Positions 1-64,000 of a DNA stretch of 64,000 bases are shown here, in pieces. Positions within the stretch are counted from its first letter, which is position 1, and each line of letters opens with the position of its first letter. The notes under the pieces were generated by a model that was given only the letters and a program-made list of their open reading frames with translations, ran no database searches and was not told the origin of the DNA. Both the position numbers and the translations under genes were made by a program. This DNA comes from Methylocystis sp. L43 (lineage in GTDB: Bacteria; Pseudomonadota; Alphaproteobacteria; Rhizobiales; Beijerinckiaceae). The stretch covers positions 1 through 64,000 of the forward strand of contig NZ_JADNRA010000016.1 in NCBI RefSeq assembly GCF_015709525.1, in the 5' to 3' direction.

Positions 1-284
1 TCAAAGACAGTGATGTCGAACACGACGTCGAGAGGCGTTCCCCATTCAACTTGTGCGAAGAACTCGACGCCGTTCGCTTCAACGTTGCTGCCATGAGGGC
101 GAATATTCTTTACGAAAATCGGTGCAGCGCCGCGGTGTTTGCTTTTGCCGCCGATCGTGGTGCTCGGCTTCCACTCGCAGGCGGAGATGTGAACAACCGA
201 CTGCGAGGTGATCGGATCCCAGTTGAAATTCAGCCAGCCGGTGGCGACGGACTTCCACCACACGCGAATGGTTCTAGTAGCCAT
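1..284 (-). CDS. Hypothetical protein, cut by the left edge
   Basis: An open frame runs leftward from an ATG at 284 to the window edge without a stop, giving at least 94 residues starting MATRTIRVWWK. A good ribosome binding site (GGGAG) sits 7-10 bases upstream of the ATG. The visible part is rich in Trp, Val and Asn, with no signal peptide, membrane segment or recognisable motif, and looks like a small beta-rich soluble protein. I do not recognise the family. The C-terminus is outside the window, so length and neighbours are unknown. Being coding is supported by the ribosome binding site and an uninterrupted frame. Confidence 0.6.
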   Translation of the reverse strand, partial: MATRTIRVWWKSVATGWLNFNWDPITSQSVVHISACEWKPSTTIGGKSKHRGAAPIFVKNIRPHGSNVEANGVEFFAQVEWGTPLDVVFDITVF

Positions 285-1228
285 TGAGGTCACTCCCTTT
301 CGCAAGAATTAACTTGAGTTTGACGTTTCGAACTTCGCACTGGTTAGCAATGCGCCGCTGGCTCGTCGCTCTTGCGAGCGCCGCTGTTCGTCCCGGCCGA
401 AGCTGTTTGAACTGTGAATGGCTATTTCATCTGCTCAGTAGCATGCGAGCCGTTTTGACGCTTGCTCCGTTCGGATGAGGTCCTAGGTAAGCTTGCGTCC
501 TCTGCGTTGGTCCTCGACAGCGGAGGGAGATTCGCGACTGCTCGCGGCTCGGATCAGAGTCTCGGGCCTTTTCAGGCATGGAGCAGCGAGCGGACTTACG
601 ACAGCGACATCGGGGAGAGATAAGTTACATTAATCGTGCTTGATGCTGATCTGCGCGCCTCGAGCAACGGGATTTGGCCGTGATGGATTGTGGCCGAGAT
701 CCAAAGGCCGTCGACGGCGGCTTGTCGGCGCGCCGGCGATCTCGGCACCGACCTTCTCAGTCGGACATGGCGGGCCGATCACGATCAGCACGCCGGTTAC
801 GATCCACACCAACAGCGGCGGCACGTCCGATCAAATACCGATCTCGCGCGGAAAGTCGGCGCCCAGATGGAGCAGCTCGCGCGCGGCGTCGTCTGCGACG
901 AAGTTAGGTTCCAACTTCGGACCGGCGGCGTAATTAACGAGGCTGCGCTAATGCTCGGCTGGGGTGGAATTGGCTTTGAGCCGCTCGGCAATTCGGTTCA
1001 TGAGTTCCAGGCGAATAACCTCAAATCTTGTGCCGGTCAGTATCGAGTCGGCGGACGGCGCGCCGTCGTCACTGGCCGCTGGTCACAAGAGGGGATGGAA
1101 ACGGTGGTGGGCGAACACTTTTGGACGCAAAGCCGCCGTTGTTTCCGTCCCTGCGAGAAGTCGGCTACATTGCGACGCGACCGAGGTCTGTCTGCTCTCT
1201 CTCCCCAAATTGAAGATGGAGACTGCCG
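285..1228. other. Gene-poor stretch, no supportable gene
   Basis: About 0.94 kb between the partial gene and the DUF1254 gene. Short overlapping open frames occur on both strands, but none has a convincing start, ribosome binding site or family resemblance. One copy of a 32-base repeat shared with position 3814 lies at 1092-1123. The region could be decayed coding DNA. The promoter of the downstream exported protein should lie in its last 200 bases, but I cannot place it. Confidence 0.5.
1092..1123 (+). repeat. 32-bp direct repeat, copy A
   Basis: This stretch matches 3814-3845 in 31 of 32 positions, same orientation, 2.7 kb apart. The only difference is A versus G near position 23. Both copies lie in gene-poor DNA on either side of the DUF1254 gene. 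The flanks share only a few more bases (ACAAG just upstream). It may be a remnant of a mobile element end or of a duplicated gene fragment. No transposase is visible nearby. Confidence 0.7.
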
Positions 1229-2647
1229 TTGCATCTGCATTATGGAAAACAGATTGTCGCCATAGTGGCTCTGGGGCTCGGATCAGTCGCGTTCCAGCAA
1301 GTCGCCCTTGCCGCCGACCCTGTCACCGAACAGGAAGCCTATGAGATCGGCAAGGAGGCCTATCTCTATCTTTATCCGATGATCAGCATGGACGTGACTC
1401 GAAGAGTCATGACCAATGTTGAGCCGGGGAAGAAGCCGGGCGCAGGGCCGATGAACGAATTCCACCATGTGCGGACATATCCGCCGGCGGAGTTTCGGGA
1501 TGTCGTGCGCCCCAATTTCGATACGCTCTACTCCATCGCCTGGCTCGATCTGACCAAGGAGCCGATCATCCTTTCGACGCCCGACACGAAGGGGCGCTAC
1601 TATCTGTTGCCCTTGCTCGACATGTGGACCGACGTCTTCGCGGCGCCTGGCAAGCGCACCAGCGGCGCGCGCGCCGGCGATTTCGCCATTGTCCAGCAGA
1701 ACTGGAAAGGGCGACTCCCCGCCGGCGTAGAGCGGATCGATGCGCCGACGCCCTATGTCTGGATCATCGGGCGCACGCAAACGAACGGACATCAAGATTA
1801 TAACGCCGTCCACGCCGTTCAGGACGGCTATAAGCTCACCCCGCTTTCGCGGTGGCGCAAACCGCCAAAGCCCGTGGCGACGAAGGTCGACCCGAACGTC
1901 GACATGAAAACGCCGCCGCTCGAGCAGGTCGACGCCATGCCGGCGGGCAAATTCTTCTCCTATGGCGCCGAGCTGATGGCAGCCAACCCGCCTCATGTGA
2001 CGGACTGGTCGCAACTCGCGCGGCTGAAGCGCATCGGCATCGAGCATGGCAAAAGCTTCGATTTCGACTCGGCCGATCCCGCCGTGAAGCGCGCGCTTGA
2101 GAAGGCGCGAGCAGATGGGCTTGCGCTGATGAAGGAAAAGACGCCGACGCTGGCGCGCGTCGTGAACGGGTGGCAGATGAACACCGATACGATGGGCGTC
2201 TATGGAGACTACTATTTGAAACGCGCCATCGTCGCGCAGGTCGGGCTTGGCGCGAACCAGCCCGAGGACGCGATCTACCCCCTCAATCTCGCCGACAGCG
2301 ACGGCAAGCCGCTCAAGGGCGAGGAGAAATACGTCCTGCATTTCACGAAAGCCGAGATGCCCCCCGTCGACGCTTTCTGGTCGATTACGCTTTACGACGG
2401 CCAGGGCTTTCAAGTCGGCAATGCGCTGAACCGCTTTGCGATCGGCGACCGCGATCCGCTGAAATACAACGCCGACGGCTCGCTTGATCTTTACATCCAG
2501 AACGCGAGTCCGGGAGCCGAAAAGGAGTCCAACTGGCTTCCTTCCCCTGCGAGTGGAAGCGAAAATCTCACGATGCGCCTCTACGCGCCGAAGCCGCCGG
2601 CGCTTGACGGCCGCTGGGCGCCGCCGGCTGTCAGACCTGCAGAATGA
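1229..2647 (+). CDS. Exported DUF1254/DUF1214 domain protein
   Basis: A 472-residue protein resembling the DUF1254 plus DUF1214 family (function unknown, usually periplasmic). The start is TTG at 1229, chosen because GGAG lies about 8 bases upstream and because it opens directly into a signal peptide (hydrophobic core about residues 9-22, Ala-rich cleavage site near LAADP). The N-terminal domain has the family-typical aromatic stretch YLYLYPMISMD (about 46-56) and NFDTLYSIAWLDL (about 96-108). The C-terminal domain has the FWSITLYDGQGF motif (about 384-395). It is monocistronic, flanked by gene-poor DNA on both sides. Length is normal for a two-domain member. The large opposite-strand frame over it is a GC-codon shadow. 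Cargo or substrate cannot be predicted. Confidence 0.85.
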   Translation: MHLHYGKQIVAIVALGLGSVAFQQVALAADPVTEQEAYEIGKEAYLYLYPMISMDVTRRVMTNVEPGKKPGAGPMNEFHHVRTYPPAEFRDVVRPNFDTLYSIAWLDLTKEPIILSTPDTKGRYYLLPLLDMWTDVFAAPGKRTSGARAGDFAIVQQNWKGRLPAGVERIDAPTPYVWIIGRTQTNGHQDYNAVHAVQDGYKLTPLSRWRKPPKPVATKVDPNVDMKTPPLEQVDAMPAGKFFSYGAELMAANPPHVTDWSQLARLKRIGIEHGKSFDFDSADPAVKRALEKARADGLALMKEKTPTLARVVNGWQMNTDTMGVYGDYYLKRAIVAQVGLGANQPEDAIYPLNLADSDGKPLKGEEKYVLHFTKAEMPPVDAFWSITLYDGQGFQVGNALNRFAIGDRDPLKYNADGSLDLYIQNASPGAEKESNWLPSPASGSENLTMRLYAPKPPALDGRWAPPAVRPAE

Positions 2648-4224
2648 AGATCAAGCTATGATGGGGCGAGGCCCCGGTGTTCTTATCGCGTGGTCAAAGG
2701 TCGGCTCGTGTGAAGCAGTCGCGCGTAACAGGCCGTTCATGACCCCCGCGGCGCTTCGGGGCCCGGAGCTGGGCTTGAGACACTCGGCCCATCTGTTGTT
2801 TTGAGCAGTTTCAATTCAAGCGTTCAGCCTGCATCGCTTCGGGAGACTTCGCGACGCCGTAGCTCAATCTCAACGAGATCTAGGGCTCCTCGAGCGCCTC
2901 AGCTTTCCCAATCGTTCCTGCGTTATCATGGGAGGGTTTTACGCCGTGAGGCTCCGCTTTGCCCCGCATTTCCCTCTTCTGGCGAGCGGCGACATCCATT
3001 GCGCGATCTCGAGCTTGCCTGAGCCTCCGCGTGAGATCCTTCAACTATTCTATTGGTAGCTCTGCGATTTCAGGGGAGCGCGCTACTCCCACGATTTCAT
3101 GCTCGAGCTCGTAGTCGAGAACGATGATCTTCGCCGCCAACTCGCCGAGCGCGCAGACACGCCGGCCGCGTAGGCGTCGCTCGATCTGCTCTCTCCGGAA
3201 CGCTTCGCCGAGCTCGATCGGTTGGTCGCATCCGGTTAGCTCGAGCGCGTGAAGGCCAGGGCGAGATCCAGCGCCGATATTGGCAGGTGTTACCTTGTTT
3301 CTGACGATGGAATTCTCTGAGCTCTCTGTCCGCGCAGTGTTTATAAACATTCAATAAACAGAACCGTCTGCTGGCCTGACGCTGGGTTTACGGAGCAGGT
3401 GTTGCGAATGGAAAATCACCGGGCACAGGCAGCATCCCCATACGAAACAGCGTCCGCTTTATTTGTAGGGTGAACGTGGGGCTTTTAAGGGGTTTGTGTT
3501 TTCATATAGAAGTGCTCACTCTCCGGCGGCGAGAAAAGATTTTGACCTTGGTCGGATCGACGACCGGCCATCGAAGCTGCGTTCCGTGGGCTCGAGAAGC
3601 TTGCAGACGACGACCGTGCCGTCGCCGCCGGCGTTGTCGGCGATCTGACGCGCCAAGGTTGTATGGCGTTGCGGACAGTTTTGATCCGTCTGCTGGCCGG
3701 GGTTGGCAACCTGGTCGCCGTCGAGCATCTCGATGGCGCGTAGCACACACAGCGCCGTCGTGCGCTCCTCACACGCATCGAAAATCTAACGCTTGGTTCC
3801 CGCGACAAGTGAAGGGATGGAAACGGTGGTGGGCGAGCACTTTTGTCCCTCGGTTCTGAGCGACCCCTCCTGAACTAAGATCAAGGAAACATCATCATCT
3901 TAGGCCGAGGAGATGCCGCCGTCATAAGGCGAATCGTCCATTGCGGCCGATCTGTCCATCCCGTTGCCGAATTGCAACTGCTTCCATAATTTTTCCCATC
4001 CTAGCGCGCGAACTACATGCAGTTCGTTGACTTCGCGGCGCTTGATGCCTGACAGTTCGTTGACCTTTATAGGCAGCAGGATTTTGGGACATCAAACGCG
4101 AGCACAAGCCCCATTTGGGCAAGCAATCGCTGTCTCGTCCATCCATGCACTTATCGAGGGCGCAGTATACGGCTTAAGCCGATGCGCATTGACGGAAGTA
4201 TGAGTTAGGCGTTCGAGAGGGTCT
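2648..4224. other. Gene-poor stretch with possible decayed genes
   Basis: About 1.6 kb with no gene I can support. On the minus strand around 3516-3746 a frame reads plausibly (ATG at 3746, RQIADNAGGDGTVVVCKLL) but has no clear ribosome binding site and is blocked upstream by a stop. It may be a gene remnant. Around 3100-3170 a plus-strand frame reads like a short coiled coil (LVVENDDLRRQLAER) and then hits a stop. Copy B of the 32-base repeat lies at 3814-3845. Two near-identical CAGTTCGTTGAC boxes occur near 4020 and 4050. Confidence 0.5.
3814..3845 (+). repeat. 32-bp direct repeat, copy B
   Basis: Partner of the copy at 1092-1123, with 31 of 32 identical bases and the same orientation. 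It sits in gene-poor DNA about 380 bases upstream of the patatin-like gene. No flanking target-site duplication or terminal inverted repeat is evident by eye. Confidence 0.7.
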
Positions 4225-5445
4225 ATGAGCAGCATGAGTAGTGCGTCGCGATGGGCGCGTCTTTTGATCATCGCGGGAATTGTCGTCTCGCTCCTGTCTG
4301 CCTGCTCTTCTTTTGATCGTCGCGGAGCCGTCCCGCCGGCCGAAAGACGTGACGCGGCGGTTCTTCGCATCGCCAACGCGCGGTTCTTCGTCGATCAACC
4401 GGCGGCTATGGCGGCAGAGCAGGAGCTCGCGCTCAATCGCGAGGCCAAAAGTCTTGGGATCAGCAGAGGTGGCATATTGCCCACCGCGCATCTCCTGTCG
4501 CTTTCCGGCGGCGGCGACAATGGCGCCTTTGGCGCGGGGCTGCTGGTCGGATGGACAGCTCATGGCGACCGACCGAAATTCAAGCTCGTAACAGGAGTAA
4601 GCACCGGCGCGTTGATAGCGCCATTCGCCTTCCTCGGTCCCAACTATGACAGTGCGCTGACGGACGTCTACACGAATATCAACCCGTCGAAGGTCTATGA
4701 GAAGAGATTTTTAGCGACAGCAGCACTGACTGAGGACGCGCTGTCGGACTCCACTCCGCTCTATGAGACGATCTCGCATTATGTCGACGAAACGATGCTT
4801 GCGACGATCGCAGCCGAGTATCAGAAGGGACGTCTGCTGCTGATCCAGACGACGGATCTCGACGCCGGCCGGCCCGTGCTTTGGAATATTGGAGCCATCG
4901 CCGCCAGCGGCGACCCCAAATCGCTCGGACTTATTCGTCATGTTCTGCTCGCTTCTGCGTCGATCCCGGCGGCTTTTCCGCCCGTTCTGTTCGACGTGGA
5001 AGCGAATGGAAAAACGTATCAGGAAATGCATGTCGATGGCGGGGCCGTCAGTCAGGCCTTTCTTGTTCCGCCGAGCCTGAACACGCGTGACGTCCTGCAA
5101 CGGTCTGGATTTCAAAGGAAGGCTGTTGTCGCCTACATCATCCGCAATGGTCGCTTGACAGCGGAATGGAGCGATGTGGACCGGTTAACTCTCCCAATCG
5201 CCGAAAAGGCGGTCTCGACCCTGATCAACTATAATGGCGTGGGCGATCTGTATCGAATGTATCTCGTCACCCAGCGAGCCGGAGCCACGTTCAACCTCGC
5301 CTATATCGGCGATGATTTTAACGCGAAGCACCCAGAGGATTTCGACCAGGGATACATGCGCGCTCTGTATCGCTTTGCTTACGAGAAAGCGGTGAAAGGT
5401 TACCCATGGGACCATTCACCGCCCGGGTTTGCTCCCCGTCGGTGA
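4225..5445 (+). CDS. Patatin-like phospholipase, lipoprotein
   Basis: A 406-residue patatin-like serine hydrolase, expected to cleave acyl esters of lipids with a Ser-Asp dyad. An N-terminal hydrophobic segment (12-24) ends in a lipobox LSAC with Cys27, so it should be a lipoprotein. The glycine-rich oxyanion loop SGGGDNGAFGAG is at about 94-105, the nucleophile elbow GVSTG at 124-128 (Ser126), and the catalytic Asp in HVDGG at about 270. All family-essential elements are present. Start ATG 4225 has GAGAGG just upstream; a second ATG four codons later is possible. It stands alone between gene-poor regions. Substrate and role (membrane remodelling or effector-like activity) are open. Confidence 0.9.
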   Translation: MSSMSSASRWARLLIIAGIVVSLLSACSSFDRRGAVPPAERRDAAVLRIANARFFVDQPAAMAAEQELALNREAKSLGISRGGILPTAHLLSLSGGGDNGAFGAGLLVGWTAHGDRPKFKLVTGVSTGALIAPFAFLGPNYDSALTDVYTNINPSKVYEKRFLATAALTEDALSDSTPLYETISHYVDETMLATIAAEYQKGRLLLIQTTDLDAGRPVLWNIGAIAASGDPKSLGLIRHVLLASASIPAAFPPVLFDVEANGKTYQEMHVDGGAVSQAFLVPPSLNTRDVLQRSGFQRKAVVAYIIRNGRLTAEWSDVDRLTLPIAEKAVSTLINYNGVGDLYRMYLVTQRAGATFNLAYIGDDFNAKHPEDFDQGYMRALYRFAYEKAVKGYPWDHSPPGFAPRR

Positions 5446-5897
5446 GGCAGAGCGCCGAGCGAACACAACCACGCCACAGATTGAGCCGCCGATCCTGCCT
5501 CGGACCTCGACGATAACTCACTTTCGAAAGCGATATCTCAAGTCACCGGCCCGGCTTTTGTTACCTGTCGTGGCCGAACTTTTGGCAGTGCTTGTCTCGG
5601 TGCGCGGGGTCGTGGCCGACGAGATCAGGAGCCAGATGCAGGCTCGGCAACATGTCGGGTCGAGGTTGCGATAATGCTCCAGCGGGGCCCCGGCAACTCG
5701 GTTAATTCTTTCGAAGTCATCGGCATTGACCTTTCGCCGGTCCAGATCGGAAGCGCCGACGTGGCATCGGCGCCGACGCTCGGGGAAATCCATCGGGCGC
5801 GGTCAATGGGGCTTCGATCAGACGGCGCGCGTCACCGGCGGCGGGAGCAAGACGGCGGAGGTCAACGGCGGCTGGCGCTTGGCCGCTTAGATCGCCG

Positions 5898-5915
5898 ATG
5901 TGCGCTAGCGCACAT
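5898..5915. promoter_or_regulatory. Perfect 18-bp palindrome, possible operator
   Basis: ATGTGCGCTAGCGCACAT is a perfect inverted repeat with no spacer, typical of a dimeric regulator site. A TATAGT box lies about 30 bases downstream (5946-5951), followed by the paired hairpins and a small open frame. The regulator is unknown. Confidence 0.4.
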
Positions 5916-5979
5916 TTGAGCTTGCGCCCCGAGCGCCAACTCGGCTATAGTTTACGGGCACAGAGGCACATGGAGCGAT

Positions 5980-6010
5980 CGCCGGCAGGGCTTAGAGCAC
6001 CCTGTCGGCG
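5980..6010 (+). other. RNA hairpin 1 with TAGAGCA loop
   Basis: An 11-bp stem (left arm 5980-5990, right arm 6000-6010, one G-U pair) closes the 9-base loop CTTAGAGCA. A second hairpin with almost the same loop follows 12 bases later, which makes chance folding less likely. Confidence 0.45.
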
Positions 6011-6022
6011 GTTATCAGCGAC

Positions 6023-6044
6023 GGCGGGGGTAGAGCACCCCGCC
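6023..6044 (+). other. RNA hairpin 2 with TAGAGCA loop
   Basis: A 7-bp perfect GC stem (GGCGGGG with CCCCGCC) closes the loop GTAGAGCA. It shares TAGAGCACCC with the preceding hairpin and lies 31 bases before the ATG of the small frame at 6076, so it could be a leader structure. Confidence 0.45.
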
Positions 6045-6075
6045 AAACGCCATTCGCTTACCAATTGGACGTCTC

Positions 6076-6246
6076 ATGCCCGCCAACGCCACATCATCGA
6101 CAAGTCGAACCGCATTCGATTGGATTCGGTCGAAGGGCTATGCCCTCGACAAAGATGGATATCTTCACCGGGCGCCGGCCGCTCAGGCGTCGACTGCTCG
6201 CCGCGGGGCGGTCTCCAGAACGCCCATAAGCCATACGAGACCGTAG
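6076..6246 (+). CDS. Doubtful small open frame, 56 codons
   Basis: ATG at 6076 opens a 56-residue frame beginning MPANATSSTSRTAFDW and ending at a TAG inside the CATACG repeats. The first 30 residues read like a protein (Arg/Asp/Gly-rich, FDWIRSKGYALDKDGYLHR). The tail is low complexity. There is no clear ribosome binding site and no family resemblance. It may be the truncated 5' end of a lost gene, since it lies directly after a palindrome and two hairpins. Confidence 0.2.
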   Translation: MPANATSSTSRTAFDWIRSKGYALDKDGYLHRAPAAQASTARRGAVSRTPISHTRP

Positions 6247-6598
6247 ACCATACACCGGCTGGTAAGCCATACGGCTTGAGCGTGAGCGTGAGCGAGCATA
6301 AGCCATACGAAGCTGTAGGCCATACGGAATGCAGTCAATAAACGAACCAATCTGAAGAAAGCCCGTGGGCTATCTGAAGATCGAGCGACGATCTGGAGCG
6401 TTCGGCTGCAACACTTATAGCATGGTCGAAGTAGATCAGGTCGCGTAGGGCGGCGCGCTGGCGTCGATCTGGAACACATGAGGGTCAAAAGCGGGCCAGA
6501 GGCGTGCATTTCGTAAGGAAATATCGAGTGACCGAGACGCGTGACGCGGTCGTGATGCGACCTTGTTCGAAAACCTTGCCTTGCTAACTTGATTTTCT

Positions 6599-6674
6599 TG
6601 GTGGGCCGGGCAGGACTCGAACCTGCAACCAGACCGTTATGAGCGGCCGGCTCTAACCATTGAGCTACCGGCCC
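6599..6674 (-). tRNA. tRNA-Ile (CAU anticodon, lysidine type)
   Basis: A 76-base cloverleaf on the minus strand with a 7-bp acceptor stem (GGGCCGG/CCGGCCC), D-arm GCTC/GAGC, anticodon loop CTCATAA, T-arm GCAGG/CCTGC and encoded CCA. The CAU anticodon with a GGTTAGAGC D-region and a non-initiator acceptor fits the minor isoleucine tRNA, whose C34 is changed to lysidine by TilS to read AUA. Elongator tRNA-Met is the alternative. Its 3' end faces the gene-poor region. Confidence 0.85.
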
Positions 6675-6831
6675 CGAGACGGGGAGGCCCCTCCTATACC
6701 GCAAGCCGGGCGCACGCAATATTGGGCTTGCATCACTCGCTCTGACCCTGTGCTCGCGTTCGCCCTGCGCGCTGTGTACATGCGTCAGCCTGTCTTGCCA
6801 CGGCCCGCGCCGCGCCTGTAAGGCTTTTGGT

Positions 6832-7485
6832 ATGGACGAACATGACGCGCGCGCGGCGATCGTTGACGCCGCGCAAGAGATGGAGCGGCTGGGTCTCAAT
6901 CACGGCTCTGCGGGCAATCTGTCCCTGCGCGTCTGCGACGCCGCGCTCGTCACGCCGAGCGGCGTTCCCAGCCGCGAACTCTCGCCCGATGCGATCGCGC
7001 GCATGCCGCTCGCGGGCGATGGCGCTTTCGACGGTCCGCTGCCGCCGTCGAGCGAGTGGCGCTTCCACCTCGACATCTATCGCGCCCGACCGGACGTGAA
7101 CGCCATCGCGCATATGCATTCGCCCTATGCGACGACGATCGCGACCTTGCGGCGCGATATTCCGGCCGTGCATTACATGATCGCGGCCTTCGGCGGCCCG
7201 ACCGTGCGCTGCGTCGATTACGCGCCCTACGGCACGGCTGAACTGTCGCGACTCGTCGTGGCGGGGCTCGCGGATCGCGATGGCGTGCTGCTCGCCAATC
7301 ACGGCGCCATCGTCACCGGCGCGACAATGCGCAGAGCATTGTGGCGCGCCGTCGAACTCGAAGCGCTCGCGCAAGTCTTCTACCTCGGCGCGCTCGCCGG
7401 CAAACCCGTCGTGCTTTCCGACGAGGAAATCATGCGCACGGTGGAGCGCTTCAAAAACTACGGAACGCGTAAGAGCTCAGAATAA
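6832..7485 (+). CDS. Class II aldolase/adducin family protein
   Basis: A 217-residue zinc-dependent aldolase of the fuculose-1-phosphate aldolase type. Visible catalytic features are Glu75 in SSEWRFH (general acid/base), the zinc ligands His94 and His96 in HMHSPYATTIA, and His157 in NHGAIVTG. The phosphate-binding N-terminal NHGSAGNLS (about 23-31) is also present. Size matches single-domain aldolases. Start ATG 6832 has only a weak AAGG upstream. The next named metabolic gene is MtnA (8205-9293, convergent). This pairing suggests cleavage of 5-methylthioribulose-1-phosphate or 5-deoxyribulose-1-phosphate to DHAP plus an aldehyde (the DHAP shunt). MtnP and MtnK are not in the window, so this remains inference. 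Confidence 0.85.
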   Translation: MDEHDARAAIVDAAQEMERLGLNHGSAGNLSLRVCDAALVTPSGVPSRELSPDAIARMPLAGDGAFDGPLPPSSEWRFHLDIYRARPDVNAIAHMHSPYATTIATLRRDIPAVHYMIAAFGGPTVRCVDYAPYGTAELSRLVVAGLADRDGVLLANHGAIVTGATMRRALWRAVELEALAQVFYLGALAGKPVVLSDEEIMRTVERFKNYGTRKSSE

Positions 7486-7582
7486 TTCGCGCAATTAACC
7501 TCCAACGCATTGACGTTTTTAGCGCCTAAATGATAGGTTGTGACGTCAGGTGAGCCGTGAGCGACAAGTTCGCCACGCGCCG

Positions 7583-7632
7583 AGGGGATGGAGTGCCCCC
7601 CTTAACCGCCGCAAAGGCTGATGACTCCTGCT
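7583..7632 (+). promoter_or_regulatory. Fluoride riboswitch (crcB motif) aptamer
   Basis: The sequence matches the crcB aptamer layout. GGGGATGGAGT (pseudoknot strand GGGG plus P1 5' strand GGAGT) is followed by CCCC (pseudoknot partner), TTAACC, the P2 hairpin GCC-gcaaa-GGC, and TGATGACTCCTGC carrying the P1 3' strand ACTCC. The order, joining bases and all three pairings agree with characterised fluoride riboswitches. It lies 56 bases upstream of the TTG start of a small membrane protein gene on the same strand. Confidence 0.9.
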
Positions 7633-7642
7633 TCGATCGTAA

Positions 7643-7680
7643 CCGCGATTTCACCAATCGCGGGTGCAAGAAGGAGGAGT
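7643..7680 (+). promoter_or_regulatory. Riboswitch expression platform and SD
   Basis: An 8-bp hairpin (CCGCGATT/AATCGCGG, 7643-7663) has no following T-run, so it does not look like an intrinsic terminator. The ribosome binding site AAGGAGGAGT (7671-7680) contains AGGAGT, complementary to ACTCCT (7624-7629) in the aptamer P1 strand. Fluoride-stabilised P1 would then free the ribosome binding site. Translational ON control is inferred from this pairing. Confidence 0.5.
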
Positions 7681-7687
7681 GTAAGCT

Positions 7688-8134
7688 TTGAACCAAGACC
7701 TCGCCGTTTTTATTGTTCCCTTCGCCCTTATTCTCGCTTGCGGTCTACTAACCGCCGGCGGCCTTTACTTCATGGACATTCGCTACCTAAAGAATGCCCG
7801 CTATGCGGTCGCGTCGCTCGCGGCGGGGGCCGTCGTTCTCGCTGTCCTTGAGATCGTCCTATACGGCAGTTCGGTTGGATTTCTCAAAGAGCAGCAGCTC
7901 AAAACTTCTCTCTGTGAACTCGACGCCGAAAGCGCCCATCCCGAGGCGCGCCTCGGCGTTGACCCGGTTGTTCTCTACCAAGCTATCACCGGCTGCATGA
8001 AGGAAGCCGGCTACGAATGGGATGCAGGCCATCGCCACTGCAAGGATGCGCCGGTCGCCACAAATCACTTCTGTTACGCGCCTACAGCTTCATTTGACCG
8101 CGCAATCACCGTACTTCAGATGAGCTTTGAATAG
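7688..8134 (+). CDS. Fluoride-riboswitch-controlled small membrane protein, unknown
   Basis: A 148-residue protein of unknown family. The TTG start at 7688 is set by the strong AAGGAGGAG about 9 bases upstream, directly after a fluoride riboswitch. Two membrane segments are visible (about 6-29 and 38-60), separated by a short basic loop. The remaining 85 residues should lie on one side of the membrane and contain four cysteines (76, 103, 118, 129), with CMKEAGYEW around 103-111. It is neither CrcB/Fluc (longer, four membrane helices) nor a ClC antiporter. Its role in fluoride tolerance is inferred only from the switch. Downstream gene mtnA is convergent, so it is monocistronic. Confidence 0.8.
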   Translation: MNQDLAVFIVPFALILACGLLTAGGLYFMDIRYLKNARYAVASLAAGAVVLAVLEIVLYGSSVGFLKEQQLKTSLCELDAESAHPEARLGVDPVVLYQAITGCMKEAGYEWDAGHRHCKDAPVATNHFCYAPTASFDRAITVLQMSFE

Positions 8135-8204
8135 AAAGAAAGAAGCGCTTCGTGGATGCGAACGCGCGCCGAAGTCGGAATATTCAGCGCCGGCGAACTG
8201 TTCG

Positions 8205-9293
8205 CTAAACGCCAACGTCCGGGAACAATCCACTCAGCCCTTCCTCCGTCGCGGCGCAGACGCCGCGCTCGGTGATCAGCCCCGTGACGAAGCGGGACGG
8301 CGTCACGTCGAAGCTGAAATTACGCGCCGGAGACCCATCGGGCGTGAGCTGAATTTCAATCGGCGCGCCGTCGGCGCCGCGTCCGCTGATATGGGTGACT
8401 TCGCGCGCGGCGCGCTCTTCGATCGGAATGTCGCGGACGCCGTCGGCGATGCGCCAGTCGACGGTCGAAGACGGCAGGGCGACATAGAAGGGCACGCCAT
8501 TGTCATGCGCCGCGAGCGCCTTGAGATAGGTGCCGATCTTGTTGCACACGTCGCCGGCGCGCGTCGTGCGGTCGCTGCCGACGATGACGAGATCGACAAG
8601 ACCATGCTGCATCAGATGGCCGCCAGCGTTGTCGGCGATGATCGTATGCGGAACGTCTTCGCCCAGCAGTTCAAAGGCCGTGAGGCTCGCCCCTTGGTTG
8701 CGCGGACGCGTCTCGTCGACCCACACATGTATCTGGGCGCCTTGCCGCGCGGCCGTGTAGATCGGCGCCAGCGCCGTGCCCCAATCGACGGTGGCAAGCC
8801 AGCCGGCGTTGCAATGGGTAAGGATGTTGATAGGACCGTCGTTACGACGCGCCTTATGAATGAGTTCGGCGCCGAAGCAGCCGATGGCTTGGCAGGCGGC
8901 GACGTCTTCCTCCGCGATCTTGGCGGCTTCCGCATAGGCAAGGTCGGCGCGGACCGAGACCGGCGCCGCGAGGAGCAGAGTGCGCAGCCGATCGAGCGCC
9001 CAGCGCAGATTGACGGCTGTCGGCCGGGTGGCGAGGAGGGCGGCATAGGCGACGGCCAGGGCGGCATCGCTCGGATCGCGCGAGGCGGCGAGCGCCATGC
9101 CGTAAGCGCCGGTCACGCCGATCAGCGGCGCGCCGCGCACCGTCATCGTGCTGATCGCTGCAGCGGCGTCTTCGCAGTTCGCGAGCGTTTTCGTCTCGAA
9201 GCGATGCGGGAGCACAGTTTGATCGATGACATGCACGCGCCGCCCGTCCGAATCGAGCCAGATCGTTCTGTAGTCACGGCCGTTAATTCTCAT
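8205..9293 (-). CDS. mtnA: S-methyl-5-thioribose-1-phosphate isomerase
   Basis: A 362-residue MtnA, interconverting 5-methylthioribose-1-phosphate and 5-methylthioribulose-1-phosphate in methylthioadenosine salvage. The eIF2B-like fold is supported by [17 protein letters not shown] (about 49-65), the catalytic Cys161 in [12 protein letters not shown], and the catalytic Asp241 in [18 protein letters not shown]. Both match the Cys/Asp pair of characterised MtnA. Start ATG 9293. A C-terminal extension after the usual NPAFDVTP-like element (here [19 protein letters not shown]) is normal length. The convergent aldolase at 6832 may be the next enzyme. Other Met-salvage genes are absent here. Confidence 0.93.
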
Positions 9294-9412
9294 GGTGTCC
9301 GTTCTTGCCTGCTCAAAAGTCGCGCTTGGATGATGTCGCCATTCGCGCCATGTTAGAGCGCGCCGCGGCGCTGTGCTAGAAAGCTTTGAAACGCGGCTGC
9401 TCCACTGGACAC

Positions 9413-10624
9413 ATGGCGCAAGAATCTTCGGCGCAAGAATCGGCGCAAGAATTTTCGGTTCGATACGCCGAATCGCTCGACTCCGTCGCGGCGGACGCCT
9501 GGGACGCTTGCGCGAATCCGCCCGGTCTTCCGGACTCCGTCGGCGAGCGATACAATCCTTTTGTTTCGCATGCGTTCCTGCGCGCGCTGGAATCGTCGAA
9601 GTCGGTCGGCGCGCGCGCCGGCTGGGCGCCGGCGCATGCGCTCGTCGAGGATTCGCGGGGGCGGCTTGTCGCCTGCGCGCCGGCCTATATCAAAACGCAT
9701 AGCCTCGGCGAATATGTGTTCGATCAAAGCTGGGCGCAGGCCTATGAGCTTGCCGGCGGACGCTATTATCCGAAGATTCAGGTGGCGGCCCCTTTCACGC
9801 CTGTGACCGGGCGCCGCCTGCTGATCGCGCGTGATGCGCCCAAAGGCGCGCGCGAGGCGCTGATCGCCGCCTTGCAGGGATTGCGAAAGGCGAGCGGCGC
9901 GTCCTCCATTCACGTCACGTTCTGCACGGAGCAGGAATGCGTTGCGCTGAGCAGCGCCGGCTTCATTTACCGCTCCGGAGAACAGTTCCACTTCGTCAAT
10001 GACGGCTATGCCGACTTCGAGGATTTTCTGGCGCGGCTCACGGCGCGCAAGCGCAAGGCGATCAAGCGCGAGCGACGCGAAGCGCTCGGCGACGGCGTCA
10101 CAATCGATCTGCTCACGGGAAGCGACATTCGTCCGGCGCACTGGGATTCGTTTTTCGAATTCTACATGGACACAGGCGCGCGCAAATGGGGGCGCCCCTA
10201 TCTGACTCGCGCGTTCTTTGACGAGATCGGCGCGCGCATGGCGGATCGCATCCTGCTGGTGATGGCGCGTCGCGGCGCGCGGCATATCGCCGGGGCGATC
10301 AATTTTCTGGGCGACGACGCTATCTACGGGCGCAATTGGGGCGCGCTGGAAGCGCTGCCGTTTCTCCACTTCGAGGTCTGCTACTATCAGGCGATCGAAT
10401 TTGCGATCCGCCGCGGCTATAAGCGCGTCGAGGCCGGCGCGCAGGGCGAGCATAAAATCTCCCGCGGTTATGGACCGGTGATCACCCATTCGGCCCACTA
10501 CCTGGCCGACCCGCGCCTCGCCGAGGCGGTTTCGGCCTATCTGGCGCGCGAGCGCGCAGCGGTGGCGGAATGGGCCGCCGAGCATGCGGCCGAGCTTCCT
10601 TACAAGAGCGAAAACGGCGGCTGA
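9413..10624 (+). CDS. FemAB-like/DUF482 N-acyltransferase
   Basis: A 403-residue protein of the FemAB_like (DUF482, peptidogalycan-biosynthesis-type GNAT) family, found widely in alphaproteobacteria. Diagnostic stretches are [13 protein letters not shown], the [27 protein letters not shown] helix, [12 protein letters not shown] and the closing [26 protein letters not shown]. The substrate is unknown; aminoacyl transfer is the presumed chemistry. I chose ATG 9413 over the in-frame TTG at 9386. The first dozen codons contain three near-identical copies of GGCGCAAGAAT, encoding [13 protein letters not shown], probably recent slippage. The Anbu gene follows 89 bases downstream. Confidence 0.85.
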
Positions 10625-10713
10625 ATTTCCTTCGCTGTGTCCCTGCAGCACTTGCCTCATGGCCCGAAACTTGTAAGTCCTGCAGCGTTTGGCGCGAACC
10701 GCTGCGGAGTCAC

Positions 10714-11472
10714 ATGACCTATTGTTGCGGCATTCTCGTGCGCGATGGACTGGTGATGATCGCCGATACGCGCACCAACGCCGGGCTCGACAACATTTCG
10801 ACGTTCCGCAAGCTGTATCTTTTCGAGCGGCCTGGCGAGCGCGTGCTGATGCTTGCCGCCTCGGGCAATCTCTCGGTGACCCAGGGCGTCGTGAACCTGA
10901 TCGGCGACGGGATCGAGCATCCCGAAAGCGGCGTCGTGGAAAATGTGATGAACACGCCAAACATGCTGCATGCGGCGCATCTCGTCGGGCGTGCGGTGCG
11001 CCTCTCACGCGTCCAGACGGGCAACGCCGAGGGGGAGCCTGCGGCGCAAGGCGTCAGCTTCGACGTGTCCCTGCTGCTCGGCGGTCAGATCGCCGGGGGG
11101 CCGCTCCGGCTTTTCATGATCTATACCGCCGGCAACAGCATCGAATGCACGCCGGACACCAATTATCTGCAGATCGGCGAGCACAAATATGGAAAGCCCA
11201 TTCTCGACCGCGCCGTCACCTATGACACCGACATTTATGATGCGCTGAAGATCGGGCTCATTTCGATGGATTCGACCATGCGGTCGAATCTTTCGGTCGG
11301 CATGCCAATCGATATCGCGCTGCTGCGTCGCGACGCGCTGCAGACGGAGGTCGCGACCAGGATCGGTGCGAACGATCCGTATTTTCGGGATTTGCGCGTG
11401 AGCTGGTCGAAAGCGCTGCGCGAGGCGCATATGGCGATCCCCAAGCCGCCCTACAGCGGCCACGACGCGTGA
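10714..11472 (+). CDS. Proteasome-type Ntn protease Anbu
   Basis: A 252-residue Anbu (ancestral beta subunit) peptidase, a self-assembling proteasome/HslV relative of the cytoplasm. The catalytic N-terminal Thr follows the initiator Met (MTYCCGILV). SDTRTNAG-type residues appear as ADTRTNAGLDNISTFRKLY (about 17-35), and SMDSTMRSNLSVGMPID near the C-terminus is also family-typical. Start ATG 10714 has GGAG six bases upstream; the longer in-frame extension is rejected because it would bury the catalytic Thr. Its stop overlaps the next start by four bases (GTGA), so translational coupling to the TsaC gene is likely. The usual partners (ATP-grasp, alpha-E, transglutaminase-like) are not adjacent. 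Confidence 0.9.
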   Translation: MTYCCGILVRDGLVMIADTRTNAGLDNISTFRKLYLFERPGERVLMLAASGNLSVTQGVVNLIGDGIEHPESGVVENVMNTPNMLHAAHLVGRAVRLSRVQTGNAEGEPAAQGVSFDVSLLLGGQIAGGPLRLFMIYTAGNSIECTPDTNYLQIGEHKYGKPILDRAVTYDTDIYDALKIGLISMDSTMRSNLSVGMPIDIALLRRDALQTEVATRIGANDPYFRDLRVSWSKALREAHMAIPKPPYSGHDA

Positions 11473-12434
11473 CGATTGTTACGCCGGCGGACGCTGCAGC
11501 GATCGCCCGTGCCGCGGAGATTCTGCGCGAGGGCGGCCTGGTCGCCTTCCCGACCGAAACCGTCTACGGCCTTGGCGCCGACGCCACTCAGGCTTGGGCG
11601 GTCGCCCGGATCTACGACGCCAAAGACCGCCCCTCCTTCAATCCGCTGATCGCCCATGTCGCCGATCTCGACGCCGCGCGCCGCGAGGCGGCGCTGCCTG
11701 AGCCCGCGCTGCGCCTTGCCGCGGCCTTCTGGCCGGGGCCGCTGACGATCGTCGCGCCCATAGCGCCGGGTGGCTTCGTCTGCGATCTCGCCCGCGCCGG
11801 GCTGCCGAGCGTTGCGGTTCGGGTTCCCGCGCATCCCGTCGCGCAAGCGTTGATCGCGGCGCTCGGACGGCCGATCGCGGCGCCTTCGGCCAACCGGTCG
11901 GGGCATGTAAGCCCGGTGACGGCCGCGCATGTCGCGGAAGATCTTTCGGGCAAGGTCGACATGATCCTCGACGGCGGCCGCACCGCCGCCGGGCTGGAGT
12001 CGACGATCGTATCCTTCTGTGAAGGCTCCCCCGTCTTGCTGCGGCCCGGCGCGATCGCGCGAGAGGCGATCGAGAAGATCCTCGGGGCAAGGCTTGCGTC
12101 GCCGGCGCACGCCGAGATCCTCGCGCCGGGCATGACGCCGTCCCATTACGCGCCTGCCGCGCGGCTGCGTCTGGAGGCGCACGAACTCGACGAAGGCGAA
12201 GCGGCGCTCGATTTTGGCGGCCGGCTCGCCGCGCGCGCCGAACCCGGCGCCTTTTTGCTCGATCTTTCGCCATCAGGCGATCTCGTCGAGGCGGCGGCCA
12301 ATCTCTTCGCCCATTTGCGGGAGTTCGACGCGCGCCACATCGCCAATGTCGCCGTGGCGCATGTGCCCGAGCGGGGGGTGGGCGAAGCGATCAATGATCG
12401 GCTGCGACGCGCCAGTGCGCCGAGACTGGACTAG
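11469..12434 (+). CDS. tsaC: Threonylcarbamoyl-AMP synthase
   Basis: A 321-residue TsaC/Sua5-family enzyme making L-threonylcarbamoyladenylate from Thr, bicarbonate and ATP for t6A37 of ANN-decoding tRNAs. The YrdC domain fills about 1-200, with AFPTETVYGLGADA (about 26-39), YDAKDRPSFNPLIAHV and APSANRSGHVSPVTAAHV. The additional Sua5 C-terminal domain (about 220-321) contains SPGMTPSHYAP-like LAPGMTPSHYAPAARL. The two-domain length identifies the Sua5 rather than short TsaC form. Start GTG 11469 overlaps the Anbu stop. Its stop overlaps the stop of the convergent gene by four bases (CTAG). Confidence 0.93.
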   Translation: MTIVTPADAAAIARAAEILREGGLVAFPTETVYGLGADATQAWAVARIYDAKDRPSFNPLIAHVADLDAARREAALPEPALRLAAAFWPGPLTIVAPIAPGGFVCDLARAGLPSVAVRVPAHPVAQALIAALGRPIAAPSANRSGHVSPVTAAHVAEDLSGKVDMILDGGRTAAGLESTIVSFCEGSPVLLRPGAIAREAIEKILGARLASPAHAEILAPGMTPSHYAPAARLRLEAHELDEGEAALDFGGRLAARAEPGAFLLDLSPSGDLVEAAANLFAHLREFDARHIANVAVAHVPERGVGEAINDRLRRASAPRLD

Positions 12435-13471
12435 GCGGCCAGCGCCGTGGGCGTGGCCGCGTTCAGAAAGAAGTCCTGCGTCACCGGCTCGGGCTGGCCT
12501 TTCAGATAGGGGCACTCGTAGCCGCGCGCAGCGAAATCGCCCACGCCGACGGCGCACATTTCCACCGCGAGGCGCGTCAGGCGGTTGAGCACGGGCTCAC
12601 GCACCCAGGAAAAGGGCGGGGCGTCGGGCGCGACGTCGCGCATCGCCGCCTTGCGGCTCACATTGTTCTCATAGCTCATGCGCGCCTGCCAGCCGGCCTG
12701 CGGCTCCTGCCAATCGTTGACGACGATGACCGGTCCGCGCAGCACGCGCGCCTCGTGTTCGGTGCGTTCGATCAGGGCCATCTCGCCGCGCCTGACCCCC
12801 GCCAGGGTGAAGAGAGTTGGACGCGCGATCGGCGCGCTGGCGATAAACTCAACGGCCGCCTCGAAATTTGCGCAATGTTCGAAAGCATAGCGCAGCACAT
12901 GGTCCGGCGGCCAACCGCCTTCGCTTGCCAAGGCGTCGCGCAGATTGAGGACGGCGTCATAGGCGAAGCCGAGGGAGCCCTGGGTGCGCCGCTTCATCGG
13001 CGCCTGATTGATCGAGGCGCAAAAGCGGCCGGGCGCCATCGCGCTGAGCACGCCAACGGCCCCCGGCCAGGTGGCGTTGTAAAATTCGCCCGCCCCACCG
13101 GACTGCAATGCGATTTCGACGCCCCTGCCGAGGCCCTGAAATGGCCAGTCGAGCGTGCGGCGCAGGCGCGGCAGACCGTGCTCGTCCTCGTAAGCCTGGG
13201 TGGTGCAGGCGAAGAGATAGGACATGTTCAGCGTCATCGCGCCGGGAAAGCCGAGAATGGCGACGATGCGCTCGAGTTCCGCCCGGTAGGCCGAGGCGGA
13301 GCGTTTCAGCCAATTCGCGGCTATACGGTCAATCGACGGCAGGCACAGGCGGCCGACCGGCGCCGCCGCGCCTAGACACGCCTTGCGGAGCGCGGTCGCC
13401 GCCTGAACCCGAGCCTGCGCGTGGGCGACAGGGCCACCGTTGCGCACGTCGAGGAAATGAATCTCATCCAT
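12431..13471 (-). CDS. C45/NAAA-like Ntn amidohydrolase
   Basis: A 346-residue protein resembling N-terminal-nucleophile amidases of the acid ceramidase/NAAA/acyl-CoA:6-APA acyltransferase group. The likely nucleophile is Cys89 in YLFACTTQAYEDEHG, which would be exposed by autoproteolysis. It is followed by LRRTLDWPFQGLGRG, equivalent to the RNMDF substrate loop. NQAPMKRRTQGSLGF, NDWQ and NNVSRK blocks follow, consistent with the conserved Asn/Arg residues of the family. There is no signal peptide, so it is probably cytoplasmic. Start ATG 13471 has a modest AGGACGG upstream. It is convergent with tsaC. The true amide substrate is unknown. Confidence 0.7.
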   Translation of the reverse strand: MDEIHFLDVRNGGPVAHAQARVQAATALRKACLGAAAPVGRLCLPSIDRIAANWLKRSASAYRAELERIVAILGFPGAMTLNMSYLFACTTQAYEDEHGLPRLRRTLDWPFQGLGRGVEIALQSGGAGEFYNATWPGAVGVLSAMAPGRFCASINQAPMKRRTQGSLGFAYDAVLNLRDALASEGGWPPDHVLRYAFEHCANFEAAVEFIASAPIARPTLFTLAGVRRGEMALIERTEHEARVLRGPVIVVNDWQEPQAGWQARMSYENNVSRKAAMRDVAPDAPPFSWVREPVLNRLTRLAVEMCAVGVGDFAARGYECPYLKGQPEPVTQDFFLNAATPTALAA

Positions 13472-13644
13472 CGCCGTCCTGCTGTCAGAAAAATGTCATC
13501 CGGCCGATATGGATTTCACATCCCTCTGTCACAATACAGTAAAAATTTAGGGTCCAGCCTCTCGGGGTAAAGTCGCTGCGCGCCCGCCGCCTGCGAATCG
13601 GGTACAAATCCCTAAGGAAAACGCGCTTGCTCTTCGAGAAAAGA
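13472..13644. promoter_or_regulatory. Divergent intergenic region upstream of pgi
   Basis: A 173-base gap between the divergently transcribed amidohydrolase and pgi, so promoters for both must lie here. It is relatively AT-rich around 13535-13555. I cannot assign specific boxes. Confidence 0.4.
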
Positions 13645-15279
13645 ATGTCGGACGCCGTCGCCGTCGCTTTTGACGCGTTAAAATTTCACGCCTCTGCTTT
13701 GGAGCTGACGCGAACGCTCGATCTCTTTGCCGAGGATCCCGCGCGCTTCAAAAATTTCAGCGTCAAGCTCGACGATTTTCTCTTCGACTTCTCCAAGCAC
13801 AGAGTGACGCGCGAGACGATCGCGCTGCTGACCTCGCTGGCGAAGACGCGTGATCTCGACGCGCGGCGCGACGCATTGTTCTCTGGCGAAGTCATCAACA
13901 ACACCGAAAGGCGCGCCGCCATGCATATGGCGCTACGCGATCTCTCGTCGCGGCCGCTTCTCGTCGGCGGCGAAAACATGCGGCCGCTGATCGAAGCCGA
14001 ACGCGACAAGGTTTTCGCCTTCGCGCGCGCGGTGCGCTCTGGCGACATCCGCGGCGCGACGGGCGCGCCGTATAGCGATGTGGTCAATATCGGCATCGGC
14101 GGCTCGGACCTTGGTCCGGCGATGGCGTCGCGCGCTCTCTCGCCCTTTGCCGGCGAGGGGCCGCGCATGCATTTCGTCGCCAATGTCGACGGCGCCGACC
14201 TCGCCGATACGTTGCACAACCTCGATCTGGCGCGAACGCTGTTCATCATCTCGTCGAAGACATTTACGACTCAGGAGACGATGGCGAATGCGAAAAGCGC
14301 GCGCGCCCGAGTTGTCGCTGCGCTCGGCGAAGCTGCGGTGAAGTCGCATTTCGCCGCCGTCTCGACGCGGCTCGACAAGGTCGCTGAATTCGGGATCGAT
14401 CCGGCGCGCGTCTTCGGCTTCTGGGATTGGGTCGGCGGGCGCTACTCGCTGTGGTCGTCGATCGGCCTTGCGCTCGCCATCGCCGTGGGACCGGAACATT
14501 TCCTGCAGTTTTTGCAGGGCGGACACGACGTCGACACGCACTTCCTCGAAGCGCCGCTTGAGCAAAACATTCCCGTGCTGATGGGACTGCTCGGCGTTTG
14601 GCACAGAAACGTGATGGGACGCGGCGCGCATGCGGTCATCCCTTATGATCAGCGGCTCGCGCGATTTCCGGCCTATCTGCAACAGCTCGACATGGAGTCG
14701 AACGGCAAGTCGGTGACGCGCGAGGGCGGCCGCGTCAATTATAAAACAGGGCCGGTAATTTTCGGCGAGCCCGGCACGAATGGGCAGCACGCTTTCTTTC
14801 AGTTGTTGCATCAGGGAACCGACGTCGTCCCGATCGACTTTCTCGTCGCGGCCGAGCCAACCGCGGCCGACGAACATCATCATGAATTGCTTTTCGCCAA
14901 CTGCCTGGCGCAAGCCGAAGCGTTTATGCGCGGTCGAACGCTTGAGGACGCGAAAGTGCAATTGCGCGGGCAGGGGCTGAGCGAGGAGGAAATCGCACGC
15001 CTCGCGCCGCATAAGACGTTTCCGGGCGATCGCCCGTCGAGCGTTCTGCTTTTCCGACATCTTGATCCGCGCACGCTCGGTCGACTCGTTGCGCTTTACG
15101 AACACAAGGTCTTCGTTCAGTCGGTGATCTGGGACATCAATCCCTTCGACCAATGGGGCGTCGAACTCGGCAAGGAGCTCGCCAATCGTCTGGCGCCAAT
15201 CGTCGAGAACAGCAACGAGTCGACGCAAGGTCTGGACGGCTCGACGGCGGGTCTGATTGCGTGGAGAAGGGCGCACTAA
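13645..15279 (+). CDS. pgi: Glucose-6-phosphate isomerase
   Basis: A 544-residue Pgi interconverting glucose-6-phosphate and fructose-6-phosphate in the cytoplasm. The SIS-fold signature IGIGGSDLGPAMASRAL (about 145-161) binds sugar phosphate. Catalytic segments are GEPGTNGQHAFFQLLHQG (with the conserved Glu and His) and the C-terminal YEHKVFVQSVIWDINPFDQWGVELGK, carrying the active-site Lys. Length equals the family norm. I place the start at ATG 13645 with a GA-rich ribosome binding region; a TTG six codons upstream is possible. It is monocistronic, with 168 bases to the next gene. Confidence 0.96.
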   Translation: MSDAVAVAFDALKFHASALELTRTLDLFAEDPARFKNFSVKLDDFLFDFSKHRVTRETIALLTSLAKTRDLDARRDALFSGEVINNTERRAAMHMALRDLSSRPLLVGGENMRPLIEAERDKVFAFARAVRSGDIRGATGAPYSDVVNIGIGGSDLGPAMASRALSPFAGEGPRMHFVANVDGADLADTLHNLDLARTLFIISSKTFTTQETMANAKSARARVVAALGEAAVKSHFAAVSTRLDKVAEFGIDPARVFGFWDWVGGRYSLWSSIGLALAIAVGPEHFLQFLQGGHDVDTHFLEAPLEQNIPVLMGLLGVWHRNVMGRGAHAVIPYDQRLARFPAYLQQLDMESNGKSVTREGGRVNYKTGPVIFGEPGTNGQHAFFQLLHQGTDVVPIDFLVAAEPTAADEHHHELLFANCLAQAEAFMRGRTLEDAKVQLRGQGLSEEEIARLAPHKTFPGDRPSSVLLFRHLDPRTLGRLVALYEHKVFVQSVIWDINPFDQWGVELGKELANRLAPIVENSNESTQGLDGSTAGLIAWRRAH

Positions 15280-15447
15280 GAAACGCCTCCGCACTGTCGT
15301 CGCCTCCGCCGTGGGAGTTCGCGGAGACATTCGTCTGATTTTCGAGTATTGCGGACTGTCAAAAATAGGTTGTCGTCCACTACAATTGTTTCGAGATCGC
15401 CCGCAGTCTGCGATCTTCGATTGAACACGGCGAGGGACGGTCAGCGA

Positions 15448-15948
15448 GTGAAAAAAGCAAACATTATCGCGCTAACATTGTTTCTCGTGGGCGCCGGCTC
15501 TCCCGGCTCTGCGGCGGAAGCCGAGGAGCTTTCGCAAAACGATTGGCTGCTCCGCGCTGAAAACGACAATGCTCGTTTCCGACTGCTTCAGCAGCAAATG
15601 CGAGGGTTCGATCAGCCCATGTGGGAGGTTGGCGAGCGTTTCGAGCGGCTGCACGATGCACTGCAACGTGAAAACTATGAACTCGCCGTCTACCATTGGG
15701 ACAAGATCAAAACGACGATCGAGAACGGCGTCGCCAAAAGGCCTGCGCGAGGCGAAAGTGCGCGAAGACTGTTCCTCGGCGATTCCTGGACGAAAATTCG
15801 CGCGGCCTTCGCCTCGGGCGACAAGCGTGAGGCCTGGGATGGATTCGACAGCGCCCGAACGGCTTGCCAGTCCTGTCACCAAGCGGAAAAACTAGAGTTC
15901 ATGAACAATCAGGTCATATTCGACCTTGCAAGGCCGCGCCGGGATTGA
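15448..15948 (+). CDS. Exported c-type cytochrome (cyt c'/c556-like)
   Basis: A 166-residue periplasmic protein. The GTG at 15448 was chosen because it is preceded by GAGGGACGG and opens a normal signal peptide (KK, hydrophobic 5-17, cleavage near SAAEA). A single heme-binding motif CQSCH lies near the C-terminus (Cys140, Cys143, His144), after a long helical region with a conserved-looking MRGFDQPMW. C-terminal CXXCH after helices is the layout of cytochrome c'/c556. The stop overlaps the next ATG (TGATG), so it is coupled to a DoxX-type membrane protein. It may deliver electrons to or from that protein, or act in heme/NO handling. Confidence 0.8.
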   Translation: MKKANIIALTLFLVGAGSPGSAAEAEELSQNDWLLRAENDNARFRLLQQQMRGFDQPMWEVGERFERLHDALQRENYELAVYHWDKIKTTIENGVAKRPARGESARRLFLGDSWTKIRAAFASGDKREAWDGFDSARTACQSCHQAEKLEFMNNQVIFDLARPRRD

Positions 15949-16499
15949 TGGCCGCTGGGTTGCGGCGCTTTGAACCTCTTCTCGTGAATGGAGCGACGCA
16001 AGTGACCTTTCGGGAGTTTATCCTGTCGCCGGGCGACTCTCGCTGGGCTATCGTCATTCGACTCATGCTTGCCGGCGTGTTCGTTACGGAAGGGTATCTC
16101 AAGCTCTCGGACCCGGCCTGGCTCGGCGCAGGCCGTTTCGCGAAAATCGGGATTCCCTGGCCGGACGTCACCGGTCCCTTTGTCGGCTGGACGGAGGTTG
16201 TCTGCGGCATTCTCATGGCGATCGGCCTGTTCAATCGGATCGCGGCGATTCCTCTGATCGTTGTCATGGCGGTCGCGATCGTGAGCACGAAAATCCCCGT
16301 TTTGTTCGGGCGCGATTGGTGGATTTTCAGCGTGCGCAAGCTGGAGCGCTATGGATTCTTCAGCATGACGCATGAGGCCCGACTGGATTATGCGATGTTG
16401 CTCGGCGCGCTTTTCATGCTGCTTTCGGGAGCGGGCCGCTGGTCGTTGGACGAGAAATTGTTCGGCGCGCGGAACGCGCGGCGAAACGCCGATAGGTGA
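15948..16499 (+). CDS. DoxX family membrane protein
   Basis: A 183-residue inner-membrane protein of the DoxX group. Four hydrophobic segments are visible (about 36-55, 80-100, 105-125, 145-165). LAGVFVTEGYLKLSDPAWLGAGRFAKIGIP and the following GPFVGWTEVVCGILMAIGL are the family-typical first half. Start ATG 15948 overlaps the cytochrome stop in TGATG, strongly suggesting translational coupling; a GTG at about 16001 is a shorter alternative. DoxX proteins occur as quinone-reactive oxidoreductase subunits, so the partner cytochrome c fits a small electron-transfer unit. A second DoxX occurs in the bufferin locus at 20518. Confidence 0.85.
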   Translation: MAAGLRRFEPLLVNGATQVTFREFILSPGDSRWAIVIRLMLAGVFVTEGYLKLSDPAWLGAGRFAKIGIPWPDVTGPFVGWTEVVCGILMAIGLFNRIAAIPLIVVMAVAIVSTKIPVLFGRDWWIFSVRKLERYGFFSMTHEARLDYAMLLGALFMLLSGAGRWSLDEKLFGARNARRNADR

Positions 16500-16593
16500 C
16501 TGGCTCGCAAGGGATGGCATCGTCGTCGGCGCGCTGTTCGGAGAGCGTCGGCAGTAGCGCGCCGCACGCGCGGTATGTGCTGTTTGAAATGGC

Positions 16594-17709
16594 TCACACC
16601 GCCTCGGCGACGAGAATGCTCGCAAGCGCCGGCAATGCATTCCGCAAGAGCCGAAACTTGCCAAACCCCGCGTCGCGCAGCAGCGCCTCGATCTCTTCGA
16701 CGCGGCGCGGCTCGCCGCGGCCCATGGCCAGCGTGTAGAAGCCGTAATAGGCGTCGAGCGGCTCGGCGCCTTTGATTCCGGACATGCCTTCGATGATCAG
16801 CAGCGTCGCGCCGGGCGCAAGCGCCTTGCGCACATTGCGCAGGAGCTTCAGCGCCGAAGCGTCGTCGTGGTCATGCACGATGCGAATAAGGGTCGCGACG
16901 TCGGCGCCCTCGGGAAGAGCGTCATTGAGGAAGTCGCCGCCATGAATGTCGGCGCGCGAGAGCAGGCCGGACTCTTCGAGCCGCTCTTTGGCGCGCGCCG
17001 CCACGGCGGGAAGGTCGAAGAGAGCAAGCTGCAAATGCGGCGCACGGGCTCCGGCGGCGGCAAGAAACACGCCTTCGCCGCCGCCGATGTCCAAGAGGCG
17101 CCGATGACGCGAAATATCATAAGCGTCGAGCGCTTCCTGCGCGACCATCGGCTGCGTCGACGCCATGAACGCGCTGTAAGGGCCGACTTGCTGCGCAGAC
17201 AACGCCTCGGGCGCATCCCCATCCGAATAGGGCCAATAGTCGGCGAGCCGCCCACGCTTTTCCTGGCGCAGCAGCGCCACGGGATCGGCGAGATCTGCGT
17301 AAAGCAGCGGCTGGTGTTCGACGATGGCGAGCGCCGCGCGATTGCCGGCGAAGGCGGCGCCGAGCAATCCGAGGCCGTATGCGCCGCCGCGACGCTCGGC
17401 AAGATTAAGCGAAGCGGCCGCCTCGAGCAGCCGCCGCGTCGCGGGCTCGGACAGCGCGAGTTTGGTCGCCAGCGCGTCGAGGCTGAGCGGACCGTCGCGC
17501 AAAACGTCGAAGAGCTTCAGTTGGGCGCAGGCGACGAGAACCTGGGAGTAGACGAAGCCAGCGGCGAGATCGAGGCCAGCGCGCGCGCCGCGCCGCGCCA
17601 AGGGCCGCGTGACGGGATTTTTCAAAGCCCAGCGCTGGAATCGCGGATTGGCGATGAGCCTGTCGCGCCCGTGGCGCAATCGCTCCAGCCATTGGTCGAG
17701 TAACGCCAA
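16594..17709 (-). CDS. SAM-dependent O-methyltransferase (CrtF-like)
   Basis: A 371-residue class I methyltransferase of the plant/bacterial O-methyltransferase family that includes CrtF and acetylserotonin O-methyltransferase. An N-terminal winged-helix dimerisation domain (about 45-130, LKLFDVLRDGPLSLDALATKL) precedes the SAM-binding motif LDIGGGEGVF (206-215). DLPAVAARA and RIVHDHDD carry the acidic SAM contact and the likely catalytic His. Start ATG 17709. There are no carotenoid or photosynthesis genes nearby, so the acceptor is unknown. CrtF-like proteins are common in pigmented alphaproteobacteria. Confidence 0.85.
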   Translation of the reverse strand: MALLDQWLERLRHGRDRLIANPRFQRWALKNPVTRPLARRGARAGLDLAAGFVYSQVLVACAQLKLFDVLRDGPLSLDALATKLALSEPATRRLLEAAASLNLAERRGGAYGLGLLGAAFAGNRAALAIVEHQPLLYADLADPVALLRQEKRGRLADYWPYSDGDAPEALSAQQVGPYSAFMASTQPMVAQEALDAYDISRHRRLLDIGGGEGVFLAAAGARAPHLQLALFDLPAVAARAKERLEESGLLSRADIHGGDFLNDALPEGADVATLIRIVHDHDDASALKLLRNVRKALAPGATLLIIEGMSGIKGAEPLDAYYGFYTLAMGRGEPRRVEEIEALLRDAGFGKFRLLRNALPALASILVAEAV

Positions 17710-17840
17710 GACAGTCTCTCAAGATTTGCGGTTTACCCTCAAGATTCAGGTCTGCGGCTTAGCATGTCGCTGAAAGATCGTCTCGGGCAGACGCCGCCGT
17801 TGCGGCGCATCCGCGCTTACTGTAGAAAAGCAGCGCGCCT

Positions 17841-17917
17841 GCGCCCGTAGCTCAGCTGGATAGAGCGTTGCCCTCCGAAGGCAGAGGTCAGAGGTTCGAA
17901 TCCTCTCGGGCGCGCCA
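17841..17917 (+). tRNA. tRNA-Arg (CCG)
   Basis: A 77-base cloverleaf with a 7-bp acceptor (GCGCCCG/CGGGCGC), D-arm GCTC/GAGC, anticodon stem TTGCC/GGCAG with loop CTCCGAA, T-arm AGAGG/CCTCT and encoded CCA. Anticodon CCG reads CGG arginine codons. Confidence 0.97.
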
Positions 17918-17951
17918 AATTTTCGCGGCTTCCGCTAATGACATTACGCCT

Positions 17952-18230
17952 TTAGATCGAGAAGGGCGGCGCGTCTGCGCGAAATGTTCTCGACAGGATG
18001 CGCCAAGCCATCCTGTCGCCGGTTATCGCCAAATCGCCATCCTCGCAGCAGTCCGCGGCAAGTTCAGCAACTTTCCGCCACTCGTCGGTGGTGGGCGAGA
18101 GCCAGATCTCCTCTGAGGTCCGATCATCGGTGGAGAGCGAAAGAATCGCATGCACGACAACCAGATGCGTCCGGGGATGCTCAGCCCACCACGCGGATGA
18201 CGCAAATCGGAGAATCGCTTTTTCGCTCAT
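17952..18230 (-). CDS. Hypothetical small protein
   Basis: A 92-residue soluble protein beginning MSEKAILRFASSAWW. The frame reads well, with balanced charge, Trp-rich and acidic stretches (TSEEIWLSPTTDEWRKVAELAADCCEDGDLAIT) and no membrane segment. An AGGG lies a few bases before ATG 18230. A possible Cys-Cys pair sits around 61-62. I do not recognise the family. It lies convergent to tRNA-Arg(CCG), 35 bases from the tRNA 3' end, a common place for acquired genes, but nothing else marks it as mobile. Confidence 0.6.
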   Translation of the reverse strand: MSEKAILRFASSAWWAEHPRTHLVVVHAILSLSTDDRTSEEIWLSPTTDEWRKVAELAADCCEDGDLAITGDRMAWRILSRTFRADAPPFSI

Positions 18231-18602
18231 CGCCCTTGCTCCTTCGCCGTGTGCTCACTGCCGCGAAGCCGGGGGTGTCCACGAAATGGGCGTTGCGATC
18301 GACGAAAGCAAATTCTTTTTGGACGTTTGCAAGTCGAAGCCCAACGAATTCTTGACTCCGGACACGGTTCGGAATGTTGGGCGCTCGAAGGCCGGCCGAG
18401 GGGTCATATTCGCTCAGTGTTCCCGCGTTACAGCTTGTATTTTGGCCCATATGCGCTAAATATTGGATATCGAGTTTCGGCCGAATGATCTTGCTTCCGC
18501 TCCCTTGGCGCGTCGGCTTCTGACTTCCTCTCCAGAACTTCGATCCCCAAGCGTCACGCAATCTTGCATGGCGCAGACAGCTGTTCTCGAAAGGACACGT
18601 CA
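18231..18602. other. Intergenic region upstream of cspA
   Basis: 372 bases without a supportable gene. A 140-codon minus-strand frame covers it but overlaps the downstream hypothetical gene and reads as noise. The promoter and probably a structured leader of the cold-shock gene should lie in the right-hand part. Confidence 0.4.
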
Positions 18603-18815
18603 ATGCAGACCGGTATCGTAAAATGGTTCAACGCCCAAAAAGGCTTTGGCTTCATCCAGCCGGAGTCCGGCGGCCCGGACGTATTCGTCCACATCAGCGC
18701 GGTTGAGCGCGCGGGGCTTATGGGTCTCGCGGAAGGCCAGAAGCTCAACTACGAAATCGCCATCGATCGTCGTAGCGGAAAATCTTCGGCCGATCAGCTG
18801 CAGGTCGCAGCCTAA
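18603..18815 (+). CDS. cspA: Cold-shock protein, CspA family
   Basis: A 70-residue single cold-shock domain protein, an RNA/ssDNA chaperone of the cytoplasm. RNP1-like KGFGFIQPE (about 15-23) and RNP2-like VFVHISAV (about 31-38) carry the stacking aromatics, and [16 protein letters not shown] opens the OB fold. Start ATG 18603 has AAAGGAC about 6 bases upstream; the longer in-frame extension has no such site. A long GC hairpin follows within 12 bases of the stop, so it is probably transcribed alone. Which of the several Csp paralogues it is cannot be told. Confidence 0.95.
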
Positions 18816-18826
18816 TCATCTTCCCG

Positions 18827-18869
18827 GCCCCTGGTGGTCCGGCCGCAATACGGCCGGTCGCCAGGGGGC
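18827..18869 (+). terminator. Long GC-rich hairpin after cspA
   Basis: Arms 18827-18845 and 18851-18869 pair almost fully (about 17 of 19 positions) around the loop CAATA. No T-run follows, so it may be a Rho-assisted terminator or an mRNA-stabilising end rather than a classic intrinsic terminator. Confidence 0.55.
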
Positions 18870-18968
18870 GGCGAGTTCCTTTCAGGAGGAACGAGACTAC
18901 TAAGCGTCCGCGCAGAAAAGCGCAGCAGTGGACGTTGAGCGCGAGGCCCATTCACACGAGGGGCGGAC

Positions 18969-19124
18969 ATGGCTAAAGGCCAACGGCGCAGTAATCGCGA
19001 AGCGAAAAAGCCCAAGAAAGACAAAACCCGCGACGGGGGTGCGGCGGCGGTCGTTAAGGATTCGTCCTGGCTGACCGTTGAAAAGCTTCAGGCGCGCGAA
19101 GCCGACGCGAAGCGACGGCGGTAA
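18969..19124 (+). CDS. Small basic protein, unknown
   Basis: A 51-residue, strongly basic protein starting MAKGQRRSNREAKKPKKDK and ending in KRRR. Lys/Arg make up over a third of it. I recall similar short MAKGQ-RSNRE proteins in other Hyphomicrobiales, but no function is known. A nucleic-acid or ribosome association is possible from the charge. The start ATG 18969 is preceded by GAGGGGCGG. It lies between cspA and two other small-protein genes on the same strand. Confidence 0.7.
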   Translation: MAKGQRRSNREAKKPKKDKTRDGGAAAVVKDSSWLTVEKLQAREADAKRRR

Positions 19125-19188
19125 GTCGAGCGCAGGCGGGCTCATCGCCTGAATGCGCTCATGACGATCACTCGAGGAGCGCCTCCAC

Positions 19189-19455
19189 ATGACCAATGAC
19201 AACGACACGATACGAAGCTTTCGGCGTCCGGCGCAAAGGCTTACCGCCACCCCATCGCATAAATTCGCGATCGGGGTTCGCGTGATCCAAAAATTCGGCG
19301 CCGCGACGGGGACGGATTCGTTCAGCGTCACGCGCCATCTGCCAGACGCCGGCGCAGGCCTGCAATACCGGATGAAGAGAGAACGCGATGGGCAGGAAAG
19401 GGTCGCCGTAGAATCCGCTCTCGAACTCGTAGCGCGGGAAGAGTTCATGCAATAA
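19189..19455 (+). CDS. Small soluble protein, unknown
   Basis: An 88-residue protein starting MTNDNDTIRSFRRPAQRL. GAGGAG is placed about 9 bases before ATG 19189. The sequence includes IGVRVIQKFGAATGTDSFSVTRHLPDAGAGLQYRMKRERDGQERVAVESALE, a pattern I associate with a conserved Hyphomicrobiales hypothetical family, probably beta-rich and with a C-terminal helix. No cysteines, signal peptide or membrane segment are present. It is followed 16 bases later by another small gene, so the two are likely co-transcribed. Confidence 0.75.
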   Translation: MTNDNDTIRSFRRPAQRLTATPSHKFAIGVRVIQKFGAATGTDSFSVTRHLPDAGAGLQYRMKRERDGQERVAVESALELVAREEFMQ

Positions 19456-19471
19456 CTTCTGGAGGTGGTCG

Positions 19472-19714
19472 ATGGACGCGAAGCAATATACAACGGAAGC
19501 CGCCCTCTATTTTTCCAAGGCGGCCAATTCGCATTCGAAGTCCCTCAATTTTCGGCGCTTCGAGCACGCCTCGGAGGCTATTCGCTTTGCCGTAGAGGAG
19601 CTTACGCCAAAAGCGCTCGCCGGCTGTTCCCTGGAAGTGGATGAACAGCATTTTTTCGGCCGCGAGATTCGGCCGCTCTACGACAGCGAAGATTACCCGT
19701 TACGTCGCCGGTGA
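19472..19714 (+). CDS. Small soluble protein, unknown
   Basis: An 80-residue protein, start ATG 19472 with a strong GGAGGTGG ribosome binding site. The sequence is mostly helical (AALYFSKAANSHSKSLNFRR, then ASEAIRFAVEELTPKALAG) and ends in YDSEDYPLRRR. It has one cysteine (Cys52) and no membrane segment. It follows the 88-residue gene by 16 bases and is probably the second cistron of that unit. I recall similar short proteins in related genomes but no function. Confidence 0.75.
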   Translation: MDAKQYTTEAALYFSKAANSHSKSLNFRRFEHASEAIRFAVEELTPKALAGCSLEVDEQHFFGREIRPLYDSEDYPLRRR

Positions 19715-19930
19715 TGTAAAGCCGTGTATCGCGCCTGAGACGGCCGCGCCTGAAGTGGGATTGAAAATCTTGCTAGAGCGCGGCGTCGAAACACGCGCGA
19801 TGGTCGTGGGGTCCCCTCCTTTAGGCTGCGTTCAGCGTTCGCACGCCTCGTCCCTTCGAAGCGTGGCGCCCTATCTGTTCTTGCAAGCGCGATCAGGCGG
19901 AAGGCCTGAGCGCAAGCGAGGATCAGAACA
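19715..19930. other. Short intergenic region, nothing recognised
   Basis: 216 bases between two small-protein genes. No gene or clear hairpin with T-run is seen. The GAGG used by the next gene is at its right end. Confidence 0.4.
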
Positions 19931-20164
19931 ATGGCCAAGACACAGAAGATGGCCAAGCCATACGCCAAGCCATACGCCACGACCGACGCAAAGACCTCTG
20001 ACGACATCGGCGGCGCGACGGCTCCACTCGCCTTTGCCGGAATCGGCTCCGCACTGGCCGCAGGTTTGGGCGTCGCCGCGGCAGGACTTTCCGTTGCATT
20101 CACGTGCGCCATCGCCGGGGCGATCGGCGGAGCGATCCTCGGCGTGTGGGTAAACCGCCGCTGA
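19931..20164 (+). CDS. Small glycine/alanine-rich membrane protein
   Basis: A 77-residue protein. The N-terminus is hydrophilic and contains the duplicated KPYAKPYA, encoded by two copies of AAGCCATACGCC. The rest forms two hydrophobic Gly/Ala-rich helices (about 32-50 and 53-72) and ends in NRR. The motif IAGAIGGAILGVWV is glycine-zipper-like. The ribosome binding site GAGG lies 9 bases upstream of ATG 19931. Function is unknown; glycine-zipper mini-proteins often sit in membranes as oligomers. The AAGCCATACG sequence also recurs at 6226-6327. Confidence 0.65.
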   Translation: MAKTQKMAKPYAKPYATTDAKTSDDIGGATAPLAFAGIGSALAAGLGVAAAGLSVAFTCAIAGAIGGAILGVWVNRR

Positions 20165-20293
20165 GGCAATTCCCGCTGAAGGCGCAGAAAGCCAGGCGAC
20201 GATCGGTCCTTGTGAGGGCCGCGTGCGAAGGCGCACATTCGCACGGTTCTGTAACGGGTAGCGTTCTCCTCAGCAAAACAACAGGAGGACGTC

Positions 20294-20428
20294 ATGTCGA
20301 ATTTTACCAGCGCGATTGTCGGAGCCATCCTCGGGTCGGTCATCTTCTTTGGAGTCGGCGTTGGCTTGGCTCACGCCCACACCGCGCCTCAGCAGACTGG
20401 ATCTGTTGTTTATGTGGAGGCGCCGTGA
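20294..20428 (+). CDS. 44-residue single-pass membrane protein
   Basis: A very short gene with an excellent ribosome binding site (ACAGGAGGACGTC before ATG 20294). The product MSNFTSAIVGAILGSVIFFG continues with one hydrophobic helix (about 6-28) and a short tail ending VYVEAP. It may be a one-pass inner-membrane miniprotein or a cleaved exported peptide (AHAH-TAP). Function is unknown. It ends 50 bases before a GC hairpin and is part of the run of small proteins after cspA. Confidence 0.6.
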   Translation: MSNFTSAIVGAILGSVIFFGVGVGLAHAHTAPQQTGSVVYVEAP

Positions 20429-20477
20429 GCGCTGAATCAGGCTTGGGCGAGGAACGCATGGAGCTTGCGTGGCTGCA

Positions 20478-20500
20478 ACGGCGGCGCTTATCGCCGCCGT
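20478..20500. terminator. GC hairpin between convergent units
   Basis: ACGGCGGCG and CGCCGCCGT form a perfect 9-bp stem around the loop CTTAT. It lies between the small-protein run and the convergent DoxX gene, so it may end transcription from both sides. There is no T-run. Confidence 0.5.
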
Positions 20501-20517
20501 CCTAGGGGGCCGCTCGC

Positions 20518-21009
20518 TTAGCTCCGAAGCCGAAACAGCAGATGGTCGAGGGAGATCGCGCCGGGCCCACGGGCGATCAACACGGTGAGGATCGCCATCC
20601 AATAGGCATGGACCGTCCACCATGCATCGGGATAGACGAAGATCTGGATGACGATTGTCATCCCCAGAAGAATGAACGCCGACAGGCGCGTCAAAAGTCC
20701 AAGGACAAGCAGCAGCGGCAGGACGAATTCGAGGCCGCTCGCCACATAGGCGGCGGCGGTCGGCGAGATGAGCGGCAGTTTATATTCGTCGGCGAACAGC
20801 GCGAAGGTCGCGCTGCGCACCGCTGTCGGGATCTGAAACGACAGATCAAGGCCGAAAACTTCGCGGCCTAGAGTTGGTCCTTCGATCTTTGTCTGACCGG
20901 AGACGAAGAACGGATGCGCGGCGACGATGCGCAGGAAGAGAGCTATCAGAGAGTAGGGGATCGCATCCAGCCAGCGCGCGATCTTTCTTATGAAATTCAT
21001 TGCGTTCAA
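20518..21009 (-). CDS. DoxX protein of bufferin locus (GigD-like)
   Basis: A 163-residue inner-membrane DoxX-family protein with four hydrophobic segments (about 17-34, 83-102, 108-127, 134-150). It shows the family start LFLRIVAAHPFFVSGQTKIEGP and the late YPDAWWTVHAYWMAILTVLIARGPG. It is the last gene of the leftward bufA-bufB-bufC run, 46 bases after bufC. In Caulobacter the gold-induced gigABCD operon has the same order with GigD as DoxX. A role in redox supply or membrane association of the modification system is inferred. Start ATG 21009 or the ATG three codons later. Confidence 0.88.
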   Translation of the reverse strand: MNAMNFIRKIARWLDAIPYSLIALFLRIVAAHPFFVSGQTKIEGPTLGREVFGLDLSFQIPTAVRSATFALFADEYKLPLISPTAAAYVASGLEFVLPLLLVLGLLTRLSAFILLGMTIVIQIFVYPDAWWTVHAYWMAILTVLIARGPGAISLDHLLFRLRS

Positions 21010-21055
21010 GCTCCCTCAATATCGCCGCGGCCACGCCAAAACGCCTATTTTTAGT

Positions 21056-21829
21056 TCACTGCGCGACGCTGAGGGCCACGAAGGCTCCAGTCAAGATAAG
21101 CTCTCGCAGGCAGTCGGTCAGTTTGAAATCCGCCGCGACGGCGGTCGCCGCGTTCATGGCCTCGCCGAAGGTTCTTCCGTTCCTGAGCACGTCCACGAAA
21201 GCCGATCCGCCGCAAGGAAGCGTTGACACGTTGATCGCCAGCTCGGGACGGGTGACAAGCGCCTCTTCGCTATGTTCCAGCTCCACTGGCGTCATCTCGT
21301 CGTCCGACATATGCCGCCGCCAGATCGAAACGATCGGATAGGCGGACGCCACGACGTGCGTTGAAGGATGCAGAACAGCCGTTGCGCTCTCCAATCGATC
21401 GAGCGGCAGGGCGCGGATCAATTCCAACGGTAGCGGCGCGGCGTCAGCGGCGTGATAGGCTTGTCCGACGGCATATTCGAGCCGCGCGACGTCCGGTAGA
21501 TAAGGAAGTGCGCGCGCCGGCTCGAAATCCGAAACGAACGTCGCAAACGCGTCGCCATATTCGAAAAGCATCGGCGTGCGCGGAAGGCGTTCGCGCACGT
21601 AGCACTGCGCCATGGCGCGAAAAAATTCATCGCCGACCAACTGCAAGCAAATCGGAAAGCGCTCCGCGAGCGCGTCGACCAGCCCGACGCACACATTGTT
21701 ACGATAGATCGCGAAGCGTCGCTCTGGCGCAAAGCCGTGGCTTGCTTCAACCCCGTTCGGCGGCGGCAGCTCGGGATCAAGCAGCGCGCGGACAAATGCG
21801 CTCTGATCGACGTCAGCCGAGGTCGTCAT
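21056..21829 (-). CDS. bufC: DUF2063 protein, bufferin maturation partner
   Basis: A 257-residue protein of the DUF2063 family, the partner of DUF692 oxidases in bufferin and methanobactin-type systems, thought to bring the precursor peptide to the oxidase. The N-terminal domain shows the family-typical FAIYRNNVCVGLVDALAERFPICLQLVGDEFFRAMAQCYVRERLPRTPMLFEYGDAFATFV (about 39-100 in pieces), then LPDVARLEYA. The C-terminal part is beta-rich and variable. It overlaps the end of bufB by 17 bases, so the two are translationally coupled. It is cytoplasmic. Assignment as BufC rests on family and context. Confidence 0.9.
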   Translation of the reverse strand: MTTSADVDQSAFVRALLDPELPPPNGVEASHGFAPERRFAIYRNNVCVGLVDALAERFPICLQLVGDEFFRAMAQCYVRERLPRTPMLFEYGDAFATFVSDFEPARALPYLPDVARLEYAVGQAYHAADAAPLPLELIRALPLDRLESATAVLHPSTHVVASAYPIVSIWRRHMSDDEMTPVELEHSEEALVTRPELAINVSTLPCGGSAFVDVLRNGRTFGEAMNAATAVAADFKLTDCLRELILTGAFVALSVAQ

Positions 21830-22736
21830 GAAGCGCCTCCGATTTTAAGCCATCTTCAACAGCGCGCCGCCTTTCAAGGAACGCCTCCGCTTGCGTGGCT
21901 TGCGTCAAGAGAGTCCGCCAGGGCGGAACGTCGTTGTCCCACTCAATCAGCGTCGCGACCGGTCCGCATCGCGCCAGCGCGCGATCATAGAGTCGCCAAA
22001 CCGCGTCAGGGACGGGCGCGCAATGCGCGTCGATCAGCAGAGGCGCGCCGACTTCATCAACATCCTCGGCATATCCGGCAAGATGAATCTCTTCGACGTA
22101 GGACATCGGGAAGGCGTCGATATAGTCCTCCGCCGAATAGGCGAGGTTCGTTGCGCTGACATAGACGTTGGTCACGTCGAGCAGCAGTCGGCAATCCGTG
22201 CGGCGCACGACCTCGCGCAGGAAATCGATTTCCAAATACTGCGAGGATCGGAACCGCAGATAGGCCGCTGGATTTTCGAGGAGGATCGGCCTGCCGAGCG
22301 CCTCCTGGATTTCATCCACATGAGCGACGACATGGGCCAATGCCGTCGCGTTGTAGGGCACGGGCAGCAAGTCGTTGAGAAATCGCGCGCCCTGCGTCGA
22401 CCAGGCGAGATGTTCGGAGAACGCGGCGGGGTCGTACTGCTCGACAAGACTCTTCACGCGCCGAAGATGCGCGCGGTCGAGAGGCTCAGCGCCGCCGACC
22501 GACAGGCCGACGCCATGGATCGACAGGGGCGAGTCTCGGCGCAAACGCATCAGCTGCGCGTGCGGATTCCCGCCGGCGCCCATGTAATTCTCGGCGTGGA
22601 TTTCGAAAAATCCGACATCGCGCGCCGAGGCTTCGATGTCGGCGAAATGCGCGCTCTTGAAACCGACTCCAGCGCGGGCTGGCAGCGAGGACGCTGCGCG
22701 CTCGCGGCTATGTTCGGGGGCGGAATGCGCGCCCAT
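21813..22736 (-). CDS. bufB: DUF692 multinuclear non-heme iron oxidase
   Basis: A 307-residue DUF692 (MNIO) enzyme with a TIM-barrel fold that uses two or three iron ions to oxidise cysteines of a precursor peptide (in bufferins, to thiooxazoles). Metal-site motifs are visible in family order: HAENYM (about 48), SIHGVGLSVGG (about 72), FSEHLAW (about 105), ENPAAYL (about 154), LLDVTNVYVSA (about 185), EEIHLAGYAE (about 215), DAHCAPVP (about 236) and EWDNDVP (about 266). It starts 9 bases after the bufA1 stop. MbnB of methanobactin belongs to the same superfamily, but no methanobactin precursor is present here. Confidence 0.93.
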   Translation of the reverse strand: MGAHSAPEHSRERAASSLPARAGVGFKSAHFADIEASARDVGFFEIHAENYMGAGGNPHAQLMRLRRDSPLSIHGVGLSVGGAEPLDRAHLRRVKSLVEQYDPAAFSEHLAWSTQGARFLNDLLPVPYNATALAHVVAHVDEIQEALGRPILLENPAAYLRFRSSQYLEIDFLREVVRRTDCRLLLDVTNVYVSATNLAYSAEDYIDAFPMSYVEEIHLAGYAEDVDEVGAPLLIDAHCAPVPDAVWRLYDRALARCGPVATLIEWDNDVPPWRTLLTQATQAEAFLERRRAVEDGLKSEALHDDLG

Positions 22737-22745
22737 GCCGGGGCC

Positions 22746-23024
22746 TCAGTGCGAAATCGGCTCGAGGCTGCCCTTGCCCTTGGGCGTCACGATAGACGTG
22801 CACGTGCCCTTGGGAACATATTTCCACGCGTCGCCCTGATAATTGGTCTTTGACGTTCCCGCGCAGCTGGTTCCCGGGCCTGCCGCACAATCATTCTTGC
22901 CCTTCAGGGAGACGCCGAAGCACTTTTCCTGGTCGTTCGCGGCCTTAGCCGTTTCCGCCAGAGCGACGGCCGTCGCGAAGGCGCCGGCGATCGCAAAGGC
23001 GGCGCAAAGCTTCTTGTCTGACAT
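22746..23024 (-). CDS. bufA1: Bufferin precursor, BufA1/DUF2282 type
   Basis: A 92-residue exported precursor. The signal peptide spans residues 1-28 (cleavage near AKA-AND). The mature part holds four cysteines, Cys35, Cys46, Cys54 and Cys75, in [24 protein letters not shown] and KGTC contexts, the typical DUF2282/bufferin-1 arrangement. Known bufferins are ribosomally made, post-translationally modified peptides that bind copper in the periplasm and protect from excess metal. AGGGAGA provides the ribosome binding site for ATG 23024. A GTAACC-N16-CGAA promoter lies about 110 bases upstream. It is first in a bufA-bufB-bufC-doxX run. Confidence 0.93.
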
Positions 23025-23131
23025 TCTGATCTCCCTCTGCTTGCGTCCGATTCAGCCATAAAAGGCGATCGGTTGAACCTGACGTATTCGGCGTGCAATT
23101 CAAGACGACCGTTCGGCGTCTCAAGGGTCAA

Positions 23132-23157
23132 TTTCGTCGCGACGGCGTCAAAGGTTA
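23132..23157 (-). promoter_or_regulatory. SigF-type ECF promoter for bufA1
   Basis: Read on the minus strand this is GTAACC, 16 bases, CGAA. I recall the same -35/-10 elements and spacing for the Caulobacter SigF regulon that includes the gig (bufferin) operon. It lies about 110 bases upstream of the bufA1 ATG. An identical layout occurs before the second precursor at 24932-24957. Confidence 0.8.
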
Positions 23158-23254
23158 CATCCGAAGGCGTTCATCGAAAACTACGAAAAAGTCGAGTAGG
23201 GTGAGATGGCGCGCGGACGCTTGATCGATTAGAGGTGGCAGATTCGCAGCGGAC

Positions 23255-23830
23255 ATGAGCGAATTGAGCGGTACGTCGAACGATCGGGAAAGTCGCTGGC
23301 GCGCGCTGATGACATCGGCGCAGGACGGCGATCATGCCGCGTATGGCGAACTCTTGTCAGATCTTTTTCCCGTTTTGCGCCGCTTCGTCCTGCGGAAATG
23401 GCCGAACGCGCATGACACGGAAGACGTGGTTCAGGAAATCCTGGTGTCCATTCACACGGTGCGCCAGACCTATGACCGCCGGCGTCCGTTTACGCCCTGG
23501 CTGATGACCATCGCGGCGCGGCGCGTCGCCGACGCCGCGCGAAGTCGTTACGCACGAGGCGCCAACGAAACGACGGTCGATATTTTGCCTGAAACCTTTG
23601 ACGGCGACGGCGCGAACTCCGAACAAGAGACGACGGACGATCGCGAGGCGCTTCGCAGAGCCATGGCGATCCTGCCGGCTGGCCAGCGCCAGGCGATTGA
23701 ACTGGTCAAGATACAAGGTCTTTCGCTGGACGAAGCGTCTCAGGTCACGGGGAAAAGCGTCGGTTCGCTGAAAGTCGGAATTCATAGAGCCATCAAAGCG
23801 ATGCGGCAGGCCCTGGAGCGGATTGGCTAA
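23255..23830 (+). CDS. sigF: ECF sigma factor, SigF-like
   Basis: A 191-residue extracytoplasmic-function sigma factor. Region 2 (about 25-95) has DTEDVVQEILVSIHTVRQTYD for core binding and PFTPWLMTIAARRVAD for -10 recognition. Region 4 (about 135-188) has LPAGQRQAIELVKIQGLSLDEASQVTGKSVGSLKVGIHRAIKAMRQ, the helix-turn-helix for the -35. It is followed directly by an NrsF-type anti-sigma and is divergent from the bufferin operon, the same neighbourhood as Caulobacter sigF-nrsF. Predicted targets are the two GTAACC-N16-CGAA promoters here. I see no such promoter before sigF itself. Start ATG 23255 has a weak ribosome binding site. Confidence 0.92.
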   Translation: MSELSGTSNDRESRWRALMTSAQDGDHAAYGELLSDLFPVLRRFVLRKWPNAHDTEDVVQEILVSIHTVRQTYDRRRPFTPWLMTIAARRVADAARSRYARGANETTVDILPETFDGDGANSEQETTDDREALRRAMAILPAGQRQAIELVKIQGLSLDEASQVTGKSVGSLKVGIHRAIKAMRQALERIG

Positions 23831-23834
23831 GCGA

Positions 23835-24518
23835 ATGTTGAACCGAGACCTGATCGAAACTCTTACCACCAATTGCGCGCCGATACGCCCGCTCGCGCAT
23901 CCTGCGTGGCGCGCGCTCGTTTGGTTCGCGGTTTCGCTCTGTTATGTCGCGATCGTGGTGGCGGCGATGGGGGTGAGGCCCGACTTTGTGGCCAAGATCG
24001 CCGACCCGCAGTTTGCGACGGAATTGGCTGCGGCGTTCCTGACGAGCGTCGTGGCCGCAGCTGGGGCCTTCAGCGCGGGCTCTCCGGCGCGCCCGATGTG
24101 GGAGCGGTTCGTCGCCGGATTGTTCTTCTTGCTCTGGGCAGGCGCGCTTGCCGTTGGATGCTGGAGGGACGTTGACGCCTTCGGCGTGTCCGGTCTCCTG
24201 TCGCATTCGGACATCTATTGCCTGCCCACCATTCTCGCCATCAGCATCCCGGCGGCCGTATTGATCCTGTCGATGGTCAAGCGCGGCGCGCCCATTGCGC
24301 CATTCGTGACGATTGGACTTGCCGCGCTCGCATCGACGGCCCTGGCGGCGGCGGCGCTACGTCTGTCTTTCAGACAGGACGCGGCAGTGTCGGTCTGCAT
24401 CTGGCAGTTCGGTTCCGTCGTCCTGCTGACGGGAATCGCCTCGCTGTTTGGCCGGGCGCTCCTGCACTGGACCATGCGCGACGAGTTGATCGCCTCCTTT
24501 CAAGCGCATCGCCGCTGA
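23835..24518 (+). CDS. nrsF: NrsF/DUF1109 membrane anti-sigma factor
   Basis: A 227-residue inner-membrane protein of the DUF1109 family with six hydrophobic segments (about 27-46, 62-80, 92-109, 128-147, 156-175, 186-206). It is expected to hold the ECF sigma factor until metal stress is sensed. Five cysteines are present (14, 36, 109, 129, 188). Cys129 and Cys188 lie where the Caulobacter protein has its sensing pair. Start ATG 23835 is 4 bases after the sigma stop; an in-frame TTG at 23823 overlapping the sigma stop is an alternative. The pair is surely co-transcribed. Confidence 0.9.
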   Translation: MLNRDLIETLTTNCAPIRPLAHPAWRALVWFAVSLCYVAIVVAAMGVRPDFVAKIADPQFATELAAAFLTSVVAAAGAFSAGSPARPMWERFVAGLFFLLWAGALAVGCWRDVDAFGVSGLLSHSDIYCLPTILAISIPAAVLILSMVKRGAPIAPFVTIGLAALASTALAAAALRLSFRQDAAVSVCIWQFGSVVLLTGIASLFGRALLHWTMRDELIASFQAHRR

Positions 24519-24597
24519 CGACGGCTCTTCTCGGCTGAGGAAATCGCCGGCCGGCGCGGAACGGACGAAGAAAGCGCATCCGTCCGCGCCGCTTGGC

Positions 24598-24864
24598 TTA
24601 CATCTCAGCGATCTTGCCGCCCTTCGCCTCGCAAGCCGCTGCTGATTTTTCGGGCACCCACCCCTGACCTTTGCACGAGTTCATGCCTTTGCAGGCGTTG
24701 TTCGCGGTCTTGCAGGCGCTCGTTCCCTTGCATGAATTGATGCCGGCGCAATGGACAGACTTGCTCATTTTTTTGGCGAGCGCCGGCGCCGGCGCCGCGC
24801 CGCTCAGAACCAGAGCGATCGCCGCGGCGGCCATTGAGGCGCCCGAAACGGTTTTGACGTTCAT
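24598..24864 (-). CDS. bufA2: Bufferin precursor, BufA2-type, CKG repeats
   Basis: An 88-residue exported peptide precursor. Signal peptide about 1-30 (cleavage near ALA-KKM). The mature part has six cysteines (39, 45, 51, 58, 64, 78) in a repeated pattern [17 protein letters not shown] then [12 protein letters not shown], typical of the second bufferin family. AAGGAG precedes ATG 24864 with a good spacing, whereas the ATG two codons earlier abuts it. It has its own SigF-type promoter at 24932-24957 and no maturation genes beside it, so it may be modified by the BufBC pair at 21-22.7 kb or by enzymes elsewhere. It is convergent with nrsF. Confidence 0.9.
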
Positions 24865-24931
24865 TTCCATCTCCTTGAAATTCAGCTCGCAAGACGAGCG
24901 TTCCAGGTTCACGGGGAACCTGCGGACGCTA

Positions 24932-24957
24932 TTCGTCGCGGCTACGAATAAGGTTAC
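24932..24957 (-). promoter_or_regulatory. SigF-type ECF promoter for bufA2
   Basis: On the minus strand GTAACC, 16 bases, CGAA, the same elements and spacing as the bufA1 promoter. It lies about 70 bases upstream of the bufA2 ATG. The CG just after CGAA and the AT-rich spacer differ, so this is not a copied segment. Confidence 0.8.
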
Positions 24958-25218
24958 AACTCGGCGCCTTCGAGGAGCGGGAGTCGCTCCTGACTTCGGC
25001 CTCTTTTGCGGCCGCGCGGGCAAGCGCGACGCGCCCGCTCCGCCCGTCGTCTTTAAAAAGCGTTGTGAAAAACTTCTGCAGTATCGCGGAGTTGATCGAT
25101 GGGAGATCACGCGTGATCAGCTGAGTTCGGAGAAGATTAGTGACAGGCATATACTTTGCTGTGACGATTAATCAGACTGTGGGATCAGTTCCGCAGGCGA
25201 GAAAAATTTGGAGACGCC
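24958..25218. other. Intergenic region between bufA2 and glutaminase
   Basis: 261 bases between divergent genes. The part before 25218 must hold the promoter of the glutaminase fusion, ending in GGAG. No other structure is recognised. Confidence 0.4.
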
Positions 25219-27030
25219 GTGTATCCACCCCTCCGCGGCTTTTTGCACCGCTGCCATGAACAGTTCGCCGTCGACGATTCCGGCGCGGTCGCCAATTACA
25301 TTCCGGAATTGACGAGGGCGAACCCAGCGCATTTCGGCGTCAGCCTCGCAACGATCGACGGCCATGTTTATGAGGTCGGCGACAGTTCCACGCCTTTTAC
25401 GATCCAGTCGATATCGAAGGCCTTTGTATTCGCGCTCGCCCTTGAAACGCTTGGCCACGAGCGCGTCGAGTCGGTGATCGGCGTCGAGCCCAGCGGCGAG
25501 GCTTTCAATTCGATTCGACTGACGGGCGACAACAAGCCGTTCAATCCCATGGTCAACGCTGGAGCGATCGCCTGTTCCGGTTTGATCCAACAGCAAGAAG
25601 GCGACGGCGCTTTTGACCTCATCCATCGGACGCTGGGCCGCTTCGCCGGACGCGAACTCGACGTCGATGAAGCGGTGTTCGCCTCGGAACGCGCGACCGG
25701 CGACAGGAACCGCGCTATCGCCTGGCTGCTTCGCAATTATTCGGTGCTCGGTGACGACGTCGACGCCGTTCTGGACGTCTATTTTCGTCAATGCGCCGTG
25801 CTCGTCACCGCGCGCGATCTGGCGGTCATGGCGGCGACGCTGGCCAACAGCGGCCGCAACCCGCTCACCGGCGAACAGATCATTTCCCCTTACGTCGTGG
25901 CGCGCACGCTCTCGGTGATGACGAGTTCCGGCATGTACGACTATGCGGGCGAGTGGATCTATCGGGTGGGAATTCCCGCAAAGAGCGGGGTCGGCGGCGG
26001 AATCATCGCCGCCCTTCCGGCGCAACTGGGGCTCGGCACCTTTTCGCCCCGGCTCGACAGTCATGGCAACAGCGTCCGCGGCCTGAAGGTCTGCGAGGCG
26101 CTATCGGCGCATTTTGGATTGCATGTGCTGAATCGCAGCGATGATGTGCGCACCTGTATCATCAGCGATTACAACGCAGCCGGTGTTTCCTCGCGTCGCA
26201 ACCGGCAGAATTTCGAACTGGCGATTCTTCAGGAGCGCGCAAGCGACATTCGGGTGATCGAACTCGTCGGCGCGCTCTCATTCGCCGCAATGGACTACGT
26301 CTCGCGCAGGCTGGACGGCGAAGGTCCGCCAGGCGAGCTGCTGATTTTGGACTTTCGACGCGTTCCGAGCGCGACGACCGCCGCTTCGCGACTCCTGGCG
26401 GAGACGCTCGCTGGCCTCGCCGCCCGCGGCGTCACCCTCATCGTCGCCGGCTTTGAAAAGGCGTCGCAGCTCTGGCAGGCGATACACGCAGAGCGCAACG
26501 TTTTGCCAAAGCTGCGTCATTTTTCGCTGCTCGACGACGCAATCGAATGGGCCGAAGATCAGGTGATCTATCGCTATGGCGGCTTTGAAGGCCTGGCCAA
26601 GACGACCCATCTCAGCGAGCAGGCGCTGCTCGCTGGGCTGTGTTCGGATGAAATAGACCACATCGCCGCGATCGGGCTCGCGCGTGCTTTCAAAACCGGC
26701 GAGCGGATCATCGCCGCCGGAGACCCCGCAGCCTCGCTGTTCTTTCTGCAAAGCGGCATGGTCAGCGTCAAATTGCGCAGCGGCGCGCGATTGGCGTCGA
26801 TTTCGCCGGGCATGGCGTTCGGCGAGATGGCGCTCATCGAACGCGAGCGCAGCGCAGACGTGTGGGCCGACACGGCGGTGCAGTGCCTCGAATTGCCGCT
26901 CGGCGCCTATGCGTCGTTTCGCAAGAGCCATCCAGCAAGCGGAGAGCTGATCATGCGAAATCTTGCAGCGCTATTGGCGCGGCGTCTGATGCTCGCCAAC
27001 GCCAAAGTCGATCTGCTCAGCGCCTATTGA
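25219..27030 (+). CDS. glsA: Glutaminase fused to STAS and cNMP-binding domains
   Basis: A 603-residue three-domain protein. Residues about 1-310 are a serine-dependent beta-lactamase-fold glutaminase (glutamine to glutamate plus ammonia), with the SxxK pair Ser64 and Lys67 in QSISKAFV. Further family blocks are KPFNPMVNAGAIA, YSVLGDDVDAVLDVYFRQCAV and PAKSGVGGGIIA. About 345-455 is a STAS domain (IRVIELVGALSFAAMDYVSR), and about 475-595 a cyclic-nucleotide-binding domain (GERIIAAGDPAASLFFLQSGMVSV, FGEMALIERERSADVWADT). GTG 25219 has GGAG six bases upstream. The fusion suggests control by nucleotide or partner proteins. It is monocistronic. Confidence 0.95.
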   Translation: MYPPLRGFLHRCHEQFAVDDSGAVANYIPELTRANPAHFGVSLATIDGHVYEVGDSSTPFTIQSISKAFVFALALETLGHERVESVIGVEPSGEAFNSIRLTGDNKPFNPMVNAGAIACSGLIQQQEGDGAFDLIHRTLGRFAGRELDVDEAVFASERATGDRNRAIAWLLRNYSVLGDDVDAVLDVYFRQCAVLVTARDLAVMAATLANSGRNPLTGEQIISPYVVARTLSVMTSSGMYDYAGEWIYRVGIPAKSGVGGGIIAALPAQLGLGTFSPRLDSHGNSVRGLKVCEALSAHFGLHVLNRSDDVRTCIISDYNAAGVSSRRNRQNFELAILQERASDIRVIELVGALSFAAMDYVSRRLDGEGPPGELLILDFRRVPSATTAASRLLAETLAGLAARGVTLIVAGFEKASQLWQAIHAERNVLPKLRHFSLLDDAIEWAEDQVIYRYGGFEGLAKTTHLSEQALLAGLCSDEIDHIAAIGLARAFKTGERIIAAGDPAASLFFLQSGMVSVKLRSGARLASISPGMAFGEMALIERERSADVWADTAVQCLELPLGAYASFRKSHPASGELIMRNLAALLARRLMLANAKVDLLSAY

Positions 27031-27058
27031 TGTGCGGAAAGCGTCTGACGCCGGAATA

Positions 27059-27394
27059 CTACCCCGCGCTCTTAGGCGTCATGTTTGGGGCCGTGGCCGC
27101 CTGCAGGAGCATCGCGCTCGTCTCGTCAGCCGAGAATACTCTGGTGAGGCGATTGCGGCACAGATGCCCTGCGGCGACGTCCGCGATCTCTAGAGCCGCG
27201 GCGGTGGTTTCATCGGGCGCTTCGAAGAGCGCGAATCCGTCATATTCTGCGCCAGGCGTGTAATATAAACCGATAAGGCGGCCGCCGAAGTGCTCAAGAA
27301 GCGCTTCTGAAGCCGCGGCGCGATCCTGGGGCGCCTTGATGAAGGTGGCCCAGGCGGCAGGAGAATAGGCAAACTGCGCCAGGAACAAGGGCAT
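27059..27394 (-). CDS. GYD domain protein
   Basis: A 111-residue GYD-domain protein (small ferredoxin-fold family, function unknown). The start is placed at ATG 27394, preceded by AAGGAG. It begins MPLFLAQFAYSPAAWATFIKAPQDR and continues FGGRLIGLYYTPGAEYDGFALFEAPDETTAAALEIA, where EYDGF is the counterpart of the GYD signature. The longer frame to 27451 lacks a ribosome binding site. It is convergent with the glutaminase fusion and divergent from the RND adaptor gene. Confidence 0.85.
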   Translation of the reverse strand: MPLFLAQFAYSPAAWATFIKAPQDRAAASEALLEHFGGRLIGLYYTPGAEYDGFALFEAPDETTAAALEIADVAAGHLCRNRLTRVFSADETSAMLLQAATAPNMTPKSAG

Positions 27395-27576
27395 GTTTTT
27401 AGCTCCTTCGTCCGGAGGCGCCAGTTTGCGCGTTTCGGCAAGGCTTGGCAATGCGGGGCGGGAGAGACGCTGCGCAGCGCGATTTGCCTTCCGCTAGCGG
27501 CGCCCTTACTGCGTGCCAGCGTTATGCGCCGGTCAAGAACGGCCGGATTAATGCGAACGTCAAAACCGGAGGTGAG

Positions 27577-28773
27577 ATGCTGTTGACTTTTGTGGCGGCG
27601 CGCGGCGGCGATGGTCACGGGAGAGTCGTAAGCGCATTGTTTAAAACCCTCGCGGCGTTGGTGTTTCTCGCTCAATCAGCGGGCGCGCGCGCGGAGGGTC
27701 CGGCCCCGGAAGTGGTGGTCTCCCGCCCACTCGCCAGGACGATCCCGCGCTGGGACGAATATACGGGTCGTTTCGAGGCCTTGAAGCAGGTCGAGGTGCG
27801 CGCTCGCGTCTCCGGCGCTCTGGAGAAGATCAATTTCACCGATGGGCAGTTCGTCAAAGCCGGCGACGTCCTCTTCGTCATCGATCAGCGGCCATACCAA
27901 ATCGCGGTCGACAGCGCGCGTGCGGAGCTCACTCGGGCGCAGGCGCAAGCCGTGGCGTCGACCCGCGATTATGCCCGCGCCCAGGAGATGACGCAGGGCC
28001 GCACCATCACCGCGCGCGACGTCGATCAGCGGAAAGCGAGCAACGATATCGCCAAGGCGCAGGTCTTGAGCGCCGAAGCCGCGCTTCGCAACGCAGAGCT
28101 CAATCTGGAATGGACGCAGGTCCGCGCGCCGATCTCCGGACGCGTGTCGGACCGTCGCGTCGATTCTGGCAATCTCGTTCAGGGCGGACAGGCGGACGCG
28201 ACGTTGCTCACGACGATCGTGACGCTCGATCCCATTCACTTCATCTTCGACGCCTCCGAGGCCGACTACATTCGCTATGCGCGCTCAGCGGAGCGTCCGA
28301 AAGAGACCTCGCGCGAGTTCAAAAACCGCGTTTCGGTGCGGCTTGCCGACGAGACCGAGTGGACCCGCAGCGGCGTCATGGACTTCATGGACAATCAGCT
28401 CAATCGGCGCTCCGGCACGATCCGCGGCCGGGCCGTCTTCGACAATAAGGACTATTTTCTGACGCCCGGCACGTTCGGGCGCCTGCGCCTGTTCGGCGGC
28501 GACGTCTCGGCGCTGCTCATTCCCGACGCTGCGGTCGTTTCCGATCAGACGAGCAAGACCGTGCTGGTCGTGTCGGACGACAACAAGGTCATCGCCAAAT
28601 CCGTGAGTCTTGGCCCCATTCACAATGGCCTGCGCGTGATCCAGTCCGGCCTTGACGCGAAGGATCGGATCGTGATCGGCGGGCTCGCAAATCCGATGGT
28701 TCGATCCGGCGCGACCGTTCAGCCCAAGGAAGGCGAGATCAAGGAAGAGCCTGTCGCGGTCAGCGACCGATAG
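27577..28773 (+). CDS. RND efflux periplasmic adaptor subunit
   Basis: A 398-residue membrane fusion protein of the AcrA/MexE type that bridges the inner-membrane pump and an outer-membrane channel. ATG 27577 has a strong GGAGGTGAG ribosome binding site. An N-terminal signal or anchor lies at about 22-37. The split lipoyl domain shows VEVRARVSGALEKINFTDGQFVKAGDVLFVIDQRPYQ and RAPISGRVSDRRVDSGNLVQ, with an alpha-hairpin between (AELTRAQAQAVASTRDYARAQEM). A beta-barrel and C-terminal domain follow. The pump gene starts 20 bases later. No outer-membrane factor or regulator gene is adjacent. Confidence 0.93.
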   Translation: MLLTFVAARGGDGHGRVVSALFKTLAALVFLAQSAGARAEGPAPEVVVSRPLARTIPRWDEYTGRFEALKQVEVRARVSGALEKINFTDGQFVKAGDVLFVIDQRPYQIAVDSARAELTRAQAQAVASTRDYARAQEMTQGRTITARDVDQRKASNDIAKAQVLSAEAALRNAELNLEWTQVRAPISGRVSDRRVDSGNLVQGGQADATLLTTIVTLDPIHFIFDASEADYIRYARSAERPKETSREFKNRVSVRLADETEWTRSGVMDFMDNQLNRRSGTIRGRAVFDNKDYFLTPGTFGRLRLFGGDVSALLIPDAAVVSDQTSKTVLVVSDDNKVIAKSVSLGPIHNGLRVIQSGLDAKDRIVIGGLANPMVRSGATVQPKEGEIKEEPVAVSDR

Positions 28774-28793
28774 ACGTCGAGATCAGGAACGCT

Positions 28794-31700
28794 ATGCGCA
28801 TTTCGCACTTCTTCATCGAGCGGCCGATCTTTGCGGCGGTGCTTTCCGTGCTTCTGACGCTTGCGGGAGCGATCGCGCAGGGCGCGCTTCCCGTCTCCGA
28901 ATATCCGGAAATCGCGCCGCCGACGGTGAATATCAGCGCGACCTATCCCGGCGCGTCGGCGGACGTGATCGCCGAGACGGTGGCCTCGCCCATCGAGCAG
29001 GAGGTCAATGGCGTCGACGATATGCTCTACATCACGTCGCAGTCGACCGGCGACGGACGCGTGTCGATCGACGTCGTATTCAAGCCGGGCGTCAACATCG
29101 ATCTCGCGCAGGTGCTCGTTCAGAACCGCGTCGCCATCGCCAACCCGCGCTTGCCGGAGGAGGTGACGCGTTTCGGCGTCGTGGTGAAGAAGGCCTCGCC
29201 GGATCTGATGATGGTCGTCCATCTGCTGTCGCCCGACGGCTCGCGCGACCAGCAATATATTTCGAACTACGCGACGCTTTACGTGAAGGACGCCATCGCC
29301 CGAATTGACGGCGTTGGCGACGCGCGCCTGTTTGGCGCGAGAGACTATTCGATGCGCGTCTGGCTCGATCCGGCGAAAGTCGAGGCGCGCGATCTGACGG
29401 CGGGCGACGTCATTGCCGCTTTGCGCAGCGCCAATCTGCAAGTCGCCGCGGGCGCGGTCAATCAGCCGCCAGCGGCCTCGGCGGGCGCTTTCCAGCTTTC
29501 GGTGCAGACTCTGGGACGGCTCAGCACGCCGGAGCAATTCGGCGACATCGTCATCCGCGCCGACGCCGACGGCCAGATTTATCTGCGCGACATTGCGCGC
29601 ATTGAATTCGGCGCTCAGGACTATACGCTCAACGCCTATCTCAACCACGACGTAGCGACGGCGCTCGGCATATTTCAGCGTCCCGGCTCGAACGCCTTGC
29701 AGACCGCCGAAGCCGTCAAGCAGGAGATGGAGCGGCTCAAGAAGAATTTCCCCGCCGGCGTCGATTACACGGTCGTCTACAATCCCACCGAATTCATCCA
29801 GCAGTCGGTGGACGAGGTCGTCCATACGCTGCTCGAGGCGATCGTCCTCGTCGTTCTCGTCGTCATCCTGTTCCTGCAGACGTGGCGGGCGGCGATCATT
29901 CCCGTGGCGGCGATCCCGGTGTCGCTGATCGGCAGCTTCGCCGTGATGAAGGCCGCCGGCCTCAGCTTCAACACGCTCTCGCTCTTTGGTCTGGTGCTCG
30001 CCATCGGCATCGTCGTCGACGACGCGATCGTCGTCGTGGAGAATGTCGAGCGCTATCTCGCGCAGGGGCTCTCGCCCAAGGAAGCGGCGCACAAAACGAT
30101 GGATGAAGTCGGCGGGGCGCTGATAGCGATTGCGCTCGTGCTCTGCGGCGTGTTCATCCCCACCGCCTTCATCAGCGGCTTGCAGGGCGCCTTCTACAAG
30201 CAGTTCGCCATCACCATCGCGAGCGCCACGCTGATCTCAGCCTTTGTTTCGCTGACGCTGTCGCCGGCGCTGGCGGCGATGTTGTTGAAGCCGCATGATG
30301 TGGAGGAGGAGAAGACGCATCGGCTGAGCTGGGCGCATGCGCCGCTGCGTCGCTTCTTCGACGCCTTCAATTCGGCGTTTGACAAGGTGTCGACGGCATA
30401 TGGCGCGGCGACGGGCCGTCTCGTGCGGCTTGGCGTCGTCATGCTCGCCGTCTATGCGATCCTCATCTTTTTCGCCTTCGATCTGCTGCGTCGAACGCCG
30501 ACCGGCCTCATTCCGCAACTCGATCGCGGCTATGTGATCGCCGCTTTCCAATTGCCGCCGGGCGCGACGCTCGATCGCACGGACAAGGTCATGCGTGCGG
30601 CGACCGACATTATTTTGAAGCGCGCGGGCGTCAAGGACGCTGTCGTTTTCACCGGCTTTGATGGCGCGACATTCACCAATGCGCCGAACACGGGCGTGAT
30701 CTTCGTCACGTTGGAGGCCTTCGAGGAACGTGCAAAGAAGGGGCTGTCCTCCGCGCAGATTCAAGCCGACCTTTACGGCCAGCTGTCCAAGCTGAACGAC
30801 GCCTTCGTCTTCGTGCTGGCGCCGGCGTCGGTTCCAGGCATCGGCACCGGCGGCGGCCTCAAGGGCTATGTGCAGGATCGCGCCGGGCGCGGACTTCCCC
30901 CGCTCGAAAACGCGACGTGGACGCTCGCCGGCGCGGCGGGGCAGTCGGGAGAATTCACTCAGGCGTTCACGCTGTTCAACACGCGCACGCCGCAGATCTT
31001 CGCCGACGTCGATCGCACGAAGGCCGAGCTCATCGGCGTGCCGATCTCGCGCGTTTTCGAGACGCTCTCGGTCTATCTTGGCTCGACCTTCGTCAACGAC
31101 TTCAATGTCCTTGGACGCACCTACCGCGTCATGGCGCAGGCGGATGATCCCTTTCGCCTGACGCTGCGCGACATCGCCAATCTGAAGACCCGCAGCGCGT
31201 CGGGGGCGATGGCGCCGATCGGCGCCGTCGCCACTTTCCGCGACACGACGGGCGCGTTCCGCGTGCCACGCTACAATCTCTATCCGGCCGCCGAGGTGCA
31301 GCTCAATCTCGCGCGCGGCGTCTCCTCCGGCCAGGGCATCGCGGCGGTCGAGAAGCTCGCGGCGGAGAAGCTGCCGCAAGGATTCGGCTTCGAATGGACC
31401 GAAATCGCCCTGCAGGAGAAGCTTGCCGGGAATACCGCCGCCATTGCGTTTGGCCTTGCGGTGGTTTTCGTCTTTCTTCTGCTCGCCGCGCTCTATGAGA
31501 GCCTGCTGCTGCCGGTTTCGGTGATCCTCATCGTGCCGATGTGCATTCTCGCGGCGATGCTCGGGGTCGTCTCACGGGGGCTCGATCGCAACATATTGGT
31601 CGAGATCGGTCTGGTCGTGCTGATCGGGCTGGCGGCGAAGAACGCCATCCTCATCGTCGAATTCGCCAAGCAGGCGGAAGACGCCGGCCAATCCAAATTC

Positions 31701-32072
31701 GACGCCGCCGTCACCGCCGCCCGCACGCGTCTTCGGCCCATTCTGATGACGTCGCTGGCTTTCATTCTCGGCGTGCTGCCGCTCGCGGTCGCGCAGGGCG
31801 CAGGCGCCGAAATGCGTCAGTCGATCGGCACGGCGGTGTTCTTCGGCATGCTCGGCGTGACGCTGTTCGGCCTCGCGTTCACGCCGACCTTTTACGTGGT
31901 CGTACGCATCTTCGCGCGATATTTCCAGTCGGGGAACGCCCGCGAGTCCACGCGGGCGGCCGCAAGGTCAGGCGGGAGTTTCGCGCAAGAGATCGGCTTG
32001 CACGAAGCAAAAAAGATTGATCTGGGCCGAGCCAAGAGGTGGCTCGACGACCTTCGGCGCAGGCTTCAATGA
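28794..32072 (+). CDS. RND multidrug efflux pump, HAE1/AcrB family
   Basis: A 1092-residue inner-membrane drug/proton antiporter with the usual layout: twelve membrane helices and two large periplasmic loops. MRISHFFIERPIFAAVLSV is the conserved first helix. The proton-relay Asp pair is in GIVVDDAIVVVENVER (about 402-417) and the relay Lys in GLAAKNAILIVEFAKQ (about 945). PGASADVIAETVASPIEQEVNGV shows the periplasmic porter start. About 40 residues longer than AcrB, with a basic hydrophilic tail (RAKRWLDDLRRRL). It is co-transcribed with the adaptor. Substrates cannot be inferred. Confidence 0.95.
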   Translation: MRISHFFIERPIFAAVLSVLLTLAGAIAQGALPVSEYPEIAPPTVNISATYPGASADVIAETVASPIEQEVNGVDDMLYITSQSTGDGRVSIDVVFKPGVNIDLAQVLVQNRVAIANPRLPEEVTRFGVVVKKASPDLMMVVHLLSPDGSRDQQYISNYATLYVKDAIARIDGVGDARLFGARDYSMRVWLDPAKVEARDLTAGDVIAALRSANLQVAAGAVNQPPAASAGAFQLSVQTLGRLSTPEQFGDIVIRADADGQIYLRDIARIEFGAQDYTLNAYLNHDVATALGIFQRPGSNALQTAEAVKQEMERLKKNFPAGVDYTVVYNPTEFIQQSVDEVVHTLLEAIVLVVLVVILFLQTWRAAIIPVAAIPVSLIGSFAVMKAAGLSFNTLSLFGLVLAIGIVVDDAIVVVENVERYLAQGLSPKEAAHKTMDEVGGALIAIALVLCGVFIPTAFISGLQGAFYKQFAITIASATLISAFVSLTLSPALAAMLLKPHDVEEEKTHRLSWAHAPLRRFFDAFNSAFDKVSTAYGAATGRLVRLGVVMLAVYAILIFFAFDLLRRTPTGLIPQLDRGYVIAAFQLPPGATLDRTDKVMRAATDIILKRAGVKDAVVFTGFDGATFTNAPNTGVIFVTLEAFEERAKKGLSSAQIQADLYGQLSKLNDAFVFVLAPASVPGIGTGGGLKGYVQDRAGRGLPPLENATWTLAGAAGQSGEFTQAFTLFNTRTPQIFADVDRTKAELIGVPISRVFETLSVYLGSTFVNDFNVLGRTYRVMAQADDPFRLTLRDIANLKTRSASGAMAPIGAVATFRDTTGAFRVPRYNLYPAAEVQLNLARGVSSGQGIAAVEKLAAEKLPQGFGFEWTEIALQEKLAGNTAAIAFGLAVVFVFLLLAALYESLLLPVSVILIVPMCILAAMLGVVSRGLDRNILVEIGLVVLIGLAAKNAILIVEFAKQAEDAGQSKFDAAVTAARTRLRPILMTSLAFILGVLPLAVAQGAGAEMRQSIGTAVFFGMLGVTLFGLAFTPTFYVVVRIFARYFQSGNARESTRAAARSGGSFAQEIGLHEAKKIDLGRAKRWLDDLRRRLQ

Positions 32073-32107
32073 CCCAAGCGCGGCGCAGAGTCGCGCCTGG
32101 CGCAGAC

Positions 32108-32368
32108 TTATTGGAAATGTTCTTCGCGCAGCTTCGTGCTCTGCGTCGGGGCGAACTCACGACGGCAGGCGGGGCTCAACCGCGCGATGTTCTGCTGCAG
32201 ACAGGATTCGATCTCTTCGACGAAGGGAATGTCGGAGCTGCAAAATCTCATGGCGTCGCCCATGCAGTCGGAGCGTTCCTGCGACGTGCCCTGAGCGGAG
32301 GCAGAGGTCGCGGCGGCGAACGCCAGGAGAAACGGGAAGAGAAACGAGAACGGAAAGAGCTTACGCAT
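32108..32368 (-). CDS. Secreted cysteine-rich small protein
   Basis: An 86-residue exported protein with a signal peptide (about 1-25, ASAQG). Mature cysteines occur in DCMGDAMRFCSSDIPFVEEIESCLQQNIARLSPACRREF, a spacing of Cys-x7-Cys-x12-Cys-x11-Cys. This four-cysteine pattern resembles the cysteine-rich-repeat proteins common in Hyphomicrobiales. It probably forms two disulfides in the periplasm. Function is unknown. It is convergent with the RND pump gene. The start ATG 32368 follows GGATC rather than a strong ribosome binding site. Confidence 0.8.
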   Translation of the reverse strand: MRKLFPFSFLFPFLLAFAAATSASAQGTSQERSDCMGDAMRFCSSDIPFVEEIESCLQQNIARLSPACRREFAPTQSTKLREEHFQ

Positions 32369-32444
32369 GTTGATCCTTTCACACCTAAGCGTCTGTGATG
32401 CGCAAACCTAAGCGTAGAACCGTTCTTGAGAAAAGCAAAGCGGG

Positions 32445-32765
32445 TCAACTAAGCTTTTCTTGTTCATCGTAACTTCGCGATGGCGCTGGGATTTGCTCGC
32501 CAAGGGCGGCGCGGGTGAGACGCAAGAGGTCGCCGAGCGAGGGACGCGACAGGGCGTCGCCTGACGGTTCGAAGCGCACGACCGGATCGCGCGTGCAGAG
32601 CCGCAGACAGTCGCGCGTCGTAATGATGAGACGGCCCGAAGCCAGCTCCTGCGAAAAGGCCTGCGCAAAAGACGTCTCGACCGACGCGAGCAGCCTGCGG
32701 CCTTTCCCTTCGGCGTCGCAGCGCGGGCCCACGCAGACGAGGAGACGAACGGGGGGAGCGTTCAC
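32445..32765 (-). CDS. Thioredoxin-like 2Fe-2S ferredoxin
   Basis: A 106-residue protein resembling small thioredoxin-fold [2Fe-2S] ferredoxins. Likely cluster ligands are the Cys pairs in VCVGPRC (Cys-x4-Cys, residues about 11-16) and CLRLC (Cys-x3-Cys, about 53-57), followed by the family-typical DPVVRFEP. GTG 32765 is chosen because it lies 5 bases after the glyA-like stop with AAGG before it; the ATG at 32795 would overlap the upstream gene. It is the second gene of a unit with the SHMT-like gene, so an electron-transfer need near that enzyme is possible but unexplained. Confidence 0.8.
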   Translation of the reverse strand: MNAPPVRLLVCVGPRCDAEGKGRRLLASVETSFAQAFSQELASGRLIITTRDCLRLCTRDPVVRFEPSGDALSRPSLGDLLRLTRAALGEQIPAPSRSYDEQEKLS

Positions 32766-32770
32766 GGCCC

Positions 32771-34027
32771 TTAATAGATTGGGTGTTGCGCGCAAAGCGC
32801 GGCGACGTCTTTGCGGACAGTTTCGATCAGCGCGTCATCGCCCGGGTTTTTCAGCACCCGGTCGATCCATCCCGCGATCGCTTCGAATTCGGCGACGCCG
32901 AAGCCGCGCGTCGTTCCGGCGTTGCTCGAAAGGCGCAGGCCCGACGGCGCCTCGGGCGGACGCGGATCGAAGGGGATCATATTCTTGTTGACGGCGAGGC
33001 CGGCGCGCTCCAGCGCCTTGGCGGCGACATCGCCCGTCAAACCGCGCGCAGCAAGATCAACCAGCATCAAACCCATATCCGTGCCGCCCGTGACGATGCG
33101 CAGTCCCGCATCTGCGAGAGCGTGCGCCAACGCCCGCGCATTGTCGATCACGGCGCGGTTGTAGGCTGTAAATTCCGGCCGCAAGGCTTCGCCAAGGCAT
33201 GCCGCCTTGCCGGCGACGCCATGCAGCAGCACCGAGCCCTGCACGCCGGGGAATATGCCGGCGTTAATCCGGCTGCTCAGGCCTTCGTCGTTCCAAAGAG
33301 CCATGCCGCCGCGCGCGCCGCGCAGCGATTTGTACGTCGTCGTCGTCACGACATGCGCATGGGGGAGGGGATCGGGATAGAGGCCGGTCGCGACAAGGCC
33401 GGCGAAATGCGCCATGTCGACGAGGAGATAGGCGCCGACCTCATCGGCGATCGCGCGCATCGACGCAAAATCGATGGCGCGCGCATAGGCGGAGCCGCCG
33501 GCGATGATCATGCGCGGCCTTTCGCGCCGCGCGAGATCGCGCACCTCGTCGAGATCGATGCGTTCGGACTCGCGGCTGACGCCGTAAGAGACGATTCGAT
33601 AATCGCGCCCGGTCAGCGTCGCGGGGTGGCCGTGGCTGATATGGCCGCCGGCCGCGATATCCATGGAGAGAATCGCGTCGCCGAGCTTCAGAAGGCCAAG
33701 AAAGACGCCGGCGTTGGCGTTGGAGCCGGAATGCGGCTGCACATTGGCGAAGCGACAGTTGAAGAGTTTCTTCGCGCGCTCAATGGCGAGCGCTTCGATC
33801 GCGTCGGCGAATTGCGCGCCGCCATAGTAACGCGCAAAGGGCAGGCCCTCGACGGTCTTGTTGGTGAGGATCGAGCCCTGCGCCTCCAGCACGAGCCGCG
33901 AGACGATGTTTTCGGAAGCGATCAGTTCGACGCCGTCCTGCTGGCGCCGCAACTCGCCGGCGATGGCCGCAGCGAGTTCGGGATCGGCGGAGAGGGCGAG
34001 ATCTAAGTGTGGGCTATGCGCCGTCAT
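32771..34027 (-). CDS. Divergent serine hydroxymethyltransferase-like enzyme
   Basis: A 418-residue PLP enzyme of the SHMT family. Conserved blocks are VELIASENIVS (33-43), RYYGG (66-70), NVQPHSGSNAN (95-105), HISHGHPATLTG, VDMAHFAGLVATGLYPDPLPHAHVVTTTT and a C-terminal RLSSNAGTTRGF. Two departures from ordinary GlyA are visible. The motif before RYYGG is NKTVEGLPFA instead of the usual EGYPG. The residue before the PLP lysine (Lys233) is Tyr232 (TTTYKSLRGARGG) where GlyA has His. It may be a paralogue acting on another hydroxy- or methyl-amino acid, such as alpha-methylserine. A ferredoxin gene follows 5 bases downstream. Confidence 0.88.
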   Translation of the reverse strand: MTAHSPHLDLALSADPELAAAIAGELRRQQDGVELIASENIVSRLVLEAQGSILTNKTVEGLPFARYYGGAQFADAIEALAIERAKKLFNCRFANVQPHSGSNANAGVFLGLLKLGDAILSMDIAAGGHISHGHPATLTGRDYRIVSYGVSRESERIDLDEVRDLARRERPRMIIAGGSAYARAIDFASMRAIADEVGAYLLVDMAHFAGLVATGLYPDPLPHAHVVTTTTYKSLRGARGGMALWNDEGLSSRINAGIFPGVQGSVLLHGVAGKAACLGEALRPEFTAYNRAVIDNARALAHALADAGLRIVTGGTDMGLMLVDLAARGLTGDVAAKALERAGLAVNKNMIPFDPRPPEAPSGLRLSSNAGTTRGFGVAEFEAIAGWIDRVLKNPGDDALIETVRKDVAALCAQHPIY

Positions 34028-34195
34028 GATTACTCAGTTCCGTGGCGACGGTACCTCTCTCGATCAATCCAAACGCGAATGTCGTCGTCGTTGTGCGTAG
34101 TCTCAAACGCGAACGCTTTCGTAGAATGATGGATTCGCCGCAGGCGAATTGGGACAGAGAGCGCATTATTTGCTCGCGACGCGTTTGCCTAAGCA
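34028..34195. other. Intergenic region upstream of SHMT-like gene
   Basis: 168 bases between the SHMT-like start and a palindromic repeat. Low-complexity GTCGTCGTCGTTG occurs near 34081. The promoter of the SHMT-ferredoxin unit should lie here. No gene is seen. Confidence 0.4.
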
Positions 34196-34325
34196 GTCCT
34201 CATGCTGAGGAGGCGCCTGCAAGGCGCCGTCTCGAAGCACGAGGGCTGCGCTGACACTCGTTGGTTTCTGGAGGCGGCCCTCGTCCTTCGAGACGCGCGC
34301 TTTGCGCGCTCCTCAGGATGAGGAC
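34196..34325. repeat. Palindromic intergenic repeat (REP-like pair)
   Basis: Outer arms GTCCTCATGCTGAGGAG and CTCCTCAGGATGAGGAC face each other, with inner CTCGAAGCACGAGGGC and GCCCTCGTCCTTCGAG also inverted. Small GC hairpins (GGCGCC-TGCAA-GGCGCC and GCGCGC-TTT-GCGCGC) sit inside each half. This is the paired inverted layout of REP-like elements common between genes in Hyphomicrobiales. It lies just after the gyrB stop and may protect or terminate that transcript. Confidence 0.8.
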
Positions 34326-34332
34326 CTTTGGC

Positions 34333-37035
<2,703 letters not shown>

Positions 37036-38205
37036 ATGAAAGCGCTTACCTTCCACGGCAAAAGCGACATTCGCTGCGAGAGCGTTCCCGATCCCAAAAT
37101 CGAAGATCCGCGCGACGCCATCATCAAGGTGACCGCCTGCGCGATCTGCGGCTCCGATTTGCATATTTTCGACGGCATCGTTCCTGAGATGCATACTGGA
37201 GACGTGCTCGGGCACGAAACGATGGGCGAGGTCGTCGAAGTCGGGTCGGAAACGAAAAAACTGAAAGTCGGCGACCGCGTCGTGGTGCCCTTCACCATTT
37301 CCTGCGGTGAGTGTTTCTTCTGTCAGCGCGGCTATTTCTCCGCCTGCGAGCGCACCAACCGTGACCGCGTCAAAGCCGAAAAGCTCTGGGGGCACTCTCC
37401 AGCCGGTCTGTTCGGCTACTCGCATCTGCTGGGAGGTTACGCTGGCGGCCAGGCGGAATATCTGCGCGTGCCGCACGCCGATGTCGGGCCAATCAAGGCG
37501 CCCTCTCAGCTTCGGGACGACCAGGTGCTGTTTTTGTCGGACATTTTCCCGACGGGCTATATGGCGGCCGAATTCTGCGACATCAAACCAGGCGACGTCA
37601 TTGCGATCTGGGGATGTGGCCCGGTCGGGCAATTTGCCATCCGCAGCGCATTCCTGCTCGGCGCTGAGCGCGTCATCGCGATCGATTCGGTGCCCGAGCG
37701 GCTCAGCCTCGCCAAAGCAGCCGGCGCGGAGACGCTCGACTATGGAAAGGTTGACGTCTACGACGCGATCCAAAGCCTGACGAAGGGCCGAGGCGCCGAC
37801 GCCTGCATCGACGCGGTCGGCACCGAACCCGACCCCACCGCGAGCATCGACTCGATGATTGACCGCGCCAAGGTCGCGACATTTCTTGGGACCGATCAGC
37901 CGCATGTGCTGCGACAGGCGATCCACTGCTGCCGCAATTTTGGAACGGTGTCGATCGTCGGCGTCTACGCTGGATTTCTCGACAAAGTGCCGCTGGGGTC
38001 GGCGATGAATCGCGGCCTCACCTTCCGCATGGCGCAGACTCCGGTGCAGCGCTATCTGCCGCGGTTGCTTGAGCGCATCGAGTCGGGGGAAATCGATCCA
38101 TCCTTCGTCGTCACGCACCGCGGATCGCTCGAAGACGGGCCTGAGCTCTACAAGACTTTTCGCGACCGGAAGGACGGCTGCGTGAAAGTCGTGCTCACGC
38201 CTTGA
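37036..38205 (+). CDS. Zinc-dependent alcohol dehydrogenase
   Basis: A 389-residue medium-chain dehydrogenase of the glutathione-independent formaldehyde-dehydrogenase-like branch. The catalytic zinc site is in [14 protein letters not shown] (Cys38) with LGHETMGEV (His60, Glu61). The structural zinc site is [15 protein letters not shown] (about 95-109). The Rossmann motif [27 protein letters not shown] (about 193-219) suggests NAD(H). Start ATG 37036. In a methylotroph-like genome it could oxidise formaldehyde or alcohols, but this branch is broad and no cofactor partners are adjacent. It is monocistronic. Confidence 0.93.
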
Positions 38206-38215
38206 TGCTCAAGCG

Positions 38216-38428
38216 CTAGTCGCCGCACGCGTTCGGAGGTTCGCGGTCGCGGACCTTGGCGCGGCGGCGGAGAATGCCGCGCGTCACCACGTCAACGCGT
38301 AAGGCGAAGAGCAGGGCGATGATCAGAAATGTGGCGCCTATAAACCAAGCCGTGAATCCGACAAGAGCGCCGACAGCCAGCCAGACCACACAGAGGGCCA
38401 ATCCGAATATCGCCAGTACGGTAGTCAT
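38216..38428 (-). CDS. Small two-helix membrane protein
   Basis: A 70-residue membrane protein. ATG 38428 is chosen because it opens straight into the first helix (MTTVLAIFGLALCVVWLAVGALVGF); the longer frame to 38479 adds an unlikely polar leader. Two hydrophobic segments lie at about 4-22 and 27-45, followed by a basic cytoplasmic tail (RGILRRRAKVRDREPP). No family is recognised. It is convergent with the ADH gene. Confidence 0.55.
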   Translation of the reverse strand: MTTVLAIFGLALCVVWLAVGALVGFTAWFIGATFLIIALLFALRVDVVTRGILRRRAKVRDREPPNACGD

Positions 38429-38567
38429 TCTGCCCGAGTGTGGTTGTCCGTTGCGGAAACAGGAGACCGCCGCCGTCACGTTCTACACGTCATGAGGCTT
38501 ACTCCAATTCTTTTCAATTGGGACGCGAATTCTCGCGAATTCCCCTCTTCATGCGTTGATATTCGCG

Positions 38568-38595
38568 TAATACGAGCAAACGTGCTCACGTATTA
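38568..38595. other. Hairpin in recF downstream gap
   Basis: TAATACG and CGTATTA form an outer stem with an inner AGCA-AACG-TGCT stem. It lies between recF and the small membrane protein gene, in AT-richer DNA with a direct repeat GCGAATT nearby. It may end the recF transcript, though no T-run follows. Confidence 0.35.
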
Positions 38596-38638
38596 AAACC
38601 TGAGGTTGTATTCTGCCGTCCCCGAGTAGGCGCGCCCC

Positions 38639-39775
38639 TCAAACATGGGTGGCGTGTCCGGGCGTGACAAGGAGAAGCTCGGCAGAGCCGCGCAAGGGCG
38701 TAAATAAGGCCGGGTCGGCGCCGGTCATCCAGACCTGGCCGCCAAGCGCCTGAAGTTCCTGATAGAGCGCTTCACGGCGCTTCACGTCGAAATGCGCGGC
38801 GATCTCGTCGAGAAGAAGAATCGGCGCCTGTCCGGTCATAGCGCCGATCAGCTTCGCATGCGCCAGGGTCAGCCCCATCAATAGGGCTTTCTGCTCGCCC
38901 GTCGAACAGGCCCGCGCGGCCTCGTTCTTCGGGCCGTGACGCACGGCGAGATCGCTCGCCTGCGGACCAATCAACGTGCGTCCAGCGGCGGCGTCGCGGC
39001 GGCGCGACGCGGCGAGTTCGCCGCGGTACCATTCCTCCACCGCGAGCGCGGGAGCGGACGCCAGCCGCCGCTCCAGCTCGCCCTCAATCGTCACGTCCGC
39101 CCAGGGAAAGGGCGAGGCGTCGTCGCGTCCTGCGGCGATCAGCGCGACGAGCCGCGAAACAGTCTCGCGTCGCGCGGCCGCCACGGCGACGCCGAGCGCG
39201 GCGATCTCCTGCTCGGCGGCGTCGAGCCAGCGCCGGTCGGCGACGCCTTCTTCGAGAAGCCGATTTCGATTGCGCAGCGCCCGCTCCAGCCTATTGGCGC
39301 GCGCGCCGTGCTCGGCGTCGACGCCGAGCGCCAGCCGATCGAGAAAGCGCCGCCTTTCGCCCGCCGCGCCAGAAAATAGCCCATCCATAGCCGGCGTGAG
39401 CCAGAGCGCCCGCACATGATCGGCGAAAGCCCGCGCAGAACTCGCCGGGATGCGATCAACGCGAAAAAGCCGCTCGCCCGACGGCGTCAGACCATGGCCG
39501 AGCTGCGTCGTCACGCCGTCGGTCTCAACTTCGATCGAGACGGCGAAGCCGCCGGCCCCGCCGCGTCTCGCGCATTCGGCGAGTTCCGCGCGGCGCAGGC
39601 CGCGGCCGGGCGAAAACAATGACAGCGCTTCGAGCAGATTGGTCTTGCCCGCGCCATTCTCACCGAAGAGCGCAATGATCGCCGACTCAAAACGGCAATC
39701 GAGCGCCGCATAGGAACGAAAGTCGCTGAGCGTCAGCCGTCGCACGCGCGGCGCGCTCTTCGGCGTGAGGGTCAT
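38639..39775 (-). CDS. recF: DNA replication and repair protein RecF
   Basis: A 378-residue SMC-like ATPase that loads RecA at gaps with RecOR. Walker A is GENGAGKTNLLEAL (about 38-51), the ABC signature ACSTGEQKALLMGL (about 285-298) and Walker B ILLLDEIAAHFD (about 318-329). VRRLTLSDFRSYAALDC is the conserved start. All ATPase elements are intact and length is normal. Start ATG 39775. The next gene upstream on this strand starts at 40412 and is a lipoprotein-like DUF3124 gene, ending 46 bases before, so the two may be co-transcribed. Confidence 0.96.
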   Translation of the reverse strand: MTLTPKSAPRVRRLTLSDFRSYAALDCRFESAIIALFGENGAGKTNLLEALSLFSPGRGLRRAELAECARRGGAGGFAVSIEVETDGVTTQLGHGLTPSGERLFRVDRIPASSARAFADHVRALWLTPAMDGLFSGAAGERRRFLDRLALGVDAEHGARANRLERALRNRNRLLEEGVADRRWLDAAEQEIAALGVAVAAARRETVSRLVALIAAGRDDASPFPWADVTIEGELERRLASAPALAVEEWYRGELAASRRRDAAAGRTLIGPQASDLAVRHGPKNEAARACSTGEQKALLMGLTLAHAKLIGAMTGQAPILLLDEIAAHFDVKRREALYQELQALGGQVWMTGADPALFTPLRGSAELLLVTPGHATHV

Positions 39776-39821
39776 TATGACGCCGTCGCCTCAAAGCGAT
39801 GCGACGCCTCCGCGTGCGCGA

Positions 39822-40412
39822 TCATGGCGCGCGCGAAACGCGGCGTCCCGGCGAGAGGATGGCGTAGCTGTGGGGTCCGGTGTAGGAGGTCATGACGGCT
39901 TCGATCAAGGGTTCGTCCGACCCTTCCGATGTAGACCAGTCGACAGTGAAACTGGCGCCGGTGCCGCCGCGAACGTCGTCTTGCGCGATGATGACCTGCA
40001 ATGAGGCGTAAGGCTTCAGATAGATGGGCTCATTCAGATAGCTTTCGATCAACTGACCCGAGCCGCTGCGGTATTCGATCTTTTCGATCGCGAGTACATT
40101 CGTCGCCGAGGCGTTGTGTATTGACAGTGCGCCGGAGAAGTTGAGCCGCGTCACGCCGCCTTGCCCGATGAGCGTCGAATGCAGCGGAATCAGCGTGCGC
40201 CCGCGAAGGGCGAGTTTCTCCGCCGGAGCAGATGTCGTGGCGTCGGGGCTGACGATGACGGGCTGAGCCGACGGCAGCGGCGACCGCGCCGCGCACTCCG
40301 TGACGAAGGCGCTCACGACCAGAGCGAGCGCAAGAGCACGCGTGGCAAGAACACGCGGGGCAAGAACACGCGGGGCAAGACTAAGCGGGGCAAGACTAAG
40401 CGGATTGCGCAC
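39822..40412 (-). CDS. Exported DUF3124 protein with repeat leader
   Basis: A 196-residue exported protein. The C-terminal about 130 residues match the DUF3124 pattern (PLHSTLIGQGGVTRLNFSGALSIHNAS, VLAIEKIEYRSGSGQLIESYL, YASLQVIIAQDDVRGGTGASFTVDW). The GTG start at 40412 follows AAGGA. The leader contains a five-residue tandem repeat (LSLAP LSLAP RVLAP RVLAT RALAL) before a hydrophobic core, and a possible lipobox VTEC. Its function is unknown; exported, perhaps lipid-anchored. The repeats come from near-identical 15-base DNA units, so the leader length may vary between strains. Confidence 0.8.
   Translation of the reverse strand: MRNPLSLAPLSLAPRVLAPRVLATRALALALVVSAFVTECAARSPLPSAQPVIVSPDATTSAPAEKLALRGRTLIPLHSTLIGQGGVTRLNFSGALSIHNASATNVLAIEKIEYRSGSGQLIESYLNEPIYLKPYASLQVIIAQDDVRGGTGASFTVDWSTSEGSDEPLIEAVMTSYTGPHSYAILSPGRRVSRAP
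40337..40403. repeat. 15-bp tandem repeat in a leader sequence
   Basis: Four adjacent 15-base units of the form GGCAAGA-ACACGCGG or GGCAAGA-CTAAGCGG (two of each), encoding LAPRV or LAPLS on the minus strand. Units keep the frame, so gain or loss of copies would only lengthen or shorten the signal peptide region. Confidence 0.75.
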
Positions 40413-40483
40413 ACCTTTTCCTTTCGACTAGACATATGCGGCGCCAGCGCACACTAGCATCGCGCTGCGAAAGGTCTAAACGA

Positions 40484-42226
40484 ATGTCGTTCGCCACCCA
40501 CGAAATTCGAGAGGCGGTAGTTTTTCTTGGCGCAGCAGGCCTCATAGTTCCAATAATAAATCGGATGAGAGTCAGTCCAGCGCTTGGCTTTCTCGCTGTT
40601 GGGTTGATTGTCGGACCGTTCGGGCTTGGTCGACTTGCCGAGACGATTCCCTGGGTCGAATTGTTCGTGATCGAAGACAAGCGCGCGGTCAGATTTGCGG
40701 CCGAGTTTGGGGTGATCTTTCTTCTGTTTATGATCGGGCTCGAATTGTCGCTCGAGCGTTTGCGCGCGATGTGGCGGATCGCCTTTCTGGTCGGCGGCGC
40801 GCAGGTGCTTCTCTCTGCGGCCGGGATAGCCGCCATAGCTTTCTATTCCGGCTACTTGCTGGATGTTGCGATCGTTCTAGGCAGCGCCTTCGCGATGTCG
40901 TCGACCGCCATCATTATGCATCTCCTTACCGAGGCGGGGCGACTGGGCGCTCCGGCCGGTCAAACCAGCTTCGGCGTCCTGCTCTTTCAGGATCTCGCTG
41001 TTGTGCCGATCCTGTTCATGGTGAGCGCTTTCGGTCTAGACGCGAACGCCGTCGGGCCGGCGATCGCTCTCGCGCTAGGCAAAGCAATTCTGGTGATCAT
41101 CGTAATACTGGGCGTTGGTCGACTTATCGCGCGGCCGCTCTTCGGGATCGTCGCCGGCGCAAGGAGCCGCGAACTGTTCCTCGCCACAGTTCTTCTCACG
41201 ATCATCGGCGCGGCGGCGTCTGCCGACGCCGCCGATTTTTCTCCGGCGCTCGGCGCCTTTCTTGCCGGCCTGCTGCTTGCGGATACGGAGTACCGCCCCA
41301 GGATCGCGGTTGACATAGAGCCTTTCAAAGGCCTGCTGCTCGGCGTCTTCTTTGTCGCTGTCGGCCTCAGTATAGAATTCGCCGAACTCATCGCGGACTG
41401 GGACAAAATTTTGGCATGGGCCTTTGGCGTGATGGCGCTGAAAGCCGTATGCGTCTACGCGCTGGTGCGGCTGGCGGGGCAGGCGCCGTGCGTAGCGTTC
41501 GAGACGGCGGCGCTGCTCGCGCCGATCGGAGAATTCAGTTTCGTGGTGAGCGAACTGTCTCTGTCCCTTGGCGTCATTTACGAAGACACTGCTCAATTCG
41601 CTCTGATCGTCGCCAGTCTCACGATGGCGATGGCGCCGTTGATGGCGTTGAGTGCGCGCTGGCTGGTGTCACGCTTCGCCGCGCGCGGCGAGCCGGAGAC
41701 ATTTGCTCTCTTCCCGGATCAGATTTCGGATCATGTCATAGTGGTCGGTTACGGTCGTGTCGGGAGGGAAATTGGCGCACTGCTCGATAATCAGGAAATC
41801 GCCCATGTCGCAATCGACCTTGACGCCCGCCGCGTTGCCGGCTTGCGCGCGCAGGGCTTTTCGATCTATCACGGCGACGCGCGGCAATATGAGATTCTAT
41901 CGCGTCTTGGAGTGGAGCAGGCGGCCGCCCTCGTCGTCACCATGGACGACGCGAAGACAACGCTCCAGACGGTTAAAGCGGCGCACCGCGATTGGCCCGA
42001 TCTGCCGATTTTCGCCCGCGTGCGCGACGAGGCCCATGCGAATGCGCTGCTCAAGGCTGGCGCGAAATCCGTTATCCTGGAAGCCCGCGAAGCCGCGCTT
42101 CAACTGGGAGAGACCGTGCTTGTCGGCGTGGGTCTGCCGGAAAGCGTCGCTCGCGACCTTGTCGCGGAGCGACGGTTGATCACACAAGCATCCTCCGCGA
42201 GTGGAAAAGCTCTCCCGATCGGATGA
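40484..42226 (+). CDS. Kef-type cation/proton antiporter (CPA2)
   Basis: A 580-residue membrane transporter of the CPA2 family, potassium- or sodium/proton exchange. About 12-13 helices fill residues 1-390. The family motif GVLLFQDLAVVPILF (about 165-179) carries the ion-binding Asp, and SAFAMSSTAIIMHLL precedes it. A cytoplasmic TrkA-N nucleotide-binding domain follows (HVIVVGYGRVGREIGALLDNQ, about 415-436), lacking a visible TrkA-C extension. ATG 40484 is preferred over an upstream in-frame ATG that starts a polar leader. No KefF/G ancillary gene is adjacent, so glutathione gating is uncertain. Confidence 0.92.
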   Translation: MSFATHEIREAVVFLGAAGLIVPIINRMRVSPALGFLAVGLIVGPFGLGRLAETIPWVELFVIEDKRAVRFAAEFGVIFLLFMIGLELSLERLRAMWRIAFLVGGAQVLLSAAGIAAIAFYSGYLLDVAIVLGSAFAMSSTAIIMHLLTEAGRLGAPAGQTSFGVLLFQDLAVVPILFMVSAFGLDANAVGPAIALALGKAILVIIVILGVGRLIARPLFGIVAGARSRELFLATVLLTIIGAAASADAADFSPALGAFLAGLLLADTEYRPRIAVDIEPFKGLLLGVFFVAVGLSIEFAELIADWDKILAWAFGVMALKAVCVYALVRLAGQAPCVAFETAALLAPIGEFSFVVSELSLSLGVIYEDTAQFALIVASLTMAMAPLMALSARWLVSRFAARGEPETFALFPDQISDHVIVVGYGRVGREIGALLDNQEIAHVAIDLDARRVAGLRAQGFSIYHGDARQYEILSRLGVEQAAALVVTMDDAKTTLQTVKAAHRDWPDLPIFARVRDEAHANALLKAGAKSVILEAREAALQLGETVLVGVGLPESVARDLVAERRLITQASSASGKALPIG

Positions 42227-42291
42227 GCGAAGTCGTTTGGCCTTACGCATAAAATCTGTATTCTCCGCCTGCGGCGATCGGAGTTTATTCA

Positions 42292-43557
42292 GTGGCGGGC
42301 GTGGGTTGTGCGCGGAGCCTGGAGGCTAAGCGCGTCTTGCTGATCGTCGGCGGGGGGATCGCCGCCTATAAGTCGCTTGATCTCGTGCGGCGGCTACGCG
42401 CGCGCGGAGCGCTGGTGCGCGTCGTCATGACGGCGGCGGCCAAGGAGTTCGTGACGCCGCTCGCCTTCGTCAGCCTGGCGAACGAAAAAGTCTACGACGA
42501 TCTCTTCTCCGCAACCGACGAGCAAGAGATGGGACATATCCAGCTGTCGCGGGACGCCGACCTTCTTGTCGTCGCGCCCGCGACGGCGCATATTCTCGCG
42601 CGCGCGGCGCGCGGCCTCTGCGACGATCTTGCGACCACTCTGCTGCTGGCGACCGACAAGCGCGTGCTTTATGCGCCGGCGATGAACGTGCGTATGTGGC
42701 TTCATCCCGCCACGCAGCGCAACGTCTCGACGCTGCACGGCGACGGCGCCTGGTTCGTCGGCCCAAACGTCGGCGACATGGCTTGCGGGGAATACGGACC
42801 TGGGCGCATGAGCGAGCCGCTGGAGATCGTCCAAGCGATCGAGACCGCGCTGAACCAGGACACAAGGCTGCCCGCGCCCGAAGGACTATCGTCGCGCGGC
42901 GGCGCGCTCGACGGGCTGCATGTCGTCGTGACCTCCGGCCCAACGCATGAGCCGATTGATCCGGTCCGCTACATCGCCAATCGCTCGTCAGGACGGCAGG
43001 GGCACTCCATCGCGGCGGCGGCGGCGCGCGCAGGGGCGCGCGTGACGTTGATCACAGGGCCGGTCGCCCTCTCAGACCCCCCCGGCTGCGAGACCATACA
43101 TATAGAGAGCGCGCGAGACATGCTGGAGGCCGCGAACGCCGCGCTTCCGGCGGATATATTCGTCGCCGCAGCGGCTGTCGCCGATTGGCGCGCGGAGCCG
43201 GCGATCGACAAAATCAAGAAAGGCGATCGGGGAGCGCCGAGTCTCTCGCTTGTTGAAAATCCCGATATTCTTGCGAGCGTCTCACGCGGACCGAACCGTC
43301 CTCGCTTGGTCGTCGGCTTTGCGGCGGAAACGCGCGACCTTATCCGCCACGCGCAGGAAAAGCTCGCCCGCAAGGGATGTGATCTCATCATCGCCAACGA
43401 CGTCAGCGAGGGAACCGGCGTATTTGGCGGGGCCACGAATCAGGCCCATCTCGTCTCGCGCGGGGGCGTTGAAGATTGGCCGCGTCTTCGCAAGGAAGAG
43501 CTCGCCGAGCGGCTCGTGGCGCGCCTCGCGCAGATGATCGACGGCGAAGCGTCATGA
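42292..43557 (+). CDS. coaBC: Bifunctional CoaBC, CoA biosynthesis
   Basis: A 421-residue fusion of phosphopantothenoylcysteine decarboxylase (CoaC, about 12-190) and phosphopantothenate-cysteine ligase (CoaB, about 200-421). The flavin domain shows [17 protein letters not shown], the PXMNxxMW motif as [12 protein letters not shown], and the substrate-clamp Cys in [16 protein letters not shown]. The ligase shows [26 protein letters not shown] and [13 protein letters not shown] 42292 follows GGAG. Its stop overlaps the dut start by four bases (ATGA). The coaBC-dut pairing is a common bacterial arrangement. Confidence 0.96.
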
Positions 43558-44015
43558 AAGTCGCGATCCGCCGACTGCCGAACGCCGAAGGTCTGCCATT
43601 TCCGGCTTACGCCAGCGAAGGCGCAGCGGGCCTTGATCTCCACGCGGCGCTGGCGCCGGGGCAAAAGCTGGTGCTGGAGCCCGGCGCCCGCGATCTCATC
43701 CCCACAGGGCTCTCGATCGCGCTGCCTCAAGGCTATGAAGGACAGGTTCGCCCGCGATCGGGCCTTGCCGCGGAGCACGGAGTCACCGTGCTCAACGCAC
43801 CGGGCACCATCGACAGCGACTATCGCGGCGAGATCAAGACGCTGCTGATCAATCTCGGGGGGCAGCCCTTTGAGATCGTCCGCGGCATGCGCATCGCGCA
43901 GCTCGTGATCGCGCCGGTCACGCATGTGACGCTGGAGGAGGTCGATGATCTCGACGCGACGACGCGCGGCGCCGGCGGCTTCGGGTCGACGGGTCTCACC
44001 GGAGAAGGCGCGTGA
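43554..44015 (+). CDS. dut: dUTP diphosphatase
   Basis: A 153-residue trimeric dUTPase, dUTP to dUMP plus pyrophosphate, keeping uracil out of DNA. The five motifs are visible: [11 protein letters not shown] (about 22-32), [11 protein letters not shown] (about 66-76), [15 protein letters not shown] (about 81-95), [10 protein letters not shown], and the C-terminal arm [14 protein letters not shown] 43554 overlaps the coaBC stop. The stop overlaps the following ATG (TGATG), so coaBC, dut and the Rrf2 gene form one coupled unit. Confidence 0.97.
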
Positions 44016-44458
44016 TGAAGCTTCTGCCGCGCGCCGCTCGCTTCGCGCTCATGGCGACGCTCGACGTGGCGCTTCATGCGCGGGGACGTCCTGTGTCCTC
44101 CAAGCAGCTCGCCGCGCGTCACGATCTCCCGCCGAGACGATTGGAGACGATCCTGCAGGCCTTGGTGAGGGCGGGGATTCTCAAAAGCGTCAGAGGGCCA
44201 GCGGGGGGCTATGCGCTGGCGCGCGAGAGGCGTCGTCTTTCAGTCGGCGAGATCGTTCGCGTCGCCTTGCGCGCCGAAGAGGAGGCGCCGGACGTAGCGC
44301 CGCCGCTGCTCTCGGCGGTGCTGGAGCCAATCATCGCTGAAGCGGAAGAGAGCGCGCTCCGCCAATTAGACGACGTGACGCTCGACGATCTGCACGCCCG
44401 CGCCGTCACGCTTGGTTTTGGAGAAAGGCCGGACGCGAGCGGCGATTTTGAGATATGA
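44015..44458 (+). CDS. Rrf2-family regulator without cluster cysteines
   Basis: A 147-residue winged-helix regulator of the Rrf2 family. The helix-turn-helix is in [44 protein letters not shown] (about 27-70), including the typical [10 protein letters not shown] wing. The protein has no cysteine at all, so it cannot ligate an iron-sulfur cluster as IscR or NsrR do. It must sense something else or act constitutively. ATG 44015 overlaps the dut stop; the GTG three bases earlier is an alternative. Targets are unknown. The following enoyl-CoA hydratase gene starts 37 bases downstream and is probably in the same transcript. Confidence 0.88.
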
Positions 44459-44495
44459 AGCGCGCGAGCCGGCGAAGTTGTTGGAGGAGGCGCGC

Positions 44496-45269
44496 ATGAC
44501 TTATGACACGATCGCAGTCGAGACGCAGGGCCGAGTCGGACTGATCCGTCTCAACCGGCCTGAAGCGCTCAACGCGCTGAACGCGCAGCTCATCGCCGAG
44601 CTCGACGACGCGCTCGCAGCGTTTGAATCCAACGACGGCGTCGGCTGCGTCGTTCTCACGGGCTCCGAGAAGGCCTTCGCCGCTGGCGCGGACATCAAAG
44701 AGATGCGCGACAAGGGCTTCGTCGACGCCTTTCTTGACGATTTCATCGGCCGGTGGGACGTCGTGGCGCGGGCCCGCAAGCCCATCATCGCCGCCGTCTC
44801 CGGCTTCGCGCTGGGCGGCGGCTGCGAAATTGCGATGATGTGCGACTTCATTCTGGCGGCGGACACGGCGGTATTCGGCCAGCCGGAAATCAAGCTCGGC
44901 GTGATCCCCGGCGCCGGCGGCACGCAGCGGCTGACCCGCGCCGTCGGCAAGGCAAAGGCGATGGATCTCATACTGACAGGTCGGATGATGGGCGCCGAAG
45001 AGGCAGAGCGCGCCGGCCTCGTCGCGCGGATTATCCCGGCCGCCGATCTTCTAACTGAGGCGATGAAGACGGCGGCGACGATCGCGTCGATGTCGCTTCC
45101 TGCTGTGCTCATGGCCAAGGCGGCGGTCAATCGCGCTTTTGAATCGACGCTCGCGGAGGGAATTCGCCACGAGCGAGGGCTTTTCTATTCGCTTTTCGCC
45201 ACGAGCGATCAAAAGGAAGGCATGAACGCCTTCGTGGAAAAGCGGAAGCCGGCCTTCGCCAATCGATAG
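44496..45269 (+). CDS. Enoyl-CoA hydratase
   Basis: A 257-residue crotonase-fold enzyme hydrating trans-2-enoyl-CoA to 3-hydroxyacyl-CoA. [19 protein letters not shown] opens the fold. The oxyanion hole is formed by [11 protein letters not shown] (about 61-71) and [16 protein letters not shown] (about 107-122), carrying the first catalytic Glu. [18 protein letters not shown] (about 130-147) carries the second. ATG 44496 has GGAGGAGG upstream; the longer frame is rejected. It sits directly before rpsT and dnaA, the usual position of this paralogue in Hyphomicrobiales. Confidence 0.95.
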
Positions 45270-45305
45270 GGCCGCCATTGACGAAAGGCGGCCGCCGCGC
45301 TTATA

Positions 45306-45347
45306 AACCACGCCACTTGGCCGCGATTTCGCGGCCGCTTGGTTTTT
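45306..45347 (+). terminator. Hairpin with T-run between echA and rpsT
   Basis: GGCCGCGA-TT-TCGCGGCC (45319-45336) is a perfect stem, enlarged by AACCA/TGGTT outside and followed by a TTTTT run. It fits an intrinsic terminator for the enoyl-CoA hydratase unit, or an attenuator in the rpsT leader. Confidence 0.6.
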
Positions 45348-45386
45348 GGGCGGCGCATCGCCGTCACTTTCAAGGACACGCAAAGC

Positions 45387-45659
45387 ATGGCCAATACGAG
45401 TTCGGCCAAGAAGGCCGTTCGCAAGATCGCCCGCCGCACGTCGGTCAATCGGGCGCGTCGCAGCCGCATGCGCACTTTTGTGCGCAAGGTCGAGGAGGCG
45501 ATCGCCTCGGGCGACGCCTCGGTGGCGGCGGACGCCCTGCAAAATGCCGTGCCGATCGTGATGCGCGCCGCGCAGCGCGGCGTCATTCATAAGAATACGG
45601 CCTCGCGAAAGGTTTCGCGACTGACCGCGCGCGTGAAGGCGCTTGCCGCACAGGCATAG
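45387..45659 (+). CDS. rpsT: 30S ribosomal protein S20
   Basis: A 90-residue S20, a helical 16S-rRNA-binding protein of the small subunit. It starts [21 protein letters not shown], where most homologues have MANTKSAKKR, and continues with a three-helix bundle ending in [16 protein letters not shown]. The Lys/Arg content is as expected. ATG 45387 is chosen for this conserved start. A clear intrinsic terminator follows 39 bases after the stop. It is the usual upstream neighbour of dnaA in this order. Confidence 0.97.
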
Positions 45660-45697
45660 AGAAATTCGCTGCGCATAGCGTGGACGCAACATTCTGG

Positions 45698-45723
45698 AGC
45701 CCGGCGAGAGCCGGGCTTTTTAT
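45698..45723 (+). terminator. Intrinsic terminator of rpsT
   Basis: A perfect 8-bp stem AGCCCGGC-GAGA-GCCGGGCT is followed directly by a TTTTTATT run, the best classic terminator in the window. Confidence 0.92.
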
Positions 45724-46598
45724 TGCGCGGGACGGCGACGGCAATTCGTCGCATGAAACGGAGATGACACGGTCAGGAATTTTTTTTGCAGCAATAATTC
45801 GTGATCATTCAAAATTCTCCCGATTCAATCTCTTGCAATCAAGCTGTCACGAACGGGAAAAAGTTGCGGCACTTGACACTACTCTCGGCGCTTGTCCGGC
45901 GCGCCGCCAGCGCGCGGCGGTCTCCCCGACGCGCATGTCACCCATGGTTTTTTAAGGGCGGCAAATCATCGGCTTATCGCCGAAGATGAAGAAACTTCAC
46001 GGCGCCACGCGACAAAAGCCCAATCATTATGACAGATTTAATCGCGAGCGTCGTTGCGCGTGATGGCGCTGACGTGTAGCTTCGAAGGGTCGAACGAAAG
46101 TCGGTCGGCGTCGGTTTTTCATGGGCGCGCAATATTGAGGGGAACGGCCTGCGTTCCCTGGCGCGGATGGGCCCACAGAGCAAGACGCATTGCCGCCTTC
46201 CAGCCGTTCGGCTTGAAAACTCAAGTGATAGTTCGCAAGGGCGTAGAGTAAAGTCCGTTTCCTGCGACGCGCATCAATCCGGGATTCTCGCTGATCCCGG
46301 ACGAGGGGAGGCTTTGCCATGGCGAAGGGGCGGTTGGCCGAGACAGTCGAGGGAGCGCGCAGCGTCAACGATCGCATCAGTGTGCGGTCGTTCGCGGCGC
46401 CGTGCGGCGTCTGTTTCACGCAGGAGGCCAACGCCGGCAGATGCGCGCGGCTCGCGATTGGGCCGCCTTCAAGAGTGTAATTTAGCGCCGTTCGCGGCGG
46501 CAATTGCTCGCTCCAACCAGGTTCCTTTCGATCAGCGCCAGCGGCGAGTTTCGCCGGGGGCTCCCTTTCTGGCGCTCGTTTCGGAAAAAAGGTCTGAT
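45724..46598. promoter_or_regulatory. Long dnaA upstream region
   Basis: 875 bases without a supportable gene between rpsT and dnaA. The part around 45775-45870 is AT-rich (runs such as TTTTTTTT and CAATAATTCG). A TTGACA lies near 45893 and could be a -35 box. I found no clear consensus DnaA box (TTATCCACA) by eye, so I do not call an origin here. The dnaA promoter and leader must lie here. The in-frame extension of dnaA back to 46167 has no protein-like character. Confidence 0.5.
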
Positions 46599-48101
46599 AT
46601 GTCCGATCATAGAGAACAATTGGCAGACGACGGAGTAACCGCTGAAGATCGCTCGAAATGGGACCGAGTCCGACACAGACTGAGGAGCGATCTCGGCGAT
46701 GCGGTTTACAATTCCTGGTTCACGCGATTGGAGCTCGAGCGCATCGACGGCGGCGCGGTGCATCTGACGGTGCCCACCAAATTTTTGAAAAGCTGGGTGC
46801 AGTCGCACTATGCGCCGCGCATCAAGGCGCGCGTCGCGAGCGAATTCTCGAAGGTAGAGCGAGTCGTCATCGACGTACGTTCGCCGATGCGCAAAGCGCG
46901 CTCGCGTGAAGACGGCTTAGATCAGATCGAGTCCAGCGCGCCGCACTGCGTCGCGCGCGCCGTCGCCTCATTCGCGCCTGCTCTCGAAGCGGCCAGCGAA
47001 GGCAATGCGCGCCGCGCCGCTCGCCCGATGACCTTGCGTCACGACGCCGACGCATTTGTCGGCTCGCCGCTCGATCGTCGGCTGTCCTTCTCGACCTTTC
47101 TCGTCGGGCCGTCGAACCAGCTCGCCTATGCGGCCGCCTGCCGCGTCGCGGAGGCGCGCGCCGGCGATCTTCCGATGTTCAATCCGCTCTATGCCCATGC
47201 GGCGGTCGGGCTCGGCAAGACGCATCTCCTGCAGGCGCTCGCGCATGCGTCGAATGACAACCGCCGCCATACGATTTATCTGACGGCGGAACGCTTTATG
47301 AGCGGCTTCGTCTCGTCGCTGACCACGCATACGTCGTTGGCGTTCAAGGAGAAGCTGCGCGGCATCGACGTGCTGATCATCGACGATGTCCAGTTTCTCC
47401 AAGGCAAATCAATTCAGCAGGAGTTCTGCCACACGCTGAACGCGCTGATTGACGCCGGCCGTCAGGTCGTCGTCGCCGCCGACCGGCCGCCGTCGGAGCT
47501 CGACACGCTCGACGAGCGCGTGCTGTCGCGATTCAAGGGCGGGCTGTGCGTGGACATCGGCCCGCTGGACGAGTCCTTGCGCATCAAGATCCTCGCCGCG
47601 CGCATTGCATCGGCGAAGGAGTCGCAATCCAGTTTCCACGTGCCGCCGGAGGTCATCTCCTACGTGGCGCGGACGATCGCGACCAACGGCCGTGATCTTG
47701 AGGGCGCCGTCAATCGGCTCCTTGCCCACGCGACGCTGACGGGCGCGCCGCTGACCGTCGAGACCGCGGAATCGGCCATTCGCGATCTCGTGCGCACACA
47801 GGATCCCAAACGCGTCAAGATCGACGACATCCAGAAGCTCGTGGCGAGCCACTACAATATTTCACGCTCGGACATTCTGTCCTCCCGGCGCACCGCCAAT
47901 GTGGTGCGGCCTCGACAGATCGCCATGTATCTGTCGAAGGTGCTGACGCTGCGCTCGCTGCCGGAGATTGGCCGCAGATTTGGCGGCCGCGATCACACCA
48001 CCGTGCTGCACGCGGTGCGGAAAATCGAGGAGCTCGCCGCCAAGGACAAAGGGCTCGCCGAAGTCATCGAACTTCTGAAGCGCATCTTGAGCGAGCAGTA
48101 G
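46599..48101 (+). CDS. dnaA: Chromosomal replication initiator DnaA
   Basis: A 500-residue DnaA, the AAA+ protein that opens the origin and loads the helicase. Domain I (about 1-100) shows [21 protein letters not shown]. After a variable linker, the AAA+ domain has Walker A as [10 protein letters not shown] and Walker [16 protein letters not shown]. The first glycine of the usual GGVGLGKT is alanine, a common trait in Hyphomicrobiales as I recall. Domain IV has the DNA-binding signature [43 protein letters not shown] 46599 has AAAGG eight bases upstream. The long in-frame upstream extension is not coding. Confidence 0.97.
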
Positions 48102-48171
48102 ACTGCGGCGCTCGGCTGCTGGGTTCACGCGTAATGCGGCGACGGACGTGCAATCGCCGCGCCAGCCCGTC

Positions 48172-49257
48172 TCATCGTCCGGTCTTCACCGTCGTCCACA
48201 TTCTGGTGATCAGTTTCTGAACTGTCTGATCGGGCGCCGCGACCGTAAACAGGCGTCGCATCGTGAGGTCGTTTGGATAGACCGACGGATCATTCGCGAC
48301 CGCCTTGTCAATCAGCGGTCGTGACGGCGCGACGCCATTGGCGAAATTGGTGGCGATCGAATTGCGCGCGGCGATGTCCGGTCGAAGCAGATAGTCGATG
48401 AAGAGATAGGCTTCGTCGAGATGGCGCGCATCCTTAGGAATCGCGAGATTGTCCAGGGACAGGAGCGAACCCTCGGTCGGTATCACGTAAGCGATATCGA
48501 CGTCGGTTCCGGCTTCGCGGGCGCGATTGCGCGCTTGCAGACTGTCGCCCGACCAACCGATGGCGACGCAAATGTCGCCGTTCGCCAGCGCATTGATATA
48601 TTCAGAGGAATGAAATTTCTTCACATAGCGGCGCAGACTTCCTAAGAGGCTGGCGGCGCGCGAAAGATCCTTCGGATTTTTAGAATTGGGATCGAGCTTC
48701 AGGTAGTTGAGCGCGATCGCGAACATGTCCTCCGGACTGTCGAGCATGTAGACGCCGCAGTCGGCGAGCTTCTTTAAATTTTCCGGCCGCAGGACCTGAT
48801 CCCAGCTGGTGATCGGCTTGCCAAGCCGCTCCTGCACCTTCGCGACATCGTAAGCGACGCCCGTCGTGTACCACATGTAGTTGATGGCGTAGCGGTTGCC
48901 CGGATCGAAACGTGAAAGTCGAGAATCGATCTCGGGCCAGACATTGCGCGCGTTGACAAGTTTGCTTCTGTGGATCGGCTGCAGCACGCCCGCAGCGATC
49001 TGGCGCTGGAGGAACGTCGCCGACGGCACGACGACGTCGTAGCCGGTGTCGCCGGCGAGAAGCCGCGCCTCGAGCATCTCGTTCGAGTCATAGGTGTCAT
49101 AAATGACTTTGATTCCGGTCTCTCGGGTGAAGTCCTCGAGAACGCTTGGATCGATGTAATCGCTCCAATTGAAAATGTTGACGACGCGCTCAGCGCCCAG
49201 GACGGGCGATGTCGCTGCGACGAGCGTGAGGAGGCATGCGAGAAGAAGCCGTTTCAT
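48172..49257 (-). CDS. Periplasmic polyamine-type binding protein (PotF-like)
   Basis: A 361-residue periplasmic solute-binding protein of the PotD/PotF family. A signal peptide spans about 1-21 (TSPVLGAERV). FNWSDYIDPSVLEDFTRETGIKVIYDTYDSNEMLEARLLAG is the typical start, and GYDVVVPSATFLQRQIAAGVLQPI follows. The C-terminal LDEAYLFIDYLLRPDIAARNS matches. Start ATG 49257; the longer frame upstream is non-coding. No ABC permease or ATPase gene is adjacent, so this is an orphan binding protein unless its partners lie elsewhere. It could bind putrescine or spermidine. It is convergent with dnaA. Confidence 0.93.
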   Translation of the reverse strand: MKRLLLACLLTLVAATSPVLGAERVVNIFNWSDYIDPSVLEDFTRETGIKVIYDTYDSNEMLEARLLAGDTGYDVVVPSATFLQRQIAAGVLQPIHRSKLVNARNVWPEIDSRLSRFDPGNRYAINYMWYTTGVAYDVAKVQERLGKPITSWDQVLRPENLKKLADCGVYMLDSPEDMFAIALNYLKLDPNSKNPKDLSRAASLLGSLRRYVKKFHSSEYINALANGDICVAIGWSGDSLQARNRAREAGTDVDIAYVIPTEGSLLSLDNLAIPKDARHLDEAYLFIDYLLRPDIAARNSIATNFANGVAPSRPLIDKAVANDPSVYPNDLTMRRLFTVAAPDQTVQKLITRMWTTVKTGR

Positions 49258-49362
49258 GCGACAAGCCGTGTAGCGGATCAATGGGGCGAACCTATCATGG
49301 TTGCGCGCGCTTTGGCGACGCGCCATGCTGGCTAGAGCGGGCGATACGCCAGCGGAGACACT

Positions 49363-49836
49363 ATGACCGCGATCCTCGTAGAAGGCGCGACGGCGTTCGA
49401 AAGCCGCGCCGACGTGACCAAATGCGTGGCCCGCGGCGCCCGCCGCTACCTGAGGGCCTGTGGATTTTCGGTCGTTTGCGAGGCTCCCCTGCCAAACGGC
49501 CGACGCGCCGATCTCATCGCGCTCGCTTCCGACGGCGTCCTGCGCATCGTCGAGGTCAAGTCGAGCTACGCCGATTTTCGCACGGATCTTAAATGGCCGC
49601 AGTATCGCGGCTTTTGCGATCGGTTCTATTTCGCGATTCCCGCATCGCTCGATCCGGCGATATTTCCGGACGATGCCGGCTTGATTGTCGCGGACGCGCA
49701 CGGGGCCCTGCTGACGCGCGAGGCGCCGGCGTTCCCCCTCGCGCCGGCCCGTCGACGTTCGATGCTGCTACGTTTCGCGGCGATGGCGGCGGACCGCTAC
49801 TGCCTGCTGGCCTTCGGCGACGAACAGGCGAACTAA
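49363..49836 (+). CDS. mmcB: MmcB family DNA repair protein
   Basis: A 157-residue MmcB-like protein, a small PD-(D/E)XK-type nuclease-fold family linked to DNA damage repair in Caulobacter and relatives. The core is RRADLIALASDGVLRIVEVKSSYADFRTDLKWPQYRGFCDRFYFAIP, with Asp50 and the Glu64-x-Lys66 pair as probable metal-site residues. Start ATG 49363. It is encoded divergently from the PotF-like gene and convergent with the response regulator, whose stop lies 6 bases away. Confidence 0.9.
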   Translation: MTAILVEGATAFESRADVTKCVARGARRYLRACGFSVVCEAPLPNGRRADLIALASDGVLRIVEVKSSYADFRTDLKWPQYRGFCDRFYFAIPASLDPAIFPDDAGLIVADAHGALLTREAPAFPLAPARRRSMLLRFAAMAADRYCLLAFGDEQAN

Positions 49837-49841
49837 AGCCG

Positions 49842-50435
49842 TCAGCGGGGCGCACGCTTGGCGAGAATGCGTTGCAGCGTGCGGCGGTGCATGTTGAGCC
49901 GCCGCGCCGTCTCCGAGACATTGCGGTCGCACGACTCGAAAACCCTCTGGATATGCTCCCAGCGCACACGGTCGGCGGACATGGGATTTTCTTGAGCGTC
50001 GGGTTTGTCGACCTGCGTCGCCATCAGCGCGTGATAGATTTCGTCAGCGTCGGCGGGCTTCGCCAGATAGTCGAAGGCGCCGAGCTTAACCGCGGTCACC
50101 GCGGTCGCGATGTTGCCATAGCCGGTCAGGATGATCCCGCGCGCGTCGGGGCGAGACGTCTTCAGCTTTGAGATGACGTCGAGGCCATTGCCGTCATCGA
50201 GCCGCATGTCGATGATGGCGAACGCTGGCGGGTTCGTCTCGAGGGCGGCAAGGCCCTCGGCGACCGTTTCGCAGGGAGTCACCAGGAAGCCCCGCGCCTC
50301 CATCGCACGCGTCAATCTGCCAAGAAACGGCTTATCGTCATCCAGGATCAGCAGCGAACGATCCTGTGGCGGCGCTGGAACTTGCTCAGGTTCCGAGACG
50401 CCTTCTCGATCGGCCTTCAATTCTTCGGTCGACAT
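49842..50435 (-). CDS. regA: ActR/RegA-type redox response regulator
   Basis: A 197-residue response regulator. The receiver domain (about 26-140) has acidic LLILDDDKP, phospho-acceptor Asp76 in AIIDMRLDDGNGLDV, and the switch residues LTGYGNIATAV and YLAKPAD. A proline-rich linker leads to a Fis-type helix-turn-helix, HIQRVFESCDRNVSETARRLNMHRRTLQRILAKRAPR, close to invariant in RegA/ActR/PrrA proteins. It is the second gene after the cognate kinase regB, 59 bases apart. It probably regulates redox-dependent genes such as respiratory chains and carbon or nitrogen metabolism. Confidence 0.96.
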   Translation of the reverse strand: MSTEELKADREGVSEPEQVPAPPQDRSLLILDDDKPFLGRLTRAMEARGFLVTPCETVAEGLAALETNPPAFAIIDMRLDDGNGLDVISKLKTSRPDARGIILTGYGNIATAVTAVKLGAFDYLAKPADADEIYHALMATQVDKPDAQENPMSADRVRWEHIQRVFESCDRNVSETARRLNMHRRTLQRILAKRAPR

Positions 50436-50494
50436 TGCGCGTTTCCAACCCTGATTTTTGTCAAATCTAGCTTATCGCCAGCGTCGCGTCGATT

Positions 50495-51829
50495 CTAATT
50501 GTCCTGCTGGGGAATTCTTGGCCTAGCCGCGGCGGGCTCGAGCGCGGCGCGCGGCCACGTGATTTTGGCGATTGCGCCGGTCTGCGGCGGAGCGGCATTC
50601 ATTGTTTCGACTGTAGCGCCGGAGCGCTCCAACAGGGTTTTGGCGATGAAGAGGCCGAGACCAAGCCCTGACTCGGCATCGTTTTTCGTGCGCCTTTCGA
50701 CCGGCCGACCCCGCAGATAAGGATCGCCTAGACGATCAAGAATGTCTGGAGAGTAGCCAGGCCCGTCGTCCTGGATGGCGATCGTCACGTAGCTTGAACT
50801 CCACCAAGCGTCGATCTTCACGCGTGAACGGGCGAAGTCCATCGCGTTTTCGACAAGGTTGCCGAGGCCGTAAAGAATCGCTGGATTACGCGCCAACACC
50901 GGCGGGTCGGAGGGTCCATTTTTGGAAATTTCGACCTCGACGCCGATCTCACGCTGCGGCTCAACCACTTCCTGGATCAGCGTGTCGATCGACAGCAGAT
51001 TCATCACGCTGCTCTGGTCCGTTGCGCCAAGCGAGGCCAGCTTGCCCAGGATCTCCCGACAGCGCGCCGTCTCCTGCGCCAGGAGCGCGAGGTCGTCGCG
51101 CAGCGCCGGCGCATTCTCCGGCAGGGAATTTTGCAATTCTTTGATGATCAGCGTGATGGTCGCGAGCGGCGTGCCAAGTTCATGCGCGGCGGCGGCGGCG
51201 AGGCCGTCAAGTTGCGAGAGATGCTGCTCGCGCTCGAGCACCAATTCCGTCGCCGCAAGCGCGTCGGCCAGGAGCCGCGCCTCGTCCGACACTCGCGCGG
51301 CATAGATGCCGATGAACGCCGCGCTGAGCGCGAGCGCCGCCCAAACGCCGGTGCGGTAGAGGAGGGGGAACGTCAGCTTTTCGTCGGCGTACCAGGGCAA
51401 GGGATAATATTCGACCGTGAGCACCGTCGCGACCGCAATCATAACGATGCCAAGCAGCAGCGTCAGATTGCTCGGCAGCGACACCGCCGAGATGATCACC
51501 GGCGTCAAAAACAGCATCGCGAAGCTGTTCGTCAGTCCGCCGGTGAGATAGAGCAGAAATCCCAGCTGGATAATGTCGTAGCCAAGGAGCACGGCGGCCT
51601 CGACGTCGCCGAGGCGGAAACTGCGCGGCGTGCCGAAGCGCATGCCGATGTTGAGCGTCGCCGACGCCGTGATGAAGACGAAGCAGAGGCCGACGGGGAA
51701 ATCGAATCCGAGAATGAAATAAACGCCGATACATGCCGCAGCCTGACCGGTGATGGCCACCCAGCGGAGCATGAGCAGCGTCTCCATGCGCAGGCGCCGG
51801 GCGTCGTAGTCATATTCCACAGATGTCAT
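50495..51829 (-). CDS. regB: ActS/RegB-type redox sensor kinase
   Basis: A 444-residue membrane histidine kinase. Six hydrophobic segments fill about 20-185. The quinone-site heptapeptide reads GGLTNSF (97-103), where RegB proteins usually have GGxxNPF; Ser102 replaces Pro. Phospho-acceptor His216 is in AAAAAHELGTPLATI. The redox-active Cys is Cys257 in ETARCREIL. ATP-binding N, G1 and G2 boxes are NLVENAMDFA, DDGPGYS and GLGLGLFIAKTLLERSGA. Upstream of regA on the same strand. The kinase should autophosphorylate when quinone and Cys are reduced. The Pro-to-Ser change might alter quinone sensing. Confidence 0.95.
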   Translation of the reverse strand: MTSVEYDYDARRLRMETLLMLRWVAITGQAAACIGVYFILGFDFPVGLCFVFITASATLNIGMRFGTPRSFRLGDVEAAVLLGYDIIQLGFLLYLTGGLTNSFAMLFLTPVIISAVSLPSNLTLLLGIVMIAVATVLTVEYYPLPWYADEKLTFPLLYRTGVWAALALSAAFIGIYAARVSDEARLLADALAATELVLEREQHLSQLDGLAAAAAHELGTPLATITLIIKELQNSLPENAPALRDDLALLAQETARCREILGKLASLGATDQSSVMNLLSIDTLIQEVVEPQREIGVEVEISKNGPSDPPVLARNPAILYGLGNLVENAMDFARSRVKIDAWWSSSYVTIAIQDDGPGYSPDILDRLGDPYLRGRPVERRTKNDAESGLGLGLFIAKTLLERSGATVETMNAAPPQTGAIAKITWPRAALEPAAARPRIPQQDN

Positions 51830-51865
51830 TTCAGTAATTCCATGGAGCGCTGCTTCCAGCGCGTG

Positions 51866-52705
51866 TCACAATCCCACGCCGCGCGACGCGCGCCAGATGC
51901 GCCACTGTCGCCGCAGCGGCGAGGGTTCGCCAAGCGGGCGAAATGGATCGTAGTCGCTTCGCGCCAGCCGCTCCAGATAAAGTGGAGCGGTGGCGCACGG
52001 GAGCAGCGCGGCGCGGGCGGGTCCGAGATCGACGGCCAGACGGCGCGCCTGCTCGTAGTGAGATTGCGCCAGTCCGTGCAATTTCTTCACGATCGGACCA
52101 AGCTCGCTGCGCCGACCTGACGGCCCGCCGTCACGCGCGAACGCCTCGTCCGGCAGGAATTTCTGCTGGTGGGGACCCTCAGGAAGAGCGCGCAAGATCC
52201 GCGTGAGGCCGAGCGCGACGCCGGCTTCATCGAAAGCGCCGGCCGACGGCGCTTGAAAATCCGCGCCGAGAATGCGCGCCGCCCAGCGAATCGGCGCCGA
52301 CGCCGTAGCGCGGCAATAGTCTTCGAGCGCCGTCCAGGTCGGCATCGCATCGTCGTAGAGATCAAGGATATGCGCCTGCGCCAGTGCGACGAATTCGCTG
52401 CGGGGCAGGGAGAATCGCTCAATTGTGTCGATCAGCGCATCGGCCACGGGATTGGCGCGCACGCCTTCGCCTTGCGCGGCGTCGGCCTCCAGCGCGTCGA
52501 GCCACCACTGCAGCCGCATCTCGCCGAGCAGCGGTTGCGTGACCTTGCCGCTGACGTCCGCCGTTTCCTGGGCGAAGGCGTAGAGCGCATGGATGTGCGG
52601 GCGCGCGTCCTGGGGCGCAAAGAGGCAGGCAAGCCAGAGGTCGCGATCACGCGCGCGCAGAAGTTCCTCGCACTGGACATAATGCTCCTGCGAGGCGGCG
52701 GTCAT
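51866..52705 (-). CDS. Squalene/phytoene synthase-like, NDUFAF6 type
   Basis: A 279-residue member of the trans-isoprenyl diphosphate synthase fold. The N-terminal LFAPQDARPHIHALYAFAQETADVSGKVTQPLLGEMRLQWW and central PTWTALEDYCRATASAPIRWAARI match. The first Asp-rich motif of real synthases (DxxxD) is degenerate here (ETADV), and the second is also weak. This is typical of the NDUFAF6 group, implicated in complex I assembly rather than terpene synthesis. It starts 5 bases after the Mth938-like gene, in one operon with SecDF-YajC. Catalysis is unlikely. Confidence 0.85.
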   Translation of the reverse strand: MTAASQEHYVQCEELLRARDRDLWLACLFAPQDARPHIHALYAFAQETADVSGKVTQPLLGEMRLQWWLDALEADAAQGEGVRANPVADALIDTIERFSLPRSEFVALAQAHILDLYDDAMPTWTALEDYCRATASAPIRWAARILGADFQAPSAGAFDEAGVALGLTRILRALPEGPHQQKFLPDEAFARDGGPSGRRSELGPIVKKLHGLAQSHYEQARRLAVDLGPARAALLPCATAPLYLERLARSDYDPFRPLGEPSPLRRQWRIWRASRGVGL

Positions 52706-52709
52706 GATG

Positions 52710-53087
52710 TCACACGGCGATCAGCAACGCGCCGACACGGCGATTCTCGTCGACCAGCACATTGTAGGTCCGCACGGCGGCTCCCGTCGCCATGGTTTCG
52801 CAACCAACGCCCGCCGCGCGCAGCTTCGCGCGCAAGCCGCCGGCAAGCGGCAGCAAATCCTTGCCAGTGCCGACGACGAACACGTCGAGCCCGCCGCTTT
52901 CGGAAAGCGCGCTATCGATCATCGAATCGTCGATCTCCGCAGCGCTGGTCAGAGGCACGGCGCGCACGCCCGAGGGCAGCGCGAGAATCGAGCCGCGGTG
53001 GGACATGTCGGCGAAGCGGAATCCCCCGCCGCCATAGTCTTCGATTTTGTGACGGCCGGGAACATAGCCGCCATCGCTGCTCGTCAA
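52710..53087 (-). CDS. Mth938/NDUFAF3-like protein
   Basis: A 125-residue Mth938-domain protein (NDUFAF3/C3orf60 family). Typical blocks are VPGRHKIEDYGGGGFRFADMSHRGSILALPSGV (about 9-41) and LDVFVVGTGKDLLPLAGGLRAKLRAAGVGCETMATGAAVRTYNVLVDENRRVGALLIAV. The human homologue is a complex I assembly factor. The start overlaps the secF stop by four bases, and the NDUFAF6-like gene follows, so the operon carries homologues of two complex I assembly factors. Soluble, no cofactor site visible. Confidence in function is from homology. Confidence 0.9.
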   Translation of the reverse strand: MTSSDGGYVPGRHKIEDYGGGGFRFADMSHRGSILALPSGVRAVPLTSAAEIDDSMIDSALSESGGLDVFVVGTGKDLLPLAGGLRAKLRAAGVGCETMATGAAVRTYNVLVDENRRVGALLIAV

Positions 53088-54142
53088 GCCGGCCTCGTCT
53101 TGGCGCGTTTGCCGGACGTCTTCCGAGCGGGCGCGGGCGTCGACTTCGTCGGCGTAGAGACCGGCGGCTCAGCAACGTCCTCGCGCGCGGAAACTGTCGC
53201 TTCGGCCTTGCGCTCCGTCTCGTGCTTCTGCGCCGCCTTGTCCGCGTCTTCATTGCGCAGCCCGAGATAGATCAGCATCGGCGAGCAGATGAAGATTGAC
53301 GAGTAGGTCGCGACGAAAATGCCCCAAATCATCGCGACCGAGAAGGATCGGATCACCTGGCCGCCGAAGGCGACCAGCGCGAACAGGGCGAGCATCACCG
53401 TCGTTGCGGTCATGATCGTGCGCGGCAGGACGGCGTTGATCGACATGTCGACCATCTGCGCTGTCGGCAGTTTCTTGTATTTGCGCATATTCTCGCGAAT
53501 TCGGTCGAGCACCACCACGGTTTCGTTCAGCGAGTAGCCGACGATGGTCAAGATCGCAGCGATCGATGTGGTGTTGAATTCGAGCTGCGTGATCGAGAAA
53601 AACCCGACGGTGAGCAGCAGATCGTGCATGGTCGCGATCACGGCGCCGATCGCGAATTGCCATTCGAAGCGGAACCAAAGATAGGTCAGCACCGCGATGA
53701 TCGACAGCACGACGCCGAGCGTGCCGGACTGCACCAATTCGTTTGAGACGCGCGGGCCGACGACTTCGACGCGGCGCAAATCATAATATCCGCCGACCGC
53801 GCCACGCACGCGCTCCACCGCCGCCTGCTGGGCGACGTCGCCGCCGGGCTGCAGACCGAAGCGCAATGTGGCGTCCGCCGGATTCCCGAACGCCTGCACC
53901 TCGATGTCGCCGAGCTGAAGGCCTTCGCCAAGCGTGCGCAGCGTGCCGACTTCCGCGGCGCCGGATTTGGCCCGCAGTTCGATCACCGTGCCGCCGGCGA
54001 AGTCGATGCCGAAATTCATGCCCTTGAAGACGAAGAGAGCGACCGCGATCAGCGACAGCAAAGCCGAGAATGGATAGCTCACGCGGCGGAACCGCATGAA
54101 CGGGAACTTGGTGTTCTCCGGAGCGAGGCGCAGAAGTTTCAT
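53084..54142 (-). CDS. secF: Protein translocase subunit SecF
   Basis: A 352-residue inner-membrane SecF, partner of SecD in proton-driven completion of Sec export. Six helices are visible. KGMNFGIDFAGGTVIELRAK (about 44-63) is the conserved P1 entry with D-F-x-G-G. The membrane core carries SLNETVVVLDRIRENMRKYK and NAVLPRTIMTATTVMLAL. The C-terminus is long and hydrophilic (about 300-352, Lys/Ala/Pro/Thr-rich), an extension beyond E. coli SecF. Its stop overlaps the next gene; its start follows secD by 13 bases. Confidence 0.97.
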   Translation of the reverse strand: MKLLRLAPENTKFPFMRFRRVSYPFSALLSLIAVALFVFKGMNFGIDFAGGTVIELRAKSGAAEVGTLRTLGEGLQLGDIEVQAFGNPADATLRFGLQPGGDVAQQAAVERVRGAVGGYYDLRRVEVVGPRVSNELVQSGTLGVVLSIIAVLTYLWFRFEWQFAIGAVIATMHDLLLTVGFFSITQLEFNTTSIAAILTIVGYSLNETVVVLDRIRENMRKYKKLPTAQMVDMSINAVLPRTIMTATTVMLALFALVAFGGQVIRSFSVAMIWGIFVATYSSIFICSPMLIYLGLRNEDADKAAQKHETERKAEATVSAREDVAEPPVSTPTKSTPAPARKTSGKRAKTRPA

Positions 54143-54155
54143 AAATGTCGCCCCT

Positions 54156-55748
54156 TTAGATCGGCAGTTTCGTCGGTCGCGCGTAATGATACCAGACGGC
54201 GATCATCATGCGCGTCATGGTCACCGCGGTGACGATGGTCGTCAGAATGCCGAGCGCAAGCGACACGGCGAAGCCGCGCACGGGTCCCGAGCCGAGAAAA
54301 TAAAGGATCGCCGCCGCAACGAACATGGTGACGTTGGAGTCAACGATGGTCGCGAAGGCGCGGGTGAAGCCCGCGTCGAGCGAGGCGAGGATGGAGCGCC
54401 CGGCGTGATTTTCCTCGCGGATGCGCTCGTAAATCAGCACGTTCGAGTCGACCGCCATGCCGATCGTCAACACGATGCCGGCGATGCCGGGCAGCGTCAG
54501 TGTCGACCCGAGCAACACGAGTCCGGCGAAAATGAAGGCGATGTGCACAAACAGCGCGAGATTGGCGAAGACGCCAAAGACGCCGTAGGTGACGAGCATG
54601 TAGACGACGACGAGGCCCGCGCCGACATAGGCGGCGCGTTTGCCGGCGTCGATTGAGTCCTGGCCGAGGCCCGGACCGACGGTGCGCTCTTCGACGATGT
54701 TGAGCTTCGCCGGCAGCGCGCCGGCGCGCAGCAGGATCGCGAGATTGTTCGCCTGCTCGACGGTGAAGCGTCCCGAAATTTGGCCGGAGCCGCCGGTGAT
54801 CGGCGTCAAGATCCGCGGCGCGGAAATGACCTTGTTGTCGAGGATGATCGCGAAGAGGCGCCCCACGTTCTTGGACGTCACTTCGCCGAAGGCCTGGGCG
54901 CCGCGGATGTTGAACCGAAAATTGACGACAGGCTCGCCGCTTCTTTGCTGGTCGAATCCGGGCTGCGCGTCCGTGAGATCCTCGCCCTTGACCATCACCT
55001 GCTTTTCGACGCCGAGCTTGCCTTCCTGTTCGACCTGATCGAGTTCCTCGACTTCCGACGGATTCTGGCCGGGATCGGCGACGAGGCGGAATTCGAGCTT
55101 GGCGGTCTTGCCGAGGATTTCCTTGAGCGTTTCGGGATCCTGAAGGCCCGGCACCTGCACCAGCACCCGGTCGTCGCCCTGACGCTGAATGCTCGGCTCA
55201 CGCGTGCCGAGGGCGTCGACGCGCCGCCGAATGACTTCGATCGATTGCTCGACGGCCTTGCGCGACTTGTCCGTAATGCCCGCGTCGGTGACGGTCACGC
55301 GGATGACGCCGTCCGGCGACGCCTCGACATCAAGCGGCGAAGGCCCGCCCATGAGAGCGCCGCTGAAGCCGTTGCGCAGCTGCCGCAATTTCGGAAGGAC
55401 TTTCTCACGATCCGCAGCGTCGGCGACGCGCACCTGTACGCCGCGCGGGGTCGTTCCGATGCCGCCGGAGATGGCGACCTTTTCTTCACGCAGGATTCGG
55501 CGCACGTCATCGCGCAGATTTTTCACCTGCGTGCTGATGAGATCCGCCTGATCCACTTCCAGCGTCACATGCGAGCCGCCCTGCAGATCGAGGCCGAGCA
55601 CGATGGTCGGAGGCGTAAGCCAGGAGGGCAGGCGCGACTTCAACTCTTCATAATGGGACGGCGACAACATGCTCGGCGCGACGACAAGCACCGCAGCGAC
55701 AGTCATCGCCACAATGGCGAGAAATTTCCAGGTCGAGAAGCGCAGCAT
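54156..55748 (-). CDS. secD: Protein translocase subunit SecD
   Basis: A 530-residue SecD with an N-terminal helix (about 7-27), a large periplasmic domain and five C-terminal helices. LGLDLQGGSHVTLEVD (about 53-68) is the conserved D1 motif. VQVPGLQDPETLKEILGKTAKLEFR is the periplasmic P1 base. The membrane motif GMAVDSNVLIYERIREE (about 430) carries the proton-translocating Asp. Length is normal for alphaproteobacteria. It lies between yajC and secF on the same strand. Confidence 0.97.
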   Translation of the reverse strand: MLRFSTWKFLAIVAMTVAAVLVVAPSMLSPSHYEELKSRLPSWLTPPTIVLGLDLQGGSHVTLEVDQADLISTQVKNLRDDVRRILREEKVAISGGIGTTPRGVQVRVADAADREKVLPKLRQLRNGFSGALMGGPSPLDVEASPDGVIRVTVTDAGITDKSRKAVEQSIEVIRRRVDALGTREPSIQRQGDDRVLVQVPGLQDPETLKEILGKTAKLEFRLVADPGQNPSEVEELDQVEQEGKLGVEKQVMVKGEDLTDAQPGFDQQRSGEPVVNFRFNIRGAQAFGEVTSKNVGRLFAIILDNKVISAPRILTPITGGSGQISGRFTVEQANNLAILLRAGALPAKLNIVEERTVGPGLGQDSIDAGKRAAYVGAGLVVVYMLVTYGVFGVFANLALFVHIAFIFAGLVLLGSTLTLPGIAGIVLTIGMAVDSNVLIYERIREENHAGRSILASLDAGFTRAFATIVDSNVTMFVAAAILYFLGSGPVRGFAVSLALGILTTIVTAVTMTRMMIAVWYHYARPTKLPI

Positions 55749-55784
55749 TGTCCTGCTATCGGCTAGTGATCGAAAGGAGCTGCG

Positions 55785-56408
55785 TCAGCTCTGTGAGCCG
55801 GATTCGGCGTCGCCGGGCTTGCTACCGCCCGCTTTGCCGTTGCCGGTCTTGACGTCGCTCGTCTTGGTCTCACCGGATTTCGCCGACTTTCCGCCGCTTT
55901 TGGCGCCGCCAGTCTTGGCCGCTGGCGGCGTCTCCTCCCTCACCGGTTCGCCCTTGGCGCGGACTTCGGCGACGGCGGTGCGCAGCATTCGCACCCGCAC
56001 GTTGGGCGCGATCTCGACCTCGATTTCGGCGTCGTCGATGGATTTCGTCACCTTGGCGACGATTCCGCTCGTGGTGACAAGCGTGTCCCCGCGTCGGACG
56101 TTGCGCAGCTGCGCGAGCTGCTCCTTCTCGCGTCGGGAGCGCGGGCGGATCACCAATATGTAGACGATGCCCATCACCACGAAGATGGGAATGAGCTGTC
56201 CAAGCATCTCCGGCATGGTCGGAGGCTGGTGCGCCTCGGGCGGCGTCTCGACGGCTTGACCCGTCTGGGTGGCGGTCGGCGGATGTGGCGGGGTCGGCGA
56301 CGCCGGCGGGGAAGGCGCGGTCGGCTGGGCCGGCGGGCTCGCAGGCGTCTCGGCGGCAGGCGGTGAGGGCGTCTGGGCTTGGGCCAAAGCGTCCGGGATC
56401 AGCTTCAT
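55785..56408 (-). CDS. yajC: Preprotein translocase subunit YajC, extended
   Basis: A 207-residue YajC, about twice the usual length. The family core (about 68-150) has one helix LIPIFVVMGIVYILVIRPRSRREKEQ and then LRNVRRGDTLVTTSGIVAKVTK. Before it lies a Pro/Ala/Thr-rich segment (about 12-62). After it lies a Lys/Gly/Ser-rich tail (SGGKSAKSGETKTSDVKTG). Both extensions are low complexity. ATG 56408 is chosen, with AAAGAG upstream; the longer frame to 56603 is not coding. First gene of the yajC-secD-secF-Mth938-NDUFAF6-like operon. Confidence 0.92.
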   Translation of the reverse strand: MKLIPDALAQAQTPSPPAAETPASPPAQPTAPSPPASPTPPHPPTATQTGQAVETPPEAHQPPTMPEMLGQLIPIFVVMGIVYILVIRPRSRREKEQLAQLRNVRRGDTLVTTSGIVAKVTKSIDDAEIEVEIAPNVRVRMLRTAVAEVRAKGEPVREETPPAAKTGGAKSGGKSAKSGETKTSDVKTGNGKAGGSKPGDAESGSQS

Positions 56409-56766
56409 CGCGAAAATCTCTTTAAAGGGCTCGGAGCCCGACGCGGAGTATTTCCAAGCGCCGAACGGGCGCGGACTATAGCCGCTCACTTCACGAAAGC
56501 AATGGCGCGCGGCCGACTTCGCGCGATGCGCGCGCATAAGCGCGAACAACGCGATGTGCGGCCACGCACCGCCCTTCGTCGCAGGAGAGCATAGTGACTT
56601 CAAAGCGTCCTAAGGCGCTTTCGGGAAGCTGCTCACTTGCAGCGTCGGATTCGGAGCGTTCGCAAATTGTAGAAACAACGCCACATAGACACTGTGGGGT
56701 CATGCCTCAGTCCAAGCCTCCGCAGGAACGCGGATCGCGCTGAGCAATTCGATGGAAGGTGGAGTC
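56409..56766. promoter_or_regulatory. Divergent region between yajC and Gly-rich gene
   Basis: 358 bases holding the promoters of the secretion operon (leftward) and the glycine-rich gene (rightward). No gene is seen. Boxes cannot be placed by eye. Confidence 0.4.
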
Positions 56767-57300
56767 ATGTCAGCTTTCAAGAACATTTCTGTGGTCGCGG
56801 CGCTCATCGGCGCGCTGGCGATGCCCGTTGCGGCCGGAGCTGCTGGCGGCGGTTGGGGCGGCGGCCAAGGCGGAGGCGGCGGCCAAGGCGGGGGTGGCGG
56901 CGGCGGTAAAGGCGGCGGCGGCTGGGGCGGCGGCGGCCAAGGTGGCGGCCAGGGCGGTGGCGGCCAGGGCGGTGGCGGCCAAGGCGGCGGCGGCCAAGGT
57001 GGCGGCCAGGGCGGTGGCGGATGGGGCGGCGGCGGCCAAGGCGGTGGCGGCGGCAAATGGGGTGGCGGCGGCCAAGGCGGCGGCGGCAAATGGGGCGGCG
57101 GCGGCGGCTGGGGTGGCGGCCATGGCCCCCATGGCGGCTGGGGCGGCGGCGGCCACCGCGGCGGCTGGGGCGGCGGCGGCGGTTGGGGCGGTCGGCATGG
57201 CGGCGGGCGTTGGTGGCGCGGTCGCTGGTGGGATTACGGCGTGGGCCGTTGCTGGCGCTGGCACCCCTATCGCCAGACCTGGATGTGGGTCTGCGGCTAA
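56767..57300 (+). CDS. Exported glycine-rich repeat protein
   Basis: A 177-residue protein with a signal peptide (about 1-25), then about 100 residues made almost only of Gly, Gln and Trp (units GGGQGGG, GGGGWGG, GGGKWGG). It closes with a Trp/Arg/His-rich tail (RWWRGRWWDYGVGRCW, HPYRQTWMWVCG) holding two cysteines. ATG 56767 has GGTGGAG upstream. It is probably extracellular or cell-surface. The tail could be a structured, disulfide-closed anchor. Function is unknown. The repeat DNA is prone to slippage, so copy number may vary. Confidence 0.85.
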   Translation: MSAFKNISVVAALIGALAMPVAAGAAGGGWGGGQGGGGGQGGGGGGGKGGGGWGGGGQGGGQGGGGQGGGGQGGGGQGGGQGGGGWGGGGQGGGGGKWGGGGQGGGGKWGGGGGWGGGHGPHGGWGGGGHRGGWGGGGGWGGRHGGGRWWRGRWWDYGVGRCWRWHPYRQTWMWVCG

Positions 57301-57310
57301 CCCAAAATAC

Positions 57311-58468
57311 TTAGGCGCGAAGTTGCTGCGCTAGGCCGCGCAGGAACTCAAGACAGGCTGCCAGCTCGGCGATGTCGATAAATTCGTCGGGCTGGTGCGC
57401 CTGGTCGATGCGGCCAGGGCCGCAGACGACGGCAGCCACGCCCGCGCGCTGAAACTGACCGGCTTCGGTTGCATAGGGGACGGCGATCGTCTCATTGCGC
57501 CTGGCGAGCCGCAGCGCCAGGGTCTCCGCCTCGGAGCCCGGCTGCGGCGCGAGCCCCGGCACCTGATTCTCAATCGTGGTCTCGACGCCGGCGTCTGGAA
57601 AGCCGACGAAAATCGTTCGTCTCAGCGCATCGCAATAGGCTTCCAGCCGGTCGTAGGCGAAATTTGGCGGCGCGCCCGGCAGCGCTCGAAACTCCCACTG
57701 GAATTCACAGTCCTTGGCGACAATATTGCGCGCCGTTCCGCCGTGAATCACGCCGACGTGAATGGTCGAGAAGGGCGGATCGAAGCGCCCGCTCGGATCG
57801 CCTGCCGCGCGCAACTCCTCGCCGAGGCGCTCCAGCTCACACACGAGCCTGCAGGCGACATGCACGGCGCTGACGCCGCGATGCAGATTCGCCGAATGGA
57901 TCTCGAACCCGCGCACGCGCGTCACATAGGTGGCGACGCTCTTATGCGCGTCGGCGACCTCCATCGACGTCGGTTCGCCGACAATCACGGCTGAGGGCAG
58001 CGGCAGGTCCGCCCCGAACCGCGCGATGACGTCGAGAGGACCGAGACAGGTGGTCTCCTCGTCATAACTCAAGAGGATGTGGATCGGGCGAGACAGCTGC
58101 GCCGCCTTGAATTCCGGGATCATCGCGAGGCAAGCGGCGTCGAACCCCTTCATGTCGACCGCGCCGCGCCCGTAGAGTCGCGTCGCGTCGCGCCGCAGCG
58201 TGAACGGATCGCCGGTCCACGCTTGCCCGGCGACCGGCACGACGTCTGTGTGGCCGGACAGGAGAACGCCGCCGTCAGCGTCGGGGCCGATCGTCACAAA
58301 GAGGGCGGCCTTGTCGCCCGAGGCGTTCGGCGCGCGCACGAAGCGCACGTCCTGTTCGCGCAGGTAAGCTTCGACGAAATCGATCAGCGGCAGATTGGAT
58401 TTGGAGCTCACCGTGTCGAAAGCGACCAATCGGGAGAGCATGTCGATCGCGTCTTCCAGGCGGTCCAT
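57311..58468 (-). CDS. argE: Acetylornithine deacetylase
   Basis: A 385-residue M20-family amidohydrolase, most like ArgE (N-acetylornithine to ornithine plus acetate). Metal ligands occur in LSGHTDVVPV (His), GRGAVDMKGFDA (Asp), SYDEETTCLG (Glu pair) and VGEPTS; the final His is in DQAHQPDEFIDI. The catalytic Glu follows in DEETT. The lid domain shows HSANLHRGVSAVH. Length is normal for ArgE. ATG 58468. apaG ends 9 bases upstream on the same strand. A succinyl-diaminopimelate desuccinylase is the nearest alternative, but VDMKGF and the length favour ArgE. Confidence 0.9.
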   Translation of the reverse strand: MDRLEDAIDMLSRLVAFDTVSSKSNLPLIDFVEAYLREQDVRFVRAPNASGDKAALFVTIGPDADGGVLLSGHTDVVPVAGQAWTGDPFTLRRDATRLYGRGAVDMKGFDAACLAMIPEFKAAQLSRPIHILLSYDEETTCLGPLDVIARFGADLPLPSAVIVGEPTSMEVADAHKSVATYVTRVRGFEIHSANLHRGVSAVHVACRLVCELERLGEELRAAGDPSGRFDPPFSTIHVGVIHGGTARNIVAKDCEFQWEFRALPGAPPNFAYDRLEAYCDALRRTIFVGFPDAGVETTIENQVPGLAPQPGSEAETLALRLARRNETIAVPYATEAGQFQRAGVAAVVCGPGRIDQAHQPDEFIDIAELAACLEFLRGLAQQLRA

Positions 58469-58477
58469 CGCGCCGGC

Positions 58478-58870
58478 CTAATTCAGCGTCGGACGCGACA
58501 GCGGACTGTCGAGCGAGAATGCGGGCACCTCGACGTCGAAGGTTTCGCCGGCGTCGGTGATCATCCGATAGCTGCCCTGCATCATCCCTGAAGGCGTGCC
58601 AAGCGGACAGCCTGAGGCGTAACGAAACGTCTCCCCGGGCTCCAGCACAGGCTGTTCGCCGACGACGCCCGGTCCGCGCACTTCCTCGCGGCGCCCGTTG
58701 GCGTCGATGACGACCCAGTGACGCGACAAAAGCTGAACCCGAACGCGGCCGAGATTGGCGATCTCGATCGTATAGGACCAGAAGTAGCGATCCTGGTCGG
58801 GGTCTGAGCGATCCGGCAGGAAGTCGGGAAGCGCCGTGACCTGAATGTCTCTGGTGATGGAGATGTACAT
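58478..58870 (-). CDS. apaG: ApaG domain protein
   Basis: A 130-residue ApaG, a small immunoglobulin-fold protein (linked to cobalt/magnesium efflux in enterobacteria, unclear role). The conserved blocks are RYFWSYTIEIANLGRVRVQLLSRHWVVIDANG, VRGPGVVGEQPVLEPGETFRYASGCPLGTPSGMMQGSYRM and FDVEVPAFSLDSP. ATG 58870 is chosen; the longer frame to 58966 is polar with no homology. The next gene, argE, starts 9 bases downstream, so the two are co-transcribed. Confidence 0.95.
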   Translation of the reverse strand: MYISITRDIQVTALPDFLPDRSDPDQDRYFWSYTIEIANLGRVRVQLLSRHWVVIDANGRREEVRGPGVVGEQPVLEPGETFRYASGCPLGTPSGMMQGSYRMITDAGETFDVEVPAFSLDSPLSRPTLN

Positions 58871-59060
58871 GGAGGCAAGATTAGAACGGGCGCCGGCAAA
58901 GTGAAACGTTTTTGATTGGGCAATGATCGGCGCGCGAACGATCACAGACTGTGGCCCAATGGACACACCAACTACTTTTCGGACTCATTTCGTCGCGCCG
59001 CGACTATCCGTGATGCAGTGAATTGTAAATAGTGGGTTGTCAGTTTTGACCGGAATCAAA

Positions 59061-59426
59061 ATGCGGCTCACGACGCTTCGCACGCTACTCCTTATCCTGG
59101 CCATGGTCATCCAGACCGTCGCCGGCGGAGCCGGGCTGGCGCGCGCCGCTTCGATCTCTCCCGAAGAGACCATTGCAGCTCATTGCCATCAGTTGCGCGC
59201 AGGGGAACAGTCCGCGCCCAACGATCGGCTTGGCCATCGGCACAGCTGCCATTCCTGTCTCTTATGCGGCGAGCCGCCGCCGGCCTGGGTTTCGCTGGCC
59301 TCGAACTATGTTGTCGCGCTGGGCGAATATGCGCTGATCGAGGCGCCCACATACGCGGTGCGATCGCTCTTTGAGCGATCGTCGCGCGCGCACAGCGCAC
59401 GGGCGCCGCCCTTCTCACGCGCCTGA
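59061..59426 (+). CDS. DUF2946-like secreted Cys/His protein, copy 1
   Basis: A 121-residue exported protein. ATG 59061 opens a signal peptide (about 1-29, TVAGGAGLARA). The mature part carries a cluster of metal-ligand-type residues: AAHCHQL, then GHRHSCHSCLLCGEPPP. This resembles the DUF2946 family, found beside TonB-dependent receptors and copper genes. The tail is basic (SRAHSARAPPFSRA). The TonB receptor starts 148 bases downstream on the same strand. Two more proteins of the same type follow that receptor. A periplasmic metal-binding role is inferred. Confidence 0.75.
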   Translation: MRLTTLRTLLLILAMVIQTVAGGAGLARAASISPEETIAAHCHQLRAGEQSAPNDRLGHRHSCHSCLLCGEPPPAWVSLASNYVVALGEYALIEAPTYAVRSLFERSSRAHSARAPPFSRA

Positions 59427-59574
59427 GACCGCTGGCGCGCGCAAGAGCGCGCCGTCCGGGTTCTCGCCGCTGCTCGAAACAGCCTCCACGTCACTGGTCC
59501 GCATGCGCTTGCGTTCAACGCTGCGGCCGCTCTCGCGTTATGCCGACTGTCGTCGGCGCCCAAGGAATACCGTC

Positions 59575-62160
59575 ATGATCCGTCGCTCTCGCCTCCTTGG
59601 AGGAGCCTCTCTCGCCGTCATCAGCCTCGTCGCCGCTTCCGCCGCCGATGCGCAGCAGGCGCTTCCCACCATCAGCGTCGGCGGGGCCCGCGGCCCTGTG
59701 CGGCCGGGTCCTGTCGGACGACCCGTCGGCGGGCAGGGACGCGTCACCACCGCGGCGCCTGTGCCGGGGCCCGCTTTGGCGGATCGTTACGCGGAGCCGG
59801 CGCCGGCGCCGTTCAGCCGCACCTTGCCGGCGAACATTCCGGCGGTCGTCGAGAGCAGGACGCGCAAAGAGATCCAAAAAACCACGAATATCATGACCTC
59901 TTCCGACGCGTTCAGATATATGCCGTCAATTCTCATTCGCGAGCGCTATATTGGCGATCGCAACGCGATCGTCTCGACACGCACCACAGGCACGATTCAG
60001 AGCGCGCTGACGCTGGTTTACGCCGACAATGTGCTGCTCTCGAACCTGCTCGGCAACAGCTTCAACTTCGCGCCGCGCTGGGGCATGGTTTCCCCGGCCG
60101 AAATTTCGCGCGTCGATGTGATGTACGGGCCGTTCTCGGCGCTTTATCCGGGCAATTCGATCGGCGCCGTGCTGACGATGACGACGCGCATGCCGGACGA
60201 TTTCGAGGTCCACGCCATGGGCACCGTGGCGGTGCAGCCGTTCAGCCTTTATGGCAGGAAAGAACTCAATCTCGGCGGCGTGACAAACGTCCTGGTCGGC
60301 GATCGCATCAACGACTTCCGTTACTGGGTCGGCTATGAACACCTGGACAATCAAGGACAGGCGCAAACATTTCCCGGCAACTTTTTGACGCCGGGCGCTG
60401 GTTCGGCGTTCTCCGGGGGCTTCCAGGACTTCGACCAACAGGGTCGTCCGCGCATCATTACGGCAGCCGCAGGCGCCGATTATGTCCAAACCGATTTGGC
60501 GAAGGTCAAAGTCTCCTATGACATCTTGCCGCTTCTGCGCGCCAAATATCAGGTCGGTTTCTGGACGCTGAACAACACCACCAGCGTCCAAAGCTTCATT
60601 AACGACAGGAACGGCGTGCCGATCTACAACACCCAGAGCGGGCGGGTGCAGCTTGGCCCCTATTCCGTCACGCCGGGCGGCGTCAATCCCGGCCACGGCG
60701 CCGCAAATCACCTGATGCAGGCGTTCGAGCTCAGACAGGACACCGGCGGCGTCTTCGATTTCGATCTGTCGGCGACGTCGTTCAACTTCCTGCGCGATTT
60801 CACCAATAACGCGCAATCCTACGGACCGCGCGTCAATAATGCGGGAACCGCCTATAATTTCGATCCGCGCGGGCTGAACACCAATAATGGCGGGACCTTC
60901 TGGCGCACCGGCGATGCGCGCTTTATTTGGCGCCCGCCTTACGACATCCTCGGCAAGCATGAAGTGTCGTTCGGCGCCCACGGCGATCTTTATTCGCTGG
61001 CCACCAAGCAGACCAGCACCGTGTCCTGGCCCAACAATTTTTATCTGGGAATCCAGGCGCTGAACTTCGGCAAGACCGAAACGAAAGGCGTCTACGTTCA
61101 GGAAGTCTGGCGGCCTCTGCCGGACTGGAAATTCACCGCCGGCGCGCGCGGCGAGTGGTGGCGCGCCTTTGGCGGCATGAACGCCACCGGCGGTTTCGGT
61201 TTCGCCTCGAACCCTACCGGCCAGCCGCTCGTCGGCATTCCGCGTCGAGCCGCGAACATCACCTATTTTCCAGATTCCTATAAGGGCGCCTTTTCGCCGA
61301 AGGCGGCGCTCGAATATTTTTTCACGCCGGAACTCTCCTTGCGCGGCTCGATCGCGCGCGCCTACCGATTCCCGACAGTCACAGAATTGTTCCAGTCTCT
61401 GTCGAGCCCAAGTTCGGTGCTCATCAACAACCCAAATCTGCAGCCTGAAATCTGCACCTGTTACGATCTGACCGGCGAGTATCGCACGATCGACGCATTC
61501 GGCGGCGCGATCGGGCTCTTCAATCCGCGCATCAGCCTGTTCCTCGATGATCGCTGGAACGCCATCGCCAGCCAGACCGCGCTCTCCATCTTCGGCACGC
61601 AGGTCTCGCAAATCGCCAATCTTGACAAGGTGCGGTTTCGCGGCATCGAGGCGGCGGCGCATATGAAGGACATTCTCGTTCCGGGACTGGATTTCGAGGG
61701 CGGCCTGACCTTCACAGACGCAAAAATTCAGAGCAATCTCTCGAGCCGCAATCTCGACAGCATTCTGTTTGCGGGCAATCAGTTTCCCCGCGTCCCCAGA
61801 ATTCGCTTTCGCGGCGTCGCGAGCTACAGCCCCAATCCCGACATGTCCTTCGCCCTTGGCGCGCGCTACTCGTCCCCGGCGTTCGTCACCTTTGCGAACA
61901 CCGACTTCAACCACAACAATTACGGCAATGTGGACAGTGAAATCCTCGTTTTCGATATGAAGGCGAGATACCGGCTCGAGCCGAATTGGTGGCTGTCCGT
62001 CGGCGTGAACAACATCGGCCGCTGGAAAGCCTATGTGAATCCGAATCCCTATCCGCAGCGCACCTTCTTTATCGCGCTCAACTATGACTTCGGCGGCCCG
62101 GACGGATCGGGCGTAACGATCGACCGGGGTGGTTCCGGAGGCACGGCGGCGGTCAGGTAA
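59575..62160 (+). CDS. TonB-dependent outer-membrane receptor
   Basis: An 861-residue receptor. Signal peptide about 1-26 (ASAADAQQ), then a TonB-box-like TISVGG (about 31-36) and a Pro/Gly-rich linker. The plug domain starts near PAVVESRTRKEIQKTTNIMTSSDAFRYMPSILIRER and ends with RVDVMYGPFSALYPGNSIGAVLTMTTR. The barrel follows, with AYRFPTVTELFQ and PNLQPEICTCYDLTGEYR in the second half. The last strand FFIALNYDF is followed by about 23 more residues (GGPDGSGVTIDRGG...), an unusual C-terminal tail. ATG 59575 follows AAGGA. The CTC pair in EICTCYD may bind metal. DUF2946-like genes flank it. Substrate unknown, metal likely. Confidence 0.92.
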   Translation: MIRRSRLLGGASLAVISLVAASAADAQQALPTISVGGARGPVRPGPVGRPVGGQGRVTTAAPVPGPALADRYAEPAPAPFSRTLPANIPAVVESRTRKEIQKTTNIMTSSDAFRYMPSILIRERYIGDRNAIVSTRTTGTIQSALTLVYADNVLLSNLLGNSFNFAPRWGMVSPAEISRVDVMYGPFSALYPGNSIGAVLTMTTRMPDDFEVHAMGTVAVQPFSLYGRKELNLGGVTNVLVGDRINDFRYWVGYEHLDNQGQAQTFPGNFLTPGAGSAFSGGFQDFDQQGRPRIITAAAGADYVQTDLAKVKVSYDILPLLRAKYQVGFWTLNNTTSVQSFINDRNGVPIYNTQSGRVQLGPYSVTPGGVNPGHGAANHLMQAFELRQDTGGVFDFDLSATSFNFLRDFTNNAQSYGPRVNNAGTAYNFDPRGLNTNNGGTFWRTGDARFIWRPPYDILGKHEVSFGAHGDLYSLATKQTSTVSWPNNFYLGIQALNFGKTETKGVYVQEVWRPLPDWKFTAGARGEWWRAFGGMNATGGFGFASNPTGQPLVGIPRRAANITYFPDSYKGAFSPKAALEYFFTPELSLRGSIARAYRFPTVTELFQSLSSPSSVLINNPNLQPEICTCYDLTGEYRTIDAFGGAIGLFNPRISLFLDDRWNAIASQTALSIFGTQVSQIANLDKVRFRGIEAAAHMKDILVPGLDFEGGLTFTDAKIQSNLSSRNLDSILFAGNQFPRVPRIRFRGVASYSPNPDMSFALGARYSSPAFVTFANTDFNHNNYGNVDSEILVFDMKARYRLEPNWWLSVGVNNIGRWKAYVNPNPYPQRTFFIALNYDFGGPDGSGVTIDRGGSGGTAAVR

Positions 62161-62328
62161 GCCGCCAGGGCGTTCCAAGAGTGCGATCGTCGTGCTGAGA
62201 CGCTTTGCCGCGGCGAGGCGGTCGCCCCAAGATTAACTTGTCGTGGCCTTCGCTTTTTGCTTACATCAGCGCGCGCATGTGAATTCCGCATGCGCGCCAT
62301 GCGCGCCGATTCCAGGGTTCAAGACTTT

Positions 62329-62694
62329 ATGCGTCGTAACTGGCTGACAGTTCTGCTGTTCGCGCTCGCGCTGACCGTTCAGGCCTTTGCGCCTGCGGCG
62401 GCGCAGGTCGCGTCGCGGCTGGGCGCCGGCGACGCCGTCAGCGAATTTTGCTTTACCGACGTCGCCTCGAGCGACCAATCACAGGCCCCGGCCCACGCAA
62501 AGGGCCACCGGGACGTCTGTCTGTTTTGTCAAAACCATTGCGATGGCGTCGCGCCGCTGGCTGCGCGCGTCATTCATCTCGGCAAGGCGCCCGTCCAATG
62601 GACAGCGCTTGATTGGACGGTGGCGGACTGCGCCCTGCCGACCCGCCTACAGGATTTTTCCCGACAGGCGCGAGCGCCTCCCGCCAACTCCTGA
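62329..62694 (+). CDS. DUF2946-like secreted Cys/His protein, copy 2
   Basis: A 121-residue exported protein starting MRRNWLTVLLFALALTVQAFAPAAAQ (signal peptide). The mature part has SEFCFTDVAS, then HAKGHRDVCLFCQNHCDGVAPLAA, the DUF2946 Cys-x2-Cys core with preceding His residues. A later Cys (DCALPTR) and an Arg/Ala/Pro tail follow. ATG 62329 is chosen as the one starting the signal peptide; two upstream in-frame ATGs exist. It is 168 bases after the TonB receptor on the same strand and similar in layout to copies 1 and 3. Confidence 0.75.
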   Translation: MRRNWLTVLLFALALTVQAFAPAAAQVASRLGAGDAVSEFCFTDVASSDQSQAPAHAKGHRDVCLFCQNHCDGVAPLAARVIHLGKAPVQWTALDWTVADCALPTRLQDFSRQARAPPANS

Positions 62695-62807
62695 TCCTTC
62701 GCACGCTGTCGCGCCTTTTGCGCGTATCGCCCGGATTCCGGGCGCGCGCAGCATCGGGCGCAGCTTAAGGACAATGCCGCGTCAAGCGGCGGGACGGGAG
62801 TAAGCCC

Positions 62808-63038
62808 ATGTTTCGTAAACGTAAGCCGAGCGCGAGGGAAAGCCTCGTCGCCGGCGCGACGCTCGAATCTTTGAATGAGCGAGAGCGCGCGCAGCCGGGT
62901 CATGCGCCGGGCATGGCGGCGCTCGCCGCCATCGTGCCGGCGACGCCTCTGTGGCGCGGCAATGACCAGCGCGTCATTCGCCTCATCGACCTCGAACGAC
63001 GCGCAAGATTCTCGCGGCCGTTGACCGACGCGATCTGA
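62808..63038 (+). CDS. Small hydrophilic protein, unknown
   Basis: A 76-residue soluble, Arg/Ala/Glu-rich protein starting MFRKRKPSARESLVAGATLESLNERERAQPGH. GGGACGGGAG lies about 8 bases before ATG 62808. No signal peptide, cysteine or known motif. It sits between the second and third DUF2946-like genes, with 4 bases between its stop and the third, so it is probably co-transcribed with them. Function unknown. Confidence 0.55.
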   Translation: MFRKRKPSARESLVAGATLESLNERERAQPGHAPGMAALAAIVPATPLWRGNDQRVIRLIDLERRARFSRPLTDAI

Positions 63039-63042
63039 ACCG

Positions 63043-63450
63043 ATGTCCCCGTCGGCGTTCTGGCTCGCATCGCTGCGTCGCGCGCACGCGCGGTTTGGCG
63101 CGATTCTGCTGTTCTCGGCGGCGTCGCTCTGGGCTGTCGCGCCGCTCGCGCGCGGCGTCGCCGAGTCGGGCGTCGGGGGGCGTCTTCTCGCTCAACTCTT
63201 TATCTGTTTCGCGCCGGGGGCCTCCCAACCCGGCGCGCTTGCGGGGCGGCTGGGCCCCAAAAACGATCGCTCCGCCTGTATCCTCTGTCAGGCGTTTTGC
63301 AGCGGTCTCGCGCCTCTTCAGGCGCGGCCCGGCCCGATCGGCGCGACGCCCGTCCCGAGCTTCAAGCTCGCGCGGACGGTGGCGGACTGCGTCGCGCCGA
63401 CGCCCCGTCCCAGCCCAGCTCACCGCCCGCGCGCCCCGCCGGAGGCCTAA
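63043..63450 (+). CDS. DUF2946-like secreted Cys/His protein, copy 3
   Basis: A 135-residue protein with an N-terminal hydrophobic signal or anchor (about 17-33, FGAILLFSAASLWAVAPLA). The later part has IC FAPG, then SACILCQAFCSGLAP, matching the CLFCQNHCDGVAP core of copy 2. A similar tail follows (LARTVADCVAPTPRPSPAHRPRAPPEA), also shared with copy 2 (DWTVADCALPTR...RAPPANS). This points to tandem duplication and divergence. The preceding histidines of copy 2 are lost here. ATG 63043 lies 4 bases after the previous stop. Confidence 0.7.
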   Translation: MSPSAFWLASLRRAHARFGAILLFSAASLWAVAPLARGVAESGVGGRLLAQLFICFAPGASQPGALAGRLGPKNDRSACILCQAFCSGLAPLQARPGPIGATPVPSFKLARTVADCVAPTPRPSPAHRPRAPPEA

Positions 63451-63564
63451 CGCTGCGTCGCGAAAAGGCCTGCGTCGGCGTTCACTCTCTTCTCCCGCCG
63501 CCGCCGCGGGCCGCCGCTTCGACTTTCACCATTCCGCCGCGATTGCTTTCCAAAGGGCATGCTG

Positions 63565-63696
63565 ATGAACGAACTTATCATGGGCGTCGTGCTTGAGACG
63601 CTTTGCGCCATACTCGCCGCGTCCTATTTCATCGCCGAATGCGCGATGCAGGAGGCGAAAACCCCCGCCCGCCGCAAGAGGCGGCCCGGCGCGTAG
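63565..63696 (+). CDS. 43-residue single-pass membrane protein
   Basis: A short gene, ATG 63565 with AAAGGG upstream. The product MNELIMGVVLETLCAILAAS continues as one hydrophobic helix (about 4-24) with two cysteines (Cys14 and Cys26), then a basic tail (ARRKRRPGA). It is the last gene of the TonB receptor/DUF2946 region on this strand. Function is unknown. It is too short for strong support, but the helix plus positive tail looks real. Confidence 0.5.
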   Translation: MNELIMGVVLETLCAILAASYFIAECAMQEAKTPARRKRRPGA

Positions 63697-63700
63697 AGAG

Positions 63701-63809
63701 GTTCCGAAAAAGTTGACAGACTTTTTCGATGAGAACCTGCTCTAACGTCTTGATTTTGAGCGATTCCTTATCGATCACATGATTCCATGTGATCGGGAAG
63801 CGCTCTAGC
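63701..63809. repeat. Interspersed repeat with two hairpins
   Basis: GAAAAAGT-TGACAG-ACTTTTTC is followed by AGCGATTCCTTATC and the 9-bp hairpin GATCACATG-ATTC-CATGTGATC (63773-63794). I recall nearly this sequence recurring between genes in Methylocystis-like and other alphaproteobacterial genomes. It lies between convergent genes and may act as a bidirectional transcript end. Confidence 0.65.
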
Positions 63810-63817
63810 CGTAAAGC

Positions 63818-64000
63818 TCAGGCGCGCGCGGCGGCCCACAGCCCGCGCGCGAGATCGTCGACGAGATCGTCGGCGTCCTCGAGGCCGACCGACAGGCGCA
63901 GCAGCCCGTCGCCGATTCCCAGCGACGCGCGCGCTTCCGGCGTCAGCCGCTGATGGGTCGTCGTCGCCGGATGGGTGATGAGGCTCTTGGCGTCGCCGAG
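63818..64000 (-). CDS. metZ: C-terminus of O-succinylhomoserine sulfhydrylase-like enzyme
   Basis: The last 60 residues of a PLP-dependent Cys/Met-metabolism enzyme, running in from the right edge. LGDAKSLITHPATTTHQRL is the conserved lid and substrate-carboxylate region of the MetZ/MetB/MetY family, and GIGDGLLRLSVGLEDADDLVDDL is the typical end. The form ITHPATTTHQRLTPEARASLGIGDGLLRLSVGLED favours MetZ over cystathionine gamma-synthase, but the two cannot be separated from the tail alone. The stop is TGA at 63818-63820. Confidence 0.85.
   Translation of the reverse strand, partial: LGDAKSLITHPATTTHQRLTPEARASLGIGDGLLRLSVGLEDADDLVDDLARGLWAAARA

Follow-up and report, generated by a model that had tools for sequence, protein, structure and literature searches.

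A fluoride riboswitch recurs upstream of an apparently undescribed two-helix membrane protein family in alphaproteobacterial methanotrophs

Introduction

What does a fluoride riboswitch control when the gene behind it encodes none of the familiar fluoride exporters? The question is raised by a locus of Methylocystis sp. L43 (contig NZ_JADNRA010000016.1, positions 1 to 64,000; this whole 64,000-nucleotide stretch is referred to here as the window). A first-pass annotation had placed a crcB-motif aptamer directly upstream of a 148-residue membrane protein with two helices and four cysteines, and had suggested that the product may be a new fluoride-response protein, perhaps a sensor or a channel accessory. 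According to the available portions of the sources, fluoride switches earlier exposed genes of unknown role or wrong name, as in the case of EriC (PMC7266159), and the account given of bacterial fluoride resistance centres on export, pH, phosphate, metal ions and enzymes (PMC11139923). Our literature searches returned nothing joining the fluoride riboswitch with Methylocystis, or fluoride with crcB and methanotrophs, and no description of the protein family was found in the literature searched. The switch class is already known, and the protein family behind it is apparently undescribed.

Results

Scanning the window with cmscan identified a single match to the fluoride riboswitch aptamer (RF01734, crcB motif), located at positions 7575–7637 of the forward strand, on which the leader and coding features of this unit also lie. 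The match covers the full model (1-64) and scores 56.3 bits (E 6.3e-13), above the gathering score of 34 bits that serves as the curated cut-off for RF01734. The Rfam consensus core elements GAUGGxGU, AACCGCC and GGCUGAUGACUCC are all present in the window, and across 23 aligned leaders (the window's included) this core is invariant save for a single AACCGCC column, where two leaders have T. The annotated aptamer is therefore borne out, with its proposed start at 7583 falling inside the match. The aptamer is separated by 50 nt from an open reading frame that begins at 7688 with a TTG codon, and a GGAGGAG upstream of this codon ends 8 nt before it, within a Shine-Dalgarno region (GAAGGAGGAGT, 7670–7680) recognized from sequence, fold and leader comparison. 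In the interval between the two, sequence and fold define a leader hairpin formed by CCGCGATT and AATCGCGG (7643–7663).

The open reading frame (7688–8134) comprises 148 codons, has homologues, and is subject to purifying selection, with dN/dS of 0.05-0.19 for those nine of ten pairs in which it was computable. Hydropathy peaks at about residues 5–23 (7700–7756) and 40–58 (7805–7861) agree with the two predicted membrane helices of the first-pass annotation, and an AlphaFold2 model built from five sequences (pLDDT 69) contains a helix at residues 3–30 and a long helix at 37–83. The C-terminal part of the model folds into a small domain that is largely helical and includes two short strands, with pLDDT block means of 66-88 from residue 61 on. 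This C-terminal domain (residues 67–148; 7886–8131) carries C76, C103, C118 and C129, which are the conserved four of the protein's five cysteines, as C18 lies within helix 1; the earlier count of four holds for the conserved cysteines and not for the total. Their spacing, C-x(25-29)-C-x14-C-x10-C, is kept in 65 of 66 members, the exception (L002) having one cysteine replaced by F. The residues invariant across all 30 rows of our family profile (A2), namely C76, E81, P85, R88, C103, G108, W111, C118, N126, P132 and R138, are confined to the C-terminal domain, where the conserved cysteines would form disulphides.

Searches of the predicted protein against Pfam and NCBIfam returned no family up to E 10, and those against PHROGs (best E 0.072) and PDB sequences (best E 0.4) returned nothing useful; a fold search with the model, weak at pLDDT 69, gave no match at E <= 0.001 in the PDB and viral libraries. 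At the level of sequence, then, the protein is indeed neither CrcB nor ClC, as first proposed. We rejected CrcB/Fluc on the lack of a PF02537 match among these Pfam results and on the two hydrophobic peaks, and a CLC-F antiporter on the lack of any Pfam family, the chloride channel domain included, in a 148-residue protein with two such peaks. In most members measured, the inter-helix loop carries a net positive charge, which favours a topology with both ends outside. Three distant relatives of the C-terminal domain (L162, L164 and L167; E 2e-10 to 2.5e-15) open with a hydrophobic stretch and, as judged by eye, a lipobox-like LSGC or LAGC, a reading under which the domain is exported. This topology and these relatives make it probable that the gene encodes a small protein of the inner membrane, whose termini both lie outside and which has a disulphide-stabilised periplasmic domain.

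A scan of GTDB contigs returned five relatives, including Methylocystis and a Methylocystaceae bacterium, and 35 of 61 genomes (the window's own and its relatives) have a match, every one of them in the window's genus. When the 30-row profile was applied to 397 genomes belonging to the window's GTDB family, 118 matches were found in 54 genomes. Full-length members occur in only three of the 43 genera sampled (g1, which is Methylocystis, g66 and g64); two additional genera gave weak C-terminal matches only, and a draw of 385 genomes from the class gave two weak C-terminal partial matches outside the GTDB family. One sequence set omitted L001_6000, L076_4641 and L025_1518 as fragments or sequences with odd ends. 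The family had no phage match, occurred on one plasmid, and had no IMG/VR relative by the single peptide pattern used; in the data seen it is therefore mostly chromosomal, and on the same grounds a phage or plasmid origin was rejected.

We then compared the positions of family members with those of RF01734, mapped in all 39 g1 genomes (37 positive) and in those g66 and g64 genomes that have a family match. Twenty-four of the 118 family matches start 33-63 nt downstream of the aptamer on the same strand (nine in g1, 11 in g66 and four in g64), and a further ten are the second gene behind a switch, 638-746 nt away, each placed in tandem after a first family copy. From 112 RF01734 matches, a few of them below cut-off and one outside the GTDB family, and genomes of about 4 Mb, a rough estimate of the directly linked pairs expected by chance is <0.01, against the 24 observed, which are non-independent through inheritance. 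On this sequence comparison, the recurrence excludes a chance pairing of switch and gene. The refuting case named in the first-pass annotation, homologues that never follow a fluoride riboswitch, did not arise for the orthologue clade of the window in g1 and g66, in which 20 of 20 matches are linked (one, in G035, with an internal stop), and all four full-length first copies in g64 are linked as well. In the family at large, by contrast, 84 of the 118 matches do not lie behind a switch, and it is therefore not a fluoride family throughout. The suggestion of a new fluoride-response protein is to this extent narrowed, and it is well supported by comparison, through a pairing that recurs in three genera and in several neighbourhoods, with known fluoride genes in nine of the 24 cases. 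By comparison alone, we regard it as highly likely that the gene is under fluoride control; the recurrence of the switch-protein pair in related methanotrophs, sometimes beside fluoride-resistance genes, makes the protein a very probable new component of fluoride defence.

How the leader might act is suggested by its pairing potential. In the RF01734 class, an ACUCC strand of the aptamer makes the fluoride pseudoknot. In the window, the corresponding 3' strand (ACTCCT plus GCTTC, 7624–7634) has the Shine-Dalgarno region as its alternative partner in the MFE fold and in the leader comparison: the fold (leader L006) shows 6 bp, one mismatch and then 4 bp between the two, with the leader hairpin nested inside this alternative helix. 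At least seven contiguous pairs between CTCCTNN and the Shine-Dalgarno region are in register in 17 of 23 leaders, and the helix appears in many single-strand folds by inspection. As CTCC/GGAG pairing follows from the two consensus sequences, the informative test lies in the next three positions, or 69 cells. Of these flanking cells 61 are paired, compared with 57.6 (sd about 0.95) under permutation of partners (10/5000 as high), a figure uncorrected for kinship and biased toward pairing by the choice of the best-fitting GGAG site in each row. Fixing the last GGAG gave 61/69 compared with 57.6 (4/5000 as high) and fixing the first gave 59/69 compared with 55.8 (6/5000 as high), kinship again being uncorrected in both.

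TGC stands opposite GCA in 13 of the 23 leaders; a compensatory A-U pair replaces G-C in three (L011, L012 and L092) and a U-A pair replaces C-G in one (L090). Pairing departs from this scheme in six leaders, through a mismatch right after CTCCT in L003, L006 (the window), L009 and L013, and through a broken register in L140 and L001. No terminator-like site was found in 7440-8240 and no sigma-70-like promoter near the leader, making transcriptional termination less likely than translational control. Given the conserved register with partial compensation and the lack of a terminator in that interval, the best reading of the leader is a translational ON switch, which we consider likely. When fluoride is absent, the ACUCC strand would pair with the Shine-Dalgarno region, sequestering it and blocking translation; when fluoride and Mg are bound, ACUCC would be locked in the pseudoknot, the Shine-Dalgarno region released and the protein made. 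The features of the leader give good reason to expect these two states.

The window's own genome also holds two paralogues of the gene that lack a switch (C34 and C25), as a spare-copy arrangement calls for; no vestigial switch was found upstream of the own-genome paralogues (C and B). Unswitched copies occur in 37 of the 39 g1 genomes and, with the unswitched majority of family matches noted above, they indicate that the basic role of the family need not concern fluoride. Their neighbours (mutS, pal/xseA, aroC and others), read by eye, have no common theme. Beside one such paralogue (L081), a cobalamin riboswitch at 5861-6060 lies just behind the family gene and is followed by an 804-aa open reading frame. 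In a tree of 66 of the 77 distinct sequences (partial ones dropped), the presence of a switch requires three changes, compared with a mean of 18.9 after shuffling, and is thus strongly clustered, although the linked rows do not form one clade, those from g64 being placed outside the clade that holds the window. From this unrooted tree, the family may have had the switch ancestrally, with losses in several lines of paralogues, so that the term "spare copy" may read history backwards. Family copies have also decayed: besides the internal stop in G035, a further switch in G007 precedes a truncated copy, and G164 has a switch and a gene that are both decayed, next to an intact second copy. The G164 remnant keeps a motif fragment, yet gives no RF01734 match at E <= 10. 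These decayed copies imply that the gene is dispensable.

We propose that the locus is a one-gene unit of a fluoride-stress regulon in alphaproteobacterial methanotrophs, and that its product would be the copy, induced by fluoride, of an envelope protein specific to methanotrophs and otherwise encoded by unswitched genes. The induced copy would keep a fluoride-disturbed envelope process running, beside F- export (CrcB), H+ balance (antiporter) and a spare enolase. A precedent for switched spare copies is the FRM operon of Enterobacter cloacae, so far as the available text of its description goes (PMC5533749). Judging from paralogues and operon partners, we rank this role first among those considered, and hold it tentatively. 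For the explanation as a whole, comprising the regulon unit, the translational switch and an envelope protein with a periplasmic domain as the induced copy, we estimate a probability of about 40%.

Gene neighbourhoods bear on this reading and on its closest competitor. In the window, the gene stands alone: Pfam assigns its neighbours to a class II aldolase gene (6832-7485) on one side and a convergent IF-2B family gene (8205-9293), which we take to be probably mtnA, on the other. Queries with CrcB, DUF190, antiporter, Usp, eno and efflux proteins gave no tblastn match at 1e-8 in the 64-kb window. The window contains tRNA genes at 6602-6674 (-) and 17841-17914 (+), the former about 0.9 kb upstream of the riboswitch; L002 has a tRNA at the corresponding place. 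Neighbours were surveyed in 23 linked loci and the G164 remnant locus, with the window treated separately and some fluoride-gene labels obtained by tblastn with neighbouring proteins. Linked copies span aldolase/mtnA, crcB, plasmid, antiporter, pal and rpsO/queC neighbourhoods (mtnA, pal, rpsO and queC assigned by eye). Among g66 genomes, a pal match lies close by in seven linked loci, unlike the g64 loci L107, L159 and L160, where the switched gene is near rpsO/pnp, with a queC-like gene in two, as read by eye.

For nine of the 24 linked copies, the stretch of the locus that was read contains crcB or a Na+/H+ antiporter, accompanied in some by DUF190, uspA and enolase. Six of them (L003, L004, L005, L071, L072 and L074) have crcB within a few genes, immediately adjacent in L003 and L071, and four (L072, L073, L075 and L161) have the antiporter, L072 having both. 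In L075 the family gene is the first of the antiporter operon, and in G033 the order is switch, family gene, antiporter, uspA. Such proximity could mean that the protein is an accessory subunit that binds and tunes the CrcB channel or the antiporter, with the periplasmic domain serving as a lid or as an assembly factor. The partner varies from locus to locus, however, and in 15 of the 24 linked loci, the window included, there was no match to crcB, antiporter, uspA, DUF190 or eno in the part read; CrcB, moreover, is in known cases a small channel that functions by itself. An accessory subunit is thus a rather unlikely alternative, and we continue to prefer an induced copy of an envelope protein.

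The most extensive neighbourhood is on the Methylocystis MJC1 plasmid (NZ_CP107560.1, L086), where antiporter, uspA, crcB, DUF190, the family gene, a HEAT-repeat gene that has a switch of its own, and eno lie within about 7 kb, surrounded by IS elements. This plasmid fluoride island (84987-109430) contains three switches, the lowest-scoring of which (40.3 bits, above cut-off) precedes the HEAT-repeat gene; the gene next to eno is annotated as formylmethanofuran dehydrogenase subunit A. In the FeB_33 loci L004 and L005, a small metal-binding protein (SMBP; PF16785 in L004, a relative in L005) is encoded between the family gene and crcB-DUF190, and a divergent switch in L004 precedes enolase.

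Fluoride switches were also noticed away from the family. At L109 (G061:C2:268000-281000; 1056-6863), a switch is followed by genes for an MFS transporter, an outer-membrane efflux protein, an HlyD-type adaptor and, by eye, a Na+/H+ antiporter, a putative switch-controlled tripartite efflux system; many other Methylocystis switches that we read precede similar outer-membrane or MFS genes, again by eye. The g64 genomes G298 and G287 have eight (one below cut-off) and five RF01734 matches, more than most genomes scanned. A match below cut-off (31.9 bits) at G000:C10:30703-30762, with similar scores in four other genomes, is followed by reading frames that give no clear target gene.

The distribution of the family raises the possibility of a tie to methane oxidation. 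PF02461 (pMMO/AMO) was found in 51 of the 397 genomes, and these belong to exactly the three of 43 genera that have full-length family members; in a draw of 398 genomes from the phylum, only one genome outside the GTDB family was over cut-off. A predicted periplasmic cysteine domain in such organisms might protect pMMO, methanol dehydrogenase or their metals from fluoride, perhaps released as MMO co-oxidises fluorinated gases; according to the available text, the sMMO of Methylosinus trichosporium defluorinates trifluoroethylene (PMC8913905). Against this, g1 and g66 look like close kin, and kinship between genera can explain the pattern largely. Within g64 the association is not significant (full-length member in 4/10 pMMO genomes compared with 0/5 others; Fisher about 0.15), eight g1 genomes with family members have no PF02461 match (four of the eight being >=98% complete), and a comparison of coordinates found none within the linked loci. 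We thus treat co-distribution with pMMO as a lead only, and a shielding role as unlikely. Its fullest version, a lineage-specific periplasmic fluoride-defence protein tied to methane oxidation, induced by entering or MMO-released fluoride and shielding the periplasmic or membrane oxidation machinery, is slightly more doubtful still; if true, such shielding would protect against fluoride in a way that differs from export, pH balance and spare enzymes.

Compared with an induced envelope protein, two further readings fare worse. Two helices with an outside domain make a shape common to many sensors, and the periplasmic domain might sense fluoride/HF or external conditions and signal across the membrane; this is improbable, as a 148-residue protein whose termini both lie outside would have no space for a signalling domain in the cytoplasm, the riboswitch itself already senses fluoride, and no regulator was seen by eye as a constant neighbour. 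A new kind of fluoride channel or exporter built from oligomers of the two helices would suit a membrane protein under a switch whose commonest targets are exporters in the available part of PMC11139923, but it is the least probable reading, given the crcB in the same locus in 6/24 linked copies, a switched CrcB in the window's own genome, the lack of a Pfam match and the location of all fully invariant residues in the C-terminal domain; nothing in the present analysis favours channel function.

Discussion

Our results place the locus within a known regulon with an unfamiliar target. Like other members of the RF01734 regulon, it has an aptamer far above the cut-off, and some linked loci include crcB, antiporter or enolase, and uspA, which are listed switch partners in the portions of the sources available (PMC11139923 and PMC5533749, respectively). 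It differs in its target, a family unmatched in Pfam and NCBIfam, among PDB sequences below E 0.4 and in fold searches at E <= 0.001, and full-length in three methanotroph genera only among the genomes sampled. In the same way, the E. cloacae FRM operon (ppaC-uspA-eno-gpmA-crcB-orf5249) is a switch-controlled block that has crcB, uspA and eno with transposases nearby, a setting shared by the MJC1 plasmid; the operon's description, in the available text, names no such two-helix protein, the product of orf5249 aside (PMC5533749), and the methanotroph block adds the antiporter, DUF190, the HEAT-repeat protein and the family gene.

Likeness to individual proteins is similarly partial. CrcB/Fluc is also a small membrane protein under a fluoride switch, but it has four helices, whereas the window protein has two and an extra four-cysteine domain. 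The family protein is present in addition to CrcB wherever both were seen. PmoD, a copper protein of methane and ammonia oxidisers, is described in the available text as having a signal peptide, a two-cysteine cupredoxin domain and a C-terminal helix, and it shares with the window protein an association with methanotrophs and a membrane-anchored periplasmic domain with conserved cysteines (PMC6189053). The window protein instead has two N-terminal helices followed by a mostly helical domain, in a model of limited confidence. Given this different arrangement of helices and the lack of a PDB fold match at E <= 0.001, at that confidence, we did not assign it to PmoD/AmoD.

The fluoride switch at this locus points to a whole undescribed family of methanotroph proteins, and because switched and unswitched copies share genomes, a direct test of their roles is possible. 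If confirmed, the family would add an envelope component to bacterial fluoride resistance, and would be relevant to deploying methanotrophs against fluorinated gases.
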